From: a virus
DNA length: 55,683 nucleotides
Strand: one strand, 5' to 3'
Virus record (IMG/VR): IMGVR_UViG_3300027970_000033
Span: 1 to 55,683 of that record
In this document: piece by piece, positions 1 through 55,683 of the stretch
Layout: each line of letters opens with the position of its first letter
Numbering within the stretch: position 1 is the stretch's first letter
Notes under the pieces: generated by a model
What the model was told of the DNA's origin: nothing
The model's database searches: none
Seen by the model: the letters and a program-made list of their open reading frames with translations, nothing else
Made by a program: the position numbers and the translations under genes

Positions 1-23
1 TCTGCCGTCTAACGCGACAGACG

Positions 24-845
24 CTACACAGCTAGCTCTAATTTAAGGTCAAGCAGCATGGGGTCATACTTGATGAGGTTAAAATTTTCTATTGAGGCGC
101 TTATAAATGGCACAGATGTATCAAAAGATAGTATTGGCTGCTCATATGGATCTGGTAAGTCCAACAAAGCCTTGGCGGCCTCCACGTGCCTGTCATAAAT
201 GTGCAGATTGTTTACAAAATGCGAGAATTTTCCTACGCTCAACCCACATTCTGCGGCCACCATCATTTGTAAAGCGACATATTGAATCTTATTGATGTGG
301 TGGGCCACTAAAAAATCATTCGATCTTTGCACTAGAGTGCAGTCCAAGTACCTGTCGCGCACAGCCCATAGTGTTTCATAAGCACAAGGGAATAGTCCAT
401 CGCTACTTCTAAAATCATCCCAGTCCCACAGCGTCATAATATGGCGACGCCCATAGGGATCGTTCTTAATACCCTGTATAAGGTTATTAATTTGATTGTG
501 CTTTTTAATTGTATGACCGTAGCGCTTACCAATAGTATTTGGCATCTGCTTAGACTCCCACAAGTCCCACCAATATATACCATACTTTTCTCTGAGTAAG
601 TTAAGGTCATTAGACTGATCTTGATAAATCCAAAAGATTTCTTTGATGGCACTCTTCCAAGGTATCTTGCGCAGTGATGTAATAGGAAATTCTTTGAGTG
701 TTAAATCATATGTTTCAAACACCTGCGTTATAAAGTAACTATGCGCAGGTGTTCCGTCAGCCCATACAGCTCGTGGATTTTTATCCACAGAACCATTCGT
801 GAGTATGTTTTTTATATTCTGTTTAAATATTTGGTCTACTTTCAT
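24..845 (-). CDS. thyA: Thymidylate synthase (ThyA-type) homologue
   Basis: Predicted to methylate dUMP to dTMP with methylene-tetrahydrofolate, supplying thymine for phage DNA. The 273 residues match the ThyA length (E. coli 264). Visible landmarks are the catalytic Cys at about 154 in LFPCAYETLW, the phosphate-binding QRS at 173-175, the substrate Asn at about 185 and HIYDRH near 218. The usual LGLPFN loop reads LVAHHIN, so a hydroxymethylase or other dUMP variant cannot be excluded. The retained Asn argues for dUMP rather than dCMP. ATG overlaps the upstream TGA by 1 base (TGATG), so it is the last visible gene of the uvsE operon. Confidence 0.88.
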   Translation of the reverse strand: MKVDQIFKQNIKNILTNGSVDKNPRAVWADGTPAHSYFITQVFETYDLTLKEFPITSLRKIPWKSAIKEIFWIYQDQSNDLNLLREKYGIYWWDLWESKQMPNTIGKRYGHTIKKHNQINNLIQGIKNDPYGRRHIMTLWDWDDFRSSDGLFPCAYETLWAVRDRYLDCTLVQRSNDFLVAHHINKIQYVALQMMVAAECGLSVGKFSHFVNNLHIYDRHVEAAKALLDLPDPYEQPILSFDTSVPFISASIENFNLIKYDPMLLDLKLELAV

Positions 846-1975
846 CAGACAGTAACTTCCTCTCGTTCTGCTTCTTCTTGCTCTTGTTCGCGAAGTTCAG
901 CGCAACTCTCACATAAAGTATAGCCACCCAAAGTATCATCTAAATATACAGAATCATCTTCGCTAATAGTAAGCCCACAATCATCACAATCTACGTATCT
1001 ATACTCACATTGATCGCAGAGAAATTTATCTGCTTCAATTATACTGCTAGATTGACAATAAAAGCATGGCACAGCTTCGCCAGTTAAAATCTGTACATTT
1101 TCAAGATTTGAACTTGTTGATAAGACTCTTGCTGCGTGAGTATCTAAATCATCATAATGAACAGAGTCATCATTTTTATATATACACTCTCTATCTGCAT
1201 CTTCTGCAAAATGTGAAAAATCTTTATCGGACCAGATCTCTTTTATGAAAAGAGCAAGTTGCTCATCTAAGTCTGCTGAGTGATATGGGTACTGTCTATT
1301 GAATACAAACGTATTATGATCTCTACTTACATGAACTAGACATCGCCACTTCTTAGGCCACCAGTGTCCACAACTTAAATCCTTTTTATTTTCTCCTGTT
1401 ATATATGCAACAAGCGTACAATCATCTGACATAAGAGCCACAGTACCTGCCGCATAGTCACCATTAATAGTCTGACATGAATCCCAGTTATAACCACTCT
1501 CTGACATTGTGATGTAATCAATAGGATGAACGGAGAGCACAAGATTTCCTTGGGTAGGCTTGAGCTTCATTAATTGTCTAGAATATTCATTCTCAATTTG
1601 AGTAGCTAGATAACTATTGTGCAGTAAGTCTTTCATGAATCTAGTTAGCTTCATACCTCTAAATTTATTAGCCGCAAACTCTTCACCAGAAACATGTGAC
1701 ATTTCACGAAAGAAACTTCCTAAATATTCAATGCCATAACCCTCAACTTTTTTTAGGAACTCAGCTAGGACTTGGCTCTTATAGGCAGAGTCTCTACTTC
1801 TATCAATATAGATTTTTTTTCTTACAGAAAAATCGCCTAGCTTTTTATATAAATGCTCTTTGTTCTCTTTATATAGATTAAAGATACTATAAGGAACTCC
1901 GTGCTCTGCTACGTAAGAATTATGAGATAACATTTTTTTGAATTCATGTTGCAATTCTACGTTTAATTCTATCAT
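845..1975 (-). CDS. Unknown protein with C-terminal zinc ribbons; paralogue of the 2903-3994 product
   Basis: No function recognised. A central block (about 145-255) has LSVHPIDYITMSES, a WDSCQ motif, LVAYITG and RQYP. The same block with the same order (SIDPLDY, WRSCQ, MVAYVLT, RQYP) occurs in the product of 2903-3994, so the two are paralogues. The last 75 residues hold at least four CxxC pairs (CFYC, CDQC, CDDC, CESC), likely two zinc knuckles, then an acidic Glu-rich tail. The ATG overlaps the stop of the peptidase gene upstream (ATGA), and AGGGGGA precedes it. Probably an early host-interaction or nucleic-acid-binding protein, but that is inference. Confidence 0.8.
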   Translation of the reverse strand: MIELNVELQHEFKKMLSHNSYVAEHGVPYSIFNLYKENKEHLYKKLGDFSVRKKIYIDRSRDSAYKSQVLAEFLKKVEGYGIEYLGSFFREMSHVSGEEFAANKFRGMKLTRFMKDLLHNSYLATQIENEYSRQLMKLKPTQGNLVLSVHPIDYITMSESGYNWDSCQTINGDYAAGTVALMSDDCTLVAYITGENKKDLSCGHWWPKKWRCLVHVSRDHNTFVFNRQYPYHSADLDEQLALFIKEIWSDKDFSHFAEDADRECIYKNDDSVHYDDLDTHAARVLSTSSNLENVQILTGEAVPCFYCQSSSIIEADKFLCDQCEYRYVDCDDCGLTISEDDSVYLDDTLGGYTLCESCAELREQEQEEAEREEVTV

Positions 1976-2916
1976 ACAGAGAAAGTCCCCCTAGATAATT
2001 TATTGTAAAATGAAGGCTTTTTATTTAAGCGATAATCCTCACAGGCATCACATAATCCCATCTCATTTAAGTTGCTCCATTTGTAAACTTTGCTGCAGCC
2101 ATAGCATGGATACGAGTCCCATGAATCATTCTTTTTTGAAGAACTTGTAGCTATGTTCCATACGTACTCTGTATCAGAACTAGAGGCTTTTGAGTAACTA
2201 ATCTTCTCCTTATATTCAAAAGCACGTGGCTCAATTCTATATGCGTCCAATATCTTTGCCGCTTTGAGCAGAGTGTCATTTAATACTTTTAGATATATTG
2301 TTTCGCTCGATGTATGCTCTCGCTCATAGCCCGCAGATAGATTTACTGCTGCACACTTCCACTCAGGGGCTAGTTCACATATATCTGTGTATGTTCCCCA
2401 TTGAGTATCAAAACCAAAAGAGTTGATGTAAGTCTCAAATTCAAGATGATCTAAGTCATAGTATACAGATTGACCTGAACCTCTGCGGTCAAACTGAATC
2501 ATGAAGTCTAGCTTCGGATGTATATGAGAAGCCGCAGCTTTAGCCCCGTAGCCCCCAGTTTCCTCATTCCAAGTAAATAGTACATGAGGCTTATAACCGT
2601 GCATGATGAGATTGAGGATTATAAACACGCCACAACGATCATCGCCCCCAATACCCACAGGCGACCACAGCACATATTGGTCTGCGTCATAAAATATCTC
2701 ATCTGACTTTGGCTGACTTCTATGAACAGTATCTAGATGCGCCACAACACACACATTGATATCGCCTTCTGCGTACAAATAGTTGCCATCAAACTCCCAG
2801 ATTTCTTCTTCTTTATAATAGTCAATAAGAAACTCATACAAAAAGTCGTGTAGAGAAGGTTGGTCTAGCATTAGTATAGATTTTAGTAGCTCTAGTCTAG
2901 GCTTACTGATTGTCAT
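1972..2916 (-). CDS. M20/M28/M42-like zinc metallopeptidase with C-terminal zinc ribbon
   Basis: Looks like a co-catalytic di-zinc aminopeptidase or deacylase of the M20/M28/M42 clan. Metal ligands are visible in order: HLDTVH (H, D), GGDDRCGV (bridging D), WNEETGG (catalytic E and ligand E), QFDRRG (D) and a late REHTSSE His. After the catalytic domain there is a short zinc ribbon (CYGC about 35 residues before the end, then CDAC), which is unusual for this clan. A longer frame starts at 2985, but the ATG at 2916 follows a GGGAGGAG ribosome site at good spacing and is preferred. It lies between two paralogous zinc-tailed genes and is coupled to both by short overlaps. Substrate unknown. Confidence 0.82.
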   Translation of the reverse strand: MTISKPRLELLKSILMLDQPSLHDFLYEFLIDYYKEEEIWEFDGNYLYAEGDINVCVVAHLDTVHRSQPKSDEIFYDADQYVLWSPVGIGGDDRCGVFIILNLIMHGYKPHVLFTWNEETGGYGAKAAASHIHPKLDFMIQFDRRGSGQSVYYDLDHLEFETYINSFGFDTQWGTYTDICELAPEWKCAAVNLSAGYEREHTSSETIYLKVLNDTLLKAAKILDAYRIEPRAFEYKEKISYSKASSSDTEYVWNIATSSSKKNDSWDSYPCYGCSKVYKWSNLNEMGLCDACEDYRLNKKPSFYNKLSRGTFSV

Positions 2917-3994
2917 CCTGCTCCTCCTCCCACTCTTCTGATTCTCTGTATTCAAAGTGTACCTGTGAAAATAAGCACTCGGCACTATTTATCCACTCCC
3001 CGCAGCCGCATATACATCTCATTGAATTAACGCCTACTTTAATAACTAGAAACTCATGTTCAGTAAATTCAACGAAATCTGAAAAAGATTCTTCTGCACT
3101 ATTATATAGTACGCTAACTGTATCTACTGATTCTCTTGTAATATCGTTATACCAAAATTCACACGCATCTTTATCTCTCATTAAATCCTTGTTGATTATA
3201 TAACTCACGTCTACTCTTTCACGCTTAGCCTCAGGCCAGTTAAACATTTCTTTAAGTAAATAGTTAGTTGCTTTGCTATATGCTGTATTGGCAGCTGGAT
3301 ATTGTCGAGATTGAATTGCATACTGTGAGGCTGGAGATACATATATTAGCTGGCGCCAACACTTTCTACCAGATTCAGTTAGCACATATGCAACCATAGT
3401 TACAGAGTCCATGAGGTAAGCTAGTGTTGCAGTCTTATATTGACCATCAAGCGATTGACATGAGCGCCAGCCTGTAGTATTCTCAGACATCATAAAGTAG
3501 TCTAGCGGATCAATAGATAGTACAAGTGTGCGCTCTTTGCCGAATGATTCAAGTATTTTACTATATTCTATTTGAAACTCATTGCGAGCGCCATTGGCTT
3601 CGGGGATAAGCTGTAACAGTACTCTGCTTACCTTCATACCAGAGTTAAACTTTTTACCAAGAATAACACGCTCAGTCGCCAATGCGTTATTCATGATCTC
3701 ATCTTCTTTTATAGAGTTTAAAAACCAGCAAGCTAGAGTGAATTCTTTTCTGCGATAGAATCTTTTTGTAAGACTGTATATCATCTCCTGTATTTCTTTT
3801 GCAGAAAAAGATGCTGTGATTTTTTTCTCTACTCGAATTACTCCGCCCATCATATTATAAATAGCTTCTTTATTTTTTGCCCATGTAGAAATCTTGGCAG
3901 ATAATGAAATGTCAACATTGATATCAGCATGCTTAATTAGAGGATTAAGTACCTCCTGTAACTCAGTAACATAACTTTGTTCATATTGTATCAT
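2903..3994 (-). CDS. Unknown protein, paralogue of the 845-1975 product
   Basis: Function not recognised. Residues about 150-260 carry LVLSIDPLDYFMMSEN, WRSCQSLDG, MVAYVLTES and SRQYPAAN, matching the block in the 845-1975 product. The C-terminus has CICGCGEW and a further Cys, a reduced version of the zinc-binding tail of its relative. The pair brackets the metallopeptidase, with which both are translationally linked. Start ATG at 3994 lies 4 bases after the stop of the upstream gene. Duplication followed by divergence is inferred from the shared block. Confidence 0.8.
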   Translation of the reverse strand: MIQYEQSYVTELQEVLNPLIKHADINVDISLSAKISTWAKNKEAIYNMMGGVIRVEKKITASFSAKEIQEMIYSLTKRFYRRKEFTLACWFLNSIKEDEIMNNALATERVILGKKFNSGMKVSRVLLQLIPEANGARNEFQIEYSKILESFGKERTLVLSIDPLDYFMMSENTTGWRSCQSLDGQYKTATLAYLMDSVTMVAYVLTESGRKCWRQLIYVSPASQYAIQSRQYPAANTAYSKATNYLLKEMFNWPEAKRERVDVSYIINKDLMRDKDACEFWYNDITRESVDTVSVLYNSAEESFSDFVEFTEHEFLVIKVGVNSMRCICGCGEWINSAECLFSQVHFEYRESEEWEEEQDDNQ

Positions 3995-3998
3995 CTCA

Positions 3999-5279
3999 TT
4001 ACCTCCCCATATATTCTAAGGCTTCTTTTAAAGAAACATTACATGATGTCAGTATTTCTTCTGTTTTATAGTAGTCGTTTGATGAAAGATATATAGCTAC
4101 TTTATCCCAATGCTTCTTACATATTTCTTTTGTCATTCTATTGCTTGTATAAATATTCATCATAGTATTTGCTACTTTATTTAAATTGTAAGAATCTTGT
4201 CGATTCTTATACTCAAAACATTGATCGATAGCATCTAGCATGCCCAAGACTTGCTCGTCTGTAATAGTTTGTATAGTGTTTTGTTTAACCTCAAGTGGCC
4301 CATACTTTGAAATTACTCTTATTAAGAGATCAAAATCTTCGTAGAATAGTGGTTCTAATACTGATTCTAAATCATCACGTTGTAGACCTACAAATAAATT
4401 TTGAATATCTATATTGTCCCAATCTTTATGAGTAAGAGTTACAAACTTTAATTGTCTTCTGAATGTGTAGGAACTTCCTATAACGTGTTCAAAGAATCCA
4501 GAAAGTGATGCTTTTACTGCTGGACGTGATATCCCCATATCTAACTTTGCTACATACTCTATCCACAAGAATTGTAGCATAACCAATACATCTGTAAAGT
4601 TATTTACATTTTTTGTTAGATAGTATAGGTGTGATACATGAGTGAGTTGCTCTAGTTGGTATTGTACTATTTCTGGGTTTATAAAGTCACGAAATCTTAA
4701 AAATTGTTTAGCTATGCGTCGATCCGTTAAAACAAAGTCAACTAGTACGTCAGCAAGATCAGTGTCATATAATATACATAGTCTTTTAATTAGATTGATT
4801 TCTGCACCCAAAGCCACAACAAGAACAATCAAAGATTTGCGATGGTAGGGACGGAGAGTGAGTAGTTGTGTATCTTCAATATTGCTGATTGTTTGTAACG
4901 CTATATCTCTATTTTCTATTAAATAGAATTCATTATTTTTAAGATAGTTGTCTATATCATGGCAAACAAATTCTAATAAGAATCTATTCGATCCACTTAT
5001 TCTTCTCAGTACATCTTCATAAGAATTGAATACAGCCTCAAGAGATGCGCTACTTTCTCTACATATTTGGCGGGCTAAATCTCCAGCACCCACAAGAATA
5101 GCGAGGGCTACTAATGCGCGCCCTGTACTTGGTGTTATATAATCAAAATCTCTACTTGTAAGGCATCCTAATTCTAGAGCTAGGATTTCCTTGTCTTCCA
5201 TAATCTTTTCAAAGTGTGTGTCAATGTATTCTTTTATGTGTCTTGAGTTTAAAATCTCTTTCAAGTTTACGCCTATCAT
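3999..5279 (-). CDS. Unknown 426-residue helical protein
   Basis: No family recognised. The product is rich in Leu, Ile, Asp and Glu with many predicted helices and no membrane segment or Cys cluster; it may be a helical-repeat scaffold. An upstream in-frame ATG at 5357 would run into uvsE. The ATG at 5279 follows AGGGGTGAT at good spacing and is chosen instead. It lies 4 bases downstream of the uvsE stop and 4 bases upstream of the next gene, so it is part of the same early operon. Confidence 0.78.
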   Translation of the reverse strand: MIGVNLKEILNSRHIKEYIDTHFEKIMEDKEILALELGCLTSRDFDYITPSTGRALVALAILVGAGDLARQICRESSASLEAVFNSYEDVLRRISGSNRFLLEFVCHDIDNYLKNNEFYLIENRDIALQTISNIEDTQLLTLRPYHRKSLIVLVVALGAEINLIKRLCILYDTDLADVLVDFVLTDRRIAKQFLRFRDFINPEIVQYQLEQLTHVSHLYYLTKNVNNFTDVLVMLQFLWIEYVAKLDMGISRPAVKASLSGFFEHVIGSSYTFRRQLKFVTLTHKDWDNIDIQNLFVGLQRDDLESVLEPLFYEDFDLLIRVISKYGPLEVKQNTIQTITDEQVLGMLDAIDQCFEYKNRQDSYNLNKVANTMMNIYTSNRMTKEICKKHWDKVAIYLSSNDYYKTEEILTSCNVSLKEALEYMGR

Positions 5280-5283
5280 AATA

Positions 5284-6174
5284 TCACCCCTGTAGTATTT
5301 TTTGTACTGCACGATCTTTGAGCTTGGCTTCGACCATGATGATTGTACGCTTGTCACCTATGCCATGTAGCACAGAGTCTAAATCACGTTGTAAGATGTA
5401 GTCTGCGTGGGCATGGGCGCCATCTGGACTGCGCTCGGAAGATAAGTGTAGCTTGGGCATGCGGCTGCCCCATGTGCTGAGAGCAAACTGTATAGAGTCA
5501 CGCAGGCTGATGCCTTGTATAGATTTTTTGTTGTAGTGAGCATTGTCGCATACAACAGGGATGCGGATGCGGTCATTGATATATACACAAGAGTCGATGC
5601 TGTGAGCGCTTTGGTCATTCTCAACCGCAAGGTACATTTGTGCAAGAGGAGAAAGAAGATTGTAGTTGTCGCAGAAAGCATCGCAAGCAGCTTTTTGTGT
5701 AGGGTATGTGGAGCGAGCGCCTACATGAATAAGTAGAGTAGGGTGATTGTCTAGTTGCATAGCGTGCAGGATCTGTGCGAAGATATTGAGGTTTTTGATT
5801 GCATTGTCTACTACGTATGGTGTCGCACTGTTAAGCACGAAGAACTGAGAAGGGTGAAAGCTGAGAAACATATTGTATGTGTTTGCTACCTCGCCGCACT
5901 CGCGCAGGAGGGGGTAGAATTCGGCTATGTCGTAATAGCCTAGGTCAGCCATGGGCAATAAGCTGTCTGGCAAGCGATACGCACCAATGTTGTTGAGCGC
6001 ATTGCGGCGCAGCAGTTGGGGCAGAGCTTTGAGGTTAGCACGAGCTTTGGCACGCAGATAGTCTCCACGTTGCTCTAGGGGCAGCTTGTTGATGTAGGTA
6101 AGGGTCGAGCCGCCACCTGTTTTAATGTCAGGATGTAGGGCAGATATGCAAGCGTAGCCGTATACAATAGTCAC
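5284..6174 (-). CDS. uvsE: UV damage endonuclease UvsE/UVDE
   Basis: Cuts DNA 5' of UV photoproducts to begin excision repair, so it would help phage DNA survive light or other damage. The TIM-barrel family signatures are present in order: GYACIS at the start, FHPSQFFVLNS, LIHVGARS, VENDQSAHS, PVVCDNAHYN and LHLSSERSPDG followed by HADYI. Length (about 296) fits the family. The frame opens with two GTG codons at 6186, but AAGGTGGTGA resembles the full anti-Shine-Dalgarno complement and points to the GTG at 6174, which also matches the short N-terminus of the family. First gene after the promoter at 6198-6226. Confidence 0.9.
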   Translation of the reverse strand: MTIVYGYACISALHPDIKTGGGSTLTYINKLPLEQRGDYLRAKARANLKALPQLLRRNALNNIGAYRLPDSLLPMADLGYYDIAEFYPLLRECGEVANTYNMFLSFHPSQFFVLNSATPYVVDNAIKNLNIFAQILHAMQLDNHPTLLIHVGARSTYPTQKAACDAFCDNYNLLSPLAQMYLAVENDQSAHSIDSCVYINDRIRIPVVCDNAHYNKKSIQGISLRDSIQFALSTWGSRMPKLHLSSERSPDGAHAHADYILQRDLDSVLHGIGDKRTIIMVEAKLKDRAVQKILQG

Positions 6175-6197
6175 TAGTTTCACCACCTTATATAATA

Positions 6198-6226
6198 ATT
6201 ATAATATATTCTAGCCCCTGTGTCAA
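6198..6226 (-). promoter_or_regulatory. Promoter of the uvsE-thyA operon
   Basis: Leftward TTGACA (6221-6226), 17-bp spacer, TATAAT (6198-6203), continuing into TATTATATAA, which makes a palindrome over the -10 and start. The TTGACA contains the TGA stop of the 6223-6414 gene. Confidence 0.92.
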
Positions 6227-6414
6227 GCATCGAAAGTATCTGTGCTCACACTTAATTCTATGATATTGTCTAGATCTCTTGCGCCTCGACGGATATATTC
6301 TTTACCACCATCCACATACATCTCACCACACTTGCACCATTTGAAGTCGTGTCTATGTCTAGACTCTACGATGTCTTTGCAGAGTTTACATTGTGCTTTG
6401 TTACAAATTATCAT
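6223..6414 (-). CDS. DUF7695-like small zinc-ribbon protein
   Basis: A 63-residue protein with CKLC near the start, then HRHDFKWCKCG and VDGG, a pattern I recognise from small phage and Bacillota proteins of the DUF7695 type; function unknown. The two Cys pairs probably hold zinc. Two ATGs compete: the one at 6423 touches its AGGAG, while the one at 6414 lies 9 bases from it and gives the usual MIICN-type start. Transcribed alone from the promoter at 6474-6502. Confidence 0.8.
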   Translation of the reverse strand: MIICNKAQCKLCKDIVESRHRHDFKWCKCGEMYVDGGKEYIRRGARDLDNIIELSVSTDTFDA

Positions 6415-6445
6415 TGGTATCATCTCCTATTCTTGTAAATACAAA

Positions 6446-6508
6446 AACCCCTTGAAATTTAACTTATATAATAATTATATCATATTATATCAGTTTTATC
6501 AAGGGGTT
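6446..6508 (-). terminator. Hairpin with a promoter in its loop
   Basis: Ten-base arms at 6446-6455 and 6499-6508 (AACCCCTTGA and its complement) with a run of T on the leftward strand after the stem. It could end transcripts of the 6524-6918 genes. The roughly 43-base loop carries the -10 of the next promoter, which makes it unusual. Confidence 0.45.
6474..6502 (-). promoter_or_regulatory. Promoter of the DUF7695-like gene
   Basis: TTGATA (6497-6502), 17-bp spacer ending in TGA, TATAAT (6474-6479), then the TATTATATAA palindrome half. One mismatch in the -35. Confidence 0.85.
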
Positions 6509-6523
6509 GTATGTGATTAGCTT

Positions 6524-6658
6524 CTAATCTTCTTTCTCTATCTTCTGAATATTAAGTTCAATTCCATCATGTAATCCATCTCTATATCTAAACTCTCCAT
6601 AAATATACATTGTTATGGCACAGAATATTAGATTACCTATGAAAAGCCATGTTACCAT
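6524..6658 (-). CDS. 44-residue single-span membrane protein
   Basis: Starts MVTWLFIGNLIFCAITMYIY, one predicted transmembrane helix, followed by a charged tail ending KIEKED. The ATG overlaps the stop of the upstream gene by 7 bases, and a GGAGAAAGAG stretch precedes it at a somewhat long distance. Function unknown; such tiny membrane proteins are common in phage early regions. Confidence 0.6.
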   Translation of the reverse strand: MVTWLFIGNLIFCAITMYIYGEFRYRDGLHDGIELNIQKIEKED

Positions 6659-6918
6659 TTAATCGCTCTTTCTCCAGAAGCGCCATACCTGACGCCTATA
6701 TGGGTGATTGGTTTTTCATATCTGCGTTGCATCGCATCTAGCAATTGATCGCCCGCATCAGACCTCATAAAGTTTTCTAGATAGGCAGAGAACTCTTGTA
6801 CTGCGTATGTCATGTAAGCATCTCGTATTTGCTTCCTACTCTTTCGAGGCTTATATCTATCATACTCTGACACTTCCTGAGAAAATCTATAAGCAACCTC
6901 ACGTAGATACGAATTCAT
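6652..6918 (-). CDS. Unknown 88-residue basic protein
   Basis: No family recognised. Arg/Lys/Tyr-rich with a central KPRKSRKQ stretch and a GVRYGASGER end; soluble. The frame opens at GTG 6927, but AAGGGTGA best fits the ATG at 6918 (MNSYLREV). First gene after the promoter at 6949-6977, followed by the small membrane gene. Confidence 0.65.
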   Translation of the reverse strand: MNSYLREVAYRFSQEVSEYDRYKPRKSRKQIRDAYMTYAVQEFSAYLENFMRSDAGDQLLDAMQRRYEKPITHIGVRYGASGERAIKW

Positions 6919-6948
6919 GCTCATCACCCTTTTTTAGATTATATAATA

Positions 6949-6977
6949 ATTATATCATGGTTGAGGTGATTTGTCAA
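6949..6977 (-). promoter_or_regulatory. Promoter of the 6652-6918 unit
   Basis: TTGACA (6972-6977), 17 bp, extended TGA-TATAAT (6949-6954) and the TATTATATAA palindrome half. The TGA inside TTGACA is the stop codon of the GT4 gene. Confidence 0.93.
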
Positions 6978-7990
6978 TTATTTTTGGTTACTAGGTTGGC
7001 TATGAACTTGTCTGTCGCTGCGGCCCACGAATAATTATCTTTTACCCATTGAGCGCAGATCTCTACATTTGTATCTTTCAAACGAGCTGCTTTATATACA
7101 GCGCTTTCCAGATTATCGCTCAATGCTGCAACCTCGGGACTCAGTATCCCTCTATTGATTTCTGTGTCGAATGCAGCTACTGGAGTGCCGCAAGAAATAG
7201 ATTCAATCATCACAAGTCCAAATGTATCTGTGATGCTAGGAAAAACAAAGCATGAAGCGTTTGCATAGAGTGGGGGTAGCTCCATCTGTGTTCGCGCACC
7301 CAGCCAGTCTACACGTGGATACTCTTTCTTTAACCATGGCAATTGAGGCCCGTCGCCCACAACTTTTTTACCATAAGGAACATCCAAGTCTAGAAATGCT
7401 TGCAGATTTTTTTCTGCACTAACTCTGCCCACATATAATATATATGGAACGCCTGTCGGTTTGATGTGTGAAGTATTAAATATATCTGTATTTACACCGC
7501 GAGACCACACAACTGTATTGTGTATATCATAACTAGCCAGCTCATCTTTCATAGCTGGAGTAGTGACAAATACATTAGAAGATGCCCCATGAAACCAACG
7601 TAGATAAGCATAAGTTAGTTCTTCTGGCAAACCTATTAGATTCTTGATATATTCTGGAAACTTTGTATGGTAGGCAGTAGTGAATGGAAAGTCGTTCTTT
7701 TTACACCAACTGCGAGCGATCATTCCTAGAGTACCTTCTGTTGCAATATGAAGTATATCTGGTTTAATATATTGCATCAATTTGGAAAAGAGTAGTGCTG
7801 ATTGAACTGGCTCGGCAATTTGTATCTCTGGATAAAACCAGAGTGGGAAGGTAGTAAAGTACTCAGAGTTTATAACATGAACTTCATACCCTCTATTCTC
7901 TAGCTCTCTCTTTGTGTTGAGTAGGGTTACTACGACACCATTTATTTGGGGCGTCCACGCATCAGTAACAATTACTATTTTCCTGCCCAT
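6974..7990 (-). CDS. GT4 glycosyltransferase (alpha-mannosyl/glucosyltransferase-like)
   Basis: GT-B fold enzyme expected to move a sugar from a nucleotide donor to a lipid or glycan acceptor. N-terminal glycine-rich motif IVTDAWTPQINGVV, central GRVSAEKN at about 195, donor-binding FPSITDTFGLVMIES with the EX7E pattern (E...ISCGTPVAA) near 255-275. At 338 residues it is full length. It overlaps the LpxH-like gene by 16 bases. The order of LpxH-like hydrolase then GT4 transferase is one I associate with proteobacterial chromosomes, so the pair may have been acquired together and may alter the host envelope. Acceptor unknown. Confidence 0.88.
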   Translation of the reverse strand: MGRKIVIVTDAWTPQINGVVVTLLNTKRELENRGYEVHVINSEYFTTFPLWFYPEIQIAEPVQSALLFSKLMQYIKPDILHIATEGTLGMIARSWCKKNDFPFTTAYHTKFPEYIKNLIGLPEELTYAYLRWFHGASSNVFVTTPAMKDELASYDIHNTVVWSRGVNTDIFNTSHIKPTGVPYILYVGRVSAEKNLQAFLDLDVPYGKKVVGDGPQLPWLKKEYPRVDWLGARTQMELPPLYANASCFVFPSITDTFGLVMIESISCGTPVAAFDTEINRGILSPEVAALSDNLESAVYKAARLKDTNVEICAQWVKDNYSWAAATDKFIANLVTKNN

Positions 7991-8724
7991 ATATTACCAT
8001 CCTTGTCAAGGAGATACATCTTGCCATTCCAATCTTCTACAATGCACGTACATGACTCTACCCAATCGCCTGTATTATAATAGGTGATATCGCCTAGTTG
8101 CTTTATTGCAGCTTGATGTATATGACCGCACAATATGGCATTATAACCATTCTTTTCACACTCGTGAATAATAGCTAGCTCAAAGTTACTTATGAAATTT
8201 ACAGCTTGCTTTACGTGCCTCTTTACATTCGCACTTAAGCTCCAATATGGAAGCCCTAGTTTGCGCCGCAACCAATTTAAACTGCTGTTTAATCCAATAA
8301 GTATTTCATAACCCCAGCTGCCTAGAACAGCAAGCCAGCGAGCGTAGCGAGTTATACCATCAAACTTGTCGCCATGTAGTACCAATATTTCGCGGCCGTC
8401 AGCAGTACGATGCACACACTCATTTACTATCTCTATATCTCCTAGTGTGTAGCCATCAAACTTTCGTAGATACTCATCGTGATTCCCAGGGATCAGAAAC
8501 ACTGATGTACCCTCGGCTGCCTGTGCAATCACATGAGCTAGCACTTCGTTAAACGCAGAGTTCCAATATAGCTTGGCTTGAAGCCGCCAAAAATCTATAA
8601 AGTCGCCTACGATGTATAGCTGGTCTGAACTATTGTTTTGTAAAAAGTGAAGTAGCGCCGCTGCCTGTGAACTTTTAGTACCCATGTGGACATCTGAAAT
8701 CCAGATCGTTCGCCATTTATTCAT
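7975..8724 (-). CDS. LpxH/UDP-2,3-diacylglucosamine diphosphatase-like metallophosphoesterase
   Basis: Calcineurin-like phosphoesterase with all metal motifs: ISDVHMG, GDFIDFW, PGNHDEY, LHGDKFD and CGHIH, followed by YYNTGDWVESCT. The length (249) and the LNWLRRKLGLPYWSLS stretch match LpxH-related hydrolases that cut UDP-linked lipid sugars. Such genes are chromosomal in Gram-negative bacteria and unexpected in a phage. The ATG overlaps the stop of the zinc-finger gene upstream, and its own end overlaps the GT4 gene. Role in envelope glycolipid change is inference; other phosphodiester substrates are possible. Confidence 0.88.
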   Translation of the reverse strand: MNKWRTIWISDVHMGTKSSQAAALLHFLQNNSSDQLYIVGDFIDFWRLQAKLYWNSAFNEVLAHVIAQAAEGTSVFLIPGNHDEYLRKFDGYTLGDIEIVNECVHRTADGREILVLHGDKFDGITRYARWLAVLGSWGYEILIGLNSSLNWLRRKLGLPYWSLSANVKRHVKQAVNFISNFELAIIHECEKNGYNAILCGHIHQAAIKQLGDITYYNTGDWVESCTCIVEDWNGKMYLLDKDGNIWAGK

Positions 8725-8872
8725 TTAAATTTTCCTCTGTTTTTACATATATATGATAGCCATTGCCCAGACAGGCATAGCACACTTCATTCTTTCCATC
8801 GAAAAGAAAGTAGCCGTGACCTCTGCACGGCTCACATACTTCTTTATGAGTATTGCTGTGTATCTCCTTCAT
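8717..8872 (-). CDS. 51-residue DnaJ-type zinc-finger protein
   Basis: Contains two CxxCxGxG repeats (CEPCRGHG and CYACLGNG) separated by 15 residues, the zinc-centre pattern of DnaJ and related RNA or protein chaperones, with little else. GGAGG lies 7 bases before the ATG. It overlaps the upstream gene by 29 bases and the phosphoesterase by 8 bases. Function unknown. Confidence 0.75.
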   Translation of the reverse strand: MKEIHSNTHKEVCEPCRGHGYFLFDGKNEVCYACLGNGYHIYVKTEENLNE

Positions 8873-9047
8873 CCACAAACCTCCAAGATTCAATTAGCTC
8901 TTGTGTAGAGGCTGGAGTCGTGCGAACCTTTATGCACGTTCCATCAGAAAAGAACTCATTGAACTCGACAACAACCCCATTGAGGAAAGGGGCAATTCTA
9001 CCCCTTGTCCCTGTAGCTTTATGTTCGACAAGTTGTCCCCATATCAT
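8844..9047 (-). CDS. Unknown 67-residue protein
   Basis: Beta-rich sequence opening MIWGQLVEHKATGTRGRI, reminiscent of small SH3-like barrels, with an acidic end. The ATG overlaps the DUF932 gene stop by 4 bases (ATGA), so it is translationally coupled. No function recognised. Confidence 0.68.
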   Translation of the reverse strand: MIWGQLVEHKATGTRGRIAPFLNGVVVEFNEFFSDGTCIKVRTTPASTQELIESWRFVDEGDTQQYS

Positions 9048-9991
9048 TGTAGTAATAACTCGTATGCATCATCAAACAGAGCTTCCCCCGCAGCCAGCTT
9101 AGCCCATCGGTTGGACTTGTAACTTGCAGTCTGTCGTCTTGGAGTAGTATGCCCCACATAGTCGCTCACAGCGTTTAAAACGCCCCATGCAGTGCCTCTA
9201 AATCGTTGCAGGTCATCCGCCCCATAGGCTGTGATGATGCCCTGTTTCTGGGCTAATACAGAAGCCTGAGCACGTGGAGTCGAGCCAGTTTCAATAGGGA
9301 GTAGAGATTCTAGAATTTCGTTGAAGCGATCTGGCGACACAGGCTTTTGAGCCAAGAAATCTGCTTCTTCTTCGAGTCGCACGATGTAGCGATCCGCTAA
9401 TTCTAGTGTTGATTGGGCTGTGTTTAGTCGTGCATTGATATCGCCCACATGGGGTGTGGACCAAGAGCGTCGCGCCCCACGTAGTGCAATGTTCAGAGTG
9501 TTCTGGCACACGACACGAATAGGCGTCATTAGAACGCGCACAGCACCTGTACCATCGTGAGAGTTAATAAAGCATAGATAAGGCTCAAAGGCATCACCTA
9601 GAAGGCTCATAGAGCGGTTCATGCGTGCCAACATCCAAACTTGACGCCCACCCTTTAGACTTCCCGCAGTTTCATATCGCACGTCACCATCGCCCACAAG
9701 CAAATCTGTGAAGGCAAAGGCTTCGTGATTCTGTACGATTTTATATCTGTCTGATACGATGCCCAGTAAAGATTGGTCTGAGCTGCGTATATTACCTACA
9801 TAACCATCTACTAAGAGTTTGACTCCTTCGTGTTCTAAATAGATGGGCGTTGGATTCACAGTCCAGTCTAGACCGCTGCGCCTCAAGGCTTCTGCTGAAT
9901 TTGGAGCTTCGTCTAAAACTTCGCCTAATCCATGCCATGGCTTTTCCCGAACTGTGAACATTGTTTCGATGTTTGCTGGCACACTACTCAC
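9044..9991 (-). CDS. DUF932 phage/plasmid-like protein
   Basis: Recognised as DUF932 (TIGR03299 type): FTVREKPWHGLGEVLDEAP near the start, SGLDWTV, SDRYKIVQNHEAF, then NSHDGTGAVRVLMTPIRVVCQNTL in the middle and a coiled C-terminal part. The family is widespread in phages and plasmids and its role is not settled. Starts at GTG 9991, overlapping the 57-residue gene by 8 bases. A second GTG at 9982 is possible. Middle gene of the 10.8-7.0 kb operon. Confidence 0.9.
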   Translation of the reverse strand: MSSVPANIETMFTVREKPWHGLGEVLDEAPNSAEALRRSGLDWTVNPTPIYLEHEGVKLLVDGYVGNIRSSDQSLLGIVSDRYKIVQNHEAFAFTDLLVGDGDVRYETAGSLKGGRQVWMLARMNRSMSLLGDAFEPYLCFINSHDGTGAVRVLMTPIRVVCQNTLNIALRGARRSWSTPHVGDINARLNTAQSTLELADRYIVRLEEEADFLAQKPVSPDRFNEILESLLPIETGSTPRAQASVLAQKQGIITAYGADDLQRFRGTAWGVLNAVSDYVGHTTPRRQTASYKSNRWAKLAAGEALFDDAYELLLQ

Positions 9992-10157
9992 CTACCCCTA
10001 TAAGAGTTTCTAGCTCATACTTTACTTGCTCTACATCTGATTCGTCGAGTAGGCGCCGCAGCCTATTCAACTTGTACGCTAGGGCCAGTAAATGCACCCT
10101 AGCATCGTCGTATTCACCATCATCTAGTGCATTGCCTAGCATGAATAGTTCGCTCAT
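9984..10157 (-). CDS. 57-residue helical protein
   Basis: Acidic, mostly helical protein beginning MSELFMLGNALDDGEY and ending in a heptad-like ESDVEQVKYELETL stretch. The ATG overlaps the stop of the winged-helix-like gene (ATGA). Function unknown. Confidence 0.65.
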   Translation of the reverse strand: MSELFMLGNALDDGEYDDARVHLLALAYKLNRLRRLLDESDVEQVKYELETLIGVGE

Positions 10158-10516
10158 ACAAGAATATATTTCTTAGGCGAGCCGCCAAGGTCTGTAAGGA
10201 AGCCAGAGTCTACTAATTTCTTGATACGAGAAGGAACTTGTCGAGCAGTAAGACCGTCGATGAGTGGACTCAAATCTTTGTTTTGGAATTCTGTTGCGTC
10301 AAAGTTCTTGCGAATGACGTCAAGGATACGGTGTAGCTCTGCGTCATTGATTTTTGATTTAGGTTTGCTCTTAGTTGTAGGGGTTGAGCCGCCCTGCCAG
10401 CTAGCAAGGGGAGCTGTGTCAGCGTTAATGTCTAATTGAGTTACCAAGGTGGAAACATCCTCTCCATGTAAATTATTAATATTGTCTAATAAGAATTGCT
10501 TTTGTGCATCACTCAT
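10154..10516 (-). CDS. Winged-helix-like small protein
   Basis: 120 residues: a helical N-terminus, a Ser/Thr/Lys linker (about 45-60) and a C-terminal segment LTARQVPSRIKKLVDSGFL then KKYILV, which reads like the recognition helix and wing of a winged helix. The end resembles those of the three paralogues at 18.8-22.8 kb but the rest differs. DNA binding is inferred. It overlaps both neighbours by 4 bases. Confidence 0.68.
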   Translation of the reverse strand: MSDAQKQFLLDNINNLHGEDVSTLVTQLDINADTAPLASWQGGSTPTTKSKPKSKINDAELHRILDVIRKNFDATEFQNKDLSPLIDGLTARQVPSRIKKLVDSGFLTDLGGSPKKYILV

Positions 10517-10806
10517 ATTGTAACAACCCCCTCATTGCAGCGATTACATAGCTCCTGTGCGGCTTCGATACTATTAAATCTGATTAGTAGACCTAGGTAC
10601 TTGTTGGTAATACCAGAACGATTAGTTTCTATTTTTACTGCAGTACCATAGGTCGTTTTTAGAAAATACACATAGTCGAATATAGAGGAAATCTTCAATG
10701 CTCGTGCTGGATACTTCCATGTGTCGAAGTTGTGATAGTCCTTACGACGAACTACATAATGATATTCTCCAAATAGAGTGGGCGGGACTTTGTCTACCTC
10801 GTACAT
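10513..10806 (-). CDS. Unknown 97-residue protein, first gene of the DUF932 operon
   Basis: Aromatic-rich soluble protein (MYEVDKVPPTLFGEYHYVVR...) with no recognised family. GGAGG is 7 bases before the ATG, and the promoter at 10839-10867 is immediately upstream. It overlaps the next gene by 4 bases. Confidence 0.72.
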   Translation of the reverse strand: MYEVDKVPPTLFGEYHYVVRRKDYHNFDTWKYPARALKISSIFDYVYFLKTTYGTAVKIETNRSGITNKYLGLLIRFNSIEAAQELCNRCNEGVVTI

Positions 10807-10838
10807 TGAATTTCCTCCTAATTAATTATTATATAATA

Positions 10839-10867
10839 ATTATATCATAGGTTAGTCATTCTGTCAA
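10839..10867 (-). promoter_or_regulatory. Promoter of the DUF932-LpxH-GT4 operon
   Basis: TTGACA (10862-10867), 17 bp, extended TGA-TATAAT (10839-10844), and the TATTATATAA palindrome half. The TGA before the -10 would be the stop of a possible ORF at 10845-11000. Confidence 0.93.
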
Positions 10868-11000
10868 TATCAATTATGATCAACTGTACGAAAGGAGTAG
10901 TGAGCACGCTCATATAATGAGTGGAGGCCCAGCGAAATTTAAAGCGACCCGAAAAGAAAGAAAAGATAAAAAGTTGGCGGCCCAGCTTGAACGATCTCAT
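10845..11000 (-). CDS. Possible 51-residue basic hydrophobic protein
   Basis: ATG overlaps the stop of the membrane gene upstream in the ATGA manner, and its stop lies in the TGA of the next promoter, a pattern seen elsewhere here. The product is aromatic and basic (FKLGRQLFIFSFFSGRFKFR). There is no good ribosome site, so it may be only a long leader. Confidence 0.35.
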   Translation of the reverse strand: MRSFKLGRQLFIFSFFSGRFKFRWASTHYMSVLTTPFVQLIIIDIDRMTNL

Positions 11001-11224
11001 ACTTGTAGGAACATTCCTATAAGTAGCATGGTTAGGACAACACCAGAGAAGATTAGTACCAAGCTGGGGATGATGCGGTCAGTCCAGCGTTCGCTGTATT
11101 TACCCTTAGAGATTTGAGTCATGACCTCTAATAGGATGTCAGCGGTTTTTGTGTCTTCTTGTTTTAGTAGTTCTTGTACGTGATAGTTGAGGCCGCGCAG
11201 TAGTCTTCTGCGATTGATGGTCAT
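10997..11224 (-). CDS. 75-residue tail-anchored membrane protein
   Basis: Charged helical N-terminal half (RRRLLRGLNYHVQELLKQED) and a C-terminal membrane helix (IIPSLVLIFSGVVLTMLLIG). ATGA overlap with the gene upstream. Function unknown. Confidence 0.65.
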   Translation of the reverse strand: MTINRRRLLRGLNYHVQELLKQEDTKTADILLEVMTQISKGKYSERWTDRIIPSLVLIFSGVVLTMLLIGMFLQV

Positions 11225-11424
11225 TCTACGTCTACCTCCACAGTAAGTAATCTGACGTCAACAGCGTCAGATGTTTGCTTTAGCTCTGTTAATAGTTGGG
11301 CGTACTTGAATTCAAAATATGTGTCTAGTTCTTCTTTATCAAGGGAGAGAATGAAGTCTTCTGTAGACCCTGTGATATGCCACTTGAATTGTATCTCGTT
11401 GGTGATAGTGATTATCGTTCTCAC
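11221..11424 (-). CDS. Unknown 67-residue acidic protein
   Basis: Opens at GTG with an alternating beta pattern (RTIITITNEIQFKWHITG) and has an acidic end. AGGGT abuts the GTG, so the start is uncertain. Follows the GT2-like gene with no gap large enough for a promoter. Confidence 0.6.
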   Translation of the reverse strand: MRTIITITNEIQFKWHITGSTEDFILSLDKEELDTYFEFKYAQLLTELKQTSDAVDVRLLTVEVDVE

Positions 11425-11427
11425 ACC

Positions 11428-12081
11428 CTATGTGAATATTTGTTGTAGGTCTGCGCCTTCTGCTTCTTTCTGGCGGATGTAGTTTACAAAGTGTTCTTCA
11501 CCAAATTCAGTTGGGCCCACATGGCCGAACTGCATACCTGTATCACAGTACATTGGGATTCCAGCTTCCTTGAGCTTGTAACAGAATGTCAAGTCTTCGC
11601 CTAGGCCTGGCATTGGATCAAAGTAGGGGCCCTTCACCTTATCAAATACTTCGCGGCTGATGTAGGCACATGCCATACCCGCGCCCTCAATCTCTAAAAG
11701 AGTGTTGTTCTGATATTGGATGGGGACTTGTAATGCGGGCTTGCCATCTTCGCCAATATCTACTTTTGTATAAAAGCATGGCTGATAGGGTGGAACTCGC
11801 TTAAACGCCTTTGCTGTAACAAAAGGCTTTTTAAAGTAAGCTAATCGATCAACTGCCTCGTGGTGAAAGGTCATGTCGCTGTCGATCATTACAAGTGCAT
11901 CATGTCCTGATTTTAGAAAAGCCTCAACAATACTTTCACGAGCTTGGTACACTAGTGAGTTTTGTACGAACATAAAATCGTAGCTATTGTAAGTTGAGCG
12001 ATGATTGGCTAGCCGCACAAAACTGATGAATGTAGGTAGCTCGACTGGTCGATGAACAGGTGATGCAATTAAAATCTTCAT
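11428..12081 (-). CDS. GT-A (GT2-like) glycosyltransferase
   Basis: Predicted inverting nucleotide-sugar transferase. Starts MKILIASPVHRPVELPT, has the DxD metal site in MIDSDMTFHHEA near 85, and the C-terminal GLGEDLTFCYKLKEAG acid motif followed by a His (QFGHVG). At 217 residues it is a compact single domain, as in phage enzymes that decorate DNA bases, virion proteins or host glycans; which is not visible. GGAG lies before the ATG. First well-supported gene after the 12179-12207 promoter. Confidence 0.82.
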   Translation of the reverse strand: MKILIASPVHRPVELPTFISFVRLANHRSTYNSYDFMFVQNSLVYQARESIVEAFLKSGHDALVMIDSDMTFHHEAVDRLAYFKKPFVTAKAFKRVPPYQPCFYTKVDIGEDGKPALQVPIQYQNNTLLEIEGAGMACAYISREVFDKVKGPYFDPMPGLGEDLTFCYKLKEAGIPMYCDTGMQFGHVGPTEFGEEHFVNYIRQKEAEGADLQQIFT

Positions 12082-12099
12082 GTGTTTCTCCTTTATTTG

Positions 12100-12168
12100 T
12101 TATTCTGATAGGACGATGTGCAAGCAAAAAATGACAAGAAAGAAAAAAAGAAAAGTCAACAAGCACAT
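12100..12168 (-). CDS. Possible 22-residue hydrophobic leader peptide
   Basis: ATG just downstream of the promoter with AAAGGA three bases away. The product is almost all Leu, Phe, Val and Ile and would span the membrane once. The spacing is poor, so it could be untranslated leader. Confidence 0.3.
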   Translation of the reverse strand: MCLLTFLFFFLVIFCLHIVLSE

Positions 12169-12178
12169 CTATCCTTTC

Positions 12179-12207
12179 ATTATATCATAATTATTATGTT
12201 TTGTCAA
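12179..12207 (-). promoter_or_regulatory. Promoter of the GT2-like unit
   Basis: TTGACA (12202-12207), 17 bp, extended TGA-TATAAT (12179-12184). Here the start region lacks the usual palindrome, and a different one (CATAATAATTATG) sits in the spacer. TTGACA holds the stop codon of the 12204-12845 gene. Confidence 0.9.
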
Positions 12208-12845
12208 GGTTCCCACTCGGGAATATTGGACTGTTCATATATATACTTATCAGCAACCTCAAAGTTTCGTCGTCCATCAACGCTGTATAGTGTGCTGTCG
12301 ATGAGGTAGCCAGGGTTGCTCTGGATGCGATGCGCAGTCCATGCAGGGTCAAACCATATGATGCGGTTGTTGGGGTAGGCGTAGAAGTTACCATCTTCTA
12401 CTTTGAACACGTGGGCACATTTGTGTTCGGGAGTTTCGCTGAAGTTGGTATCGAGAATGCTTTTGTCTTCCCAGCCCCAGTCGAGCGTGAACATATAGTC
12501 GCCCCAGAGTTTGAGGCCGCTAGGTGTGAGTAGCTGGCCGCGCAGTCCGCCCAGTCTGTTGCGGATTTGCACATTGATGTAGGGCGAGAGACAATCCCAA
12601 TAGTATACTTCGCTTAGTGGTACTGGCTTGGCGTCCTTGCTCCAACAAAAGGCGTTTAAGGGACGTCGGGTCCAGTTGACACCGTTTTCAAGGAAAGCCT
12701 CAAAGAGGGGCACACGATGCTCAATAGAGGCCACAGCGTGCACATCGCACAGACTGAACTGGCCCCAACCCTGAGTATGATTGTATAGGTATTCATTGCG
12801 GATGTAGCAAGTAAATGGTGGTAGTGAGTGATTAAGATATGCCAA
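12204..12845 (-). CDS. Unknown 214-residue protein, likely TTG start
   Basis: Soluble, Trp/Tyr-rich protein of unknown family, with a HAVASIEHRVPLFEAFLENG segment. The frame is open to 12959, but that would overlap the upstream gene by over 120 bases. TTG at 12845 follows GGGAGGG by 8 bases and gives the usual short overlap (14 bases). The last gene of the 15.7-12.2 kb operon; its TGA lies in the next promoter's TTGACA. Confidence 0.7.
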   Translation of the reverse strand: MAYLNHSLPPFTCYIRNEYLYNHTQGWGQFSLCDVHAVASIEHRVPLFEAFLENGVNWTRRPLNAFCWSKDAKPVPLSEVYYWDCLSPYINVQIRNRLGGLRGQLLTPSGLKLWGDYMFTLDWGWEDKSILDTNFSETPEHKCAHVFKVEDGNFYAYPNNRIIWFDPAWTAHRIQSNPGYLIDSTLYSVDGRRNFEVADKYIYEQSNIPEWEP

Positions 12846-13167
12846 GTACGAGTCCCTCCCTCTTACAGGCTTCCCATGTGGCGCGCCCGTCGCTATAGCC
12901 GTCGGTGCTGGGGCGAGCCATGAATGTGCCGTCAAAGCCTGCGACAAACTCACGAGCATAGTTATAGTCCAGTCCTAGTAGTTCCGCCATGCGGTCTGTT
13001 TCATAGTCTACGTTGCCCATGACATTCCATAGATTTTTCCCATGTATGTCATATAGGAGGGCGCCCAGTCCGCACGCACAGCCCACATCTTCTTTGTATA
13101 GCTCGTGTTGGCGTGCCCGCAACCCTGTGCGCTCGTAGACTTCTAGGATAGAGTTTACAGTTATCAT
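12832..13167 (-). CDS. Unknown 111-residue protein with CACGLGALLYD motif
   Basis: Contains CACGLGALLYD, AELLGLDYNYAREFVAGFDG and a C-terminal YSDGRATWEACKREGL. This layout recalls small bacterial and phage proteins with a Cys-Ala-x-Gly-Ala pattern, function unknown. The ATG at 13167 shares a base with the upstream TAA (TAATG); an upstream GTG at 13179 is less likely. Confidence 0.68.
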   Translation of the reverse strand: MITVNSILEVYERTGLRARQHELYKEDVGCACGLGALLYDIHGKNLWNVMGNVDYETDRMAELLGLDYNYAREFVAGFDGTFMARPSTDGYSDGRATWEACKREGLVLGIS

Positions 13168-13379
13168 TAGTTGCACCACTTTCTTCTATAGATTCTTTCT
13201 ATAGTGTCTATAGCTTCGTCTTCAAATTCCTCTACGTCTATCTCTTTGCCGCAGGTATCGCAGAGGGCATACTTTACTTCTACTTCTATTTCCCTTTCGT
13301 TGAAGGTGAATATTGTAGTTTTCTTTTTTACATGGTAGTGTACTTCGCATTTACACCATTCGCAAAATATAATAGTCAC
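13167..13379 (-). CDS. YgiT/MqsA-like zinc-finger protein without HTH
   Basis: 70 residues with CEWCKCE near the start, a beta segment (TTIFTFNEREIEVEVKYA) and CDTCGKE, as in the N-terminal zinc domain of MqsA/YgiT antitoxins, but the helix-turn-helix half is missing. GTG at 13379 overlaps the TGA of the tiny membrane gene (GTGA), which fixes the start better than the ATG at 13412. Confidence 0.68.
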   Translation of the reverse strand: MTIIFCEWCKCEVHYHVKKKTTIFTFNEREIEVEVKYALCDTCGKEIDVEEFEDEAIDTIERIYRRKWCN

Positions 13380-13459
13380 TCTCCCTCGCGCAGATGGGAG
13401 GCCAGCATCCATAGAGCAAAACCTGTTACGATAATACCTAACATAAGTAGAGCGGACAT
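13376..13459 (-). CDS. 27-residue membrane peptide
   Basis: MSALLMLGIIVTGFALWMLA followed by a short charged end: one membrane span. AAAGGAT is 9 bases before the ATG, and its stop overlaps the next start. Function unknown. Confidence 0.55.
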   Translation of the reverse strand: MSALLMLGIIVTGFALWMLASHLREGE

Positions 13460-13464
13460 GGGCA

Positions 13465-13701
13465 TCAATCCTTTCTCATTCTCTGAAATCTTTCTTCTTC
13501 TATGATTCTAGCTATAACAGTATCATTCCATAGTTTGATGATCTTGTCAACCTCATCGTGCAGGAAGTTTAGTTGGAGATGAGCGGGCGATTCGTTCTCA
13601 TCTAGCCATGTAACTCTACCCTCTAGCTTTGAGAGAAAACGAAATTGACCCATTCGCCGCGCTATATCATCAGCGTACTCTTTAAGTACTTCTAGTTTCA
13701 T
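13465..13701 (-). CDS. Unknown 78-residue helical protein
   Basis: Charged, helical protein ending ARIIEEERFQRMRKD. The ATG overlaps the upstream stop (ATGA) after GAGGAG. No function recognised. Confidence 0.68.
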   Translation of the reverse strand: MKLEVLKEYADDIARRMGQFRFLSKLEGRVTWLDENESPAHLQLNFLHDEVDKIIKLWNDTVIARIIEEERFQRMRKD

Positions 13702-13934
13702 ACGATTCGCTCCTCGATGATGTCTAGGGCTATGTGCAGTCCGCGCAGTATGCCTCTAAAGTAGTTGAGCTCGCTAGTGCGGTCAAAGGCGTGGCTGCGC
13801 ACGATGTCAGTATAGAAGTCTGAAGGAGAGAAGCCTTCTTCTTCAATGAGGTGCTTTTGTAAGTCACGGATATATATTTCTATGATGTTTGATTCATCCA
13901 TAATTTCTTCGACTGATGCTTTAGGGCTTAGCAT
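13698..13934 (-). CDS. Small protein with C-terminal RGxxxGLxxAxDI motif
   Basis: 78 acidic helical residues. The end (YFRGILRGLHIALDIIEE) resembles the ends of the products at 14143-14346 (YAQGVKQGLRIAMDILKEE) and, less clearly, 19526-19849, suggesting a small paralogous family. GGAGGTG lies before the ATG. Function unknown. Confidence 0.7.
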   Translation of the reverse strand: MLSPKASVEEIMDESNIIEIYIRDLQKHLIEEEGFSPSDFYTDIVRSHAFDRTSELNYFRGILRGLHIALDIIEERIV

Positions 13935-13935
13935 G

Positions 13936-14001
13936 TTACACCTCCGTATAGTCGTCTATCCATCTCAAGAAGAAGTATAGTAGTGCTGCAGGGACTATCA
14001 T
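13936..14001 (-). CDS. Possible 21-residue membrane peptide
   Basis: Short ORF (MIVPAALLYFFLRWIDDYTEV) ending next to the following start codon. The frame stays open and hydrophobic upstream but lacks a standard start codon beside the nearby GGAAGGTGGGG, so the true start is unclear. Confidence 0.3.
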   Translation of the reverse strand: MIVPAALLYFFLRWIDDYTEV

Positions 14002-14006
14002 AATAA

Positions 14007-14141
14007 CTAAATCGAGTATGTGAACCCCACCTTCCTCAAATACTCTTGAGCCCTTTCCCTTTCTGGTAGAGGGGCATCGGCATTGCATAATAGGGCCACA
14101 AAGAATTCATCTAGAAAATCTTGGACTTGTTCTATATCCAC
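14007..14141 (-). CDS. Unknown 44-residue protein
   Basis: GTG start preceded by GGAGG, giving an acidic helical product (DIEQVQDFLDEFFVALLCN...). It begins 1 base after the upstream stop. Function unknown. Confidence 0.6.
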   Translation of the reverse strand: MDIEQVQDFLDEFFVALLCNADAPLPERERAQEYLRKVGFTYSI

Positions 14142-14142
14142 T

Positions 14143-14346
14143 TTACCCTTCCTCCTTTAAAATATCCATAGCTATACGTAGACCTTGCTTAACACCCTGT
14201 GCATACTTCACATCACCTTCTGAAACTATATCAGTAAGAAATTCTGAGCGAAGGCGACCATTCTTATGGGTTGCAAATTTTATTAATTCAGTAAGAAATA
14301 AGTCAGTTTCAACATACTCTTTTGTAATTTTATCTAGTCCACTCAT
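14143..14346 (-). CDS. Unknown 67-residue protein, relative of the 13698-13934 product
   Basis: Helical; shares the C-terminal G-x-x-x-G-L-x-I-A pattern with the product of 13698-13934. ATGA overlap with the gene upstream. Function unknown. Confidence 0.68.
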   Translation of the reverse strand: MSGLDKITKEYVETDLFLTELIKFATHKNGRLRSEFLTDIVSEGDVKYAQGVKQGLRIAMDILKEEG

Positions 14347-14675
14347 GCCTCATCATCCTCACTCCACGTAGGGTTATTACGTATTAATTTCCCTGCTTTA
14401 TCTAGTATTCCAGCACGCTGTAAAAAGCCTAGGGACTCTTCGGGTGACTCGTAGGGGATTTGGGCTGTGTATTGATCCATACGCTCTAGGAGTCTATTAT
14501 GTCCATCTAAATACGTGCGCCAGTGCCTCATAGCATTTTTTTGTACTTGTCGTGCAATCACACGATCGAAGTCTATGAGAAGACGCTCGGCTTTCTCACG
14601 AGCTTCGTATGATGTGTCGCCGTCGCATAGGACTTCTAGCATATTATTGTTGTTCTTCGATGTCCATGACTCCAT
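14343..14675 (-). CDS. Unknown 110-residue helical protein
   Basis: Charged helical protein, no family recognised. ATG at 14675 follows GAGGGAT but overlaps the previous gene by 32 bases. An in-frame ATG at 14642, just past that gene's stop, is the alternative. Confidence 0.65.
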   Translation of the reverse strand: MESWTSKNNNNMLEVLCDGDTSYEAREKAERLLIDFDRVIARQVQKNAMRHWRTYLDGHNRLLERMDQYTAQIPYESPEESLGFLQRAGILDKAGKLIRNNPTWSEDDEA

Positions 14676-14976
14676 CTGTATCCCTCGCTAACTTGATCGC
14701 ATGTACGTCTTTTTTCAGATGTTCAATCCAGCGGATACATACAGCCGCAGTTTGTATAAGTGTGTCACGCAGATACTCATCTCTGCTTTCTTGGTAAGCG
14801 TAGGCAACCTTGCCTACTTTTTCTGTGAGGATAGCCATCATCATGTTGTAGGGGAACGCATGTCGTTTGTCTTGATACTTGCGCTCCTCAATGATCTCAT
14901 TCGCAATATCGTTCCAAATGAATTGTAGTTCTTCGGCAGTTATACCCTTGCCTTCGCCAGTTGCTTCACTTGTCAT
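14644..14976 (-). CDS. MazG-like protein with altered metal site
   Basis: The segment from NDIANEIIEERKYQDKRH to AAVCIRWIEHLKKD follows the helix pattern of MazG-like nucleotide pyrophosphohydrolases. Where the family has EEVGEVA, this protein has TEKVGKVA, replacing two metal-binding Glu by Lys, so activity may be lost. The frame opens at TTG 14991, but GGAGG lies 8 bases before the ATG at 14976 (MTSEATG). 110 residues. Confidence 0.6.
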   Translation of the reverse strand: MTSEATGEGKGITAEELQFIWNDIANEIIEERKYQDKRHAFPYNMMMAILTEKVGKVAYAYQESRDEYLRDTLIQTAAVCIRWIEHLKKDVHAIKLARDTDGVMDIEEQQ

Positions 14977-14977
14977 A

Positions 14978-15073
14978 TTAAAATCCTCCAAATTCTAGTA
15001 TAGATAAATATATTAATCCGAATACCAAAGCTGAGTAAAGTCCTATAAGAATTGCTCTCTCTATTTTCTGCAT
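14978..15073 (-). CDS. 31-residue membrane peptide
   Basis: MQKIERAILIGLYSALVFGL and further hydrophobic residues form a single span. GGGGATTTTAAT precedes the ATG. The stop is 1 base before the next start. Confidence 0.55.
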   Translation of the reverse strand: MQKIERAILIGLYSALVFGLIYLSILEFGGF

Positions 15074-15074
15074 A

Positions 15075-15170
15075 TTAAAATCCCCAGAAGTGTAGAGTGC
15101 GCTGCTCGGTGCCGCATTGTACAAGTACGCTGTGCGCGCCCAGTATTTTAAGAATTGTGAAAGTTGTCAT
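15075..15170 (-). CDS. 31-residue unknown peptide
   Basis: MTTFTILKILGAHSVLVQCG and a short tail; AAGGAG is 5 bases before the ATG. It ends in HFWGF, and the next peptide ends in EFGGF because both stops sit in the same repeated GGGGATTTTAA/GGAGGATTTTAA ribosome-site context. Function unknown. Confidence 0.55.
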   Translation of the reverse strand: MTTFTILKILGAHSVLVQCGTEQRTLHFWGF

Positions 15171-15238
15171 ACATTCTCCTTAGATGGATTTGTTGGCGCA
15201 GGGCGAGAGCCATGCGTATATAGATGAATGGAACATGC

Positions 15239-15433
15239 TTATATGTCGAAGCCAACATCTGCTAATTCGCCCTCGCTCATCTGAACTGTGTGAGTAGCCG
15301 CAACTGTACTACCCTTGTAATAGTCTACCCGCACAACTGCTGTATGGGGATCGAGGAAGTTCACGATTGTGAGCTTGTATGTTTCATCCTCTACATGAAA
15401 CTTGCGGGTCTGCCCTAGGATATGCTCTCTCAT
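15239..15433 (-). CDS. Unknown 64-residue protein
   Basis: Beta-rich small soluble protein; ATGA overlap with the upstream stop. No family recognised. A 70-base gap follows it. Confidence 0.68.
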   Translation of the reverse strand: MREHILGQTRKFHVEDETYKLTIVNFLDPHTAVVRVDYYKGSTVAATHTVQMSEGELADVGFDI

Positions 15434-15717
15434 GCGAGCACTACCTCCTTGTCGAATGAGTCAATGAATTGACGGAATTGTGGGACTAGTGTAGAGCTGT
15501 CATAGTGCTTAGTGTATGGGTTGTGTAGCTTGTGGCGTAGATGAGTCATGAAGTAGAACGAGCGAATGAAGAAGACAAAAGAATTTGAGTCGTTGACTCC
15601 AATTTTGATCTGTGACTTCGGCACCCAGAGTAGGCGACCCTCGCCACGAAACGCAATAGCCTTATCAGTTTCTTTCTCGAAAGTAAAATTGAGGGCTTCA
15701 CAAGAAACGTATTTCAT
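15430..15717 (-). CDS. Unknown 95-residue protein, first gene of the tiny-gene operon
   Basis: MKYVSCEALNFTFEKETDKA... contains a beta-rich half and a basic C-terminus. The ATG at 15717 fits AAGGAG at 10 bases; the GTG at 15726 would touch it. Follows the promoter at 15752-15780. Confidence 0.7.
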   Translation of the reverse strand: MKYVSCEALNFTFEKETDKAIAFRGEGRLLWVPKSQIKIGVNDSNSFVFFIRSFYFMTHLRHKLHNPYTKHYDSSTLVPQFRQFIDSFDKEVVLA

Positions 15718-15751
15718 AGGGAACACACTCCTTATTTTTTATTATATAATA

Positions 15752-15780
15752 ATTATATCATAGGATAGTGTGTTTGTCAA
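15752..15780 (-). promoter_or_regulatory. Promoter of the tiny-gene operon
   Basis: TTGACA (15775-15780), 17 bp, extended TGA-TATAAT (15752-15757), TATTATATAA palindrome half. Confidence 0.93.
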
Positions 15781-15798
15781 CGCACAGTATGAGTAGGG

Positions 15799-16245
15799 CT
15801 ATTTTAAAATATAGGCGTGAACTGTGCGGCGTCCCCAAGAACGAGCGGCCGTTAGGTCGCTCATGTAGATGTCGAGTTTGCCTTCTACAATTGCGCCTCC
15901 ACGGTCCTCACAGGTGTACAGGGTATCCCTTTCGATAATGTAGATGCGCGTCCCTAGGGGCAAGCTACGTGGGCATGCGAGTGTGTGGTGTTCGCGCACA
16001 TGGGCCCCAGAAGCTGTGATGCCGTAGAGCGGATGTGAGCGAGATTTGCCTGTCGATTCGCGGCCCGCTGTGTATGCAGTGGCCTCAAAGGTGAGGAGGG
16101 GGAGGGATCCGCTGGGCACTATGTAGATTGGTTTTTCTACGTAGACTATGCGTTCTTTTTCTATTACGATGGGAGCGGGCTGAAGAGCAAAGGAAGCAAT
16201 AAGTAGGAGGAGTAGTAGCAGTATGGCTGATGTGTCACGTTGCAT
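15799..16245 (-). CDS. 3D-domain cell-wall protein (MltA-like fold)
   Basis: N-terminal signal or anchor (AILLLLLLLIASFAL), then a C-terminal 3D domain: FEATAYTAG, HPLYGITASG, ACPRSLPLGTRIYI, CEDRGG and LDIYMSD, with the three conserved Asp residues. Related Bacillota proteins act on peptidoglycan, so a role in lysis or wall opening is likely. GAGG lies 6 bases before the ATG and is inside an inverted repeat (TGGCGCC...GGCGCCA). No consensus promoter directly upstream. Confidence 0.88.
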   Translation of the reverse strand: MQRDTSAILLLLLLLIASFALQPAPIVIEKERIVYVEKPIYIVPSGSLPLLTFEATAYTAGRESTGKSRSHPLYGITASGAHVREHHTLACPRSLPLGTRIYIIERDTLYTCEDRGGAIVEGKLDIYMSDLTAARSWGRRTVHAYILK

Positions 16246-16307
16246 TGGCGCCTCCTAGTAATGTAATTGACATGAGCGTGGCGCCATGTTATAATTATAT
16301 TATAAAG

Positions 16308-16409
16308 TTATTCAGATGGGGTGCGAGCTTTGCGATTATACAGTTTCTTTGAAGGTTTGGCGCGGGTTACGGGTTTGCGAGTCCAAAGCAGCCTTTGTCG
16401 CGGTAGCAT
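16308..16409 (-). CDS. 33-residue basic protein, paralogue of the 22907-23008 product
   Basis: The frame is open to 16541, but a GGAG 9 bases before the ATG at 16409 and the match to the other 33-residue product support the short form. Shared pattern: R-L-x-W-x-R-K-P-x-T, then SKK-x-YNRK. Eleven basic residues. Possibly nucleic-acid binding; function unknown. Confidence 0.62.
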   Translation of the reverse strand: MLPRQRLLWTRKPVTRAKPSKKLYNRKARTPSE

Positions 16410-16616
16410 GGGTAACAGCTCCTTTCGGCAGATAGTGGGTAAAATGTGGAGTAAAGTGGTAGAAAGTGGAGTAGTTGGCATGAGTTTAGTTGTGAGTTCG
16501 GTAAGTATGGGGCTGAGTTTGGTAAGTGAAGGTGGCCCCATTATAACGCATATATCAACTGATCCCCTGCGCGCCGTCTTACATAGTTTTACCGCAAAAT
16601 TAACTCTTATATATAT

Positions 16617-16645
16617 ATTATATAATATTATAGTATCTTTGTCAA
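16617..16645 (-). promoter_or_regulatory. Promoter upstream of the 33-residue basic gene
   Basis: TTGACA (16640-16645), 17 bp, TATAAT (16617-16622). It implies a leader of almost 200 bases with repeated ACTTACC-AACTCA words before the coding start. Confidence 0.8.
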
Positions 16646-16698
16646 TAGTATTATTATATATATATTTATTATATATATATTAACTTTATTTATTCTTT

Positions 16699-16880
16699 CT
16701 TCTTCTTTTATATTAGATCTATATTAGTATTATATATATACTAGTATTATATATTATATATATACTATATTTATTATTGTCTTCTTCTTTTATATTAGAT
16801 CTATATTAGTATTATATATATACTAGTATTATATATTATATATATACTATATTTATTATTGTCTTCTTCTTTTATATAAT
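16699..16880. repeat. 82-bp AT-rich tandem repeat (two copies plus a stub)
   Basis: The unit begins CTTCTTCTTTTATA at 16699, again at 16781, and again as a stub at 16863: exactly 82 bases apart. The units are nearly pure A/T with many TATATA palindromes and one AGATCT. The 16410-17150 gap holds no supported gene except leader and motif copies. An origin of replication or a structural site is possible. Confidence 0.85.
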
Positions 16881-16962
16881 AAATGTTTAAAATTTACCCC
16901 TACTGTTTCATTTCTCCATATATAACTTTTGTGCCCACCAAATTTTAATGGCTTGACCAAGT

Positions 16963-16990
16963 AAAATTTTCCATGGAAATTTCGTATAAA
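16963..16990 (+). repeat. Bipartite motif, copy 1
   Basis: AAAATTTTCC, 11 bases, GTATAAA. Isolated copy of the motif clustered at 19.9 and 21.0 kb. The 100 bases after it resemble the sequence following the copy at 19919. Confidence 0.65.
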
Positions 16991-17154
16991 GCGCCGCTAC
17001 TGTAAAACGAGTGCCTGTTGTTTCTGGAAACTTTGCTGCTGCGCCAGTGGTGAAATTATGGGATTTTTCATTCCTGTGGTGGATTGACATTTTCCACATA
17101 AAAATTTTGGCAGAACTGGAAAATTCTGGAAAATTGGAACCGCGAACGAAGCAA

Positions 17155-17189
17155 ATAAAAAAGCAGCTGGTTTGAGGGAACCGAGCTGC
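17155..17189 (-). terminator. Terminator of the tRNA operon
   Basis: Stem of GCAGCT and GGTT arms (17163-17189) with a six-base loop, followed on the leftward strand by TTTTTT. Directly after the last tRNA. Confidence 0.9.
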
Positions 17190-17208
17190 CTACTACACAT
17201 ATGTAAGA

Positions 17209-17278
17209 TGGGGTTCTAGGATTCGAACCTAGGATCACAGAGTCAAAGTCTGTTGCCTTGCCACTTGGCGAAACCCCA
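17209..17278 (-). tRNA. tRNA-Gln (UUG)
   Basis: Full cloverleaf with TGGGGTT/AACCCCA acceptor, anticodon loop CTTTGAC, T-loop TTCGAAT. CCA not encoded. Last gene of the tRNA operon. Confidence 0.93.
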
Positions 17279-17282
17279 ATGG

Positions 17283-17355
17283 TGGACCTGAGCAGGATCG
17301 AACTGCTGACCTCCTGCTTGCAAGGCAGGCGCTCTCCCAGCTGAGCTACAGGCCC
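17283..17355 (-). tRNA. tRNA-Ala (UGC)
   Basis: GGGCCTG acceptor, anticodon stem CCTGC/GCAGG with loop CTTGCAA, T-loop TTCGATC. No encoded CCA. Confidence 0.93.
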
Positions 17356-17358
17356 AAA

Positions 17359-17433
17359 TAGAAATAGGAGGATTCGAACCTCCGACCCCTTGCTTCCAAG
17401 GCAAGTGCTCTAACCTGACTGAGCTATATCTCT
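17359..17433 (-). tRNA. tRNA-Pro (UGG)
   Basis: AGAGATA/TATTTCT acceptor with one G-U pair, anticodon loop CTTGGAA, T-loop TTCGAAT. Confidence 0.9.
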
Positions 17434-17442
17434 GCAATACTA

Positions 17443-17516
17443 CGTGCCCTGAGAGGCTCGAACTCCCGACCTTTTGATTCGTAGTCAAATGCTCTATCCA
17501 ACTGAGCTAAAGGCAC
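17443..17516 (-). tRNA. tRNA-Arg (ACG)
   Basis: GTGCCTT acceptor, anticodon loop CTACGAA (A34, probably inosine if the host TadA acts on it), T-loop TTCGAGC. Confidence 0.92.
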
Positions 17517-17519
17517 ATA

Positions 17520-17592
17520 AGCGGACGATGGGGCTCGAACCCACAAACCTTCGCCTTGGCAAGGCGACATTCTACCATTGAACTACATCCGC
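17520..17592 (-). tRNA. tRNA-Gly (GCC)
   Basis: GCGGATG acceptor, anticodon loop TTGCCAA between TCGCC/GGCGA, discriminator U. Confidence 0.93.
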
Positions 17593-17596
17593 ATAA

Positions 17597-17667
17597 AGGT
17601 GTCACCTAGATTCGAACTAGGGGTGGGGCCTTTGCAGGGCCCTGCCTTACCACTTGGCTACGACACC
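17597..17667 (-). tRNA. tRNA-Cys (GCA)
   Basis: GGTGTCG acceptor, anticodon stem GGGCC/GGCCC with loop CTGCAAA, discriminator U as expected for Cys. Confidence 0.93.
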
Positions 17668-17671
17668 ATGA

Positions 17672-17750
17672 TGCACATAGAGGGACTTGAACCCCCACGA
17701 TTTCTCGCCAGCTTCTAAGGCTGGTGCGTCTGCCATTCCGCCATATGTGC
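17672..17750 (-). tRNA. tRNA-Leu (UAG)
   Basis: GCACATA acceptor, anticodon loop CTTAGAA between CCAGC/GCTGG, a variable arm of intermediate length, T-loop TTCAAGT. Confidence 0.92.
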
Positions 17751-17754
17751 GTGG

Positions 17755-17827
17755 CGAAGCTGATGGGGATCGAACCCACGTTCTCCTGCGTGACAGGCAG
17801 GCGTGTTAACCACTACACCACAGCTTC
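17755..17827 (-). tRNA. tRNA-Asp (GUC)
   Basis: GAAGCTG acceptor, anticodon loop CTGTCAC between CCTGC/GCAGG, discriminator G. Confidence 0.93.
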
Positions 17828-17832
17828 ATAAG

Positions 17833-17905
17833 GGTGATCAGTGGGAATTGAACCCACGATGTTGGAGTCACAATCCAATGCGTTAACCATTTCGCCATGA
17901 TCACC
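17833..17905 (-). tRNA. tRNA-His (GUG)
   Basis: GTGATCA acceptor with an extra G at -1 facing C73, the His identity pair; anticodon loop TTGTGAC. Confidence 0.92.
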
Positions 17906-17909
17906 ATGG

Positions 17910-17994
17910 AGGAGAGAGTGGGATTTGAACCCACGGACGCTTGCACGCCTGCGGTTTTCAAGACCGCTGCTTTAAGCCACTCAGCCATCTCTCC
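17910..17994 (-). tRNA. tRNA-Ser (UGA)
   Basis: GGAGAGA acceptor, anticodon loop CTTGAAA, long variable arm. The discriminator reads U rather than the G usual for bacterial Ser tRNA. Confidence 0.9.
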
Positions 17995-17997
17995 ATA

Positions 17998-18085
17998 AGG
18001 AAAAGAAGGGATTCGAACCCTTGCATCGCTTGCGCGATCTAGCTCATTAGCAGAGAGCCCCCTTAAGCCTCTTGGGTACTTTTCC
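17998..18085 (-). tRNA. tRNA-Ser (GCU)
   Basis: GGAAAAG acceptor, anticodon loop CTGCTAA closed by a T-T mismatch, long variable arm. Discriminator U here also. Confidence 0.88.
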
Positions 18086-18089
18086 AGAG

Positions 18090-18172
18090 TGGAAGGTGAT
18101 GGATTCGAACCACCGAACCCGCAAGGGAAGAGATTTACAGTCTCCAGCGTTTAGCCACTTCGCTAACCTTCC
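18090..18172 (-). tRNA. tRNA-Tyr (GUA)
   Basis: GGAAGGT acceptor, anticodon loop CTGTAAA, long variable arm as in bacterial Tyr tRNA, discriminator A. Confidence 0.92.
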
Positions 18173-18177
18173 ATAAA

Positions 18178-18249
18178 TGCCGCCAGAGAGAGTCGAACTC
18201 CCAACCTACTGCTTACAAGGCAGTTGCTCTGCCATTGAGCTATGGCGGC
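18178..18249 (-). tRNA. tRNA-Thr (UGU)
   Basis: GCCGCCA acceptor, anticodon loop CTTGTAA between ACTGC/GCAGT, discriminator A. Confidence 0.93.
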
Positions 18250-18253
18250 GTAG

Positions 18254-18327
18254 TGGACGCTGATGGAATCGAACCACCACTCTCACCCTTATCAGGGGTG
18301 TGCTTTAACCAATTAAGCTAAGCGTCC
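18254..18327 (-). tRNA. tRNA-Ile (GAU)
   Basis: GGACGCT acceptor, anticodon loop CTGATAA between CACCC/GGGTG, discriminator A. Confidence 0.93.
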
Positions 18328-18330
18328 ATA

Positions 18331-18402
18331 TGACCCGTAGGAGATTCGAACTCCTGTCTTCGCAGTGAAAGTGCGATGTCTTAACCACTTGACTAACGGG
18401 CC
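18331..18402 (-). tRNA. tRNA-Glu (UUC)
   Basis: GGCCCGT acceptor with one G-U pair, anticodon loop CTTTCAC between TCGCA/TGCGA. Confidence 0.92.
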
Positions 18403-18403
18403 G

Positions 18404-18479
18404 TGGTTGCGAAGGTGGGACTCGAACCCACGATTTTTAGGTTATGAGCCTAACGAGTTAGCCGCTACTCTACTCCGCG
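18404..18479 (-). tRNA. Initiator tRNA-fMet (CAU), CCA encoded
   Basis: CAU anticodon with bacterial initiator marks: unpaired C1-A72 at the acceptor end (CGCGGAG with CTTCGCA), A11-U24 in the D stem (GAGT/ACTC) and ACCA encoded. The anticodon stem keeps two of the three usual G-C pairs (AGG/CCT instead of GGG/CCC). First tRNA read from the promoter at 18701-18729. Confidence 0.9.
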
Positions 18480-18700
18480 ATAGAAAGCCTCTGGGGGACA
18501 GAGGCGAAAGAGGAAGGAACCTCGCCAGACGCTCATATTTAGCTTCTAAGGCGAGTTCGATGCGTAGGGGATGAGCAACCCATCCCAATCTTACAAGCTC
18601 GTGAGAAGCCATTCTAGGCTCTCTCTCTAGGATACGATGCTGATCCTGTCAGTTCAGTCGCTCTGACAAGCGTAAGGTCCAAATTCAACCTTATATATAT
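18480..18700 (-). ncRNA. Structured leader or small RNA upstream of the tRNA cluster
   Basis: About 215 transcribed bases before the first tRNA. On the leftward strand several hairpins follow one another: TGTCAG...CTGACA, GGGATG...CATCCC, CTCGCC...GGCGAG and GCCTCTG-TCCCC-CAGAGGC just before tRNA-fMet. An ORF of 56 codons also exists but runs into the tRNA and lacks a ribosome site. A processed small RNA is inferred. Confidence 0.45.
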
Positions 18701-18729
18701 ATTATAACATGACGGGGTAGGTTTGTCAA
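18701..18729 (-). promoter_or_regulatory. Promoter of the tRNA operon
   Basis: TTGACA (18724-18729), 17 bp, TATAAT (18701-18706). It starts right after the 3' end of tRNA-Asn and would drive 16 tRNAs. Confidence 0.93.
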
Positions 18730-18730
18730 G

Positions 18731-18805
18731 TGGCTGCCTGAGTAGGGCTCGAACCTACAACCCCGCGGTTAACAGCCGCGTGCTCTACCATTGAGCTATC
18801 AGGCA
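18731..18805 (-). tRNA. tRNA-Asn (GUU), CCA encoded
   Basis: TGCCTGA/TCAGGCA acceptor, G discriminator, encoded CCA, anticodon loop CTGTTAA between CGCGG/CCGCG. Read with the upstream 18831-19199 gene, separate from the main tRNA promoter. Confidence 0.93.
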
Positions 18806-18812
18806 ATGAAAG

Positions 18813-18830
18813 GGGAGAAGAGCCTCTCCC
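18813..18830 (-). terminator. Weak hairpin between gene and tRNA-Asn
   Basis: GGGAGA/TCTCCC stem directly after the stop of 18831-19199, followed by CCTTTCATT on the leftward strand. May stop some transcripts or mark processing; the T run is short. Confidence 0.4.
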
Positions 18831-19199
18831 TTAGGCAGTGCGGTACTTCATACGCTTTGCTTTGCCAATCTTCACTTCTTGCTTAGCAAGCATACCAGCT
18901 TCTACGAGCGAATTAGCGTAAGCAGTGATCGAGTTATATGCAAGCCCACCTTTATCGTTCTTCAATACATCGCCCAATGTTGCAGCAGCCTTATCAGCGA
19001 TTTCGTATCTATCAAGTGCAGTGCCAGAATTGACTAACACGTTCATGATAGCTGCTTTGATTGCAGATGCACGCTCTACTTCTTTTGAATTGACTTTTGG
19101 TGCTAGGAAGTTTTTGGCGAAGTACTCTACTGCAACTGCATCGACTGAATTCTCAGCAAACAATTTTTCTACAACCTCTACGAAAGTTTTTCTGCTCAT
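18831..19199 (-). CDS. Winged-helix-like protein, paralogue 1 of 3
   Basis: 122 residues with FVEVVEKLF at the start, a helical centre, AYNSITAYANSLVEAGML and a basic end IGKAKRMKY. The products of 20286-20660 and 22462-22839 share the whole layout. The helix followed by a basic strand pair resembles a small winged-helix DNA-binding domain, but no characterised family was recognised. Own promoter at 19256-19284; probably co-transcribed with tRNA-Asn. Confidence 0.78.
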   Translation of the reverse strand: MSRKTFVEVVEKLFAENSVDAVAVEYFAKNFLAPKVNSKEVERASAIKAAIMNVLVNSGTALDRYEIADKAAATLGDVLKNDKGGLAYNSITAYANSLVEAGMLAKQEVKIGKAKRMKYRTA

Positions 19200-19255
19200 T
19201 GTAACATCTCCTCATTGAATTTTAGTTTTAAGGTGAATCTCAACCTTATATAATA

Positions 19256-19284
19256 ATTATATCATATTGGGGCGGGTTTGTCAA
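19256..19284 (-). promoter_or_regulatory. Promoter of paralogue 1
   Basis: TTGACA (19279-19284), 17 bp, extended TGA-TATAAT (19256-19261), palindrome half. TTGACA contains the stop of the 19281-19499 gene. Confidence 0.93.
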
Positions 19285-19499
19285 TCGTTGTACATTGGGG
19301 CGATCTGGTAAAACCCACGTTCAAAGTAAGGATGCCCATCGTCTAACACATTAGTGTCTTCAGCAAACACTAGGAATAGCTCTGCTGCAAAGAATTCATC
19401 AACCCCATTGTCGTACTGTGTGATGTCGCAATCTAATTGTGCGTCAGTCATTCCATCTAGCATTCGCTTCAGATCTCGATAAGTTTTCAGAGGAATCAT
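19281..19499 (-). CDS. Unknown 72-residue acidic protein
   Basis: MIPLKTYRDLKRMLDGMTDAQ leads into CDITQYDNGVDEF and VLDDGHPYF; the layout (Leu-rich helix, then a D-x-T-Y and LDDxHP motif) is seen in small phage proteins of unknown role. AGGA precedes the ATG. Confidence 0.7.
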   Translation of the reverse strand: MIPLKTYRDLKRMLDGMTDAQLDCDITQYDNGVDEFFAAELFLVFAEDTNVLDDGHPYFERGFYQIAPMYND

Positions 19500-19519
19500 C
19501 CTTTCTTTATTATATAATA

Positions 19520-19548
19520 ATTATATCATACTCTAGCCCATCTGTCAA
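19520..19548 (-). promoter_or_regulatory. Promoter of the 19281-19499 gene
   Basis: TTGACA (19543-19548), 17 bp, TATAAT (19520-19525), palindrome half. The TGA before TATAAT is the stop of the 19526-19849 gene. Confidence 0.93.
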
Positions 19549-19849
19549 GTGATGTTTCGCCTAAGGTGCTGAGTGCAAATTTCATGCCGTCGCTCATACC
19601 ACGCTGATAGTCGATGCTGATGTCCATTTCTGCAAGATCAAGATACATATCGTAGTAGGCATCCTCAGAAATCTCTAGTCCTTCTGTGTTGCGTACCACA
19701 GTCTTGATTCCATCGACGTAGCCACGTAACACATCAATGAGGTCAATCTCGATCAAGTCTTGCGTGCGCTCTGCGATGTCTGCCTCAAATACTTTAAGCT
19801 CATCATAGCAATCTTGTAGGCGGGCTTGGGAAAAGAAGAACATAAGCAT
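19526..19849 (-). CDS. Unknown 107-residue acidic protein
   Basis: Hydrophobic start (MLMFFFSQ), then acidic helices. The C-terminal DYQRGMSDGMKFALSTLGE loosely recalls the small proteins at 13698 and 14143. ATG at 19849 suits AAGGA better than the GTG in front of it. Stop codon lies in the next promoter. Confidence 0.7.
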   Translation of the reverse strand: MLMFFFSQARLQDCYDELKVFEADIAERTQDLIEIDLIDVLRGYVDGIKTVVRNTEGLEISEDAYYDMYLDLAEMDISIDYQRGMSDGMKFALSTLGETSLDRWARV

Positions 19850-19886
19850 CACTCATCCTTTTTGTTTTATTTTTCTTTATATATTA

Positions 19887-19915
19887 ATTATACAATAATC
19901 CAGCGTATCTGTCAA
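19887..19915 (-). promoter_or_regulatory. Promoter of the 19526-19849 gene
   Basis: TTGACA (19910-19915), 17 bp, TATAAT (19887-19892), followed by TAATATATAA, a variant of the usual palindrome half. Confidence 0.9.
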
Positions 19916-19918
19916 GCA

Positions 19919-20151
19919 AAAAATTTCTGGGGCACTTGCATATATATGCGGCTCCTGTAACAGAAGTGCGGCTAGCATTTTCAGGAAATTTCCATGAAAT
20001 GGAAGCGCTGTATTTTCATGGGGTTTTTTCCAGTGGTTGACAGATTTGGTAGGAATTTCCAGCGGAGAGCGGCTGGCAAAAAATTTAGGGAGGGGGTGCA
20101 TATAAAGAGACTGCGGTGGGCGGCAAAATTTCCGCATAAGGAGCTTATAAA
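19919..20151 (+). repeat. Bipartite motif cluster A (copies 2-4)
   Basis: Copies at 19919-19946, 20079-20106 and 20124-20151. Each has an A/T box (AAAAATTTCT, AAAAATTTAG, CAAAATTTCC), exactly 11 bases, then ATATATA, ATATAAA or TTATAAA. The stretch 19920-20250 holds no supported gene. Confidence 0.7.
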
Positions 20152-20163
20152 TTAACGCTGCAA

Positions 20164-20198
20164 CGCTTTAACGCACTAAAGCGCTAGAAGGCGAGCGC
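20164..20198. repeat. Double-hairpin element 1
   Basis: CGCTTTA...TAAAGCG stem followed by GCGCT...AGCGC stem with the 8-base loop AGAAGGCG. It follows bipartite motif copy 4. See the elements at 21098, 21222 and 21323. Confidence 0.6.
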
Positions 20199-20250
20199 CA
20201 AAATTTTCCAGTCCTTCCATATACTGGATGGTGACGCTTTCATGTAAATG

Positions 20251-20278
20251 AAAAGAAAAGCTGGGATTTTCTCCCAGC
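20251..20278 (-). terminator. Terminator of paralogue 2 gene
   Basis: GCTGGGA-GAAAA-TCCCAGC followed by TTTTCTTTTC on the leftward strand, 7 bases after the stop of 20286-20660. Confidence 0.92.
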
Positions 20279-20285
20279 CCTTCCA

Positions 20286-20660
20286 CTATGCGGAATATAC
20301 CACACGCTTTACCTTACCAACTCGAATTTCGTCTTTTTTCAAACATCCTTCATTTACCAGTTGGTTAGCATAGGCAGTAATGGAATTGTAAGCCACAGTT
20401 CCCTTTTCATTTACAAGGTATTCTTCGGCAAACTCACCTGCATCATACAAGGCATTTCCAATTTCTGTTCTATCCAAAGCCTTGTCAGTTTTTACAAGTA
20501 AATCCAAGATTGCCTGTTTTACAACTTTTGCCTTTTCCACTTCTTTGACATTAACACGTTTTGCTTTTACAGTTTTTTCAAAGTACTCGACAGCCTCTGC
20601 ATCAACTGGGTGCATCTGGAATAAGGAATTGACTACCTCGACGAATTTTGCTTTTGACAT
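20286..20660 (-). CDS. Winged-helix-like protein, paralogue 2 of 3
   Basis: 124 residues, very close to the 22462-22839 product: FVEVVNSLF, HPVDAEAVEYFEKTVKAKRV, ALYDAGEF, NEKGTVAYNSITAYANQLV and IRVGKVKRVVYS. The basic end with the preceding helix suggests DNA binding. Single-gene unit with its own promoter and terminator. Confidence 0.8.
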   Translation of the reverse strand: MSKAKFVEVVNSLFQMHPVDAEAVEYFEKTVKAKRVNVKEVEKAKVVKQAILDLLVKTDKALDRTEIGNALYDAGEFAEEYLVNEKGTVAYNSITAYANQLVNEGCLKKDEIRVGKVKRVVYSA

Positions 20661-20706
20661 TAAATACCATCTCCTAATTTTTTATTTGATTTCTTATTAC
20701 TCTTTA

Positions 20707-20735
20707 ATTATAACACACTCGATTGGGTCTGTCAA
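20707..20735 (-). promoter_or_regulatory. Promoter of paralogue 2 gene
   Basis: TTGACA (20730-20735), 17 bp, TATAAT (20707-20712). No start palindrome. TTGACA supplies the stop of a possible 11-residue ORF. Confidence 0.9.
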
Positions 20736-20767
20736 GTGCTTTTTTTTGGACTCCCTTGTCCCCACAT
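20732..20767 (-). CDS. Possible 11-residue peptide ORF
   Basis: MWGQGSPKKST, with GGAG before the ATG, read from the promoter at 20794-20822 and stopping in the next TTGACA. It is the only ORF this promoter would serve before the next one. Very short, so unproven. Confidence 0.3.
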   Translation of the reverse strand: MWGQGSPKKST

Positions 20768-20793
20768 CAACTCCTTACCTTTACTATATAATA

Positions 20794-20822
20794 ATTATAC
20801 CATACTTAATCTTGGGTGTCAA
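20794..20822 (-). promoter_or_regulatory. Promoter before the 11-residue ORF
   Basis: TTGACA (20817-20822), 17 bp, TATAAT (20794-20799), palindrome half. It lies in the end of the 44-residue gene. Confidence 0.88.
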
Positions 20823-20940
20823 GCTCATTTTCGCTGGAAATTTCTACAAAGTGTTTTGTAAATTCCAGATTTCCCCATTCATTGATTTCAATGTCAATAT
20901 AATTATAACCGAACACCAGTTCTGATTCGTGGGTACTCAT
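20806..20940 (-). CDS. 44-residue acidic protein
   Basis: MSTHESELVFGYNYIDIEIN followed by NEWGNLEFTKHFVEISSE and an acidic end: about 11 acidic residues against one Lys. GGAG precedes the ATG. Own promoter at 20973-21002. Function unknown. Confidence 0.65.
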   Translation of the reverse strand: MSTHESELVFGYNYIDIEINEWGNLEFTKHFVEISSENELDTQD

Positions 20941-20972
20941 TCAACTCATCTCCTTTTCTTTACTATATAATA

Positions 20973-21002
20973 ATTATAACACAAGGGGGCTTGGTCTGTC
21001 AA
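20973..21002 (-). promoter_or_regulatory. Promoter of the 44-residue gene
   Basis: TTGACA (20997-21002), 18 bp, TATAAT (20973-20978), palindrome half. Confidence 0.88.
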
Positions 21003-21097
21003 GTGTTTTTTTTATGGAAAAAATTTCTGGGGGAGGGTCATATATACAGAATTTACCACGGCGAAGCGATATAAAAGAAACGCTTTACCAAATTAAC

Positions 21098-21140
21098 GCT
21101 TTAACGCGTTAAAGCAAAACAGCGCTGGAGAGCGAGCGCT
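21098..21140. repeat. Double-hairpin element 2
   Basis: Perfect 18-base palindrome GCTTTAACGCGTTAAAGC (21098-21115), then AGCGCT...AGCGCT (21121-21140) around the 8-base loop GGAGAGCG. Confidence 0.65.
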
Positions 21141-21221
21141 TGATAGTGGGGGCTCACTATGTGGAAAATGGCAAGGCTGGTAAAAATTTCTAGTTCGAAA
21201 GCATATAAAGAGTGCTTTAAT

Positions 21222-21255
21222 GCTTTAATGTGCTAAAGCGCCAGAGGGCGGGCGC
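21222..21255. repeat. Double-hairpin element 3
   Basis: GCTTTA...TAAAGC, then GCGCC...GGCGC around the 8-base loop AGAGGGCG. The fifth stem pair is C-G instead of T-A. Confidence 0.65.
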
Positions 21256-21322
21256 CAATTATGTGATAGTGATAAGCCTGGTAAAAATTTCTGTAAGGCA
21301 AGCATATAAATAGTGCTTTAAC

Positions 21323-21356
21323 ACTTTAACGCATCAAAGTGCTCGCGGGCGAGCAC
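21323..21356. repeat. Double-hairpin element 4
   Basis: ACTTT...AAAGT, then GTGCT...AGCAC around the 8-base loop CGCGGGCG. Both stems have changed pairs that keep complementarity. Confidence 0.65.
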
Positions 21357-21357
21357 C

Positions 21358-21379
21358 AAAAAAGGGACTTACCAGTCCC
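21358..21379 (-). terminator. Terminator overlapping the end of the acidic 43-residue gene
   Basis: GGGACT-GGTA-AGTCCC then TTTTTT on the leftward strand; the stop codon is inside the hairpin. Confidence 0.88.
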
Positions 21380-21500
21380 CCCTGTACTCCCACTCTCTTA
21401 TGTCTAATTCTGTTGGTCCCCATGTGTCTATGTCCTCGAAGTCCTCCAAGAACCAATCCAAGTCAACGTGGTCTAAATCTTCATTTAAGAACTCACTCAT
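21369..21500 (-). CDS. Very acidic 43-residue protein
   Basis: Sixteen Asp/Glu and only two Arg (net charge about -14), with five aromatic-flanked acidic clusters (DLDWFLEDFEDIDTW). Its composition resembles DNA-mimic inhibitors such as Ocr, but it is much shorter and no homology is claimed. AGGAG is 9 bases before the ATG at 21500, and it has its own promoter and terminator. Confidence 0.75.
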   Translation of the reverse strand: MSEFLNEDLDHVDLDWFLEDFEDIDTWGPTELDIREWEYRGDW

Positions 21501-21529
21501 CAATATCATCTCCTCTTGTTTATATTCCA

Positions 21530-21558
21530 ATTATACAACGGATTGCGTAGGGTGTCAA
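21530..21558 (-). promoter_or_regulatory. Promoter of the acidic 43-residue gene
   Basis: TTGACA (21553-21558), 17 bp, TATAAT (21530-21535). Confidence 0.92.
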
Positions 21559-21575
21559 GAGTTTTTTTTAATCCC

Positions 21576-22259
21576 CTATGTTGCGGCATAGGGGGCGGAG
21601 TTTGGTATCCTCCAAGGCATCACGAGAACGCCACTCTTGACTTTCTTTTTCTGTCTGATACATTTGGCTAGGATTTGGGCTTCTATTAAAACATCACTCA
21701 ATCCCTTATGTTCTTCTATGAAGTTATAATCTCCTGTTATATATCTGAAAGCCATTTCCGCAGAAGTCTTGACGTTGCCCGCAGGTGAAACCCAACCTTC
21801 TCTATGTGCGACTTTTTGGTAAGTTTTTTGTGTAAAGAGAACTTCACAGGCAAACGACCATATACACAACTTGATTTTGTCATAGAACGCAAAGCCTTTT
21901 TTGAATAAGTGCTTTGAAGTTGAATCCAAAGCTCTGAGGTCAAAAGCTAAGTTATACGCGGACACAGTTTCCACATTGTGCCTTTTTATTGCGTTTGTCA
22001 TAACCTTGACGGCATAAGCGAACGCAACGAGTTTGTGTTTACGATTTTCCAGCTCTTTCACATATGAAGGGATTTTTTCTGCATAGTAGGCCGAAGTCAT
22101 CAAGTTTGAGTTATTGAAGATTTCTTTGATTAGAAAAGAGTGCTTTTCTAAAATTTCGCCTTGCTTATTGACAACCGCAAATCCCATGTCATATATAAGG
22201 GGATTGGCTAAGCCGCCAGCCGTTTCAACATCGAGTAAAAGGAAGTTTTGTTTTTTCAT
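21576..22259 (-). CDS. DnaQ-like DEDDh 3'-5' exonuclease
   Basis: Predicted metal-dependent exonuclease. Exo I is LLLDVETAGG (DxE) near residue 8, Exo II is SAYNLAFDLRAL around 100, and Exo III with the catalytic His is EEHKGLSDVLIEA near 190. At 227 residues it is a lone exonuclease domain, perhaps for proofreading, RNA or host DNA breakdown. ATG at 22259 suits CGGAG 10 bases away; the GTG at 22268 is too close. Promoter at 22290-22318. Confidence 0.85.
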   Translation of the reverse strand: MKKQNFLLLDVETAGGLANPLIYDMGFAVVNKQGEILEKHSFLIKEIFNNSNLMTSAYYAEKIPSYVKELENRKHKLVAFAYAVKVMTNAIKRHNVETVSAYNLAFDLRALDSTSKHLFKKGFAFYDKIKLCIWSFACEVLFTQKTYQKVAHREGWVSPAGNVKTSAEMAFRYITGDYNFIEEHKGLSDVLIEAQILAKCIRQKKKVKSGVLVMPWRIPNSAPYAAT

Positions 22260-22289
22260 GAGTACCACGCTCCGTTATTTGATATCCCA

Positions 22290-22318
22290 ATTATATCAAG
22301 ATTAGGCGAGGCTGTCAA
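22290..22318 (-). promoter_or_regulatory. Promoter of the exonuclease gene
   Basis: TTGACA (22313-22318), 17 bp, extended TGA-TATAAT (22290-22295). Confidence 0.92.
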
Positions 22319-22403
22319 GGGGTTTTGGGAACTTTTTTTATAAATAATTAAAATATTTTTTTGTCTTTGCCTTTTTACGTGATTATAATTTAAAAGCAAA
22401 ATA

Positions 22404-22421
22404 GCCTTCGCCTGCGAAGGC
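22404..22421 (-). terminator. Terminator of paralogue 3 gene
   Basis: GCCTTCGC/GCGAAGGC stem followed by TATTTTGCTTTT on the leftward strand. Confidence 0.8.
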
Positions 22422-22461
22422 CAAAGTAGACAAAAAAAAGAGGGGGGGGCACCCCCTCAGG

Positions 22462-22839
22462 CTACGCTGAGTATACGATTTTTTTGACTTTGCCAACTCG
22501 GATTTCGTCTTTTTTAAGTTTGTTCTCTGTCACGAGTTGGTTAGCGTACGCTGTGATTGAGTTGTAGGCGACTGTGCCTTTTTCGTTGATTAGGTAGTCT
22601 TCGGGGAACTCTCCTGCATCGTATAAGGCTGTGCCAATTTGCACTCTGTCGAAGGCTTTGCCTGCGTTGCCTACTACGAAGGCAAGAATCGCGTCTTTGA
22701 TAACTTTGGCTTTTTCGACTTCTTTTGTGTTTACGCGTTTTGCTTTGACTGTTTTTTCGAAGTACGCAACGGCTTCTGCGTCTACTGGGTGTATCGTGAA
22801 CAAGGATTCAACCACTTCGATAAATTTTGCTTTACTCAT
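22462..22839 (-). CDS. Winged-helix-like protein, paralogue 3 of 3
   Basis: 125 residues, nearly identical in layout to paralogue 2 (FIEVVESLF, HPVDAEAVAYFEKTVKAKRV, ALYDAGEF, NEKGTVAYNSITAYANQLV, IRVGKVKKIVYS). The middle has diverged most. Single-gene unit with own promoter and terminator. DNA binding is inferred from the shape only. Confidence 0.8.
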   Translation of the reverse strand: MSKAKFIEVVESLFTIHPVDAEAVAYFEKTVKAKRVNTKEVEKAKVIKDAILAFVVGNAGKAFDRVQIGTALYDAGEFPEDYLINEKGTVAYNSITAYANQLVTENKLKKDEIRVGKVKKIVYSA

Positions 22840-22880
22840 TCAAATCATCTCCTAAGTTTTTTGTTGTTTTCTACTCTCTT

Positions 22881-22910
22881 ATTATACTACGATTTCGTTC
22901 AATCTGTCAA
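22881..22910 (-). promoter_or_regulatory. Promoter of paralogue 3 gene
   Basis: TTGACA (22905-22910), 18 bp, TATAAT (22881-22886). TTGACA contains the stop of the 33-residue gene upstream. Confidence 0.9.
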
Positions 22911-23008
22911 GCGTTTTTTTTATTTTTTCTGTTATATATTTTTTTGGAAACTTTTACCTTTGTAGCTGGCTTTCGTTTCCAGAAAAGCCTAGCTGGCTTT
23001 AAAGTCAT
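22907..23008 (-). CDS. 33-residue basic protein, paralogue of the 16308-16409 product
   Basis: Thirteen basic residues; MTLKPARLFWKRKPATKVKV then SKKIYNRK. AGGGAGG lies 8 bases before the ATG, and the stop is in the next promoter. Homology with the distant copy supports that it is real. A TATAAT at 23037-23042 could start it, but no -35 is seen. Confidence 0.65.
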   Translation of the reverse strand: MTLKPARLFWKRKPATKVKVSKKIYNRKNKKNA

Positions 23009-23060
23009 TTTCAACGCCTCCCTTCCCTATGCCCTAATTATACTACAGGGGGATCCCCCC

Positions 23061-23531
23061 CTAGGCTAGGACTTCGCCCATATTATCGAATTTTATAAGT
23101 TGCTTAAACTGTCTTTCTTCTTTGCGTAGCTTCCCACACTTTACAGATGTTCCGCCCGCTAGATACCAATCTTTTAAGTTTTTGCCGTAGTCATCAAAGA
23201 GGAAGTCACTTTCTTTGATTAGAGTTCTCGTTGCTCTTATAAACTCAGTTGCTTTGTTCTGCCCCACATTCATAAGGATTACATTTTCTTTCTTTATGAA
23301 TGGAAGGTTTTTTCTAATCCATTCCATTTTCTCAATTTTGCAATATTCTGTTTCTATGCACGCGGACAAGATGTAAATTTCCCTGCCTTGTTCATATAAT
23401 GCTTTCAGAGTTTCCGCTACATTCGCGTATATTGCTAACCCTGCAAAGAAGCCCTTCTCATTCATTCTATCAACGCCGCCCGCGCCGTCGAAGTCTGCCA
23501 ATGTTCCATCCATGTCAAAAATCAATCTCAT
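23061..23531 (-). CDS. HAD-family 5'(3')-deoxyribonucleotidase-like protein
   Basis: 156 residues with HAD motif I DMDGTLADF at the start, motif II YILSA, a Lys region (QNKATEF) and motif IV FLFDDYGKNLKDW, matching the NT5C-type deoxyribonucleotidases that dephosphorylate dNMPs. Probably adjusts the nucleotide pool with the ThyA-like enzyme. Own promoter at 23564-23592. Confidence 0.87.
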   Translation of the reverse strand: MRLIFDMDGTLADFDGAGGVDRMNEKGFFAGLAIYANVAETLKALYEQGREIYILSACIETEYCKIEKMEWIRKNLPFIKKENVILMNVGQNKATEFIRATRTLIKESDFLFDDYGKNLKDWYLAGGTSVKCGKLRKEERQFKQLIKFDNMGEVLA

Positions 23532-23563
23532 TTTTCATCATCCTTCTTTTTCTTTATACTCTT

Positions 23564-23592
23564 ATTATATAGGGGATTGGGCTTGTTGTCAA
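23564..23592 (-). promoter_or_regulatory. Promoter of the HAD nucleotidase gene
   Basis: TTGACA (23587-23592), 17 bp, TATAAT (23564-23569). Confidence 0.92.
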
Positions 23593-23600
23593 GCCCTTTT

Positions 23601-23732
23601 TTATGCTAGGATTGTAATTACAATCCCAGCGACTACTATTAACCCCATCATGACTAGTGCCAATGGCTCTATGTCGCGCAGGTCGCGCTTGATGTAAATT
23701 AGGGCTTTGCGTTTTAGTCTTAGTGTTCTCAT
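23601..23732 (-). CDS. 43-residue single-span membrane protein
   Basis: Basic N-terminus (MRTLRLKRKALIYIKRDLRD) then a membrane helix (LALVMMGLIVVAGIVITILA). GAGG is 8 bases before the ATG. Function unknown. Confidence 0.65.
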   Translation of the reverse strand: MRTLRLKRKALIYIKRDLRDIEPLALVMMGLIVVAGIVITILA

Positions 23733-23766
23733 TGTGATAACCTCACTTGTTTTATTTGATACTCTA

Positions 23767-23796
23767 ATTATAAGCGCAGAGTATGCGAACAGTCAA
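23767..23796 (-). promoter_or_regulatory. Promoter of the small membrane gene
   Basis: TTGACT (23791-23796), 18 bp, TATAAT (23767-23772). Confidence 0.8.
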
Positions 23797-23893
23797 GCGA
23801 ACAAATTGTGAACATTTTGTGAACATTAAAAAAAGATATTGCAATTATTTTTTGGATCAATTTTTCGGTGCTTTGACGTATTAAAGCGCAAAT

Positions 23894-23913
23894 GGCCTCT
23901 GTGGACGGAGGCC
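23894..23913 (-). terminator. Hairpin after the 23933 gene
   Basis: GGCCTC/GAGGCC stem followed by a second small stem (GCTTT...AAAGC at about 23869-23888). The T run is weak, so termination is likely but not certain. The pairing of two hairpins recalls the double-hairpin elements. Confidence 0.5.
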
Positions 23914-23932
23914 CAAATAAAAACACCCTAGA

Positions 23933-24061
23933 TTACTCTAGGATGTCTATGTCGCCGAAGCGTAGAACTTCTCTGTAGTCTAGGTGTAGTCCTATTGATA
24001 CAGGTTGATCTCCGTTTTCTGCTATTAGTTGTGCTAGCACTTCTAGTAGCTCTGAAGCCAT
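23933..24061 (-). CDS. Unknown 42-residue acidic protein
   Basis: MASELLEVLAQLIAENGDQP and a short end. The ATG at 24061 follows GAGGTGAT, an almost ideal ribosome site. In-frame ATGs up to 24118 with AAGGAA would give a longer form, so two starts are possible. Function unknown. Confidence 0.6.
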   Translation of the reverse strand: MASELLEVLAQLIAENGDQPVSIGLHLDYREVLRFGDIDILE

Positions 24062-24145
24062 TATCACCTCTTTGTCATTGAATTGTGTTGATAGTGGTAA
24101 ATTCATCATTCTCATCATTTCCTTTTCGATTTATCTTATGTCTTT

Positions 24146-24174
24146 ATTATACAGCTGTTTGGGGATTCTGTCAA
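24146..24174 (-). promoter_or_regulatory. Promoter of the 23933 gene
   Basis: TTGACA (24169-24174), 17 bp, TATAAT (24146-24151). The leader is nearly identical to that of the next unit. Confidence 0.92.
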
Positions 24175-24237
24175 CACCTTTTTTAAAATATTTTTTACTT
24201 TTTTTATTTTATTTTAATCTTTTTTAAATCAAAAGTA

Positions 24238-24255
24238 GCCTCCGCACGCGAAGGC
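24238..24255 (-). terminator. Terminator of the 24278 gene
   Basis: GCCTTCGC/GCGGAGGC stem with one G-T pair, followed on the leftward strand by TACTTTTGATTT. Confidence 0.7.
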
Positions 24256-24277
24256 CAAAATAAAAAAAGCCCAGATT

Positions 24278-24439
24278 TTAAGTTCTGGACAGTCTGCCTA
24301 AGGCGTTCCACGCTTCTCGCGTTTCTAGTTTGTAACCTGTGAGTTTCGCCATTTTAGCGAATTTCTCAGCTTGAGCGACTGAAGCGAAGTCTTTCTCGAT
24401 TGTCGCGTGCGTTAATTTGATGTAGTAGAATTTTTTCAT
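24278..24439 (-). CDS. 53-residue basic protein
   Basis: MKKFYYIKLTHATIEKDFAS followed by VAQAEKFAKMAKLTGYKLET and an Arg end. Three ATGs follow AAGGAA; the one at 24439 has the best spacing. Its layout (short strands, then a helix) suggests a small ferredoxin-like fold. Function unknown. Confidence 0.65.
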   Translation of the reverse strand: MKKFYYIKLTHATIEKDFASVAQAEKFAKMAKLTGYKLETREAWNALGRLSRT

Positions 24440-24475
24440 TTTCATCATTTCCTTTTCGTTTTATCTTATGTCTTT

Positions 24476-24504
24476 ATTATACATGGGTTTTAGGATTCTG
24501 TCAA
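24476..24504 (-). promoter_or_regulatory. Promoter of the 24278 gene
   Basis: TTGACA (24499-24504), 17 bp, TATAAT (24476-24481). Last leftward promoter before the divergent late operon. Confidence 0.92.
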
Positions 24505-24567
24505 CACTTTTTTTAAAATATTTTTTACTTTTTTTAATTTTATTTTATGCATTTTCAGGCGCAAAAA

Positions 24568-24585
24568 GCCCTCGCGAAGGAGGGC
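24568..24585 (-). terminator. Hairpin in the divergent region
   Basis: GCCCTC-CTTCGC-GAGGGC followed by TTTTTG on the leftward strand. No supported gene lies directly upstream of it. Confidence 0.65.
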
Positions 24586-24632
24586 CTAATTTTTATGATT
24601 TCAAGTGCGCAAACCTGTCAGGCGCAGCATAA

Positions 24633-24682
24633 GACGCAACAACTCCGACGCAGAGTAAATTTCATTTCCTCTACTCGACGCA
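24633..24682 (+). promoter_or_regulatory. GACGCA repeats upstream of the late promoter
   Basis: GACGCA at 24633-24638, 24647-24652 and 24677-24682. The last two belong to an imperfect 30-bp tandem repeat ending in TTTCATTT(T)CC. They sit 42-90 bases before the late -35, where an activator or repressor could bind. Confidence 0.5.
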
Positions 24683-24723
24683 GACCTATTTTCATTTTCC
24701 CCTAAATTTTTTTTCTATACCCC

Positions 24724-24752
24724 TTGACTTTTCTCCGTATCTGTAGTATAAT
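24724..24752 (+). promoter_or_regulatory. Promoter of the rightward late operon
   Basis: TTGACT (24724-24729), 17 bp, TATAAT (24747-24752); AGGAGG at 24759-24764 follows at once, so the leader is only about 10-15 bases. Confidence 0.9.
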
Positions 24753-24771
24753 ATACTTAGGAGGCTGACAT

Positions 24772-25758
24772 ATGAATCTTGATTACGCAATTGTTGACGC
24801 TGCAGAGCGCATAAAATACATACAAAACTTACTAAAAGACCAAACATACTGGAGCTCTCGCGACCTACAAAAAATGGCTGACTACATCCTACGAGGCTCA
24901 GACGACACCATACTGACGCCCAATCGCCTAGTCACTATCAATCGCCGCGAAATATCCTTTCAAGGCTTGAGCGACTGCCTAGAGGGCGGAGAAGACGCTC
25001 TACACGCTCTTATTCGCCCCGACAAGCAAACTATACTCACACCTAAAAACAAAATCACACCTCAAGACCTAGAGCGTATCCCCGAACTGCGCAAACTGCG
25101 CGAGCGCATCACAGACTGGGAACTGCGCCTCGAACTCGCCAAGGGCCGCGAACGCTACAAAATTAAGCGCATGCTTATTGAGATGCGCAAAGAACAATAC
25201 GCTATAAAGCAGATGCATCGCAACCCTATGTATACAAGAGGAACATACAATATACGTGTACATACTTCTACAATAGACGAGCTGCGGCTAGACGTGCCCG
25301 AACATATTAGCGCCATCCTAGAAAACTACGCTCGCTTAAAGCAAGCCCTATGGGACGACTTGCATAATGACCTACGCTGGAGCCTGCTCGACCTAGAGCA
25401 CCTCATCGAAGAGTATGTGCGCGACCGCCAACCCATCTACTACGAAATTCTACTCATGAAAATAGCAGGCGATACAAACGAGGAAATACAAAATCATCTA
25501 GCGGAACAGTGGGGCAAGCAGCACAGTCAAGAATACATTTCCTCACTGTGGCGCAATAAAATCCCCGAACTCATCGCAGATGGCTATAAAGAACACTACC
25601 TAAACTGGGTGTACACCTATAAACTACGTGGCCTCTATAAAACTTGCTCGCGTTGCCTACAGCCCAAACTTGCGCACCGCCGCTACTTTGGCACTAATCA
25701 GGCCGCCAAATACGGCTTCTACTCTGTATGTAAAAAGTGCCGCAATAAAAAACAATAG
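24772..25758 (+). CDS. Zinc-ribbon protein, first gene of the late operon
   Basis: 328 residues, long helical body, then a C-terminal zinc ribbon (CSRCLQPK about 30 residues before CKKCRNKKQ). I associate this layout with Bacillota phage genes next to PhoH and terminase, but its role is not established. The position suggests DNA packaging or late regulation. Strong AGGAGG 7 bases before the ATG. Confidence 0.8.
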   Translation: MNLDYAIVDAAERIKYIQNLLKDQTYWSSRDLQKMADYILRGSDDTILTPNRLVTINRREISFQGLSDCLEGGEDALHALIRPDKQTILTPKNKITPQDLERIPELRKLRERITDWELRLELAKGRERYKIKRMLIEMRKEQYAIKQMHRNPMYTRGTYNIRVHTSTIDELRLDVPEHISAILENYARLKQALWDDLHNDLRWSLLDLEHLIEEYVRDRQPIYYEILLMKIAGDTNEEIQNHLAEQWGKQHSQEYISSLWRNKIPELIADGYKEHYLNWVYTYKLRGLYKTCSRCLQPKLAHRRYFGTNQAAKYGFYSVCKKCRNKKQ

Positions 25759-25772
25759 AAAAGAGGACTGCT

Positions 25773-26918
25773 GTGTCTCGTTACATCATTGATACTAACA
25801 TTCTTATGGGCGTCGAAAACTTTGAAAAATTCCTACAGTCCCTGGGCCCCAAAACAGAAAAATATATATTATACGAAGTACTGCGCGAACTCGATTCAAA
25901 CAAATGGAAAGAAGGCGCTAAAGCCCAAAAAGCACGACAGGGCATACGCCACATCGAACAATTTCAATCTTCTTTGCTCTTCACTCAATCGCCCACTAAC
26001 ACAGGCGAAATAGACGACCGCATTATTGACGCAGCCTCAAGCTTGAACGCCATCATCGTCTCAAACGACATAGGCATGACGCTAAAGGCCAAGGCGCTCG
26101 ATGTACCATGCATACATTACAAAGAATGGGTGTCCATGCCCACAGGTTGGGTGGGGGACTTAGATGCAGCAAAACTTGGCGACTACATCATACAGCGAGA
26201 CGCCCAGTCAAATTTTGTAGAGCAAATTCTGCGCAAGGATGCCGCGGGAGCTCTGCGGCCAGTACGCGAGATCAGACTTAAAAGCCAATACTTTCCCGCA
26301 ATAAAGCCTCTCGACGAGTATCAGATATGCGCCGTCGATTCGCTCAAGAACGACGACATCACTGTGCTCACAGGTCATGCAGGAACTGGTAAAACCCTAC
26401 TTTCTCTTTCCTTTGCTCTTTCCGAGCTACAACAGCAACACAGACGAAAACTCATTATATTCGTCAATCCCACAAAAGTGCGCGGCTCTGAGGAGCTAGG
26501 CTTTTACTCGGGCGACCGCATTGAGAAGCTGCTACAAAACAGCATAGGCGCCGTCCTAAGCTCTAAATTGGGCGACTCGCTAGTCGTAGATATGCTACTA
26601 CAGCAAAATAAAATTGAAATCTTTCCTATTAGCGATATACGCGGCTACGAAGTCCACAAAGACGACATACTGTACATTACAGAGGCGCAAAACCTAAACA
26701 CAGACCTCATCAAACTTGTAGTGCAGCGCTGCGTAGAGGGCTCTAAAATCATCCTAGAAGGCGACCCCGAAACTCAACTAGACTCGTGGGCGTTTGAGGG
26801 CAAAAATAATGGCTTGAGGCGTCTCGTTGAAATTTTTAGTGGCTTTCCTGGTTTTGGACACGTGAATCTACCTATTATCCGCAGAAGCCGCATCGCCCAA
26901 AAAGCAGAGGAGTTATAA
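25773..26918 (+). CDS. PIN-PhoH fusion (YlaK-like ATPase/RNase)
   Basis: N-terminal PIN nuclease domain (YIIDTNILM, later DDRIIDAA and SND acidic residues, about 1-130) joined to a PhoH P-loop domain with Walker A GHAGTGKT near 205. The Walker B region reads ILYITEAQN where PhoH normally has a DEAQN, so the first acidic residue is Thr. Such proteins are thought to combine RNA cleavage with RNA unwinding. GTG start after AGAGGA. Between the zinc-ribbon gene and the terminase genes. Confidence 0.88.
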   Translation: MSRYIIDTNILMGVENFEKFLQSLGPKTEKYILYEVLRELDSNKWKEGAKAQKARQGIRHIEQFQSSLLFTQSPTNTGEIDDRIIDAASSLNAIIVSNDIGMTLKAKALDVPCIHYKEWVSMPTGWVGDLDAAKLGDYIIQRDAQSNFVEQILRKDAAGALRPVREIRLKSQYFPAIKPLDEYQICAVDSLKNDDITVLTGHAGTGKTLLSLSFALSELQQQHRRKLIIFVNPTKVRGSEELGFYSGDRIEKLLQNSIGAVLSSKLGDSLVVDMLLQQNKIEIFPISDIRGYEVHKDDILYITEAQNLNTDLIKLVVQRCVEGSKIILEGDPETQLDSWAFEGKNNGLRRLVEIFSGFPGFGHVNLPIIRRSRIAQKAEEL

Positions 26919-26919
26919 T

Positions 26920-27981
26920 ATGTATTGTAACAAATGTGTGCGCGAACTGGGCGAAGACAACTTTTACCTAGATAAAACAGGTACACATATGCCCACTTGC
27001 AAAAAATGCATCACTATGCACGTGAATGTGCACGAACCCAGCACTTTATATCATATTTTAGAGAAAATAGATATCCCATTCATACCTTCTGAATGGGAGA
27101 ATCTTGTTAATAGATATGCGGCAGGCGACCCCAAAAAGAATAAGGCGACAAGCATAGTGGGGCGCTATATATCTAAAATGAAGTTGGCTCAATATGCGGG
27201 TTCTGTGTGGGCAGATACGCCACGATTTCTTGAAGAGCATAACAATCGCTTAATAAATCTAAAGAAAATGGAAGAAGAGCGACGCTTACAATACTCTAAC
27301 GCCACTGGTATGGGGCCTGTAGAGATTCAAGAGCTTGAGGATGACGAGGGCAATAAGTTTGATTTTGGCTCTACCATGACGCGCATCCAAAAAGACCGCA
27401 TGATACAAAAATGGGGGCGCCTGTACAAAGAAGAAGAATGGATACAACTGGAAGAATTTTACAATAAGATGCACGAAACCTATGACATACAGGGCGCCTC
27501 ACACGAAGACTACCTGAAAATGATATGTAAGACCAGCCTCAAGATGAATCAAGCTATCGACACTGGCGACATCGACGGCTTCTCTAAACTAAGCAAGAAC
27601 TATGACGCTATGATGCGCTCAGCCAAGTTCACAGCTGTACAAAATAAGCCAGAAGAAAGCAATTTCATCAGTTCTATTGGCGAAATGGTGCGATTGTGCG
27701 AGTCTGAGGGCTTCATTCCTCGCTATCACGCGCAAGAATCTCAAGATGTAGTGGACTTAACGCTCAAAGATATGACTGAATACCTTACTCGCCTAGTTAA
27801 AACAGAGCTTAATCTGGGTTCGCTCATCGAATCTACTGTTAAAATGATGGAAAATGAGGCCGAGCAGCAAAAAGACCCACAAACAATCGAAGAGGTGCTC
27901 GACGATAATGACTTTTTAGAGTTTAGTGACCTTCTAGATGAGGAGGTTCTGAGCGATGACAGAGAAATCGGGACTAACTGA
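26920..27981 (+). CDS. Putative terminase small subunit-like protein
   Basis: 353 residues with a zinc knuckle at the start (CNKCVREL and CKKC), a helical middle and an acidic C-terminus. It lies directly before terL and overlaps it by 26 bases, the usual place of the small terminase subunit. Identity rests mainly on position; it may be another packaging factor. Confidence 0.55.
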   Translation: MYCNKCVRELGEDNFYLDKTGTHMPTCKKCITMHVNVHEPSTLYHILEKIDIPFIPSEWENLVNRYAAGDPKKNKATSIVGRYISKMKLAQYAGSVWADTPRFLEEHNNRLINLKKMEEERRLQYSNATGMGPVEIQELEDDEGNKFDFGSTMTRIQKDRMIQKWGRLYKEEEWIQLEEFYNKMHETYDIQGASHEDYLKMICKTSLKMNQAIDTGDIDGFSKLSKNYDAMMRSAKFTAVQNKPEESNFISSIGEMVRLCESEGFIPRYHAQESQDVVDLTLKDMTEYLTRLVKTELNLGSLIESTVKMMENEAEQQKDPQTIEEVLDDNDFLEFSDLLDEEVLSDDREIGTN

Positions 27982-28510
27982 GGAACGTGTGAAGGCCGCC
28001 ATCCCTTCATTTAGAGAATGGATTAGCTTTTGGCGCGAGTATCCTGATATATTTGTAGATATGCTCACGCCACCCAAATCTAATTTTCGTCTTTTCTTTT
28101 ACCAACGAATATTTTTGCGCACAGCTATGAGGCACAGATACTGCTACGCAACCTTTACACGTGCCTTCTCCAAATCTTTTCTTTCTATTCTTTTACTAGT
28201 AATACGCTGCGTGCTTTTTCCAGGCGCTAAATTGTTTATTGCATCTGCGGGAAAAGAGCAAGCAGCTAACATTGCGCGAGAAAAGATAGAGGAGATAGTA
28301 GAGTTGTTGCCCCCATTACATAATGAGATAGATTGGCGGGCAGGTAAAACTCAATTCGCTAAGGACTATGTGCGCATCCAGTTTAAAAATGGGTCGCGCC
28401 TAGACATTGTGGCTATTAGAGAAAGTACGCGTGGTGGCAGACGTCATGGCGGCCTAATAGAAGAAGTGATCCTTGTGGACGGCGATAAATTAAATAGTGT
28501 AATTTTGCCT
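27956..28510 (+). CDS. terL: Terminase large subunit, exon 1
   Basis: Codes for the N-terminal ATPase part (185 codons): YQRIFLRTAMRH, a Walker A-like segment ATFTRAFSKSF and the motor motif GGLIEEVILVDGDKLN. The frame runs on as nonsense after VILP. Joining 28510 to 28746 gives ILP-LMNVSRR, as in related terminases. ATG follows AGGAGG by 9 bases. The spliced product has 566 residues. Confidence 0.88.
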
Positions 28511-28745
28511 CAACAAATAGGGGCCCTAGTAGTGTAAATTACTAGTGAAGAAGTGGGTGAACCCAGTAGCATGGGGTGTGCCGAAAGGTGCTAACGAGGA
28601 AGGCGAAAGCTAATCTCGTGCCAAGCCTTGATTTTTAAGGAAGGTGTAGAGACTATCTCGCAAGAGAGTAGGGTGGAGGTTGCTACCACTCGAAGTGCCC
28701 ACCAACCAATATGTTGGTTGATGAAATAGTCCATGTGAAAACATG
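28511..28745 (+). ncRNA. Group I intron 1 in terL (235 nt, no ORF)
   Basis: Exon end GCCU pairs with a GGGC guide (P1, U-G at the cut), and the next exon CUUAU pairs with AUAGG of the same guide (P10). Core: P4 ACGAG/CTCGT (28594-28598 and 28615-28619), P7 GACTA/TAGTC (28651-28655 and 28727-28731), P8 CTC-GCAA-GAG, and a final CATGT/ACATG hairpin ending in G28745. Confidence 0.85.
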
Positions 28746-28829
28746 CTTATGAACGTTTCGCGCAGAGCCGCCAATGGTGAGGTTGACGCCCAAGAAACGC
28801 TCAATAAGAGTCAAATATATGTAACGACT
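28746..28829 (+). CDS. terL: Terminase large subunit, exon 2 (84 nt)
   Basis: Exactly 28 codons: LMNVSRRAANGEVDAQETLN then KSQIYVTT. This fills the gap between exon 1 and the AGFKDSFAY start of exon 3, as expected for the conserved N-V-x-R-R to I-T-T-A-G stretch of this terminase family. Confidence 0.88.
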
Positions 28830-29096
28830 AAACTAATGGTCCGCATACCAGTAATGATATGTGATAAGCCTTTTAATTGCGGGGAACTCCTAAAGGACAA
28901 TCCGCAGCCAAGATAGAACAATAAGTTCTATAAGGTTCAACGACTATCTCGAAAGAGAGTAAAGCCACAAGCTAATGGTGGAAGAAATAGAGGCTACCCT
29001 ACAGATGAGGGTAAAGATATAGTCTGAACTGCATGGTAACATGCAGATGCGAGTAATGTCGCTGGCTGAGAGTTGCGAACTCAGTTGAACATATTG
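28830..29096 (+). ncRNA. Group I intron 2 in terL (267 nt, no ORF)
   Basis: Classic phage group I core: AATTGCGGGG...AATCCGCAGCCAAG (P4 TGCGG 28878-28882 with CCGCA 28902-28906), GGTTCAACGACTATC and GATATAGTCTGAAC (P7 GACTA/TAGTC, 28942-28946 and 29020-29024), P8 CTC-GAAA-GAG. Exon end GACU pairs with GGUC in P1. Intron ends in G29096. Confidence 0.92.
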
Positions 29097-30158
29097 GCAG
29101 GTTTTAAGGACAGCTTTGCGTATCAAAAGCAACTGCAATTATTGCTGTGGCAGATTATGCGGCCAGGCTCTTCATTTGTCTTTGGGGGCACGTGGCGCAT
29201 TCCAGTGCATCACAATCTATTAGACCGCGGATTTGTGCGCGATATGCGGCAGGATGGAACGTTCAATGATGCTGCTTTTGAGCGCGAATATGAAAGTATT
29301 TGGTCGGGCACTATGGAGGACGCTTTCTTTAATGCAGATCAATTCGATAAGTACAGAGTACTAGCACAACCAGAGACGGAGCACTCAAATAAAGGCGCTA
29401 CAGGCTTCTATTATATCTTTGGTGTTGACGTCGGGCGCCAAGGTTCTCAGACAGTTATTATGGTATTTAAAGTAAATCCACAGCCTCAGGGAGCTGCATT
29501 TAAATCTTTGGTAAATATATTTACTATTGAGAGCGAGCATTTTGAGGATCAAGCTATCTATATAAAACAATTATTTTATAAATATCTACCTAAGGCAATA
29601 GCGGTTGATGCGAATGGTTTGGGTGCAGGACTTGTAGATTATCTTGTTACAGAAAATACTGATAAGCGCACTCGCGAAGTACTAGCACCTTTTGGGGTTA
29701 TAAATGACGATCGTGGCGATTTTAGAAAATATTACGCCAGCAATGTGGCGACAGAGCACAATTTATTATATTTAATAAAGGCCAACGCTGATATTAATAA
29801 TGAGGCCCATGTAAATGTGGTAACTCAAATAAGTAGTGGTAAAGTTCGATTTTTAATCGACGAGCGCACAGCAAAAAATAAACTTATGGCGACAAAATAT
29901 GGCAAAGAAATGCTACCTGAAGTGCGTCAAGATTATTTGCGCCCATTTGTACTTACTTCAATTCTTAAAGAAGAAATGATGAATCTGCGCGAAAAGCGCG
30001 ATGGTAAAAACGTAGTATTAGAAAAGGCCAATAATAGAATTTCAAAAGATAAATTTTCTGCCTTTGAATATGGTTTATATTATATTAAAATACTTGAAGA
30101 TAATGATAAAAGAAAAAAAGGAAAATATAGAGCTAGTGACTTTATGTTTTACAGTTAA
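29097..30158 (+). CDS. terL: Terminase large subunit, exon 3
   Basis: 353 codons plus stop: AGFKDSFAYQKQ, FVFGGTWRIP, FEREYESIWSG and the RNase H-like nuclease domain (FGVDVGRQGSQT, AVDANGLGAGLVDYL, and a late Lys/Asp region). An open frame begins upstream at 29073, but those codons belong to the intron. The nuclease cuts concatemers during packaging. Confidence 0.9.
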   Translation, partial: AGFKDSFAYQKQLQLLLWQIMRPGSSFVFGGTWRIPVHHNLLDRGFVRDMRQDGTFNDAAFEREYESIWSGTMEDAFFNADQFDKYRVLAQPETEHSNKGATGFYYIFGVDVGRQGSQTVIMVFKVNPQPQGAAFKSLVNIFTIESEHFEDQAIYIKQLFYKYLPKAIAVDANGLGAGLVDYLVTENTDKRTREVLAPFGVINDDRGDFRKYYASNVATEHNLLYLIKANADINNEAHVNVVTQISSGKVRFLIDERTAKNKLMATKYGKEMLPEVRQDYLRPFVLTSILKEEMMNLREKRDGKNVVLEKANNRISKDKFSAFEYGLYYIKILEDNDKRKKGKYRASDFMFYS

Positions 30159-30170
30159 GGAGTGGGGCAG

Positions 30171-30356
30171 ATGGAGCAATCAGAATTTATTGATAGAAGA
30201 CCTATTGATAGTTTTGTCTTTGACAGTTTAGTGGAGCTTGGGTACACTCCTTCGGCAAAAGAAGCACAAGATATTACTGATGTATTCTTCGATTTACTTG
30301 TAAATATGGGGATAGAGGTTATAGAAATTGACGAGGATGATATAGATGAACTCTAA
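30171..30356 (+). CDS. Unknown 61-residue acidic protein
   Basis: MEQSEFIDRRPIDSFVFDSL, then a helix and an acidic EIDEDDIDEL end. ATG at 30171 fits AAGGAG at 8 bases; the GTG at 30162 is too close. Between terL and the nuclease-like gene, overlapping the latter by 11 bases. Confidence 0.65.
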   Translation: MEQSEFIDRRPIDSFVFDSLVELGYTPSAKEAQDITDVFFDLLVNMGIEVIEIDEDDIDEL

Positions 30357-30729
30357 CTTAGGGGCTTTTAAAGCCCCAATGTCACGAGGGGAAATAAAAG
30401 TAAAAGAAATTTTAGAGCAGTCAGGCTTGCTTTATGAACAACAATATGTCTTTCCTGATTTAACTTCAAGCTCGGGCAAACCACTTCGTTTTGACTTTGC
30501 GGTTTTCGATGAGGATGGAGAGTTAGATTTTCTTATAGAGTATAATGGAGAACAACACTATACAGCTGTTGATGCATATGGGGGCGGCCGCAAATTAGCC
30601 CAACAAAAATTTAATGATACTCAAAAATTGCGATATTGCGCTCGACATGGACATAGACTTGTTACTATTCCTTATTATGATTATGAGATTTTGAATTTGG
30701 ATTATATTTTTGAAAAAGCTGGGATATAA
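30346..30729 (+). CDS. Vsr/PD-(D/E)XK-like endonuclease
   Basis: 127 residues: SRGEIKVKEILEQSGL, then LRFDFAVF, the active-site-like IEYNGEQHY, and a C-terminal helix and LVTIPYYD. This is the pattern of small very-short-patch-repair or PD-(D/E)XK nucleases, including free-standing phage homing enzymes. It lies 190 bases after intron-bearing terL, so it may move the introns in trans; this is inference. No HNH or GIY-YIG motif. Confidence 0.75.
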   Translation: MNSNLGAFKAPMSRGEIKVKEILEQSGLLYEQQYVFPDLTSSSGKPLRFDFAVFDEDGELDFLIEYNGEQHYTAVDAYGGGRKLAQQKFNDTQKLRYCARHGHRLVTIPYYDYEILNLDYIFEKAGI

Positions 30730-30770
30730 AGCGTAAACAATTCAATGTATTGTATATATAACTTAAGGAG

Positions 30771-32285
30771 GTGTTTATTATCTATAGAAAGAGTCCAGCA
30801 AGAGATAGAGTTGGTGAGCTTTCAAGCTCTGACATAAAATATGCTTATAGAACTAGAGAAACGACAGATGCGGCAAGTCCAGCAATAGGCGACTATCGCG
30901 CTATGGGCCGCACCATTTTCACTAAAAGAATAGTAGTAAAAGCTCTTGAAGAACGTGATATTTATAAAATAAGAAGTATAAGTAGACATTTTTTTAGTGT
31001 GAGTGGTATTTACTCTAGAGCTTGTAGATATATGGCATATTTACCAACATATGATTACACAATTACACCTAATATTACAAAATACAATTCTAAAGAGCGG
31101 CTCATGGAAGATTTTATGCGAGTGCTCAAATTTGTAGATAGTTTAAATTTAAAAACAAAACTTTCAGAAATTAGTCTTTCTGCTATTGTGGATGGGGCCT
31201 ACTATGGCTATTTAAAAACCCAAGGTAATCGAGCCGTGATTCAAGATCTTCCAACAGATTATTGTAGAAGTGTATATAAAATTAATGGTATTTCTGTTGT
31301 AGAATTTAATCTTGATTATTTTGATCGAAATTTTAAAAGTTTAGAATCTAAAAAAATTATACTGAGAAATATGCCACAAGAAATATCTGAAATGTATGTA
31401 CGTTGGAAAAGTGGCGAAGAGGTCTCATTACTAAGAGAATCTATTGGAAATTGGATGATGCTAGATATTAGCCGCGCTTTTAAAATAACTTTAAATAAAG
31501 ATGATGCGCCTCTTTTTTCTCACGCACTTCCACAAATTATTGACCTTGATGATTTGCAAGGAATTCAGAAGAAAAAAGCTGAGTCACAATTACTTAAAAT
31601 TATGGTACAAAAGATTCCACTTGATAAAAATGGTGAATTTATTTTTGACATGGAAGAGGCAAAAGCAATGCATGCGAACGCAGTTCGTATGTTAGCTCGC
31701 GCAATAAATGTCGATGTATTAACAACTTTTGCTGATTCTGAGCTTTTAGATTTAGAAGAGCGACGCACAAATGCCTCTGCAGATAATGAGCGTTGGGAGC
31801 GCTCTACATTTAGCGAACTGGGCATTTCCCAGCAATTGTTTGCCACTGAAGGTAATATAGCATTAGAAAAGTCAATTTTAAATGACGAATCTATAGCTAT
31901 GCAACTACTGTATCAATATCAGGATTGGTTAAATACTGTTCTTCATAATAAATTTATACAGAATAATCCTGATTATACATTTGATGTGTGGTTTCCAAGA
32001 CTAACTCAACACAATAGGGCAGATATGGCTCGACTATATAAAGAGCAGGCTGCGCTAGGCTATTCTAAAGTTTTACCTGCATTAGCTTTGGGCCAAAGCC
32101 AATCTAATTTTCTTTCTTCTATTCTTTTTGAAAATGAATTTTTAGATTTGGGTGCTGTGATGGTACCTGTTAAAATGGCCTCTACTCAATCTGGTAAAGC
32201 TGGCGGAGATGCGGCTGGGCGTCCACCAAAAGCTGATGATCAAAAAAGCGATAAGACTCTAGCTAATGAAGCGTCAGGGGGTTGA
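30771..32285 (+). CDS. Portal protein
   Basis: 504 residues with portal-type features: a conserved N-terminal IYRKSPARDRVGE, a long helical stem region in the C-terminal half (GIQKKKAESQLLKIMVQKIP) and a position between terminase and protease. Forms the dodecameric DNA entry ring. The GTG at 30771 directly abuts AAGGAG, and no ATG follows for 130 codons or more in a sensible place, so an ATT or ATC a few codons on may be the real start. Confidence 0.82.
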   Translation: MFIIYRKSPARDRVGELSSSDIKYAYRTRETTDAASPAIGDYRAMGRTIFTKRIVVKALEERDIYKIRSISRHFFSVSGIYSRACRYMAYLPTYDYTITPNITKYNSKERLMEDFMRVLKFVDSLNLKTKLSEISLSAIVDGAYYGYLKTQGNRAVIQDLPTDYCRSVYKINGISVVEFNLDYFDRNFKSLESKKIILRNMPQEISEMYVRWKSGEEVSLLRESIGNWMMLDISRAFKITLNKDDAPLFSHALPQIIDLDDLQGIQKKKAESQLLKIMVQKIPLDKNGEFIFDMEEAKAMHANAVRMLARAINVDVLTTFADSELLDLEERRTNASADNERWERSTFSELGISQQLFATEGNIALEKSILNDESIAMQLLYQYQDWLNTVLHNKFIQNNPDYTFDVWFPRLTQHNRADMARLYKEQAALGYSKVLPALALGQSQSNFLSSILFENEFLDLGAVMVPVKMASTQSGKAGGDAAGRPPKADDQKSDKTLANEASGG

Positions 32286-32287
32286 AA

Positions 32288-33940
32288 ATGCAAAATAGTA
32301 GTGTACCGTTAAACTTGCCTATAGAATTTATAAAAGTTGAACCTATTAATCCATTAATTACAAAAACTGTAGTAAAAATAATGTATGCGGGGAAGAATAG
32401 AAATGGTTCATATATCTCTAAGGAAGTTGCGGAAAAGATGGCTGCTTCGCTTCCTAACGTACCCATTGTGGGTGAATGGAGTGAAGAGGGTGGCGACTTT
32501 CTTTCGCATGGACAAGAACAGTTACAAAATGGAAAAATTAGAACAAGTACGCGTCCTATTGGGGTTGTTCCAACAAATACAAAAATATGGTGGGAAAAAT
32601 ATCTAGACAACGATTCTATTGAGCGAGAATATATGTGCTGTGAGGCATATATATGGACTGGTCGCTATCCAGAAACAGAAAAAATCTTTAGGGATGGCGT
32701 AAATAATCAGTCTATGGAACTTGATTCTGATACAATTAAGGGCACTTGGGCACAGATTGAAAATAGAGGCAGGGAATATTTTATAATAGAAGAGGCCATA
32801 TTTACAGCACTATGTGTTTTGGGAGAAGATGTCGAGCCTGCTTTTGAAGGCGCAGCTATAAACCCTCCATTTTATCATTATATAAACACAAACGAATCCA
32901 AAGTTGTTGATGAAATGGCCTTATTAAAACAAGAGTTGGCCGAAGCGTTGTCTGAATATGCTAAAGAAAAAATTACCAACTTTCCCGAAAGAGGAGACGA
33001 CTTAGCTATTACTTTGAGAAATTCTCAATGGGAGCTTTTTGACCCTTCTTTTGCGGCGATGATTAAAGAAAAGCATCCAGACATTTGGCGCCTAGGAGGA
33101 AATATAAGGGGAAATAGTCAGTATCGAAAACTTTCTCAGGCACTAGGAAAATCTTCTGATGATCTATCTAATACTCTAAAAGATGCAATTAAACTAAGAG
33201 AAGCTTGGGTTGCGCGACACTACAGAGATTTTAGAATTGCTGGAGTTATAGCGCAAATTAAATGGCTTGCTGTTGGTTCTCGCGGAGAAAAGTATATGAA
33301 AGATTTGGTCAAAGAAGAGATTCGTAAACGCAGAAATAGAAAGAGAAAATTTGAAAAGGAGGTAAGTGACTTAATGGAAGAAAAAGAGGGACTTACTGGA
33401 CTTATTAATCAAGAAGACGAAGAAGCCATGGTAGAAGTTGAAACAGATGGTGAAGAAGAAGTTTCTTTGAAGGATATGATTACTGAAATTGTTAAAGAAG
33501 TTATGGCAACGATGAAATCACAAGTAGTTGAAGAAGAAAAAAACATGGAAGAAGAAATGCCAGAAGAAGAAATGGCAAAGAAAGAAGATAAGATGAAAAT
33601 GGCTAAAGCAGAGGAAGACGCTGCTGCTGCTTATAGTGCAGAAGTTGAGGGTTATAAATCAGAAATTTCAGCCCTAAAGTCTAAGTTAGAGGAATATGAA
33701 AATAAAGAAAAGATGTCTTTAATTGAAAAATTCTCTATGCTTGATTCTGCATTTATTGAAAATGTTAAAGCTAACTTAGCTTCCTTTTCAGTTGAGCAAT
33801 TAGAAGCAAAATTATCTGTTGAGGCAGTTCGTTCAGGACTTGTATTTAGCCCTAAACAAGAAAATGTTTCTACATACACTATTAATGATTTTGAAAAAAC
33901 TTCAGCTCCTAGTTGGATAGCTGCGTTAGAAAAACTATAA
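32288..33940 (+). CDS. Prohead protease fused to scaffold
   Basis: 550 residues. The N-terminal 200 look like a prohead protease (KNRNGSYISKEVAEKMAASL, GVNNQSMELDSDTIKG). About 230-345 is an inserted helical domain with LREAWVARHYRDFRIAG and IKWLAVGSRGEKYMKD that I have seen in other phage head proteins. The rest is acidic coiled coil with Met/Glu repeats, a scaffold. TTG at 32282 is possible, but GGGGG suits ATG 32288. Usually cuts itself and the capsid after assembly. Confidence 0.78.
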   Translation: MQNSSVPLNLPIEFIKVEPINPLITKTVVKIMYAGKNRNGSYISKEVAEKMAASLPNVPIVGEWSEEGGDFLSHGQEQLQNGKIRTSTRPIGVVPTNTKIWWEKYLDNDSIEREYMCCEAYIWTGRYPETEKIFRDGVNNQSMELDSDTIKGTWAQIENRGREYFIIEEAIFTALCVLGEDVEPAFEGAAINPPFYHYINTNESKVVDEMALLKQELAEALSEYAKEKITNFPERGDDLAITLRNSQWELFDPSFAAMIKEKHPDIWRLGGNIRGNSQYRKLSQALGKSSDDLSNTLKDAIKLREAWVARHYRDFRIAGVIAQIKWLAVGSRGEKYMKDLVKEEIRKRRNRKRKFEKEVSDLMEEKEGLTGLINQEDEEAMVEVETDGEEEVSLKDMITEIVKEVMATMKSQVVEEEKNMEEEMPEEEMAKKEDKMKMAKAEEDAAAAYSAEVEGYKSEISALKSKLEEYENKEKMSLIEKFSMLDSAFIENVKANLASFSVEQLEAKLSVEAVRSGLVFSPKQENVSTYTINDFEKTSAPSWIAALEKL

Positions 33941-33959
33941 TTTTAAGGAGGAAATTAGA

Positions 33960-34811
33960 ATGGCTTTGTTATCAAAAAATGGATACGGTCAAGTTGAGCC
34001 AAATCACCTTACTGCTCAACGCACTGGTCAAATTTATGCTCAACTTCCTGTCGAAGCTGAAACTCTTGCAGACATTGCTACTGCTGGAGTTATTCAAAAT
34101 GGTATGTTTTTAGATTATGATTATAGCAAAAATTTAGTTGTTTCTCCACCTCTTGGGGGTTCAAACCTAACTATGTTGGTTATGAATGAAATTCGCACTT
34201 ATGCTGATTTCTTAACTCCTAAAGACTACGCACAAATTGCTACTGGTACTACTGCTGGTATTGGCCTATCAAATGAAGCTCCTGCTCTTTTAAAAGTAGC
34301 AACTTTGAATTACTATGAAAGATTGAGTGCATCAACAACTGTTACTGTTGCATTTACTAGTGCAACTTCAGGCAATGTTACTACTGGTTCTCTAATTTCT
34401 ATTAGTGGCTTAACTGGTCTTGGCGCCACATTAAATGGTACTCATACTGTTGTAACAAATGCAGGTAACACTTCAACTATTACTATTGCTACTGGTGCTC
34501 ACATCACAGCTAGTACTACTGTAAGTTCAACTGTTCAAGTTGTAGGTACAGCTGGTAGTACTGCATTTAATACAGTATATCCTCGTATGTACAAAATCAA
34601 TGTTGGCGATATTATCACTACTAACCTAGTTGATAGCACTAATGGCTTAATTTCTGACTTTGCTATTGGAGATATTCTAGTTCCTGCAGCTAATGGTGTT
34701 TTGACTAAGAGCACATTTAGCACAGCTTCTGTTGTTTTTAGAGTAGCAGGAATCACTACTACTCCAGATCTTCAAAATGCAGTAAAATTGCAATGTGTAA
34801 ATGCTAGCTAA
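33960..34811 (+). CDS. Head decoration protein with inserted beta domain
   Basis: 283 residues between scaffold and capsid, the usual place of decoration or head fibre genes. The core (LPVEAETLADIATAGVIQNG...) is interrupted near 120-200 by a Ser/Thr/Gly-rich beta domain with ISISGLTG and GTHTVVTNAG. A similar block is in the 37999-39279 product. AAGGAGG before the ATG. Confidence 0.7.
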   Translation: MALLSKNGYGQVEPNHLTAQRTGQIYAQLPVEAETLADIATAGVIQNGMFLDYDYSKNLVVSPPLGGSNLTMLVMNEIRTYADFLTPKDYAQIATGTTAGIGLSNEAPALLKVATLNYYERLSASTTVTVAFTSATSGNVTTGSLISISGLTGLGATLNGTHTVVTNAGNTSTITIATGAHITASTTVSSTVQVVGTAGSTAFNTVYPRMYKINVGDIITTNLVDSTNGLISDFAIGDILVPAANGVLTKSTFSTASVVFRVAGITTTPDLQNAVKLQCVNAS

Positions 34812-34835
34812 AAAATAAAAGGGGAGGAAAAATAA

Positions 34836-35972
34836 ATGTCTTTGAATAAAGATCAATTAAAAGACCTAATGCTTACAGTTGTTAGTGCTGACCGCAAAAG
34901 CCCTGTAGCATTTTCATATGGTGATAAGAAATTTAGCTATGAGCAACTTAATGACGCTCTTCGCTCTGAATTGAAAGAACTAGTTGGCGACTATTCAAAT
35001 TACAGAAAGAATAAAAATGTTCTTTTTGAATTGATTGAAGAAGTTGTTGAATTAAATCTTCCAAAAGTTGTTTTTGAAAACATGAAAGAATTCGCAGAAA
35101 TTAAAACGTTTGCTCATGGTGACAAGCCTTACTTTAAGCGTAAGCAATCAGCTCTTCGTGGTAAAACATTTGTTACTCGCGCAGCTATTGGTGGCGTTTA
35201 TGAAGCTTTTAAATTGAGTTCAGAAGTTATTCATGTTAATACACAATCATATGGTGGCGCAGCTCAAATCGCCCTTGAAGAATTCCTTGAGGGTTCTGTA
35301 GATTTTGCTGAATTGATTGAAATCATCATGGTTGGTTTTGAACAAGCAATTTATAAAGAAGTAATTAACGCGATGATTGCTCTTGCAACTAATGGTATTA
35401 CTAACTATCAAGGTGGATTGACAAATGCTCTTCCTGCAAATAACATTGTTACTGCAGCTGGTTGGGCGCCAATTCAATTCAATAACTTGATTAGTATCGC
35501 TCGTGCATACGGCGAACCTGTAATTTTCATGTCGCAGCAATTTGCATATAATGTAAAACCTGATAGTGGCTGGTTTGTATCTGATATTGATCGTCAAGAA
35601 ATTCGTAACAATGGCTATGTTGGTCGTTACAATGGTGCTCGCATTGTTGTTCTACCTCAATCATTCTACGATGTTTCAAATACTGCAACTCAAGCAGTTG
35701 TACCTGCGGGCTATGCATGGATTATTCCAGCTGGCGACGACAAGCCTGTTAAAGTTGCTTTTGAAGGCGACACTGTTGTTGAAGAGTTTGCAAATCGTGA
35801 CTGGTCAAAAGAAATTCAAGTATTCAAAAAGTTCGGCGTAACTATGATTGCACAACCTGGTATCGCTGTATATAATGATACTGCATTGGGTACTTACCCT
35901 ACAAATACTGGTCCTATCTTTGTATATGGCACAGGTTCACAAACACCTACATTTACAAGAATGATTACTTAA
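34836..35972 (+). CDS. Major capsid protein
   Basis: 378 residues, codon use and ribosome site (GGGGAGG) typical of a highly made protein, followed by a strong terminator. Middle helix FAELIEIIMVGFEQAIYKEV and the P-domain-like ARIVVLPQSFYD are capsid-like. HK97 fold assumed from position and size; the N-terminal delta region may be removed by the protease upstream. Confidence 0.82.
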   Translation: MSLNKDQLKDLMLTVVSADRKSPVAFSYGDKKFSYEQLNDALRSELKELVGDYSNYRKNKNVLFELIEEVVELNLPKVVFENMKEFAEIKTFAHGDKPYFKRKQSALRGKTFVTRAAIGGVYEAFKLSSEVIHVNTQSYGGAAQIALEEFLEGSVDFAELIEIIMVGFEQAIYKEVINAMIALATNGITNYQGGLTNALPANNIVTAAGWAPIQFNNLISIARAYGEPVIFMSQQFAYNVKPDSGWFVSDIDRQEIRNNGYVGRYNGARIVVLPQSFYDVSNTATQAVVPAGYAWIIPAGDDKPVKVAFEGDTVVEEFANRDWSKEIQVFKKFGVTMIAQPGIAVYNDTALGTYPTNTGPIFVYGTGSQTPTFTRMIT

Positions 35973-35984
35973 TAATTTTAATTC

Positions 35985-36021
35985 TGGGAGTGAGGAGCTT
36001 TCGCTCCCCTCCCATTTTTTT
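35985..36021 (+). terminator. Terminator after the capsid gene
   Basis: Long GGGAG-rich stem (about 12 pairs) with TTTC loop and seven T. Limits read-through into the neck genes. Confidence 0.95.
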
Positions 36022-36022
36022 A

Positions 36023-36051
36023 TTGACAAAAAACAAAAAATATGATATAAT
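36023..36051 (+). promoter_or_regulatory. Promoter of the neck genes
   Basis: TTGACA (36023-36028), 17 bp, extended TGA-TATAAT (36046-36051). It begins at the end of the terminator. Confidence 0.95.
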
Positions 36052-36071
36052 AGAATAAAAGGAGGCATTAT

Positions 36072-36680
36072 ATGAGTATTAGAAAAGATCCATATGATTT
36101 TTTAGGCGAGGGCATTACAGGCACTATGGAGGTCAAAGTGTGGGCTGTTGGTTCTGGAATTGTTGCATATAGCTTAACAGACCCTCAAGTCAATAGAACA
36201 TGGAGACCCAATGAATTAAAAATATTAACATTTCATGAGCTTTATCAATTATCAAATCATCCAGGCGGCGCTGTTCTTTTAAAAGAAAGGCTGCAGATTA
36301 GGGATAATAAAGTTCGAGAAGCTTTGCAACTTCCATTAGACCCAGAATATTTATATACGGAAGAAGATGCAAAAAATTTAGTACTAAATGGGACTCAGGA
36401 AGAAATTTTAGATGCCCTTGAATTTGGACCATTAGGATTGGCTAGTATGATTAAACACCATGCTATATTGCACACCAATTCTTTAGATAGAGTAAATTTT
36501 TTCAATACTTTATTTTCAATGAATATACAGGAGTTAAAGAATTCAATAGAAGAAACTACTGAAGAAAAGCCAGAGGTTTCGCGTAGACGAACCGAAGCTA
36601 AAGTTTCTGCTCCTAAATCAACAAGAAAAAGCAAGCCTTTACAACCTTCGGAACCACTAGTACAAGTACCATCAGAATAG
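36072..36680 (+). CDS. Unknown virion or assembly protein (202 aa)
   Basis: No family recognised. Soluble N-terminal part with WRPNELKILTFHELYQLS, then a Lys/Glu/Pro-rich flexible C-terminus. Its place after the capsid gene suggests a neck or assembly role. AGGAGG 6 bases before the ATG. Confidence 0.65.
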   Translation: MSIRKDPYDFLGEGITGTMEVKVWAVGSGIVAYSLTDPQVNRTWRPNELKILTFHELYQLSNHPGGAVLLKERLQIRDNKVREALQLPLDPEYLYTEEDAKNLVLNGTQEEILDALEFGPLGLASMIKHHAILHTNSLDRVNFFNTLFSMNIQELKNSIEETTEEKPEVSRRRTEAKVSAPKSTRKSKPLQPSEPLVQVPSE

Positions 36681-36690
36681 GGGGATTATG

Positions 36691-37707
36691 ATGATCGTTA
36701 GGAGCTTGAATCTTATCGCCCCAGATATCAACAATACAGTATATAACATATCAGTAAACAATTCTGGAACCATGGTTATTGCTCAAAATATAGATCCAAA
36801 TGCTATTGGAGTTATGTGTATTGCTCTGAGCGAAAAATATACTTTGAGATTAACAGATACTGGAAATGTTGAACTTGTTGATAAAGAGTTTATTGTAAGC
36901 CCTGAATATGTGCCACTGTGGTTTTATTCCCCAAATGGCACAACATTTAAGGTTACAGCAAGCGATACTGGGACATTAGTTATAGCACAAGACACCTATA
37001 CGAGACAATCAGGTACTCCATTTTACGCAATATATTGTAGATTTTTATCCAAAATTACAGATGATTTATATCTTGAATGGACTCTAGAAGACACTTTTAA
37101 AAATCTAGAGTCTATTTTTTTAGATATTCTTCCTCGGTTTGAATGGCCTAAATTTGCTTTATATAACTATTCTACTCAAGCGATTGGAATGGTTGCGGCA
37201 GATGGCTCTGTTGTTTCGTATGGAAAATATTTAATAGATTTAACTTTAGAAGAATTAGATATTTTTGCTGGTCTTATGGCAACTGAATGGCTAAGCAGAC
37301 AAATTTTAACTGTTAATTTAACAAGAATGAAGTATTCGTCGAAAGATTTTCAGTTTACTTCTCAAGCAAATCACATTGATAAGCTTATTGCTGTTAAAAA
37401 ATATTTTGAACAAGATAATAAAAAAATGCAAAGAATGTATCAGCGTAGAACTATAAACGCCAATACTGGAAAAGTTCAAACAAATTATGCAGGCTTGGCA
37501 GCTTCAGCGATAACAGAAAGATGGCGTCTTGCATATTCTGGTACTGGATATATTTATGGTTCTGCAGTAATTGGTGGGGCATGGTGGACTGAGGATATTA
37601 GTTCTATATATGGTGGTTACTCTATTGGAGATCCGTACACCGAAGCCTACTTATCAGCACTTGGAGGCTCAAGCCCACTTATTAATCCTAGGGATGTAAT
37701 TGTATGA
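36691..37707 (+). CDS. Putative head-tail connector or neck protein
   Basis: 338 residues: N-terminal beta part (MIVRSLNLIAPDINNTVYNI and two similar TGTLVIAQ repeats), then a helical part (DILPRFEWPKFALYN, LATEWLSRQILTVN). Not a known enzyme. AGGGGG fits ATG 36691 better than 36688. Next gene overlaps by 4 bases. Role from position. Confidence 0.6.
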   Translation: MIVRSLNLIAPDINNTVYNISVNNSGTMVIAQNIDPNAIGVMCIALSEKYTLRLTDTGNVELVDKEFIVSPEYVPLWFYSPNGTTFKVTASDTGTLVIAQDTYTRQSGTPFYAIYCRFLSKITDDLYLEWTLEDTFKNLESIFLDILPRFEWPKFALYNYSTQAIGMVAADGSVVSYGKYLIDLTLEELDIFAGLMATEWLSRQILTVNLTRMKYSSKDFQFTSQANHIDKLIAVKKYFEQDNKKMQRMYQRRTINANTGKVQTNYAGLAASAITERWRLAYSGTGYIYGSAVIGGAWWTEDISSIYGGYSIGDPYTEAYLSALGGSSPLINPRDVIV

Positions 37708-37994
37708 TAACTACAAAATATGGAAAAGAATTTTCACCACAAGATTGGGCCTTGTATCTAAAAAAAATAAAAAATGATGTTTTTAAATTATTACCTTTAA
37801 GAGAAGAAAATTTAGATTGGAAGAAGCATCTTCACACTATTTTAATTGAATTAAATGGCTTAAACTCATTGATAAATGAATATAAACTTATAGGAATTAT
37901 TTCTAAATTAGAAGCCCTCTATCAATTAGAGGAGTTTTATTTATATAGGAAAACTATTTTTGAAGTACTATCTGCGCTCGATGGATTGGAGTGA
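37704..37994 (+). CDS. Unknown 96-residue helical neck-region protein
   Basis: Lys/Leu-rich helices, no recognised family; ATGA overlap with the gene upstream. Size and position suit a head-completion or adaptor protein. Confidence 0.6.
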   Translation: MITTKYGKEFSPQDWALYLKKIKNDVFKLLPLREENLDWKKHLHTILIELNGLNSLINEYKLIGIISKLEALYQLEEFYLYRKTIFEVLSALDGLE

Positions 37995-37998
37995 TTTT

Positions 37999-39279
37999 AT
38001 GCAAAAAATATATAATTTTTATAATTGCTTTGATACTATTCAAGGCAGGTTATATCGTCAAAACTCTCCATCAGGAATTGAATTAACAGCCTCTGCTTCT
38101 ACACAATTAGTTCCAGCTTCTTTGAGTGGAAATGGTCATTCTGTTTTTGCTACATTTAATGGGCAAAATGTAATTCCATTTCCAGCTGGAACCACTGTTT
38201 CTTTATCTGGTCTAACTAGCTATAGTGGAACTTATAGTGTAACAACCGCATCAATAACTGGTGGAGTTGCAACAATTGGTTGGAGTTCTAGTATTACAGG
38301 AGCTGCTTCGATAACAACTTCTACATTAATTAAATTTCAACCTGAAAATAAAATTATTTTATCTTCTGTTGCCACATTAACTGCTGGTATGTCTGTTGTT
38401 GCCTCGGGTTTAACAGCTTCTGTAACTATTTCTAGCATTTCTTCTTCTATAAATATGATAACTTTATCTCAAAATAATTTAGAAGGAATAATTGCGGGTC
38501 AATATTTATATTTTGGTAGAAATACTTTAATAAATACGAATACACCATTGGACTGTTTAAATGTATATAAAAGGAAAGTAGTTTCTTCAGGTCTAACAGG
38601 TGACCCAACAACTGATACGATAGTCCAAATTCAAAAATCTTTTGAGGAAGCTTTGGCGCAATCGCCGAGTTCTGAAGAAGTTGAAATTATTGAGGATCCG
38701 ACAAAACAACGTAGACTAGCATTAATTACTGAAAATACAAATCCAAAGTGGAACGAAGATATAAAAAATATATCAATACCTTTTTCTAATCAAATGGATG
38801 TTGGAAAGACAGTAGATTGGATACGGACTGGATATAAATATTTAGTTATGACCCAAAATTTAACCCAGAAGGCTTACTTTAGCGGAACTATACATCAATG
38901 TAATTTTCTTCTAAAATGGAAAGATAGTAATAATGTTGTCTATTCTCAGTATGTGGTTGTTAATGGACCAGGTGAAAAAGATAGCGATTATTTTAGACGA
39001 GATAGCATTATGATAGATAGACCAAGTTGGAGTATAGAGATATTTATTGGCAAAACATCAGCAACCCAACATCTTCTAAGATATAATAGGGTTATCTTAA
39101 ATGGTGTATCTTGGGAGATCGTTGTTATAAATAATATGGAAAATGAAAGCATATTAAGAATTGCTCTAGTGGAAAATTATATAAATAATAATGTCGACAA
39201 TGTTTCTGAGAGCCTAGCAGATAATTCTAATGAAAACGTTGCAGAATTACAATCTTTAATTTTGAATGACTTGAGCTAA
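37999..39279 (+). CDS. Neck/tail protein with inserted beta domain
   Basis: 426 residues. A short N-terminal part (MQKIYNFYNCFDTIQGRLYR), then a Ser/Thr-rich beta insertion (about 30-155, GTTVSLSGLTSYSGTYSVTT) like that of the decoration protein, then a mixed region with RRLALITENTNPKW. ATG at 37999 follows GGAG by 7 bases; the open frame begins earlier inside the previous gene. Role from position. Confidence 0.6.
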   Translation: MQKIYNFYNCFDTIQGRLYRQNSPSGIELTASASTQLVPASLSGNGHSVFATFNGQNVIPFPAGTTVSLSGLTSYSGTYSVTTASITGGVATIGWSSSITGAASITTSTLIKFQPENKIILSSVATLTAGMSVVASGLTASVTISSISSSINMITLSQNNLEGIIAGQYLYFGRNTLINTNTPLDCLNVYKRKVVSSGLTGDPTTDTIVQIQKSFEEALAQSPSSEEVEIIEDPTKQRRLALITENTNPKWNEDIKNISIPFSNQMDVGKTVDWIRTGYKYLVMTQNLTQKAYFSGTIHQCNFLLKWKDSNNVVYSQYVVVNGPGEKDSDYFRRDSIMIDRPSWSIEIFIGKTSATQHLLRYNRVILNGVSWEIVVINNMENESILRIALVENYINNNVDNVSESLADNSNENVAELQSLILNDLS

Positions 39280-39291
39280 AGGAGAGTTCCT

Positions 39292-39819
39292 ATGGGTATT
39301 TATAATGCAGATGGAACAAGACAAAGTACTGTAACTAGAAATAGTTTTCTAGATATTGGTGTAGACTTAAAGAGGGTTGTTAATAGAATTTTAAAAAATG
39401 ATACTTTAGTGAAATTATTATATTATAATAGTTCTAATGTTGATACTGAATCTAATTTAACAAATCAACAGAAAGTTGCAATGATAAATGATTACATAAA
39501 ATTGGTGCCTAAAATAACTAAAGATGATTTACTTAAAAGTTATTTAGTAATTAATATGGATCAATTTACTCCAATAAATGATGATTATAATTTTAAAAGT
39601 TTTATATTAAGTTTTGATATTATTTGTTCACCAGATGTATGGATTATGGATGATTATATGCTAAGACCATTTAAAATAATGCACGAACTAGATTCTATTT
39701 TTAATAATTCAAAACTAGACTCATTGGGGCCAATAACATTTTTAAGTTCTTCACAGCTTATAATAAATGAAGACTTGATGGGCTACAGTATGTTTTTTAG
39801 AGTAGTTAATTTTCAATAA
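39292..39819 (+). CDS. Putative tail completion protein (175 aa)
   Basis: MGIYNADGTRQSTVTRNSFL, then a mixed alpha/beta body with SFDIICSPDVWIMDDYMLRP. Not confidently matched. The order neck, this gene, unknown gene and tail tube fits a tail terminator or adaptor. Confidence 0.55.
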   Translation: MGIYNADGTRQSTVTRNSFLDIGVDLKRVVNRILKNDTLVKLLYYNSSNVDTESNLTNQQKVAMINDYIKLVPKITKDDLLKSYLVINMDQFTPINDDYNFKSFILSFDIICSPDVWIMDDYMLRPFKIMHELDSIFNNSKLDSLGPITFLSSSQLIINEDLMGYSMFFRVVNFQ

Positions 39820-39822
39820 TTT

Positions 39823-40524
39823 ATGAAAATTGATAATTTAAAATTGATGTCTGGGGTTCCAATATATATTGAAGAATTAGGCTTTAGTATAAATCAACCA
39901 AAAATAAAAGATATTGCACTACTTGGAGAAACACAATTTTATCAATCTTTATCTTATTTTTTAATTTCAAAAGATAAATTAAATATTGATGTTGAAATTA
40001 GCGATTTTGATTTATTTATGTATTTTATTAATCAAGAACAATCAATTCAAAAATCAATAGCTGATATTTTTACTCTAATTATTGATGGAATAGACTCAAT
40101 AAAATTTTATGATACATTTATTATTGTCAATGCATTCGGTCATGAATGTATAATTGACGAACCAAAATTTTTGATTATAAAAGAGAGCTTAATACAGATA
40201 TTCTGTCTACAATCTCAAGTTACTGGAGATTTAAATCCTGCAAATAAAAAAGCAAGAGAAATTGCCGAAAAATTAAGAAAAAGAAAAGAGCGTCTCGCGG
40301 GCGCAGAGTCACAAAAAAATTCGGATATTTTTTCTCACCTTATCTCAACACTTACAATAGGTACTAATAATTTAAGTATTGAAGATTGTCTTGGGTTAAC
40401 TATTTATCAAATACATAATTTGATAAAAAGATATACTCTATATGAGCAATATAATATGCAAATACAGGCCCTATTACAAGGGGCAAAGGATATAGAGCTA
40501 GTTGAGTGGACAAAACAATTTTAA
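39823..40524 (+). CDS. Unknown 233-residue protein
   Basis: Starts 3 bases after the gene upstream without a clear ribosome site, so it may rely on coupled translation. It has a basic helix (AREIAEKLRKRKERLAG) in the middle. Function unknown; precedes the tail tube gene. Confidence 0.6.
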   Translation: MKIDNLKLMSGVPIYIEELGFSINQPKIKDIALLGETQFYQSLSYFLISKDKLNIDVEISDFDLFMYFINQEQSIQKSIADIFTLIIDGIDSIKFYDTFIIVNAFGHECIIDEPKFLIIKESLIQIFCLQSQVTGDLNPANKKAREIAEKLRKRKERLAGAESQKNSDIFSHLISTLTIGTNNLSIEDCLGLTIYQIHNLIKRYTLYEQYNMQIQALLQGAKDIELVEWTKQF

Positions 40525-40540
40525 TTAGGAGGAATAACAA

Positions 40541-41389
40541 ATGAAGTTTGGTGTTCGCGAAATTACTGATGTTACTTTTAAAGCAACTCAAGCAGACCAA
40601 AAATTAGGTTCTGTAACTTATGGTCAATATGACCCAATTCTTTTCTTTGATTCAGCTAAGACAGCTACAATGGAACAAACAGTAGCTACTGTATATGCAC
40701 AAGGTGGTCGCGGTAATCCTCGTCTACTTGCTTGGGATGGCGATAAAACTGTAACTTTTATGTTTGAAGATGCGCTTATGTCACGTGCAAGCTTTGCAGG
40801 TTTGGCTGGTTCTGGATTAGTAACTAATCAAACTATTCAAATTCATTTAAGTGAAAAGGCTGTTAACTCAGTAAGTGGTACACTTTCTATTATTACAATT
40901 CCTAGTATCAATGGCTCATTGACAAATACAACTTCAGCATTTATTAAAATTTTAAACCTTGACTCTCAAGGCGATATTTCAAGTATTGTTCCTACAAGTG
41001 TACCATTAGCTGTTTCAAAAGCTAATAGCACTGTTTCTACTGTTTTAATTACAGCATCAACTAATTCAATTTCTTCTTCTGTAATTGTTGACTTTTATGT
41101 GGGTCAAACAGGTACTCGTAACACTATCGAGGCTGGTAGTTTTGCTGGATATTATTACATTGAAGCAAATACTCTTTTCCGCGGTACTGATGGTAAAGAT
41201 TATCCTGCTCAATTCACAATTCCAAAAGGTAAAGTTCAATCTAACTTTACATTTACTATGGCGCCTACTGGAGACCCATCGACATTTACATTTAATATTG
41301 ATGCTCTTCCAGCACCAACTAGATTTGATTCTACTAAAGATGTATTATTTACACTTGAAATTTCTGATTCAAGTTCAGATATTATTTAA
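40541..41389 (+). CDS. Major tail tube protein
   Basis: 282 residues, beta-rich, with DVTFKATQADQKLGSVTYGQ at the start, Ser/Thr-rich Ig-like middle and an adjacent strong terminator. Strong AGGAGG. With the tape measure and no sheath gene it supports a non-contractile tail. Tube identity is from position and composition. Confidence 0.72.
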   Translation: MKFGVREITDVTFKATQADQKLGSVTYGQYDPILFFDSAKTATMEQTVATVYAQGGRGNPRLLAWDGDKTVTFMFEDALMSRASFAGLAGSGLVTNQTIQIHLSEKAVNSVSGTLSIITIPSINGSLTNTTSAFIKILNLDSQGDISSIVPTSVPLAVSKANSTVSTVLITASTNSISSSVIVDFYVGQTGTRNTIEAGSFAGYYYIEANTLFRGTDGKDYPAQFTIPKGKVQSNFTFTMAPTGDPSTFTFNIDALPAPTRFDSTKDVLFTLEISDSSSDII

Positions 41390-41395
41390 TAAATT

Positions 41396-41419
41396 AGGAG
41401 CCTACGGGCTCCTTTTTTT
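41396..41419 (+). terminator. Terminator after the tail tube gene
   Basis: AGGAGCC-TAC-GGGCTCCT followed by TTTTTT. Confidence 0.93.
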
Positions 41420-41420
41420 A

Positions 41421-41449
41421 TTGACAAATTTAATTATATATGATATAAT
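41421..41449 (+). promoter_or_regulatory. Promoter of the tail-assembly genes
   Basis: TTGACA (41421-41426), 17 bp, extended TGA-TATAAT (41444-41449). Confidence 0.95.
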
Positions 41450-41469
41450 AGAGAAAAAGGAGAGATACT

Positions 41470-41952
41470 ATGCCAAAATTTGAAGAGTTTAATTTAAGTC
41501 CTAGCTCTGAAGTTAAAGAAATTGAATTTAATGGTATTAAAATTGAAGTAAAGCAATATTTGCCAGTTGAGACAAAAGCTGGAGTCGTTAATTTGTCTGT
41601 GCGTGGCGCCCTAGTAAATGGGACTATTGATGAGGTTTTAAGTAGTGCATATTTTCATATGTTTTTAATTGAAAATTATACGAATATTAGCTTTGACGAA
41701 GGTGAAGTTTCTGATATTTTAGAAAATTTTGATAAGATATTTACTAGTGGATTACTTGATGCTATCATTGATGCAATTCCTAGAGAAGAATATAACTATC
41801 TTTTAGATACTGTAAATGTGTTCAAAGATCAAGTTATTGCATACTCAGCATCTTTTGCCTCAGCAATGAGCAATACTTCTGAAATTGCACAATTAATGGC
41901 CACAACTTCTGCCCCTAAGCCTAGTACTCGCAGTAGAAAAAAGACTAACTAA
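41470..41952 (+). CDS. Putative tail assembly chaperone (160 aa)
   Basis: Helical protein between tail tube and tape measure with a Ser/Lys-rich end. A long -1 frameshift product, often made in this position, is not apparent: a slippery A-AAA-AAG near the end leads to an immediate stop. A hairpin terminator follows. Confidence 0.6.
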   Translation: MPKFEEFNLSPSSEVKEIEFNGIKIEVKQYLPVETKAGVVNLSVRGALVNGTIDEVLSSAYFHMFLIENYTNISFDEGEVSDILENFDKIFTSGLLDAIIDAIPREEYNYLLDTVNVFKDQVIAYSASFASAMSNTSEIAQLMATTSAPKPSTRSRKKTN

Positions 41953-41968
41953 ATATAATAATATTCTT

Positions 41969-42002
41969 GCCCTCTTGTTTAAATAACAAGAGGGCTTTTT
42001 TT
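41969..42002 (+). terminator. Terminator after the chaperone gene
   Basis: Perfect 11-bp stem GCCCTCTTGTT/AACAAGAGGGC with a five-base loop and seven T. No promoter follows, so the genes downstream need read-through. Confidence 0.95.
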
Positions 42003-42020
42003 ATTAGGGGAGTGATTTAT

Positions 42021-43259
42021 ATGGCAGAGGAAAATACTATTATAATTGATAAATTTAAAAATAATAAGTATGGCTATTTAAAAGCTGGTAATACAGATGA
42101 AAATAAAATTACATCTTTTAGTGTAAGTAATAAAAATTATACAGTAAGCTATGAAGAAATAGAAAAAATATATAAGGCAGTTGCAGAAGATTTAAAGAAA
42201 GAAACCTTTGAAAAATTAGGACTAACAGAAGGTGATGATATAAATAATATAGCTAAAGACATAAACGAAACTTATGCAGATATGGTAAATAAAATTCCAC
42301 AAATACAACGATTACCAGAATTAATTGATATAGCTAAAAGTGTTAAAAATTTTGAGCAAGCCCAAGGTGAGATGAAAAAGGGCCTAACAGGAAAATTGAA
42401 AGATAGTATTACTAATGATCCCAATATTTCAAGTTTAATAGGAGGTTATGATTCCTTTATAACGAGTATTAATGAAGCAATGTCAAAAGGAAAGTTTGAA
42501 GATATGAAAACTTTAATTGATTCAACATATAGGGTTATTAGTAAGGAAGGGAATTTAAAATGGGAAAAAGAAGTTGGAAACCTTTCAGGAGCAATTGGTG
42601 AAGGCTTAGTTTTTTCGATTATTTCAGATATTGATAAACAAACTGAGGATATAATACAAGGAAAGACTAGAGAATATAAAGGACAACGGGCGCTTGGATT
42701 AGATACTATTTATGATAGTTATAGTGGAAAATGGACAAAGCAGGGTAAGGGCGACGTAAGATTATTAATAAAAGTTAAAGGTAGTGATGTTTTATTAGAT
42801 TTCTCTATGAAAACAACAATGCAAGATAAACCCAGTACATTTAAAGCTGCAAAAGAACTATCTCTGCAGCAAATACAAGTTGGAGATGATTTTAAAGTCG
42901 ATATAAAACAATTGGCCGCGGCAAGTTTATATACAGGAAAAGGCTCTGATGGATTATTATTTAGAAAATTTATTGCATCCTTATTAGCAAGTTATGCTTT
43001 TGGTGGATATTTTAATAGAGCTTTAAACATAATTTATTTTATGAAAACTGGGGGAGGTGGCACAGGACCACCTACTGGAAAAGTTGTTTTTAGATTCTTT
43101 TTTCAATATTTTGAAGAAATTGTTGCGCAAGGTAAGGGTTCTTATCCAAATTTAAGTTTTAATAAATTTTTGCAAAAATCTAATAGCTTAACCAATCTTA
43201 TTGTTGAGGCAAAAAAATTAAATACCATTAGTATAAATATTACAGGAAAATTCTTATAG
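42021..43259 (+). CDS. Unknown 412-residue tail-region protein
   Basis: No family recognised. Lys/Ile-rich, possible hydrophobic segment FIASLLASYAFGGYFNRALN and a TGGGGTGPPTG linker. The frame opens at 41967, but GGGGAG suits ATG 42021. Its place before the tape measure suggests tail assembly. Confidence 0.6.
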   Translation: MAEENTIIIDKFKNNKYGYLKAGNTDENKITSFSVSNKNYTVSYEEIEKIYKAVAEDLKKETFEKLGLTEGDDINNIAKDINETYADMVNKIPQIQRLPELIDIAKSVKNFEQAQGEMKKGLTGKLKDSITNDPNISSLIGGYDSFITSINEAMSKGKFEDMKTLIDSTYRVISKEGNLKWEKEVGNLSGAIGEGLVFSIISDIDKQTEDIIQGKTREYKGQRALGLDTIYDSYSGKWTKQGKGDVRLLIKVKGSDVLLDFSMKTTMQDKPSTFKAAKELSLQQIQVGDDFKVDIKQLAAASLYTGKGSDGLLFRKFIASLLASYAFGGYFNRALNIIYFMKTGGGGTGPPTGKVVFRFFFQYFEEIVAQGKGSYPNLSFNKFLQKSNSLTNLIVEAKKLNTISINITGKFL

Positions 43260-43276
43260 ATAAAAGGGGGATATAG

Positions 43277-46200
43277 ATGGCTAGACATAATGTTACAATT
43301 ACATATAATTCTGATATTCGTGGTTTACAATCAGCTGAGACAGAATTAAAGCGCTTAGAAAAAATGATTGATCAGATTGAGGCAGATCCTATAAATCTTG
43401 CGGGCAATACTCCAGAACAATTAAATCTTTTGAAAAAGCAGCTTATGGATTTGCGAGTTGCAATGGGTAGATTTAAGAATGGAGCACAAGAAGCCTTTCG
43501 CGATTATAATGCTGATACTGACGTAGCAAATAGGCAAATGAAAAAGCTTACTGCCGAACACAGAAAGCTAACAGAAGAATTGAAGGCGCAAGCTCGCGCC
43601 CAAGATGTTTTAAATAAAAAAGAAGATCAGCGCTATACTCTTATAAGTAGAACTCGTAGGGCATTAGGGCAGTCATTTTTAGAGGCTCCGCTTTATAGTG
43701 CATCCTTTGCTTTAATGGCTGGTATTGGGGCAGCCATTCAACAATTCATTGAATTTGATAAAGTATTGACTCGTATTGGAATTGTATCTGAGCGAAGCGC
43801 TGAGAGCATGAAAATTTTTAAAGAAATGGCTATAGAGACAGGTAGATCGCTTGGAACAACTGGGAAGGCTTTCGCAGAAGCTTCTTTGATCTTTATTCAA
43901 CAAGGTGGATTGGCTGCTGATAATGCTGCTGCACTTGCTGAGGCATCAATTAAATTGGCCAATATTACTGGTGCTCGCGCAGAAGATACATCTGACTATA
44001 TTACAGCTATTGCGAATTCGTTTAATATGCTAGAAACTGATGGTGCTCGTGCTGGTGAGCGAATTGTAGATATGCTTGCTGAGTTAGATGCAGCAACTGG
44101 TACAAGCGCTGATGAAATTGCGAATGCTTTTAAAAAGTCCGCTTCATCTTTTGCGGTTTCTGGATTTAGCCCTGAACAATCAGCCGCAATGCTTGCTGTA
44201 ATATCTGAAACAACTCGACAAGCACCAGAGCTTATTGGTACAGGTATGAAAACGCTTATTGGTAATCTAGCAGAAGTTCGAGTTGGTAGTAAAGAATTTG
44301 AAGGTATAACTAATAAACTCCAAGATTTAACAAAGCAATTTGGCATTTCTTTTAGTTTGATTGATGAATATACTGGGGACGTTAAAGATGTTCAAACACT
44401 CCTTGGTGAAGTTGCTGAAATATATAATACTGTAAATAGTAATGCAGCAAAAAATGCTTTAATTGAGGCTATAGCTGGAAAAGAGCAGCGAGACAGATTT
44501 ATTGCTTTAGTGGAGAATTGGGATAGAGTTGCAGAGGTAACAGATATAGCAACAAATTCAACAGGTGCAGCTCAGCGTGCTAATGAAAGATATTTAGACT
44601 CTATTGGAGCAAAATTAGAGCAATTAAAGGCTGATTTTGAAGGTCTTGTAAATGAATTAATAAGTTCTGATTTATTTAAAGATCTAATTGATGGAACTTC
44701 TGCATTGATTAGAAATTTTACAACTTTAATTGAAAAAGGTAATGCTTTTTCTAATATTTTGGGACAAATCGCTGCAATTCTTGTTCCCCTAGCCTCTATG
44801 AAAATATTAGGTGGATTAGGTGGCGTTGGTGCTGCAATTCTTGCATCAACAGCTGCAACTGGAGGAATTACAGGGGCATTGAAAAGTTCTTTAAAAACTG
44901 CTGGACTTTCAAGCAGTTTTAAAGAAGGATATGGAATTTTGGGTGGCGGAGTTTATGCCAGCGCAACTGCAGGACAAAGAGAAGCAATGGAAAGAGCTGG
45001 TGGGTATGATAAACTCACTGATGAAGAAAAAAAGGCCATTAGAGGTCGCCAACTTGCACGAGGTGCAGGAGGAGGTATTTTAGGTACTGCATTAGCAGTA
45101 CCTAATATTGCAGCTGCTGTTACAAATGAAAATTTAACAACAGGTGAAAAAACAGTCAGTATCATTGGTTCATTATTGCCAGCTATTGGCGCATTATTTG
45201 GTCCTATAGGAATGTTGGTTGGTCTTTTAGGTTCCTTGACCTTATCTTTTTTTAGTGTAAATAAAGAAGCTGCTCAAGTTAGATCTGATATGGATAAAAT
45301 GAGAACTTCAATCAATGAAGCTTTTGAAACTAGCGGAAGTCAAATTGAAGAGCTTGTAAATATAATAACTAGACCAGGTATTGAAAAAGATAGTTATGCT
45401 TATGTAGAGGCATCAAATAAATTAGCTGAAATATTACCCGAAATTGCAATAGGTCAAGATGCTTATGGTAATGCAATAATAAGGGATACTGAATATATAA
45501 CAAAATTAGTTGAATTAAAGAATAAGGAATTAGAAATAGAAAAAGAGCGAGAGGCACTGAAGCTTCCTGAGTTGATTGAAACAGCTCAACAGTTACAAGC
45601 AAAAGCAGCAAAAGAGGCTGAGGGAGAGTATAAAATAAACCTTGGTACTGGTGTATCTCCTTCACAATTAACTGATAATATTGGTACAGTGAATCGTATT
45701 ACAGGGCGCGGTGGTGGCACTGAGGTAACCTTCAATAATGAAGAGCTACTTTCTGGCATATATAGAACTTCTCAAGCTTATGCACTCATGTCTGAAGCAG
45801 CTAGAGCATCTTTGGATGAGCAGGCCAATAGCATGAAAGATAATGCTTTAAAGGCTGAGATGCATGGTTTACAAATTCAGAAATATGGAGAAAGACTTTT
45901 AAATTTTTATATTGATGCAGATAGAGCTTTAGATCCAGATAAATTAGCTGATACACAGCGTGGTCTTCAGGCAATAATCTCTGGAAATGAAGATATAATT
46001 TTAGATACTGGTGAAAGTGCTAAAGAAAGACTTGCCTCAATTTTAGAATTAGACATAGGTGAGCAGGATGAGGCATATTTACAATTTTACAAAGATTTTG
46101 GTGAGGGCTTAGCGAGCACTGGAGAAAAGCTTTCTACCCAAGAACAATTTATTAGAGATTTAACAAGTGGATACTCTTCAATTTTTAAACAATTTATGGG

Positions 46201-49200
46201 GGCAACTGAAGAAGATAGAAGAGATCTTTTAGAAAAGCATGGTTTTGATTTTGAAGAAGACTATCAAAGAGTTCTCGATGCTGCTCTAGAAAGTACAGAA
46301 GGTTTTAGAAAAGCTTATGAAGCTTTGAACGAAGAGCAGCGAAAATTAGTTATTAGTGGAAAAGACCTTGCTGATGGGGTTAGAAATCCTTTGCAAGATT
46401 TAAATGATGCATTAATATCAACTAATTTTGGTGAGGCTGGTAATCAAGTTAGAACACAGATGGGCTCCATTGTTGACGCAGTTAGGAATTCTAAAAAACC
46501 TTTGGAGCAGCAATTTCAAGAACTATTAGATATACAGATGGACTATTATAAAATTCAAGGGTTTTTAAGTAAATTAGATCCTTCTGATGTTGGTGTTTTT
46601 GGAGTTAGACTAGATGATGCTGAGATGCGTGCATTAGAAGATCTAAACTTAAAAGCTTTAACAGTTGGTTTTGGCAAAACTTCAAGTGTAAAGATTCGCC
46701 AAGGTTCTAGTGTTTATGAAGAATTTTGGGGCGCTTTAAATATAGGTAAAAAAGAAGGTATAGATGCTACAGCAATTACTGAAGGTGGCAAACCTAGAGA
46801 TCCTATTGCTGAGATTCTTGGTATGTATGATACTGAGCGTGCTGAGCGTCAAAGAGCAATCTCAGAAGCCGAAGAAACTTTGGCTGGTTTAACAAGTGGA
46901 ACAAAAGCATATACAGAGCAAATGGAACGCTTAATTCAGCTTCGTGCTCAAGATGCAGATATATTTGTTGATGAAAATCGACGTATGCAGAGTGAATTAA
47001 CAAAATATCAGGGTAGTATAGAATTAACACAGAAAAAAATTGATGAGCTTCAGGCTGCGCAGAAAAAAGATCCATATGGAAAAGAAGGCATCTTTACTGA
47101 GGCAATGAAAGAGCAATTAATAACATATGAAAAAATATTAGGTGCTCAGAAAAAACTTAATGATGAAATTACTAAGCTTATTGATTTAACAGAAAAATTA
47201 CAAAATTTAGAAGCTGAGCAAGCGAGTTTAGAGTCACGATTAAAACTATTTAAAGATGGAAGTAAAGAACAGCGGCAGGTTGTTCATGCAACTGCTGCAA
47301 ATTTAAGAGAACAAATTAATACAACTAAAGAATTAAAACGTAGTAATATTGAAATCATAAAAGGTTTGCGAGAACAGTTAAAAGGTAAGATGACTGCTGA
47401 AAAACGCAAATCCTTACAGGATGAATTGAATAAAGCTCTTGCTCTAGATGCTCAATATACTAATAATATTTTAGCTGACGAAGAAGCTATATATAATTTA
47501 AAAAAATTAAGCTATGATACTGATAAAGAAAATATTGAAACAAATATAGCAAAATTAGAATCTCAATTAGGAAATAGACTTGAACAAAGTGCTGAATATT
47601 TAAAAGTTCAAGACATGATTATTGCACAACAAAAACAATTGTATGATAGAAATCAAAAAAGATTAATTGAAATTGACACTATTTTAAAAACTCAAAAATT
47701 AAGTGAGTTTGAAAAAAGTTTGCTTATAAAAGAACAGAATCAACTTTATATCGAGCAGCGCAACTTAATGGATCAAGTCAATGAATCTATTAAAAAACGT
47801 GCCGTAGATGAATACAATATTGCTCTCTATGGAACTGCAAATATGGAAGTTCTACAAAGTCAATATGAAATGCGTCAGCGCTTAATTGATGAGCTTATTG
47901 ATACTCATGAGCAGTTAATAGAACGTACTCAACTAGAACTTGAAATTCAAAAAGAAATTGAAGAATCTACTGACCAAACATATAAAACAAATCTTAAATA
48001 TCTTCAAGGTAAAATAAAAGATGTAAAACTTACAAAACAAGTAATTGATTCTACACGCGCTCAAATAAATCTATTAAAAGTTTTAAGTGGCGAGCAAACA
48101 AGTGGCCCACTAAGATTGACGCGTGCGCCTTCGGGTCAATATAGATTTGCACCCACTGCAGGTGGCGAAGATGGCAGACAGGCCTCTATGCAAGCCGCAG
48201 CTGAATTTGAGAAAGAATCCATTTCTCGCTATAGAGAAATTTCTGATAATATCTTTAATTTAGAGCAGCAAATTCCACAAATGCTTTTGCGTGGAGAGGA
48301 TGTAAGTAGAGCTCAGGCGTTGTTGGGTGAATTAAGAACTCAGAGAACTGCTCAAGGTGAAGATGTTGTCAAGGCTAAAACAATCAGTGCTCTTGTTGCT
48401 GAGGGTAAGAGTAATATCGCAAGCAGGCTTATAGCAGGTAGAATGACAACTGCTCAAGCAGCGCAAGTATTAACTGCGAGACAGAGAGAGGCTATAGGTG
48501 CATCAGCTCAAGGTGAGTTCGATGCTGTTATTTCTTCTGAACAGCTATTAATTCAATCTAATTTTAGCATAGTAAAGTCTAATGATAGATTAATTGATGC
48601 TCTAAAAGCATTTGGAGCAAAAATAGCAAGTGGATACCAAACTCCAGAGATGAAGGCAATAGCTGCTGCAATTCCAGATTTTTATGAAGAACGTGGCATT
48701 AAAGCTATACAACAAACAGTAACAACTGCAAAAGTCTATGGGACAGGTGGAAAATCTCCGCATGGTGCAGACTTATTTGCTAGGATTGCTTCTGATCCAG
48801 CATTTAAAGCTACAGAAATAGCTCGTGCAAACACTATAATTGCAGATTATGAGGCTAAGGGAGATAAACTGACTGCTGCAGAAAAGAAAATACTTTCTGA
48901 TGCAAAGGCATATAGAGATCGCATTGTTAAGATGGAGACAGGTGGATATACAGGTAGTTTTGATGGTGGAAAACTTGGCGTCTTGCATGAAAAAGAGCTT
49001 GTGTTAAATAAAATGGATACACGCAATATACTTGATGCTGTTTCCATAGCTCGCTCTATGCCCAGAATTATTGGAGGATTTGTTCCTAATATTACAAATG
49101 CGTCTTCTAATACAGGTCAAAATATTACTATTAATGCTGAGTTTCCAAATGTTAGTTCTGCAGATGAAATTAAGAAAGCATTTTCTTCTATGTCTACAAA

Positions 49201-49237
49201 GGCACTTCAATACGCGTATCGAACAAAATCATATTAA
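43277..49237 (+). CDS. Tail tape measure protein
   Basis: 1986 residues. TP901-type tape-measure core (about 130-500: FDKVLTRIGIVSERSAESMK, AEASLIFIQQGGLAADNAAA), hydrophobic segments near 500-530 and 635-660, long coiled coil at about 1240-1560, and a C-terminal GGYTG...GKLGVLHEKELVLNKMD module. A rough 0.15 nm per residue gives a tail near 300 nm. AAGGGGG before the ATG. Confidence 0.93.
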   Translation: MARHNVTITYNSDIRGLQSAETELKRLEKMIDQIEADPINLAGNTPEQLNLLKKQLMDLRVAMGRFKNGAQEAFRDYNADTDVANRQMKKLTAEHRKLTEELKAQARAQDVLNKKEDQRYTLISRTRRALGQSFLEAPLYSASFALMAGIGAAIQQFIEFDKVLTRIGIVSERSAESMKIFKEMAIETGRSLGTTGKAFAEASLIFIQQGGLAADNAAALAEASIKLANITGARAEDTSDYITAIANSFNMLETDGARAGERIVDMLAELDAATGTSADEIANAFKKSASSFAVSGFSPEQSAAMLAVISETTRQAPELIGTGMKTLIGNLAEVRVGSKEFEGITNKLQDLTKQFGISFSLIDEYTGDVKDVQTLLGEVAEIYNTVNSNAAKNALIEAIAGKEQRDRFIALVENWDRVAEVTDIATNSTGAAQRANERYLDSIGAKLEQLKADFEGLVNELISSDLFKDLIDGTSALIRNFTTLIEKGNAFSNILGQIAAILVPLASMKILGGLGGVGAAILASTAATGGITGALKSSLKTAGLSSSFKEGYGILGGGVYASATAGQREAMERAGGYDKLTDEEKKAIRGRQLARGAGGGILGTALAVPNIAAAVTNENLTTGEKTVSIIGSLLPAIGALFGPIGMLVGLLGSLTLSFFSVNKEAAQVRSDMDKMRTSINEAFETSGSQIEELVNIITRPGIEKDSYAYVEASNKLAEILPEIAIGQDAYGNAIIRDTEYITKLVELKNKELEIEKEREALKLPELIETAQQLQAKAAKEAEGEYKINLGTGVSPSQLTDNIGTVNRITGRGGGTEVTFNNEELLSGIYRTSQAYALMSEAARASLDEQANSMKDNALKAEMHGLQIQKYGERLLNFYIDADRALDPDKLADTQRGLQAIISGNEDIILDTGESAKERLASILELDIGEQDEAYLQFYKDFGEGLASTGEKLSTQEQFIRDLTSGYSSIFKQFMGATEEDRRDLLEKHGFDFEEDYQRVLDAALESTEGFRKAYEALNEEQRKLVISGKDLADGVRNPLQDLNDALISTNFGEAGNQVRTQMGSIVDAVRNSKKPLEQQFQELLDIQMDYYKIQGFLSKLDPSDVGVFGVRLDDAEMRALEDLNLKALTVGFGKTSSVKIRQGSSVYEEFWGALNIGKKEGIDATAITEGGKPRDPIAEILGMYDTERAERQRAISEAEETLAGLTSGTKAYTEQMERLIQLRAQDADIFVDENRRMQSELTKYQGSIELTQKKIDELQAAQKKDPYGKEGIFTEAMKEQLITYEKILGAQKKLNDEITKLIDLTEKLQNLEAEQASLESRLKLFKDGSKEQRQVVHATAANLREQINTTKELKRSNIEIIKGLREQLKGKMTAEKRKSLQDELNKALALDAQYTNNILADEEAIYNLKKLSYDTDKENIETNIAKLESQLGNRLEQSAEYLKVQDMIIAQQKQLYDRNQKRLIEIDTILKTQKLSEFEKSLLIKEQNQLYIEQRNLMDQVNESIKKRAVDEYNIALYGTANMEVLQSQYEMRQRLIDELIDTHEQLIERTQLELEIQKEIEESTDQTYKTNLKYLQGKIKDVKLTKQVIDSTRAQINLLKVLSGEQTSGPLRLTRAPSGQYRFAPTAGGEDGRQASMQAAAEFEKESISRYREISDNIFNLEQQIPQMLLRGEDVSRAQALLGELRTQRTAQGEDVVKAKTISALVAEGKSNIASRLIAGRMTTAQAAQVLTARQREAIGASAQGEFDAVISSEQLLIQSNFSIVKSNDRLIDALKAFGAKIASGYQTPEMKAIAAAIPDFYEERGIKAIQQTVTTAKVYGTGGKSPHGADLFARIASDPAFKATEIARANTIIADYEAKGDKLTAAEKKILSDAKAYRDRIVKMETGGYTGSFDGGKLGVLHEKELVLNKMDTRNILDAVSIARSMPRIIGGFVPNITNASSNTGQNITINAEFPNVSSADEIKKAFSSMSTKALQYAYRTKSY

Positions 49238-49243
49238 TATTGT

Positions 49244-49278
49244 GGGGATAGGTTTTAAATCTATCCCCTATCTTTTTT
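49244..49278 (+). terminator. Terminator after the tape measure gene
   Basis: GGGGATAG...CTATCCCC with a nine-base loop, then TATCTTTTTT. No consensus promoter follows. Confidence 0.9.
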
Positions 49279-49314
49279 ATAATAAATAGGGATAATAAGG
49301 AAGTGAGGTCGATT

Positions 49315-52300
49315 ATGAACAGTTATGATGCAATATTAGAAGAGATTTTTACTTCTATACATTTAATTACAGATAGAAAAATAGCTCAACTAATGTTGGA
49401 TAGATCTGTAATTGTACAAATTGTTTCGCGCGATGATGAGACTAAAAATTTATATAGAGTATCTTATCAAGGTGTGGAATATGATGCCTATTCATTAAAA
49501 AATGATTCTTTTAATGTGGGCGAAGAAGTTTATATGCTTGTACCTGACAATAATTTTTCTAATAAAAAGATTTTAATATCGCGCTCTGCAAAAATAGCAG
49601 AGGCTATAAACACTGGGAGCGGCGGAGGTTCTTTTGCTTTTGGTACAATTTCTGTCTCAGGACAAAGCGCAATTGTTGCTGAAGTAGCTTCTGATATACT
49701 GACTATTACTGCAGGTAGCGGAATCACACTTACGACAAATGCAACTACAGATACTCTTACAATTGCAGCTTCTGGTGCAACACCTGGCGATGGCACATTA
49801 ACTTTAGCTACATCTGGAGTGGGGCTTGGGGGTTCGGCCACATTTACTGCTAATCAAAGTGGAAACTCCAGTTTTACTGTAACTAGTAATGCAACAAGCT
49901 CTAATGTTGCCAATACTATTGTATCGCGCGATGCAAGTGGTGGATTTTCTGTAAGTCACGTGACGGCAAGCACAATTACAGCCACTAATATTAGCGCCAA
50001 TTCTTTTACAGCTGCCTCATTAAATGTAACAACTTTTACAGCAAGCAATATAAGTGGAAATATTTTAACAGCTAGTACAGCAAATGTTACCAATTTAACA
50101 GCTTCAAATATAAGTGCAAATATTTTAACTTCAAGTGTGGCAAATATAACTTCAATAAATACTACTCGTATTACTGCTTCTTCTCTAAATGTGACAGGAA
50201 ACATAAGTGCTAGCTCTATTACATCTAGTTTTATAAATGCTACAACTTTAACTAGTTCTAATATAAGTTCAAATATTTTAACTTCTTCTATAGCTAATTT
50301 AACAAACATTAATACTACTAGAATTACGGCATCTTCTATAAATGTTACAGGAAACATAAGTGTCAGCTCTTTAAGTGCTAGTTTAATAACAAGTTCTAAT
50401 ATAAGTGTGGATTCATTAACAGCTAGTGTAGCTAATTTAACTTCAATAAATACTACAAGAATAACAGCATCATCTTTGAACGTAACTGGAAATATTAGTG
50501 CAAGTTCTATTACATCTAGCTTTATAAATAGTTCAATAATAACTGCCTCAAATATAAGTGCAAATGTTTTAACAGCTAGTTCTTTTAGTATAGCAAATTT
50601 GACAGCTACTAATATTAGTGCAAATGTTTTGACAGCTAGTTTATCTAATTTTAATAATGTTTCAGCCGCAAGCTTAACATCAACTGTAATAAATGCAACA
50701 AGTATAACTACTTCTCAATTACAATCTACAACACTTATCAGTGCAAGAAATCTGACTGCGATAGGTAATGTTACATTTAGCTCAAATCTTACTGTAACTG
50801 GAAATATAAGTGCAAGCTCAATTTTTACAAGTAATTTAACTTCAACAAATATTAGTACAAATGTATTAACTGCTAGTTCTTTAAATTTAACTACTTTAAC
50901 TGCATCAAATATAAGTGGGAATATTTTAACAGCTAGCTCTGCAAATATTACTAATTTAACTGCTTCAAATATTAGTACAAATGTATTAACTGCAAGCTCA
51001 TTAAATCTGACCACTTTGACTGCTTCAAATATTAGTGGAAATATTCTAACGGCAAGCGTTGCAAATTTAACTTCAATTAATACAACTAGAATTACTGCTT
51101 CTTCGATGAATATTACAGGAAATATTAGTGTAAGTTCCATAACATCCAGTTTTATAAATAGTTCAATTATAACAGCTTCAAATGTAAGCTCAAATATTTT
51201 AACTGCTAGTTTTATAAATGCAACAAATATAACTGTTTCAAATTTAACTGCAACAAATTTAAATGTATCTAATTTCTCAACTTCTAATTTTAGTACAAAC
51301 ATTTTAACAGCTAGTTTTGGAAATATTACGACTTTAACTTCTTCTAATATAAGTACTAATATATTGACTGCTAGTTTTGCAAATATTGCTAATTTAACAG
51401 CTTCAAATATTAGCACAAACGTTTTAACTTCGAGTGTGGCAAATTTAACTTCAATTAATACAACTAGAATTACTGCTTCTTCTTTAAATGTAACTGGAAA
51501 TATTAGTGCTAGTTCAATTACATCTAGTTTTATTAATGTTGATACTTTAACAGCTTCAAATATAAGTGTTAATATATTAACTGCGAGTCAATTAAATATT
51601 CCAACTCTTTCAGCATCAAATATAAGTACAGATACTTTAACTGCTAGCTTTGCTAATATAACGACTTTAACTAGTTCCAATATTAGTACAAATATTTTAA
51701 CAGCTAGTATTATTAATACAATAAATTTAACATCTAGTAATATTAGTGTAGATATTCTAACAGCAAGTCAACTAAATATAACAACCTTAACTGCAACAAA
51801 TATAAGTGTAAATACATTGACAGCAAGTAGTGCAAGTATTATAACATTAACAAGTAGTACTGCAAGCTTTGATTCTATAATTATAAGGACTCAAAATGCA
51901 AATGATATAATAACTAAAAATGTATCCGTTACAGGACTTTCTTATTCTGGAATATCTTTTTCAGTATCAGGTCAAGAGCCTAGTCCACAAGGAGTCTTTT
52001 TTAGTCCTGAAGGTCAATATATGTTTATAACTGGAAGAAGTTCTGGAGATGGTATAGCTCAATATAGTTTATCTACACCCTGGATAGTTAGTACTGCTGC
52101 TCTCTATACAACCTCATTTAATATTGGCGATAGTAGTCCAAATGATTTATTTTTCAAAGATGATGGAACAAGAGTTTATGTATTAGGTGGAACTTCAGAT
52201 GTTGTTAGAGAATTTAGATTGACGACACCTTGGAATGTGTCACCTGGCAGCATGACTTTTTCTACTTCATTTTCAGTTGTCAGTCAAGATACAGGAGCAG

Positions 52301-54873
52301 CTGGCTTGGCGTTTAATAATGATGGAACTAAAATGTTTATGGTTGGAACAACAAATGATAGGGTTCATGAGTATTCACTAGGAACTGCATGGAGCTCTTC
52401 AACAGCTGTTTATGCTTCAGTCTCAAGATCACTATCTCCTTCTAATAATCCACAGGCAATAAATTTTAATTCTGATGGAACTAGAATGTTTATTTTAGAT
52501 AATAGTCTTGATTCTATATTTCAATTTGAACTTTCTGTTCCCTTTACAATAACTAGCTCTGTTGTTAAAAGTGCTTTTCCAGTACTTTTTGAAGAAAGTA
52601 ATCCTCTTGGCATGTATACAAATTTAAATTCAACAGCTAGTTATACATATGTAGTTGGTACTGGTAATACCAGAGTTTATCAATATGCCAATAATGCTCG
52701 CTCTATAATTAATGTAGGTAATTTTGCAGTAGACGGAAATTTAAATGTTCGAGGAAACTTTTTTGCTTATGATGCTGTAAGAATGAATTCTACGCTTTCT
52801 GTTTACAATGGAATAACTACTGAAGGAGCCTCAACATTTAATAGTACACTAACTGCAAATGCGGCCTTATCATTAAATGGGGCAGCTGGTAGTACTGCAA
52901 ATATAGGAACTGCTGTAAAGACTTCTAATATAAATATTGGAACAGGTATAGAAACTGGCTCAATTCTAATTGGTGGGCCTACACAATCATCAGAAATTGT
53001 TATAGGTCGCTCAACAGCCTCATATACGGTTAGCATAGCAGTGGGTACTGTCAGTAGTGGTTTGAGGCAGACTATTCAGATTGGTACTAGGGGTCTAAGT
53101 GGCTCAATAACAAATATAGTAATGGGTAGTACAACTGCTGGTTCATTAGGTACTGTAAGTATATTTAGCAATACAATTTTTCCTGAAGGATATAGAGTGG
53201 GTATTGGCACTAGAACACCTAGCACAACACTAGAAGTTGCTGGAATAATAAGTGCAACTTCACTTATATCAACTGTTGCAACTGGCACACCACCATTAAC
53301 AGTATCTTCAACAACTCTAGTAACGAACTTAAATACAGACCTACTTGATGGGCAGCATGGCTCATATTACCTTGATTATACTAATATCACAAACAAACCA
53401 ACAATTTCAGATGTAACAATTAACATAAATTCAGGTGGCGGCCTTACTGGTACAGGTTCATTTACATTGAATCAAACTGCTACAGCCTCAATAACCATTT
53501 CACATGCTGACACTTCAACAGTTGCAGATGTAACAACAACTAGCGGAGTATTTGTTAATGGACTTACTTTTGATACTTATGGTCACGTTATTGGTGTAAA
53601 TACTGGCAGTGGAGGCGGAAGCGCATTTGGCACTATATCAGTATCAGGACAAAATAATCTTGTAGCTGCATCTCCTAATTCTATATTAACTGTTGCAGGT
53701 GGGACTAATATAACATTAAGTACTGATAATGCAACTAACACTCTAACAATTAATGCATCTGCTGGAGGTTCGGCCGCCAGTGCCTTTGGGATTATTTCTA
53801 TTTCAGGGCAAAGTGCTGTAATTGCTGATGACCCTGGTGACACCTTGACATTGAACGCAGGATATGGTATAATATTAACAAGTAGTGCTACAATTGATTT
53901 TATTACAATAGGAACAAATGCAACAAGTAGCAATGTTAATAGCGCCTTAGTATCCAGAGATTTAAATGGTGGATTTTCAACAAGTAATATTGAAGTTACT
54001 ACTTTAACAAGTTCAAATATTAGTAGTAATATTTTAACTTCTTCTACAATAAATGCTACAATCTTAACTGCTTCAAACATAAGTACAAATTTATTAACTT
54101 CTTCTATAGCTAATTTAACTTCAATAAATACTACAAGAATTACAGCTTCTTCAATTAATGTAACTGGAAATATAAGTGCAAGTTCTTTAACATCAAGTTT
54201 TGTGAATACAATAAATATTACATCTAGTAATATTTTTGTCAATAATTTAACAGCTTCTGCTAATATTTATGTAGGAACTGGCTCTACAACAATTCCTGCT
54301 CTCGCTGCAATAAATGATACTAATACTGGAATATATTTTCCAACAGCTGATACAATAGGATTTGTTGAGGGTGGCGTTGAGGCCATGCGCATAAATTCTA
54401 GTGGTTATGTTGGTATTGGAACCCAAGCGCCATTTGAACTTTTACATCTTTATGTTCCTGCAAATGCAGGAATTGTAGCAGAAGATGCAAACTCAATAAT
54501 ACGACTTGTTACTGCTGGAGGTATAAATTATTTTCAAAGTGCTGCTGCTTTTTCTGGCGGCTCAACAGCAGATTTATATTTTACTGGAATGTATGCAAGT
54601 CCTGTGAATATGGTTATAAAAGCTACTAGTGGAAATATTGGTATAGGTGGCATTACCAATCCAAGTACAAAACTAGAAGTTTTAGGACAGGTTAGCGCCA
54701 CAGCTTTTATTTCAACAGTTGCGTCAGGAATAGCGCCGTTTACAGTATCTTCTACAACTAGTGTTATCAATCTAAATGCAGATTTATTAGATGGGCAACA
54801 TGGAAGTTATTATACAAATCGTGACGTTGGTTCGATAGTATATTCATATAAAAATTTTGGAGGGGCTTTATAA
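49315..54873 (+). CDS. Giant tail fibre with repeats and beta-propeller
   Basis: 1852 residues. N-terminal OB-like part (1-100), glycine linker, then about 30 Thr/Ser/Asn-rich short repeats with [LI]TASNISxN and INTTRITASSLNVTGNIS patterns (about 210-845), a four-blade propeller-like domain (about 875-1090; repeated LxFxxDGTxxxVxG), further fibre repeats (about 1540-1650) and a C-terminal INDTNTGIYFP...MRINSSGYVGIGT module seen in fibres. ATG 49315 fits GAGG; the GTG at 49303 does not. Confidence 0.83.
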   Translation: MNSYDAILEEIFTSIHLITDRKIAQLMLDRSVIVQIVSRDDETKNLYRVSYQGVEYDAYSLKNDSFNVGEEVYMLVPDNNFSNKKILISRSAKIAEAINTGSGGGSFAFGTISVSGQSAIVAEVASDILTITAGSGITLTTNATTDTLTIAASGATPGDGTLTLATSGVGLGGSATFTANQSGNSSFTVTSNATSSNVANTIVSRDASGGFSVSHVTASTITATNISANSFTAASLNVTTFTASNISGNILTASTANVTNLTASNISANILTSSVANITSINTTRITASSLNVTGNISASSITSSFINATTLTSSNISSNILTSSIANLTNINTTRITASSINVTGNISVSSLSASLITSSNISVDSLTASVANLTSINTTRITASSLNVTGNISASSITSSFINSSIITASNISANVLTASSFSIANLTATNISANVLTASLSNFNNVSAASLTSTVINATSITTSQLQSTTLISARNLTAIGNVTFSSNLTVTGNISASSIFTSNLTSTNISTNVLTASSLNLTTLTASNISGNILTASSANITNLTASNISTNVLTASSLNLTTLTASNISGNILTASVANLTSINTTRITASSMNITGNISVSSITSSFINSSIITASNVSSNILTASFINATNITVSNLTATNLNVSNFSTSNFSTNILTASFGNITTLTSSNISTNILTASFANIANLTASNISTNVLTSSVANLTSINTTRITASSLNVTGNISASSITSSFINVDTLTASNISVNILTASQLNIPTLSASNISTDTLTASFANITTLTSSNISTNILTASIINTINLTSSNISVDILTASQLNITTLTATNISVNTLTASSASIITLTSSTASFDSIIIRTQNANDIITKNVSVTGLSYSGISFSVSGQEPSPQGVFFSPEGQYMFITGRSSGDGIAQYSLSTPWIVSTAALYTTSFNIGDSSPNDLFFKDDGTRVYVLGGTSDVVREFRLTTPWNVSPGSMTFSTSFSVVSQDTGAAGLAFNNDGTKMFMVGTTNDRVHEYSLGTAWSSSTAVYASVSRSLSPSNNPQAINFNSDGTRMFILDNSLDSIFQFELSVPFTITSSVVKSAFPVLFEESNPLGMYTNLNSTASYTYVVGTGNTRVYQYANNARSIINVGNFAVDGNLNVRGNFFAYDAVRMNSTLSVYNGITTEGASTFNSTLTANAALSLNGAAGSTANIGTAVKTSNINIGTGIETGSILIGGPTQSSEIVIGRSTASYTVSIAVGTVSSGLRQTIQIGTRGLSGSITNIVMGSTTAGSLGTVSIFSNTIFPEGYRVGIGTRTPSTTLEVAGIISATSLISTVATGTPPLTVSSTTLVTNLNTDLLDGQHGSYYLDYTNITNKPTISDVTININSGGGLTGTGSFTLNQTATASITISHADTSTVADVTTTSGVFVNGLTFDTYGHVIGVNTGSGGGSAFGTISVSGQNNLVAASPNSILTVAGGTNITLSTDNATNTLTINASAGGSAASAFGIISISGQSAVIADDPGDTLTLNAGYGIILTSSATIDFITIGTNATSSNVNSALVSRDLNGGFSTSNIEVTTLTSSNISSNILTSSTINATILTASNISTNLLTSSIANLTSINTTRITASSINVTGNISASSLTSSFVNTINITSSNIFVNNLTASANIYVGTGSTTIPALAAINDTNTGIYFPTADTIGFVEGGVEAMRINSSGYVGIGTQAPFELLHLYVPANAGIVAEDANSIIRLVTAGGINYFQSAAAFSGGSTADLYFTGMYASPVNMVIKATSGNIGIGGITNPSTKLEVLGQVSATAFISTVASGIAPFTVSSTTSVINLNADLLDGQHGSYYTNRDVGSIVYSYKNFGGAL

Positions 54874-55313
54874 TGGCAGCAAATACACAACCAATCTTCC
54901 CCCTAACTCCTAAAGTGAGTTGGGGGACTTTAACAAATTCTAATATATTGAAAGATGGAACGGGAACAACAGTTAGTACAATATTTACTGCTGGAGTTGA
55001 TGGATCTAGGATTGATCAAATAAAGATTAGACCACTTGGAACAAATTCAGCTACTGTTGTGCGCTTTTTTATAAATAATGGAAGTACAAATGCAACTGCA
55101 ACAAATAATTCTCTAATACATGAAGTTACAGTTGCTGCGAGTACGGTTTCTGAAATAGCAGCTTTAACAGACTATAATGTAACAATAACGGTCAATACAT
55201 CAGAAACAATACCACCTATACCATATTTACCAGCAAATTATAAAATAAATGCAACAATAGGAACAACTGCTTCCGCAGGGCTACAGATTACTATTCATGG
55301 AGGAGACTATTGA
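54873..55313 (+). CDS. Small virion-associated protein (146 aa)
   Basis: Beta-rich, no recognised enzyme motif; MAANTQPIFPLTPKVSWGTL opening is seen in fibre-linked phage proteins. TAATG overlap with the fibre gene and TGATG overlap with the next. Confidence 0.65.
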   Translation: MAANTQPIFPLTPKVSWGTLTNSNILKDGTGTTVSTIFTAGVDGSRIDQIKIRPLGTNSATVVRFFINNGSTNATATNNSLIHEVTVAASTVSEIAALTDYNVTITVNTSETIPPIPYLPANYKINATIGTTASAGLQITIHGGDY

Positions 55314-55683
55314 TGTCTTATAGTTTTGATAGTTTCTTTAGACCTCGCGTTCAAAATTTACTAAGGGAAACTAACGTTACTGAAGTTGAATATTTAGTAG
55401 TTTCTGGCGGCGGTGGTGGTGGAGGTGCTGGAGGAGGAGGTGCTGGCGGATATTCCGTTGGCTCTACTTCAATAGTTCTTGGTGCTGCTTATAATATTAC
55501 AATTGGAGCTGGTGGTTCGGGGGGCGCATTAGGCAATAGCCGAGGAAATGATGGTGGTGATTCAAATTTTGGTAGCTTTGGTATTGGTGGTAAAGGCGGA
55601 GGTGGAGGTGGATTTAGTAATACTACGCAGGGTGGTAGAAATGGTGGATCTGGTGGTGGAGCAGGCTCTGCAACTACAAGCCC
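55313..55683 (+). CDS. Glycine-rich tail adhesin, cut by window end
   Basis: Partial, 123 codons seen. N-terminal MSYSFDSFFRPRVQNLLR, VEYLVVSGGGGGGAG and then long Gly-rich stretches such as GGKGGGGGG. Such polyglycine domains form receptor-binding tips of tail fibres. Confidence 0.75.
   Translation, partial: MSYSFDSFFRPRVQNLLRETNVTEVEYLVVSGGGGGGGAGGGGAGGYSVGSTSIVLGAAYNITIGAGGSGGALGNSRGNDGGDSNFGSFGIGGKGGGGGGFSNTTQGGRNGGSGGGAGSATTS

Follow-up and report, generated by a model that had tools for sequence, protein, structure and literature searches.

The question of strand and function in a repeated two-box motif

In large phages of gut Firmicutes, small genes make up long regions, and many of these genes have a near-perfect host-type promoter of their own; we know of little that explains how such regions are switched during infection. 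In the viral record IMGVR_UViG_3300027970_000033, analysed here over its whole length of 55,683 nucleotides (the window), gene-free gaps between minus-strand genes contain a repeated pair of A/T boxes that, read on the plus strand, seems to oppose every gene around it. What do these boxes do, and which strand do they serve?

Two A/T boxes recur at a fixed distance

The original prediction had listed eight plus-strand copies, with boxes always 11 bp apart. All eight are present (Table 1), but only six are strong: AAATTTC-N11-CATATAAA fits these with at most one mismatch, every one on the plus strand (starts 19921, 20081, 20126, 21021, 21184 and 21285), whereas the copy at 16963 is degenerate (2 mismatches, start 16965) and that at 21048 is at chance level (3 mismatches, start 21050). 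The spacing is indeed fixed. With up to one mismatch, the plus strand of the window has seven matches at a gap of 11 (the seventh, at 23375, lies inside a coding region) and zero at any other gap from 3 to 30, while dinucleotide shuffles of the whole window give an expectation of 0.1; the minus strand of the window has zero matches with up to two mismatches. A looser AAATTT...TATA pair peaks at the same spacing, with 8 plus-strand occurrences versus 0-3 at other spacings. If the motif were due to chance, it should be equally frequent in shuffled sequence; the three gene-free gaps hold 7 matches with up to two mismatches, against a shuffle mean of 0.009 and a maximum of 1 in 1000 shuffles. These counts confirm that the two-box motif is real and far from random.

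Compared in pairs, the six strong copies are 87% identical in box A and 88% in box B; the spacer reaches 43% and the flanks 27-31%. The spacer had been described as varying in sequence, but it is not wholly free: GC usually stands at its end, and a G-rich version is common to copies 19919, 20079 and 21019. Remnants of a repeated open reading frame, another early suggestion, do not account for the motif, as each frame of the units examined is interrupted by stops in some copies, and most of the distances between successive copies (2956, 160, 45, 895, 29, 134 and 101) are not divisible by three.

The genes around the copies are all on the minus strand. The plus-strand orientation had been read correctly, but it misleads: the apparent opposition to the local genes arises because the motif was read on the strand that does not carry them. 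On the gene strand it takes the form TTTATATG-N11-AGAAATTTTT, and its A/T box can lie at the place of an UP element.

The boxes are part of a larger cassette at operon boundaries

The boxes are just one part of a repeated module of ~100 bp, most of which had gone unreported. A palindromic core, CRCTTTAGYRCRTTAAAGYRTTAA, and a GC-rich hairpin belong to this module as well. In gene direction, the motif is located between the terminator of the preceding operon and the following promoter. Most small minus-strand operons begin at a perfect TTGACA-TATAAT promoter, and 15 of the 16 SigA promoters scoring 12/12 within 15.7-24.8 kb are on the minus strand. By sequence order, a stem-loop terminator and a promoter share one intergenic cassette, as in the PeSL (promoter early stem-loop) cassettes discussed below, and alike cassettes recur at several gaps. 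Repeated sequence is common to gaps R1 and R2, to R2 and R3, and mutually to R4, R6, R7 and R8; the boundary repeat at 24099 and 24429 is 161 nt long and 80% identical, and units 21164-21258 and 21265-21359 are head-to-tail copies with 74% identity. Further examples of terminator/promoter cassettes occur in the late half, at 36023 and 41421.

UP elements are located at -40 to -60 (PMC2613000). Two copies fit this position relative to their promoters, 19919 at about -39 to -48 and 21019 at about -52 to -61; the distal copies 16963, 20079, 20124, 21182 and 21283 lie outside this position.

Table 1. Motif copies, boundary elements and candidate regulator genes in the window
Feature	Position	Strand	Remark
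Motif copy, degenerate (2 mismatches)	16963..16990	+	gap after tRNA operon
Motif copy	19919..19946	+	minus-strand AGAAATTTTT ends 3 bp upstream of -35 hexamer, promoter at 19915
Motif copy, promoter-distal	20079..20106	+	
Motif copy fused to core unit	20124..20151	+	
Motif copy	21019..21046	+	minus-strand AGAAATTTTTTCCATAAAAAAAAC directly upstream of promoter at 21002
Weak copy, 3 mismatches, chance level	21048..21075	+	
Motif copy, perfect boxes	21182..21209	+	array unit 2
Motif copy, perfect boxes	21283..21310	+	array unit 3
Hairpin/core unit R2	20137..20202	-	GC stem-loop + CGCTTTAGTGCGTTAAAGCGTT + TTTATA
Hairpin/core unit u1	21078..21143	-	
Hairpin/core unit u2	21195..21261	-	exact core inside at 21217-21240
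Hairpin/core unit u3	21296..21360	-	
Lone partial core GCGCTTTAATACGTCAAAGCAC, without bipartite boxes	23868..23889	-	
SigA-type promoter (12/12)	16617..16645	-	downstream of R1 gap
SigA-type promoter TTGACA-17-TATAAT (12/12)	19887..19915	-	downstream of array R2
SigA-type promoter TTGACA-18-TATAAT (12/12)	20973..21002	-	downstream of array R3
Intrinsic terminator, tRNA operon upstream of R1	17157..17189	-	read from sequence
Intrinsic terminator, operon upstream of array R2	20254..20284	-	
Intrinsic terminator GGGACTGGTAAGTCCC-TTTTTT, upstream of array R3	21358..21379	-	read from sequence
Winged-helix paralogue A	18831..19199	-	
Winged-helix paralogue B	20286..20660	-	candidate reader of core
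Winged-helix paralogue C	22462..22839	-	
PHROG 'sigma factor' family member	24772-25758		

Could the plus strand be transcribed?

The boxes had also been proposed as a second promoter type, which is a weak candidate. No -35-like hexamer lies at the right distance from them, and no gene lies downstream in the motif's direction. They could still be a class of promoters that a phage-specific transcription factor uses for rightward transcription, given that a PHROG 'sigma factor' member is encoded and that the motif occurs on the plus strand only. This we consider highly improbable, as the plus-strand gene gaps of the late half lack the motif, save for chance-level matches with four mismatches, and the late block begins at an ordinary TTGACT-TATAAT promoter (24724). 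A T4-late-type TATAAATA reading was also rejected: TATAAATA is found in copy 21283 only, and the late gaps are without the motif.

Alternatively, the TATAAA of each unit could be the -10 element of a plus-strand promoter for a short two-hairpin RNA, and the arrays would encode related small RNAs, arranged in tandem and antisense to the early operons. TATAAA is close to the -10 consensus, a hairpin-rich segment follows shortly after three copies, and the dyad pairs are retained in 88% of cells. However, a -35-like hexamer is lacking at 16-18 bp, a plus-strand promoter scan finds nothing at these sites, and the plus strand has no U-run terminator. An Rfam scan gave nothing above the gathering score except tRNAs, the remaining matches being weak, and one relative, L134, carries the core in both orientations. 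We therefore judge the antisense-RNA explanation to be distinctly unlikely.

The core and an upstream AAATTT box recur in distant relatives

The core CRCTTTAGYRCRTTAAAGYRTTAA recurs in operon gaps of three distant relatives, namely MT837012, a phage contig in a buffalo-caecum MAG, and Phass-1. It is exact in the window, L134 and L139, and has 2-3 mismatches in Phass-1. With up to four mismatches, it has zero matches in 1.08 Mb of unrelated viral loci, a background drawn from 120 matches of a 12-base-gap motif scan that were counted as chance. The strict core-plus-hairpin pattern has zero matches in viral_contigs. A covariance model built from four window units alone finds gene-gap sites in L134 and L139, to be read with the caveat that a pattern of the same element had already retrieved one of the L139 sites and the site in L138. 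In L134, L139 and Phass-1 the core again lies between terminator and promoter. Relative to the genes, its L134 copies point in both directions, and thus a fixed joint action with the promoter is not required.

An AAATTT-type box 15-26 nt upstream of the -35 hexamer is also present at 5 of the 11 promoters of L134 (shuffle mean 0.73) and at 5 of 14 in L139 (shuffle mean 1.15), numbers reached in 1/500 shuffles in each case; in the window it is present at 3 of 18 promoters, versus 0.67 expected. Conservation of the fixed spacing in relatives, which had been named as a check, went against the motif as such: the kin examined, none of them a close relative spanning the region, yielded no N11-TATA arrangement, and the kin contigs L003-L009 stop short of it.

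These comparisons bear on whether the copies are functionless duplications, generated by replication slippage or recombination, whose fixed spacing would reflect common descent. The 74% identical head-to-tail units would fit such an origin, as would the different intergenic repeats of a related phage. Yet the boxes are much more alike than the spacer or the flanks, and the core is kept across phages with only ~33-45% identity between their portal and exonuclease-like proteins. Neutral duplication is, in our estimate, quite improbable.

Candidate regulators

Three winged-helix paralogues sit among the motif arrays. It is tempting to speculate that the boxes, 21 bp or two helical turns apart, are themselves recognised by a single DNA-binding protein of the phage, perhaps these paralogues, silencing or activating early operons with a logic that may be comparable to SPBRE/MrpR of SPbeta or to stoperators. 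In favour of such an operator array, boxes and spacing are constrained also in the promoter-distal copies, and the copies are asymmetric, with one orientation relative to transcription. In SPbeta, repression is known to act through SPBRE, an intergenic site (PMC10516654), and the window portal has a distant relative in the portal of Brevibacillus phage Sundance, a phage with SPbeta-like YonG/YonF proteins. On the other hand, the N11 pair did not turn up in the kin examined and has no matching dyad, and the L139 homologue of the paralogues has weak, distant matches in L135 and L136, both of which are without the core. We hold an operator array to be doubtful in this form; the protein-binding array of the original prediction is nevertheless viable, and comes near to the explanation we favour. 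Protein-based searches of viral_contigs found no kin of the paralogues, and their conserved stretch, searched as DNA patterns, had no match in viral_contigs or genome_contigs. We also considered whether PadR-type operator geometry might connect the core with the paralogues, and draw no argument from it.

Discussion

We favour, with about even confidence, the explanation that these gaps contain duplicated operon-boundary cassettes located upstream of promoters, the motif being their A/T-rich half and serving the minus-strand genes. The leftward, presumably early, genes would be served by a repeated boundary whose full form, in gene direction, runs from the intrinsic terminator of the preceding operon through the GC-rich stem-loop, the core, TTTATATG, 11 bp and AGAAATTTTT to the TTGACA-TATAAT promoter. 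In the promoter-adjacent copies 19919 and 21019, AGAAATTTTT would act as an UP-type element, where the alpha-CTD may make contact, and the TTTATA box would lie two helical turns farther upstream on the same DNA face. The core is probably bound by a regulator, and the remaining copies would be tandem or dispersed duplicates of the module, retained to give the regulator additional binding units ahead of the promoter. The early timing, the alpha-CTD contact, the binding of a regulator to the core and the role of the distal copies are our interpretation of the sequence.

Several observations count against the cassette explanation. Only two or three of the eight copies lie near enough to a promoter for UP elements, and the N11 arrangement was found in none of the kin examined. 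The distal copies keep boxes that are 87-88% identical within near-random flanks, a constraint beyond that of mere relics. The two orientations of the core in L134 and the only modest covariation of its dyad count against it as well.

Some known systems resemble this arrangement. PeSL cassettes of T4-type phages, as described in PMC4503421 and PMC3950731 (citing Arbiol 2010 and Comeau 2014), likewise combine an intergenic early promoter with a stem-loop terminator, are dense among small variable genes and are alike in sequence between gaps; here, in contrast, the phage is of Firmicutes type, and a conserved palindromic core, phased A/T boxes and tandem arrays are added. As in UP elements of SigA/sigma70 promoters (PMC2613000), the window and two relatives have an A/T-rich AGAAATTTTT immediately upstream of TTGACA, but most window copies are too distant from a promoter, and the second box, 21 bp upstream, is outside the classical -40 to -60. 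SPBRE of SPbeta is also a short element repeated in promoter-region gaps of a large phage, although it measures 15 bp and its reader, MrpR, is known (PMC10516654). Similarly, the 17-bp intergenic repeats of Cluster O mycobacteriophages are many, short, concentrated in one genome part and of unknown function, and Cluster A stoperators are asymmetric and oriented with transcription; these differ in sequence, and those of Cluster O form perfect dyads, with roughly a third lying inside genes (PMC4351075). Finally, the haloarchaeal virus HGTV-1 has a TATA-like box and an inverted repeat before many genes, which have been likened to PeSLs (PMC3950731), but in an archaeal promoter context, whereas the TATA-like box described here faces away from the genes.

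As a tentative further step, we suggest that the core CRCTTTAGYRCRTTAAAGYRTTAA with its GC stem-loop, joined in this lineage by the phased A/T boxes, might constitute an undescribed operon-boundary element of large gut/rumen Firmicutes-type phages, which would be read by a phage winged-helix protein that coordinates or shuts off strong early promoters. A boundary element conserved in four distantly related phages offers a handle for finding this regulator, and could be used for predicting operon borders in uncultured phages.

A linear phage record with small leftward operons

The 55.7-kb IMG/VR virus record is linear. Its right half (from about 24.8 kb) is a block of + strand genes with PHROG matches to a sigma-like protein, PhoH and portal, and its left half carries numerous small operons plus 17 tRNA genes on the minus strand. 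By portal, the closest named phages are those of the Enterococcus EF1/VRE9 group (about 40%), followed by Phass-1, Brevibacillus phage Sundance and Lactococcus phages. The EF1 group also shares the sigma-like gene and an exonuclease-like gene, annotated as exodeoxyribonuclease in Enterococcus phage H1.

The bipartite motif is real and non-random

All eight copies in the original prediction are present in the sequence, and the motif is real and non-random. Six copies lie within one mismatch of AAATTTC-N11-CATATAAA, while that at 16963 is degenerate and that at 21048 is at chance level; the minus strand holds no such site, even at two mismatches. The proposed fixed 11-bp gap is borne out: other gap lengths (3-30) yield no + strand site at one mismatch. 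With up to two mismatches allowed, 7 sites are observed in the three gene-free gaps, against 0.009 in shuffled versions of these gaps. Pairwise identity is 87-88% in the boxes, 43% in the spacer and about 27-31% in the flanks, a contrast exaggerated because the boxes were picked for their likeness. Box choice has less influence on the shuffle and gap-length controls, yet the pattern itself was derived from the copies.

Positions of features in the window and in one Lachnospiraceae MAG contig
Feature	Position	Strand	Remarks
Winged-helix paralogue	18831-19199	-
Winged-helix paralogue (middle)	20286-20660	-
Winged-helix paralogue	22462-22839	-
Exonuclease-like gene	21576-22268
One-mismatch motif copy	23375-23400	+	inside minus-strand coding region 23061-23531; about 0.1 expected by chance in window
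Operon-boundary repeat, 161 nt	24099-24259 / 24429-24589		80% identical; AT-tract plus hairpin type without bipartite motif
Late-half gaps	35985-36064; 41395-41462	+	terminator stem-loop, then at once a perfect SigA promoter
Conserved stretch	41413-41467		82-85% identity to stretches of three kin contigs (L003, L005, L006)
Tandem duplication	16698-16861		82-bp AT-rich unit, perfect; upstream of promoter at 16645
Rightward promoter	16267-16295	+	perfect TTGACA-17-TATAAT; only a mechanical ORF ahead (16321-16683, 120 aa)
Predicted transcript	16300-16590	+	structure not unusual (z +0.84)
Possibly a structured leader	18480-18695	-	216 nt between perfect promoter and tRNA-Met of tRNA array; better fold than in shuffled sequence (z -2.3)
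Core-like site, Lachnospiraceae contig	2769-2797		adjoins GTGCCGG

Motif copies lie at operon boundaries

Genes around the motif are transcribed leftward. Of 16 perfect (12/12) TTGACA-TATAAT promoters between 15.7 and 24.8 kb, 15 lie on the minus strand and a single one is on +. The boxes sit in gaps, between one operon's terminator and the promoter of the operon that follows. Read along the gene strand, the motif is TTTATATG-N11-AGAAATTTTT. At copies 19919 and 21019, AGAAATTTTT is directly upstream of the -35 hexamer, the position at which UP elements are located (PMC2613000). A larger repeat (family D5, unit length about 100 bp) includes the motif, a palindromic segment (the core) and a GC-rich stem-loop.

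The core and its setting recur in relatives

Operon gaps were covered in three kin: MT837012 (human gut), retrieved via its exonuclease-like protein; Phass-1; and a phage contig in a buffalo-caecum MAG labelled Bacteroidales, retrieved via the DNA pattern of the palindromic element. This last contig encodes a portal 33% identical to that of the window, together with exonuclease-like, nucleotidase-like and winged-helix ORFs. The order terminator, core, promoter is found in gene gaps of all three, and a covariance model built from window units alone recovered sites in MT837012 and the caecum contig. Since the core consensus was drawn from the window and these two, Phass-1 (136 kb) is the independent case: a single site there has two mismatches and two further sites have three. 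No core was found at up to four mismatches in 1.08 Mb of unrelated viral loci, nor at up to three in Enterococcus VRE9_4, Sundance, MT835855 or a 182-kb viral contig. The core-like site in the Lachnospiraceae contig may be a pointer to a host-like source.

Contrary to the expectation that relatives keep it, the fixed N11 pair was not found in these three kin, one loose AAATTTC...TATA match in the caecum contig aside (at 7864, gap possibly 11-13); other kin records gave just scattered matches at two mismatches. Box A alone (AAATTT-type) lies 15-26 nt upstream of the -35 at 5/11 promoters in MT837012 and 5/14 in the caecum contig, with about one expected. The range was set after the positions were seen, so these counts serve as description and not as a blind test.

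Across ten core sites from the window, MT837012, the caecum contig and the Lachnospiraceae chromosome match, a nine-pair dyad has standard pairs in 88% of cells (slid versions, 27-45%). Two pairs are changed on both sides. Covariation is modest, because shuffled columns still reach 84% standard pairs. The dyad is compatible with a DNA operator as well as with an RNA hairpin; the core occurs in both orientations in MT837012, which favours the DNA reading.

Candidate readers and overall reading

Among the three paralogues, identity to the middle one is 53-79%, and the caecum contig has a distantly related ORF (31% across 77 residues). An AlphaFold model (mean pLDDT 76) predicts a winged helix at about residues 34-124, resembling Zur, PadR-family and other winged-helix regulators (Z about 9-11); Foldseek by itself gave no match at E 0.001. 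It is a guess that the paralogues recognise the core or the boxes.

The motif is best explained as a component of duplicated operon-boundary cassettes. Within these, the evidence supports promoter-adjacent copies as putative UP-type elements, and the remaining copies are likely to be regulator sites.

Follow-up and report, generated by a model that had tools for sequence, protein, structure and literature searches.

Candidate hairpin-headed, antisense-oriented RNA-control cassettes in the early-gene gaps of an uncultured gut phage and its relatives

Known hairpin systems and the setting of the locus

Multi-copy cassettes in the early intergenic regions of phage genomes include the promoter-early stem-loops (PeSLs), in which a strong sigma-70-like promoter is combined with a stem-loop and which were reportedly described by Arbiol and colleagues in 2010 in the T4-type phages RB49/phi1. 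PeSLs are the nearest named idea to the hairpin cassettes considered here, with which they share the presence of multiple copies in the early region and the pairing of a strong sigma-70-like promoter with a stem-loop. The present cassettes are set apart in that promoter and hairpin are oriented opposite to the genes, the stem begins at the predicted RNA start, most copies have no T tract on the plus or the minus strand, and upstream there is a phased inverted repeat, while the type analysed in this study carries CTTTA palindromes in place of the promoter. The defining combination of PeSLs, i.e. a strong sigma-70 promoter with a stem-loop, is present in relatives of the phage, whereas the hairpins of the phage itself have no abutting sigma-70 promoter. 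PeSL stem-loops reportedly also act as effective terminators; of 60 cassette hairpins, 24 are accompanied by T tails, in each case on the minus strand.

RNA hairpins are also found right behind a phage promoter in the putL/putR elements of HK022, where the putRNA of approximately 70 nt forms two stem-loops just downstream of PL, and where the put elements are similar in sequence and contain functionally essential conserved residues (PMC9378689). In contrast to put, which is conserved and follows early promoters of the phage itself, the hairpins described below are hypervariable and antisense-oriented. Similarly, 5'-terminal stem-loops protect the ompA and Bacillus subtilis aprE leader transcripts (cited in PMC3997798). 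These stabilisers resemble the cassettes in the placement of a hairpin at or near the RNA 5' end and in the presumed precedence of pairing over sequence; however, they head messenger RNAs, while the cassette hairpins would head putative noncoding, antisense-oriented transcripts in many copies. Intrinsic terminators share with the cassettes an intergenic GC-rich hairpin (7-9 bp), but none of 60 cassette hairpins has a T tract on the plus strand and 36 of the 60 have none on the minus strand either, and their loops are mostly of 7-11 nt.

The window, i.e. the whole stretch of DNA analysed, is a 55,683-base IMG/VR virus fragment from an uncultured gut phage. Its right half is filled by the late operon, which opens with genes for a phage sigma factor, PhoH, terminase and portal, and its left half by minus-strand early genes and a cluster of 17 tRNAs. 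Three of the early genes (18831-19199, 20286-20660 and 22462-22839) encode proteins of approximately 122-125 aa with no PHROG match, and the latter two are clear paralogues (DNA ~73-76% identical). Searches of named phages with the sigma or portal protein identified the Enterococcus phage H1/EF1/VRE9 group, the closest named relatives (40-41% identity for sigma factor and portal), and Brevibacillus phage Sundance, which carry different palindromes in the region equivalent to that of the window's elements. At the DNA level, named phages matched the window in tRNAs only, and no relatives were found via the protein encoded at 20286-20660. Additionally, the terminase large-subunit gene is split by a group I intron (28813-29046) into two open reading frames (27956-28537 and 29073-30158); in Enterococcus phage VRE9_2 a homing-endonuclease gene directly follows the first terminase half that matches the window's.

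The elements of the window and their two stems

The initial annotation had described four double hairpins within 20164-21356 as a selected fold, with covariation in both stems, and as a possibly undescribed element. All four are present with the pairings given (A-D, Table 1). When the plus and minus strands of the entire window were scanned mechanically, the four were recovered together with a fifth (E), chance matches and one tRNA. The five elements observed in 2.5 kb of noncoding DNA compare with a mean of 0.04 and a maximum of one in 1000 dinucleotide shuffles, confirming that they are genuine and exceed chance. The second stems of A-D read GCGCT/AGCGC (B: AGCGCT/AGCGCT), GCGCC/GGCGC and GTGCT/AGCAC with 8-nt loops; in D, additional pairing can lengthen the stem to 7 bp and shrink the loop to 4 nt. 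C and D form a tandem 101-bp repeat. Two possible degenerate copies (F and G) were noted by eye; neither was returned by the mechanical double-hairpin scan, and F has no clear CTTTA palindrome. A motif, AAATTTC-N10-GCATATAAA, which recurs in four exact copies against 0.12 expected, was rejected as a collection-wide marker: none of its 71 IMG/VR matches has further sequence in common with the window elements.

Table 1. Features of the window
Feature	Position	Strand	Sequence or remark	Basis
Element A, whole	20164..20198	+		sequence and mechanical scan
A palindrome	20164-20183	+	CGCTTTA-ACGCAC-TAAAGCG	
A hairpin	20181-20198	+	GCGCT[AGAAGGCG]AGCGC	
Element B, whole	21098..21140	+		sequence and mechanical scan
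B palindrome	21098-21115	+	GCTTTAACGCGTTAAAGC	
B hairpin	21121-21140	+	AGCGCT[GGAGAGCG]AGCGCT	
Element C, whole	21222..21255	+		sequence and mechanical scan
C palindrome	21222-21239	+	GCTTTA-ATGTGC-TAAAGC	
C hairpin	21238-21255	+	GCGCC[AGAGGGCG]GGCGC	
Element D, whole	21322..21356	+		sequence and mechanical scan
D palindrome	21322-21341	+	CACTTT-AACGCATC-AAAGTG	
D hairpin	21339-21356	+	GTGCT[CGCGGGCG]AGCAC	
Element E, whole	23870..23913	+	absent from the initial annotation	sequence and mechanical scan
E palindrome	23870-23887	+	GCTTTGACGTATTAAAGC	
E hairpin	23894-23913	+	GGCCTC[TGTGGACG]GAGGCC	
Possible degenerate copy F	22406..22425	.	GCCTT[CGCCTGCG]AAGGC, behind minus-strand terminator	by eye
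Possible degenerate copy G	24224..24256	.	CTTTT..AAAAG then GCCTCCGCACGCGAAGGC, behind minus-strand terminator	by eye
Motif 13 nt ahead of A	20126..20151	+	AAATTTC-N10-GCTTATAAA	
Motif ahead of C	21184..21209	+	AAATTTC-N10-GCATATAAA	
Motif ahead of D	21285..21310	+	AAATTTC-N10-GCATATAAA	
Motif copies, hairpin not directly behind	19921-19946, 20081-20106, 21021-21046		AAATTTC-N10-GCATATAAA	
Promoter-like pair, early, adjoining element cluster	20965..21001	-	TTGACA/TATAAT	read from sequence
Further promoter-like pairs	20699-20735, 20786-20822, 19879-19915	-	TTGACA/TATAAT	read from sequence
Phage sigma-factor gene, head of late operon	24772..25758	+	phrog_5767, E 1.1e-50	

When A, C and D are aligned by anchoring on their flanks, stem 2 is paired in 15 of 15 cells and displays two double changes, a score matched by 42 of 500 shuffles, three sequences being too few for significance. 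Stem 1 displays a single double change and one unpaired cell, and its score is matched by 170 of 500 shuffles. As the two stems overlap in A, C and D, the single C-to-T change of D is scored in both. In a search of Rfam (4227 families, gathering threshold), the window matched tRNAs and a group I intron and no other family, the sole match close to the elements, to group II, was below threshold (E 0.14), and six relatives gave no match; the suggestion of an undescribed element is borne out to this extent, and literature searches did not find a description of such elements.

Stem 1 was resolved as a 16-bp site, CTTTA-N6-TRAAG, for which 90 sites were collected from the window and 19 relatives (20 loci). 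They usually stand in the setting of a direct repeat, TTTARCR-CTTTA, and often form arrays that lack a GC hairpin. Covariation is absent from its variable inner pair (p4/p13, T/C-A/G; P = 0.32), contrary to the original claim that this stem covaries; the remaining pairs gave P = 0.035 (p5/p12) and P = 0.28 (p6/p11), and the flanking pair alone covaries clearly (-1/+1, P = 0.001). A strand test based on G-U wobbles leans towards the plus strand (29 versus 9), though it is confounded by the fixed orientation of the motif. Furthermore, relative L122 contains a 500-bp array of CTTTA sites (8750-9250, beside the late operon) without a GC hairpin, indicating that the 'double hairpin' consists of two separable modules. 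Given this array and the variable inner pair without covariation, stem 1 behaves as a DNA site, and the palindrome looks like a DNA-binding or promoter-slot site. Where the two modules occur together, 16 hairpins are found on the plus (downstream) side of the CTTTA sites, compared to two on the mirrored side. The T4 MotA middle promoter (TGCTTTA ~12 bp upstream of TATAAT) was rejected as an identity for the site, as TGCTTTA occurs in C and D with no TATAAT following; CIRCE, the T4 late promoter (TATAAATA) and REP elements showed resemblance only.

Promoter-anchored hairpins of related phages

Relatives were collected with a sigma-factor profile: 80 loci come from IMG/VR, and a further 13 from metagenome-assembled genomes that carry labels such as Erysipelotrichaceae, Mollicutes, Bacilli and Clostridia. 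In the early regions of the relatives, dozens of GC-rich hairpins occupy the gaps between minus-strand genes; their stems measure 8-13 bp compared to 5-6 bp in the window, and many are located directly behind a strong plus-strand sigma-70 promoter in the arrangement TTGACAAAA-N-TGTGGTATAATGGAATTTC-hairpin-CGCC. As the unanchored list of GC hairpins was chosen by pairing, which renders its covariation circular, evidence was restricted to promoter- and operator-anchored sets. The first 45 nt behind the relatives' plus-strand promoters lacking a ribosome-binding site (n = 73) have a mean dG of -16.5 kcal/mol (z -2.3), compared to -1.9 (z 0) for their minus-strand gene promoters. A promoter-only pattern, in which the hairpin was not used, identified 18 distinct sites in IMG/VR, some of them known before, with a mean dG of -18.6; z was below -2 at 13 of these, and all 18 are oriented opposite to the local coding.

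Upstream of the relatives' hairpin promoters lies an inverted repeat, TTGCACAAA-TTTYGGGAT-TTTGTGCAA, which on its own retrieved 105 distinct sites where approximately seven were expected by chance (our estimate). The lengths of the repeat fall mainly at 30 and at 40-41 bp, a difference of one helical turn that speaks for a putative bound protein. A sigma-70 promoter follows at 89 of the 105 sites, and at 100 of them same-strand local coding does not exceed opposite-strand coding. Folding below -12 kcal/mol was observed for 92% of the 89 operator-anchored promoters as against 42% of shuffles; 60 of the 89 contain a perfect GC stem, which in 43 of the 60 starts 7-8 nt after the -10 box, the predicted position of the RNA start. 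Given this placement, it is likely that the relatives make RNA from the hairpin units. A plus-strand intrinsic terminator is found near 4 of 32 predicted hairpin RNAs, with a background of 5%, and this scarcity counts against the RNA reading.

Compensatory changes were observed between near-identical promoter-anchored neighbours, namely L150 1766/2914, L188/L190, L154/L167 and L176/L225; the stem changes from GGCGC..GCGCC to GGCGT..ACGCC in L188/L190, and from TGGCGCGC..GCGCGCCA to CAGCGCGC..GCGCGCTG with an unchanged loop in L150. Additionally, the two orthologous units common to L120, L146, L154 and L167 have double changes at two pairs, and none of their pairs is broken. On these pairing-independent anchors, stem 2 retains its pairing although its sequence varies. 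The notion of the double hairpin as a selected fold is thus upheld for the second stem, mainly through the relatives, and falls for the first.

Several links connect the window elements to these units. The hairpin CGGCGCGCC[TGGACCGTG]GGCGCGCCG stands behind a sigma-70 promoter in L105 and behind CTTTA palindromes in L121; L113 and L130 contain both sigma-70-type and CTTTA-type units; in L105 and L133 a CTTTA palindrome follows the inverted repeat at the usual position of the sigma-70 promoter; and the core AGCGYTGGAGAGCG is common to window hairpin B and an L123 hairpin at 5256. On the strength of these links the window elements were assigned to the same cassette family, as a probable variant whose promoter slot is filled by CTTTA palindromes; this assignment is the weakest step of the argument. 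The exact double-hairpin pattern had no matches in IMG/VR, and a search with CTTTA plus a window-like hairpin core matched the phage of L123 only. Neither a sigma-70 promoter in front of the window hairpins nor an inverted repeat with TTGCACAAA was found in the window. Its hairpins have no T tract on the plus strand and fall outside the definition of an intrinsic terminator; on the minus strand their tails read CTTTAGTGC, GTTTTGCTT, TTTAGCACA, TTTGATGCG and ATTTGCGCT, of which two of the five pass a loose 4-of-6 T count.

Proposed mechanism, competing explanations and other repeats

Our leading, if tentative, interpretation is that the elements are hairpin-headed, antisense-oriented RNA-control cassettes, in which a DNA palindrome would be combined with a hairpin at the RNA start. 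Each element would represent one copy of a two-module intergenic control cassette between minus-strand early genes. The CTTTA-N6-TRAAG module would act as a DNA site in the promoter slot, either as an operator or as a promoter of a type that the host does not use, and might be bound by a protein. With the early genes on one strand, transcription on the other would begin in the GC-rich hairpin, such that the RNA, which would run against the neighbouring early gene, starts with a closed hairpin. This 5'-terminal hairpin could shield a short, antisense-oriented noncoding transcript against 5' decay, and the stem sequence could drift freely provided that pairing holds. Transcription of the window copies, from a start site as in the relatives, is part of this proposal, and the missing sigma-70 promoter and inverted repeat and the weak 5-6 bp hairpins of the window count against it.

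The main rival, which we regard as unlikely, holds that the GC hairpin serves the minus strand, as an insulator or a second terminator placed after the terminator that each early gene already has, and that the CTTTA palindromes are operators of the next early promoter, plus-strand RNA being irrelevant. The order on the minus strand (gene, terminator, GC hairpin, palindromes, promoter) fits this explanation, as does a minus-strand terminator to the right of the hairpin in 37 of 60 units. T-rich tails accompany 24 of 60 hairpins on the minus strand and none of 60 on the plus strand, which is what a terminator reading predicts and counts against the RNA cassette. In L105 (679 and 5188), L104 (2859) and L150 (813), moreover, the -10 box of a minus-strand promoter is followed at no more than 3-4 nt by a GC hairpin with T5-6, a textbook terminator into which the promoter apparently leads directly. 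However, most hairpins, those of the window among them, are missing a real T tract, and a terminator role leaves unaccounted for both the fixed distance of 7-8 nt that separates the stem start from the preceding -10 box of a consensus promoter on the opposite strand and the phased operator at those promoters.

The other explanations are less likely. Mobile or recombinational intergenic cassettes of the MITE, REP or PeSL kind, in which the hairpin serves mobility or recombination rather than RNA, would account for the multi-copy, intergenic and modular nature of the elements, the identical hairpin in the differing contexts of L105 and L121, and the tandem repeat of C and D; we consider this improbable, as copy-to-copy stem divergence is disfavoured by homologous recombination and the orientation to genes is near-invariant (100/105), and as L120, L146, L154 and L167 already have two units in orthologous places. 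Somewhat more improbable is a replication origin or partition site, at which CTTTA sites would be initiator-bound iterons and the hairpin an aid to strand opening or priming. While the dense L122 array beside the late operon, helically phased inverted repeats next to a promoter and a big palindrome-rich noncoding region in the same place in Enterococcus phage H1 are consistent with such a site, at least five cassettes over up to ~10 kb in single phages exceed the needs of an origin, and every cassette is bound to an intergenic gap among early genes. Antitermination as by HK022 put, by which 5' hairpins would load onto RNA polymerase and allow plus-strand transcripts to cross the early region, seems very improbable. 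Structured RNA does follow immediately behind strong promoters, and L092 (1186-6521), the sole two-hairpin case noted, has a put-like layout in which two short hairpins, with loops of 3 nt and one or no base between them, come after the promoters; yet most units have a single hairpin, the promoters face against the genes, and the stems are hypervariable where put elements are similar in sequence with essential conserved residues (PMC9378689).

Extending the RNA-control cassette beyond the window, we suggest with still greater reserve that a large clade of uncultured gut phages carries regulated multi-copy noncoding RNA genes, each with a phased operator, an antisense consensus promoter and a start-site hairpin under pairing-only selection, whose stem varies among copies, possibly yielding locus-specific antisense RNAs. 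The window would contain a variant in which CTTTA palindromes took the place of operator and promoter. The noncoding DNA of uncultured gut phages is mostly unannotated, and a three-part cassette of this kind is recognisable by sequence in many genomes and predicts antisense-strand start sites at a fixed distance as well as a shared regulator. If true, this would enlarge the phage noncoding RNAs or insulators by one family and offer another reading of early-gene control in gut siphophage-like viruses of 100-200 kb.

Other repeats were observed in the relatives. L111 (1-6500) contains about a dozen copies of a different composite repeat (TTTTGA-N8-TCAAAA, CGCCCGGGCG, GTTAG..CTAAC), each adjoining the -35 box of a minus-strand promoter. 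In Enterococcus phage H1 (L078), a palindrome-rich noncoding stretch of 1.3 kb ahead of the late operon (11483-12802) contains repeated AATAACAAGTGTTATT and TGTGAAATATTTCACA and two TGTAAGCGCTTACA sites resembling host catabolite-control (cre) boxes. Furthermore, in L078 (4787-4834), L080 (2125-2172) and L154 (4306-4349) the TTGACA -35 box of an early promoter is located within the loop of a strong hairpin, as exemplified by GGTAAGGGG-TTGACAAA-CCCCTTACC on the minus strand.

Follow-up and report, generated by a model that had tools for sequence, protein, structure and literature searches.

In the Bastillevirinae, including SIOphi and phiAGATE, the terminase large-subunit gene (terL) carries group I introns of IA2/IA3 type, with some genes split by two or three of them, and splicing has been demonstrated both in vitro and in vivo (PMC11878797). 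These introns average 802 nt, mostly bear endonuclease ORFs, and in SIOphi an internal terL exon is skipped (PMC11878797). A terL intron bearing an HNH gene is also spliced in phage CB7 (PMC7344957), and a very small exon lies between two introns of the phiNIT1 ribonucleotide reductase gene (PMC11878797). In the Vequintavirus phages RudolfGeigy and JEP1, terL is annotated as a three-piece CDS with two small group I introns, which in RudolfGeigy score 84 and 96 bits against Rfam model RF00028. Enterococcus phages EF1 and EF5 (MF001358 and MF001361) carry a 273-nt terL intron, a 90-nt in-frame exon and then a 250-nt ORF-less group I intron; in EF1 a third intron, which contains an HNH gene, lies further downstream. 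In the EF1 record (MF001358, L003), the pieces of terL are entered as individual hypothetical proteins and the first two introns (within 3515-4127) are unannotated; among the open-access papers searched, we found none describing these two introns.

The window analyzed here, a virus record taken at its full length of 55.7 kb, contains a terL gene at positions 27956-30158 on the + strand whose reading frame is interrupted twice. PHROG profiles identify the gene as a terminase. It is bordered by a gene of unknown function on one side and by two small ORFs and then the portal gene on the other. We conclude that two IA-type group I introns, acquired independently, very likely interrupt the ATPase half of this gene, flanking a 28-codon exon and yielding one 566-aa TerL. 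The exons are as follows:

27956 to 28510, + strand: terL exon 1, 185 codons, 3' end ...ILP; PHROG 2 terminase large subunit (2.7e-8), PHROG 15503 (1.4e-70)
28746 to 28829, + strand: terL exon 2, 84 nt, 28 codons (LMNVSRR...YVTT)
29097 to 30158, + strand: terL exon 3, AGFK... to the stop, carrying the nuclease domain; PHROG 5909 terminase large subunit (7.3e-7)

The length of each exon is a multiple of three, both interruptions fall between codons (phase 0), and together the exons encode 566 aa without a stop. The original prediction, made from two breaks in the frame 84 nt apart, was that splicing would restore ILP-LMNVSRR and VTT-AGFK around a 28-codon exon. Alignment with TerL of Enterococcus phage H1, which is uninterrupted and 591 residues long, bears this out: the spliced protein is 53% identical over 562 columns (63% for the exon 1 product), and neither junction shows a gap (VILP|LMNVSRR versus VILP|MMNVSRR; YVTT|AGFK versus YITS|AGFK). 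The TT-A at junction 2 may correspond to the terminase coupling motif. A profile search of PDB sequences found no terminase. The predicted fold of the TerL of an intron-free relative (L009) matches the T4 gp17, Sf6 gp2, and HK97 terminases; in this AlphaFold model, pLDDT is below 50 over residues 155-289, the region of the junctions, and placement of the junctions on TerL motifs by structure was therefore dropped.

This arrangement is not new. The first intron of EF1 and EF5 belongs to the same family as intron 1 of the window and occupies the identical site, and their second belongs to the family of intron 2; in contrast, their second insertion lies 6 nt further on (SAG^FKD versus VTT^AG in the window). 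The second terL intron of the RudolfGeigy/JEP1 group is the closest named relative of window intron 2 by blastn. However, these phages gave no tblastn match to the window TerL, their middle exon is longer, and their introns occupy other sites, the first at an FDEG motif. Geobacillus virus E3, whose TerL is related to that of the window, has an intron of the same family as intron 1, without an ORF (KP144388, ∼33538-33847), but in the tape-measure gene, with terL uninterrupted. The window and EF1 offer a comparative case in which two unrelated intron families occupy the same 30-codon stretch of the packaging ATPase in distantly related phages.

Both insertions have the fold of a group I intron. 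Intron 1 is composed of the following elements:

28511 to 28745, + strand: group I intron 1, 235 nt, ORF-less; starts after U28510, terminal G28745
28507 to 28524, + strand: P1, exon GCCU (28507-28510) with GGGC (28521-28524); U28510.G28521 at the 5' splice site
28526 to 28545, + strand: P2, CTAGTA/TACTAG
28553 to 28702, + strand: P3, GTGGGTG (28553-28559) with TGCCCAC (28696-28702), 7/7 pairs
28562 to 28591, + strand: two P3-P4 hairpins, CCCA/TGGG and GTGCC/GGTGC; hallmark of the intron 1 family, missing in intron 2
28594 to 28645, + strand: P4, P5, P6, and P6a, ACGAG/CTCGT, GGC/GCT, GCC/GGT, and CCTT/AAGG
28651 to 28731, + strand: P7, the guanosine-binding helix, GACTA (28651-28655) with TAGTC (28727-28731)
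28656 to 28667, 28671 to 28691, and 28703 to 28720, + strand: P7.1, P7.2, and P8 (CAACC/GGTTG), all inside P7
28733 to 28745, + strand: P9, ATGT-GAAA-ACAT, then the terminal G

The helices of intron 2 were read from the RF00028 alignment:

28830 to 29096, + strand: group I intron 2, 267 nt, ORF-less; starts after U28829, terminal G29096
28826 to 28841, + strand: P1, exon GACU (28826-28829) with GGUC (28838-28841); U28829.G28838 at the 5' splice site
28867 to 28995, + strand: P3, AGCCTTT (28867-28873) with AGAGGCT (28989-28995); abuts P4, no extra hairpins
28942 to 29024, + strand: P7, GACTA (28942-28946) with TAGTC (29020-29024); encloses P7.1 (28947-28958), P7.2, and P8
28996 to 29012, + strand: P8, ACCCT/AGGGT
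29029 to 29084, + strand: P9, P9.1, and P9.2 hairpins

Both introns retain an intact set of core helices, with the P3-P7 pseudoknot surrounded by P4-P6, P8, and P9. Both share the P7 pair GACTA/TAGTC, as had been read from the sequence, and in both a P1 helix at the exon end places a U.G pair at the 5' splice site while a terminal G precedes the 3' exon. P7.1 and P7.2 between P7 and P3 place both introns in group IA, by the classification features given in PMC3984707 and in agreement with the subtype first proposed. A hairpin directly after the P7 5' strand (CTC/GAG) had been taken for P8; it is instead P7.1, and the true P8 follows the P3 3' strand.

The covariance model search gave a divided result for the prediction that both gaps would be recognized as group I. 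Intron 2 scored 92.7 bits (E = 1.4e-22) against RF00028, above the cut-off of 50, whereas intron 1 scored 37.9 bits (E = 3.8e-6 for the scan of 55.7 kb), below that cut-off, which is a detection threshold and not a biological criterion. Homologues of intron 1 at the same site pass it (52.1 bits in EF1; 51.1 bits in L014). Because the cut-off misses a real member of the intron family with two extra P3-P4 hairpins, counts of phage introns made at this threshold are probably too low.

For intron 1, covariation within its family provides further evidence of the fold. With a 16-base pattern from the P6/P7 region, the family was found in 83 viral stretches, its plan being the P3 5' strand, AA, hairpin 1, GTGT, hairpin 2, TAA, and P4. 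Across 18 aligned members and 31 pairs, including those of the P3-P7 pseudoknot, 95.9% of cells were paired and two-sided changes were observed in 16 pairs, a result equaled by 0 of 500 shuffles; when pairing partners were slid as a control, pairing fell to 35 to 43%. P3 was paired in 99.2% of cells in the 18 sequences, with two-sided changes in four pairs. P7 never varies among these members and therefore adds no covariation evidence. P1 is changed on both sides in L051 (CCCU/GGGG). Two other registers for P3 of intron 1, GGTG/CACC (from the Rfam alignment) and GGTGT/GTGCC, were replaced by GTGGGTG/TGCCCAC, for which a single tested family member falls short of full pairing. Together with the RF00028 scores and the empty sites described below, these data uphold the assignment of group I cores to both gaps.

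A P10 helix had also been proposed at intron 1. In the register that gives the P1 U.G pair, two contiguous pairs are present (C28746-G28520 and U28747-A28519), so that this P10 is weak at 2 bp; a 5-bp version would reuse the G needed by P1. At intron 2, inspection of the sequence detected no P10. The splice points are unique under the rule of a U before each intron and a G at its end, since the only shift that preserves the join, by one C at junction 1, breaks this rule.

We infer that the introns are removed by the usual two steps. A guanosine bound at P7 would first attack behind the U of the P1 U.G pair (U28510 and U28829); the freed exon would then join after the terminal G (G28745 and G29096), and the product would be a single 566-aa TerL. 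Splicing of related introns has been demonstrated in terL genes of phages (PMC11878797, PMC7344957). If the inserts no longer spliced, the gene would be a split gene or a pseudogene whose pieces are either produced individually or not produced. Such cases have precedent in a non-splicing, intron-like insert reported in phage CB7 (PMC7344957) and in one in Aeh1 nrdA, according to a citation in PMC7344957. Against this, the core helices of both introns are all intact and the three exons are open; in an unspliced message, the frame of the ATPase domain would run only eight codons into intron 1 before a stop, and exon 3 lacks an evident start. Moreover, a stretch of 7720 nt that includes both introns is identical in a second contig of the same phage (L008). 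We therefore regard loss of splicing as very improbable. Because the window comes from a collection of metagenome virus contigs, an error of assembly or sequencing was considered; given the identity of L008 and the presence of homologous introns at identical or nearly identical sites in a cultured phage, EF1, an artefact of this kind is scarcely credible.

The original prediction also held that the two introns look related, so that one may derive from the other. Our comparisons contradict this. Intron 1 is a member of the phage family with two extra P3-P4 hairpins; intron 2 falls in another phage family, which is the commoner one. When the two introns were aligned globally, the score was 128, and shuffled sequences averaged 109 and reached 132 at most, whereas intron 1 scored 250 against the EF1 intron at the same site and intron 2 scored 264 against the second of the RudolfGeigy terL introns. 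In a tree built from 28 cores with the P3-P4 hairpins left out, the introns fell into two clades with 100/100 support, although the rows were picked by family motifs and the support is thus partly built in. The AU test, which rejected a sister relationship of intron 1 and intron 2 (P = 0.00015), and the structural difference are stronger points for separate families than the clade support. The two introns thus have independent ancestry and are not derived from each other.

In favor of copying of one intron from the other within terL are the identity of P7 and of 19/20 bases in the P7/P7.1 patch (28651-28670 versus 28942-28961), together with the small size and the lack of an ORF in both. However, the patch sequence is widespread: GACTATCTCGnAAGAGAGTA with one base added in front, as the 21-base pattern CGACTATCTCGNAAGAGAGTA, was found in at least 120 viral stretches. 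The patch was present in 3 of the 13 intron 2 family introns selected independently of the pattern; in the intron 1 family, 2 of 55 carried it. Outside the patch, the two sequences are no more alike than shuffles. With the different P3-P4 architectures, the two fully supported clades, the AU result, and closer relatives elsewhere for each (at the same site in EF1 for intron 1, in Vequintavirus terL for intron 2), copying within the gene is very unlikely. Only 11 of 715 cross-family intron pairs have patches this alike, and the shared patch may reflect chance or a small local conversion.

Among relatives of the phage, the introns are patchily distributed. A search of IMG/VR with exon 1 returned 45 loci. 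Across the 48 loci formed by these, the window, and two phage records, terL is uninterrupted in 40. L009, whose TerL is 93% identical in protein (83% in nucleotides over the spliced ORF), has neither intron, and its empty sites read CCT^TTAATG and ACC^GCGGG, compared to CCT^intron^CTTATG and ACT^intron^GCAGG in the window. Empty sites are precise at the nucleotide level in L009 to L011, and the terL genes of L010 to L013 are intron-free. The empty sites of L009 also fit the proposed junctions. With such near relatives, the locus is suited to tests of how introns lacking an ORF persist.

The first intron site is common to the window, EF1, L014, and L051 exactly, although compared piece by piece the TerL proteins of the latter three are ∼44 to 63% identical to that of the window. 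At the second site, introns are found at three distinct points: in the window, in EF1 and L014 (6 nt downstream of the window's), and in L042 (∼7 nt upstream of the window's, placed by eye). Both sites lie in a run of nearly invariant residues, with P185 before junction 1 and T212, T213, A214, and G215 around junction 2, which fits the rule that phage introns occupy conserved coding sequence (PMC3984707).

No long ORF was found in either intron of the window, as originally stated, and neither encodes a homing endonuclease such as marks mobile introns. Since both lack an endonuclease ORF, their ancestors were probably mobile introns that either shed the ORF or were passed on through recombination with relatives carrying introns. 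At the second site, L014 has an intron 809 nt long with a 166-aa HNH ORF, and the EF1 intron at the same point is 250 nt and ORF-less; loss or gain of an ORF is therefore directly visible. The second-site intron of L042 holds a GIY-YIG gene.

The short exon between the introns could itself be subject to choice. Joining of the intron 1 5' site to the intron 2 3' site, if it occurred often or as a programme, would give a TerL of 538 residues; the skip is in frame, introduces no stop, and removes 28 residues of the ATPase domain. The 90-nt counterpart exon of EF1 is likewise in frame, an internal terL exon is skipped in SIOphi (PMC11878797), and an exon is skipped in phage Twort, according to a citation in PMC3073962. 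However, phase 0 at both sites may be chance, and the shortened product would lose R191, G196, Y210, and T213, which are invariant or nearly so, making DNA packaging by it unlikely. Frequent or programmed skipping is thus unlikely. It is quite unlikely that the intron pair acts as a switch, in which the 28-codon exon is kept or skipped to give the full motor and a shortened TerL, and has been retained as such in this phage and in the distant EF1. Our preferred reading remains a single full-length TerL; the very short in-frame exon makes the locus suitable for tests of exon skipping.

Other features were observed in and around these terL genes. At 30346-30729 (+ strand), the window encodes a 127-aa protein that matches PHROG 9084 "homing endonuclease" (1.4e-26) and also PHROG 559, a VSR-like family that is intron-encoded in terL of other phages (PMC11878797). 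A VSR-like gene lies directly downstream of terL in 37/45 IMG/VR relatives, intron-free ones included, and also in EF1 and H1. We considered a free-standing VSR-like endonuclease driving the introns in trans and rejected it: the gene is found in nearly all intron-free relatives too and therefore shows no association with introns. It seems to be a resident nuclease next to the packaging motor and is perhaps domesticated. In L052 (6001-10783), terL is split by three introns of ∼1 kb whose ORFs are, by eye, VSR-like, GIY-YIG, and HNH, the VSR-like one being, at 35% identity, a distant copy of the resident gene that follows terL; an Rfam scan at E = 0.01 did not detect these introns.

In-frame TAG codons occur in the otherwise intact terL genes of L018, L030, L044, L046, L047, L048, and L052 (3 to 10 in the first six), and these phages probably read TAG as an amino acid. 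The terL genes of L021 and L027 contain one or two in-frame TGA codons. Elsewhere in the window, 17 tRNA genes form an array at 17207-18805 (- strand), and a PIN domain fused to a PhoH-like ATPase is encoded at 25773-26918 (+ strand), two genes upstream of terL.
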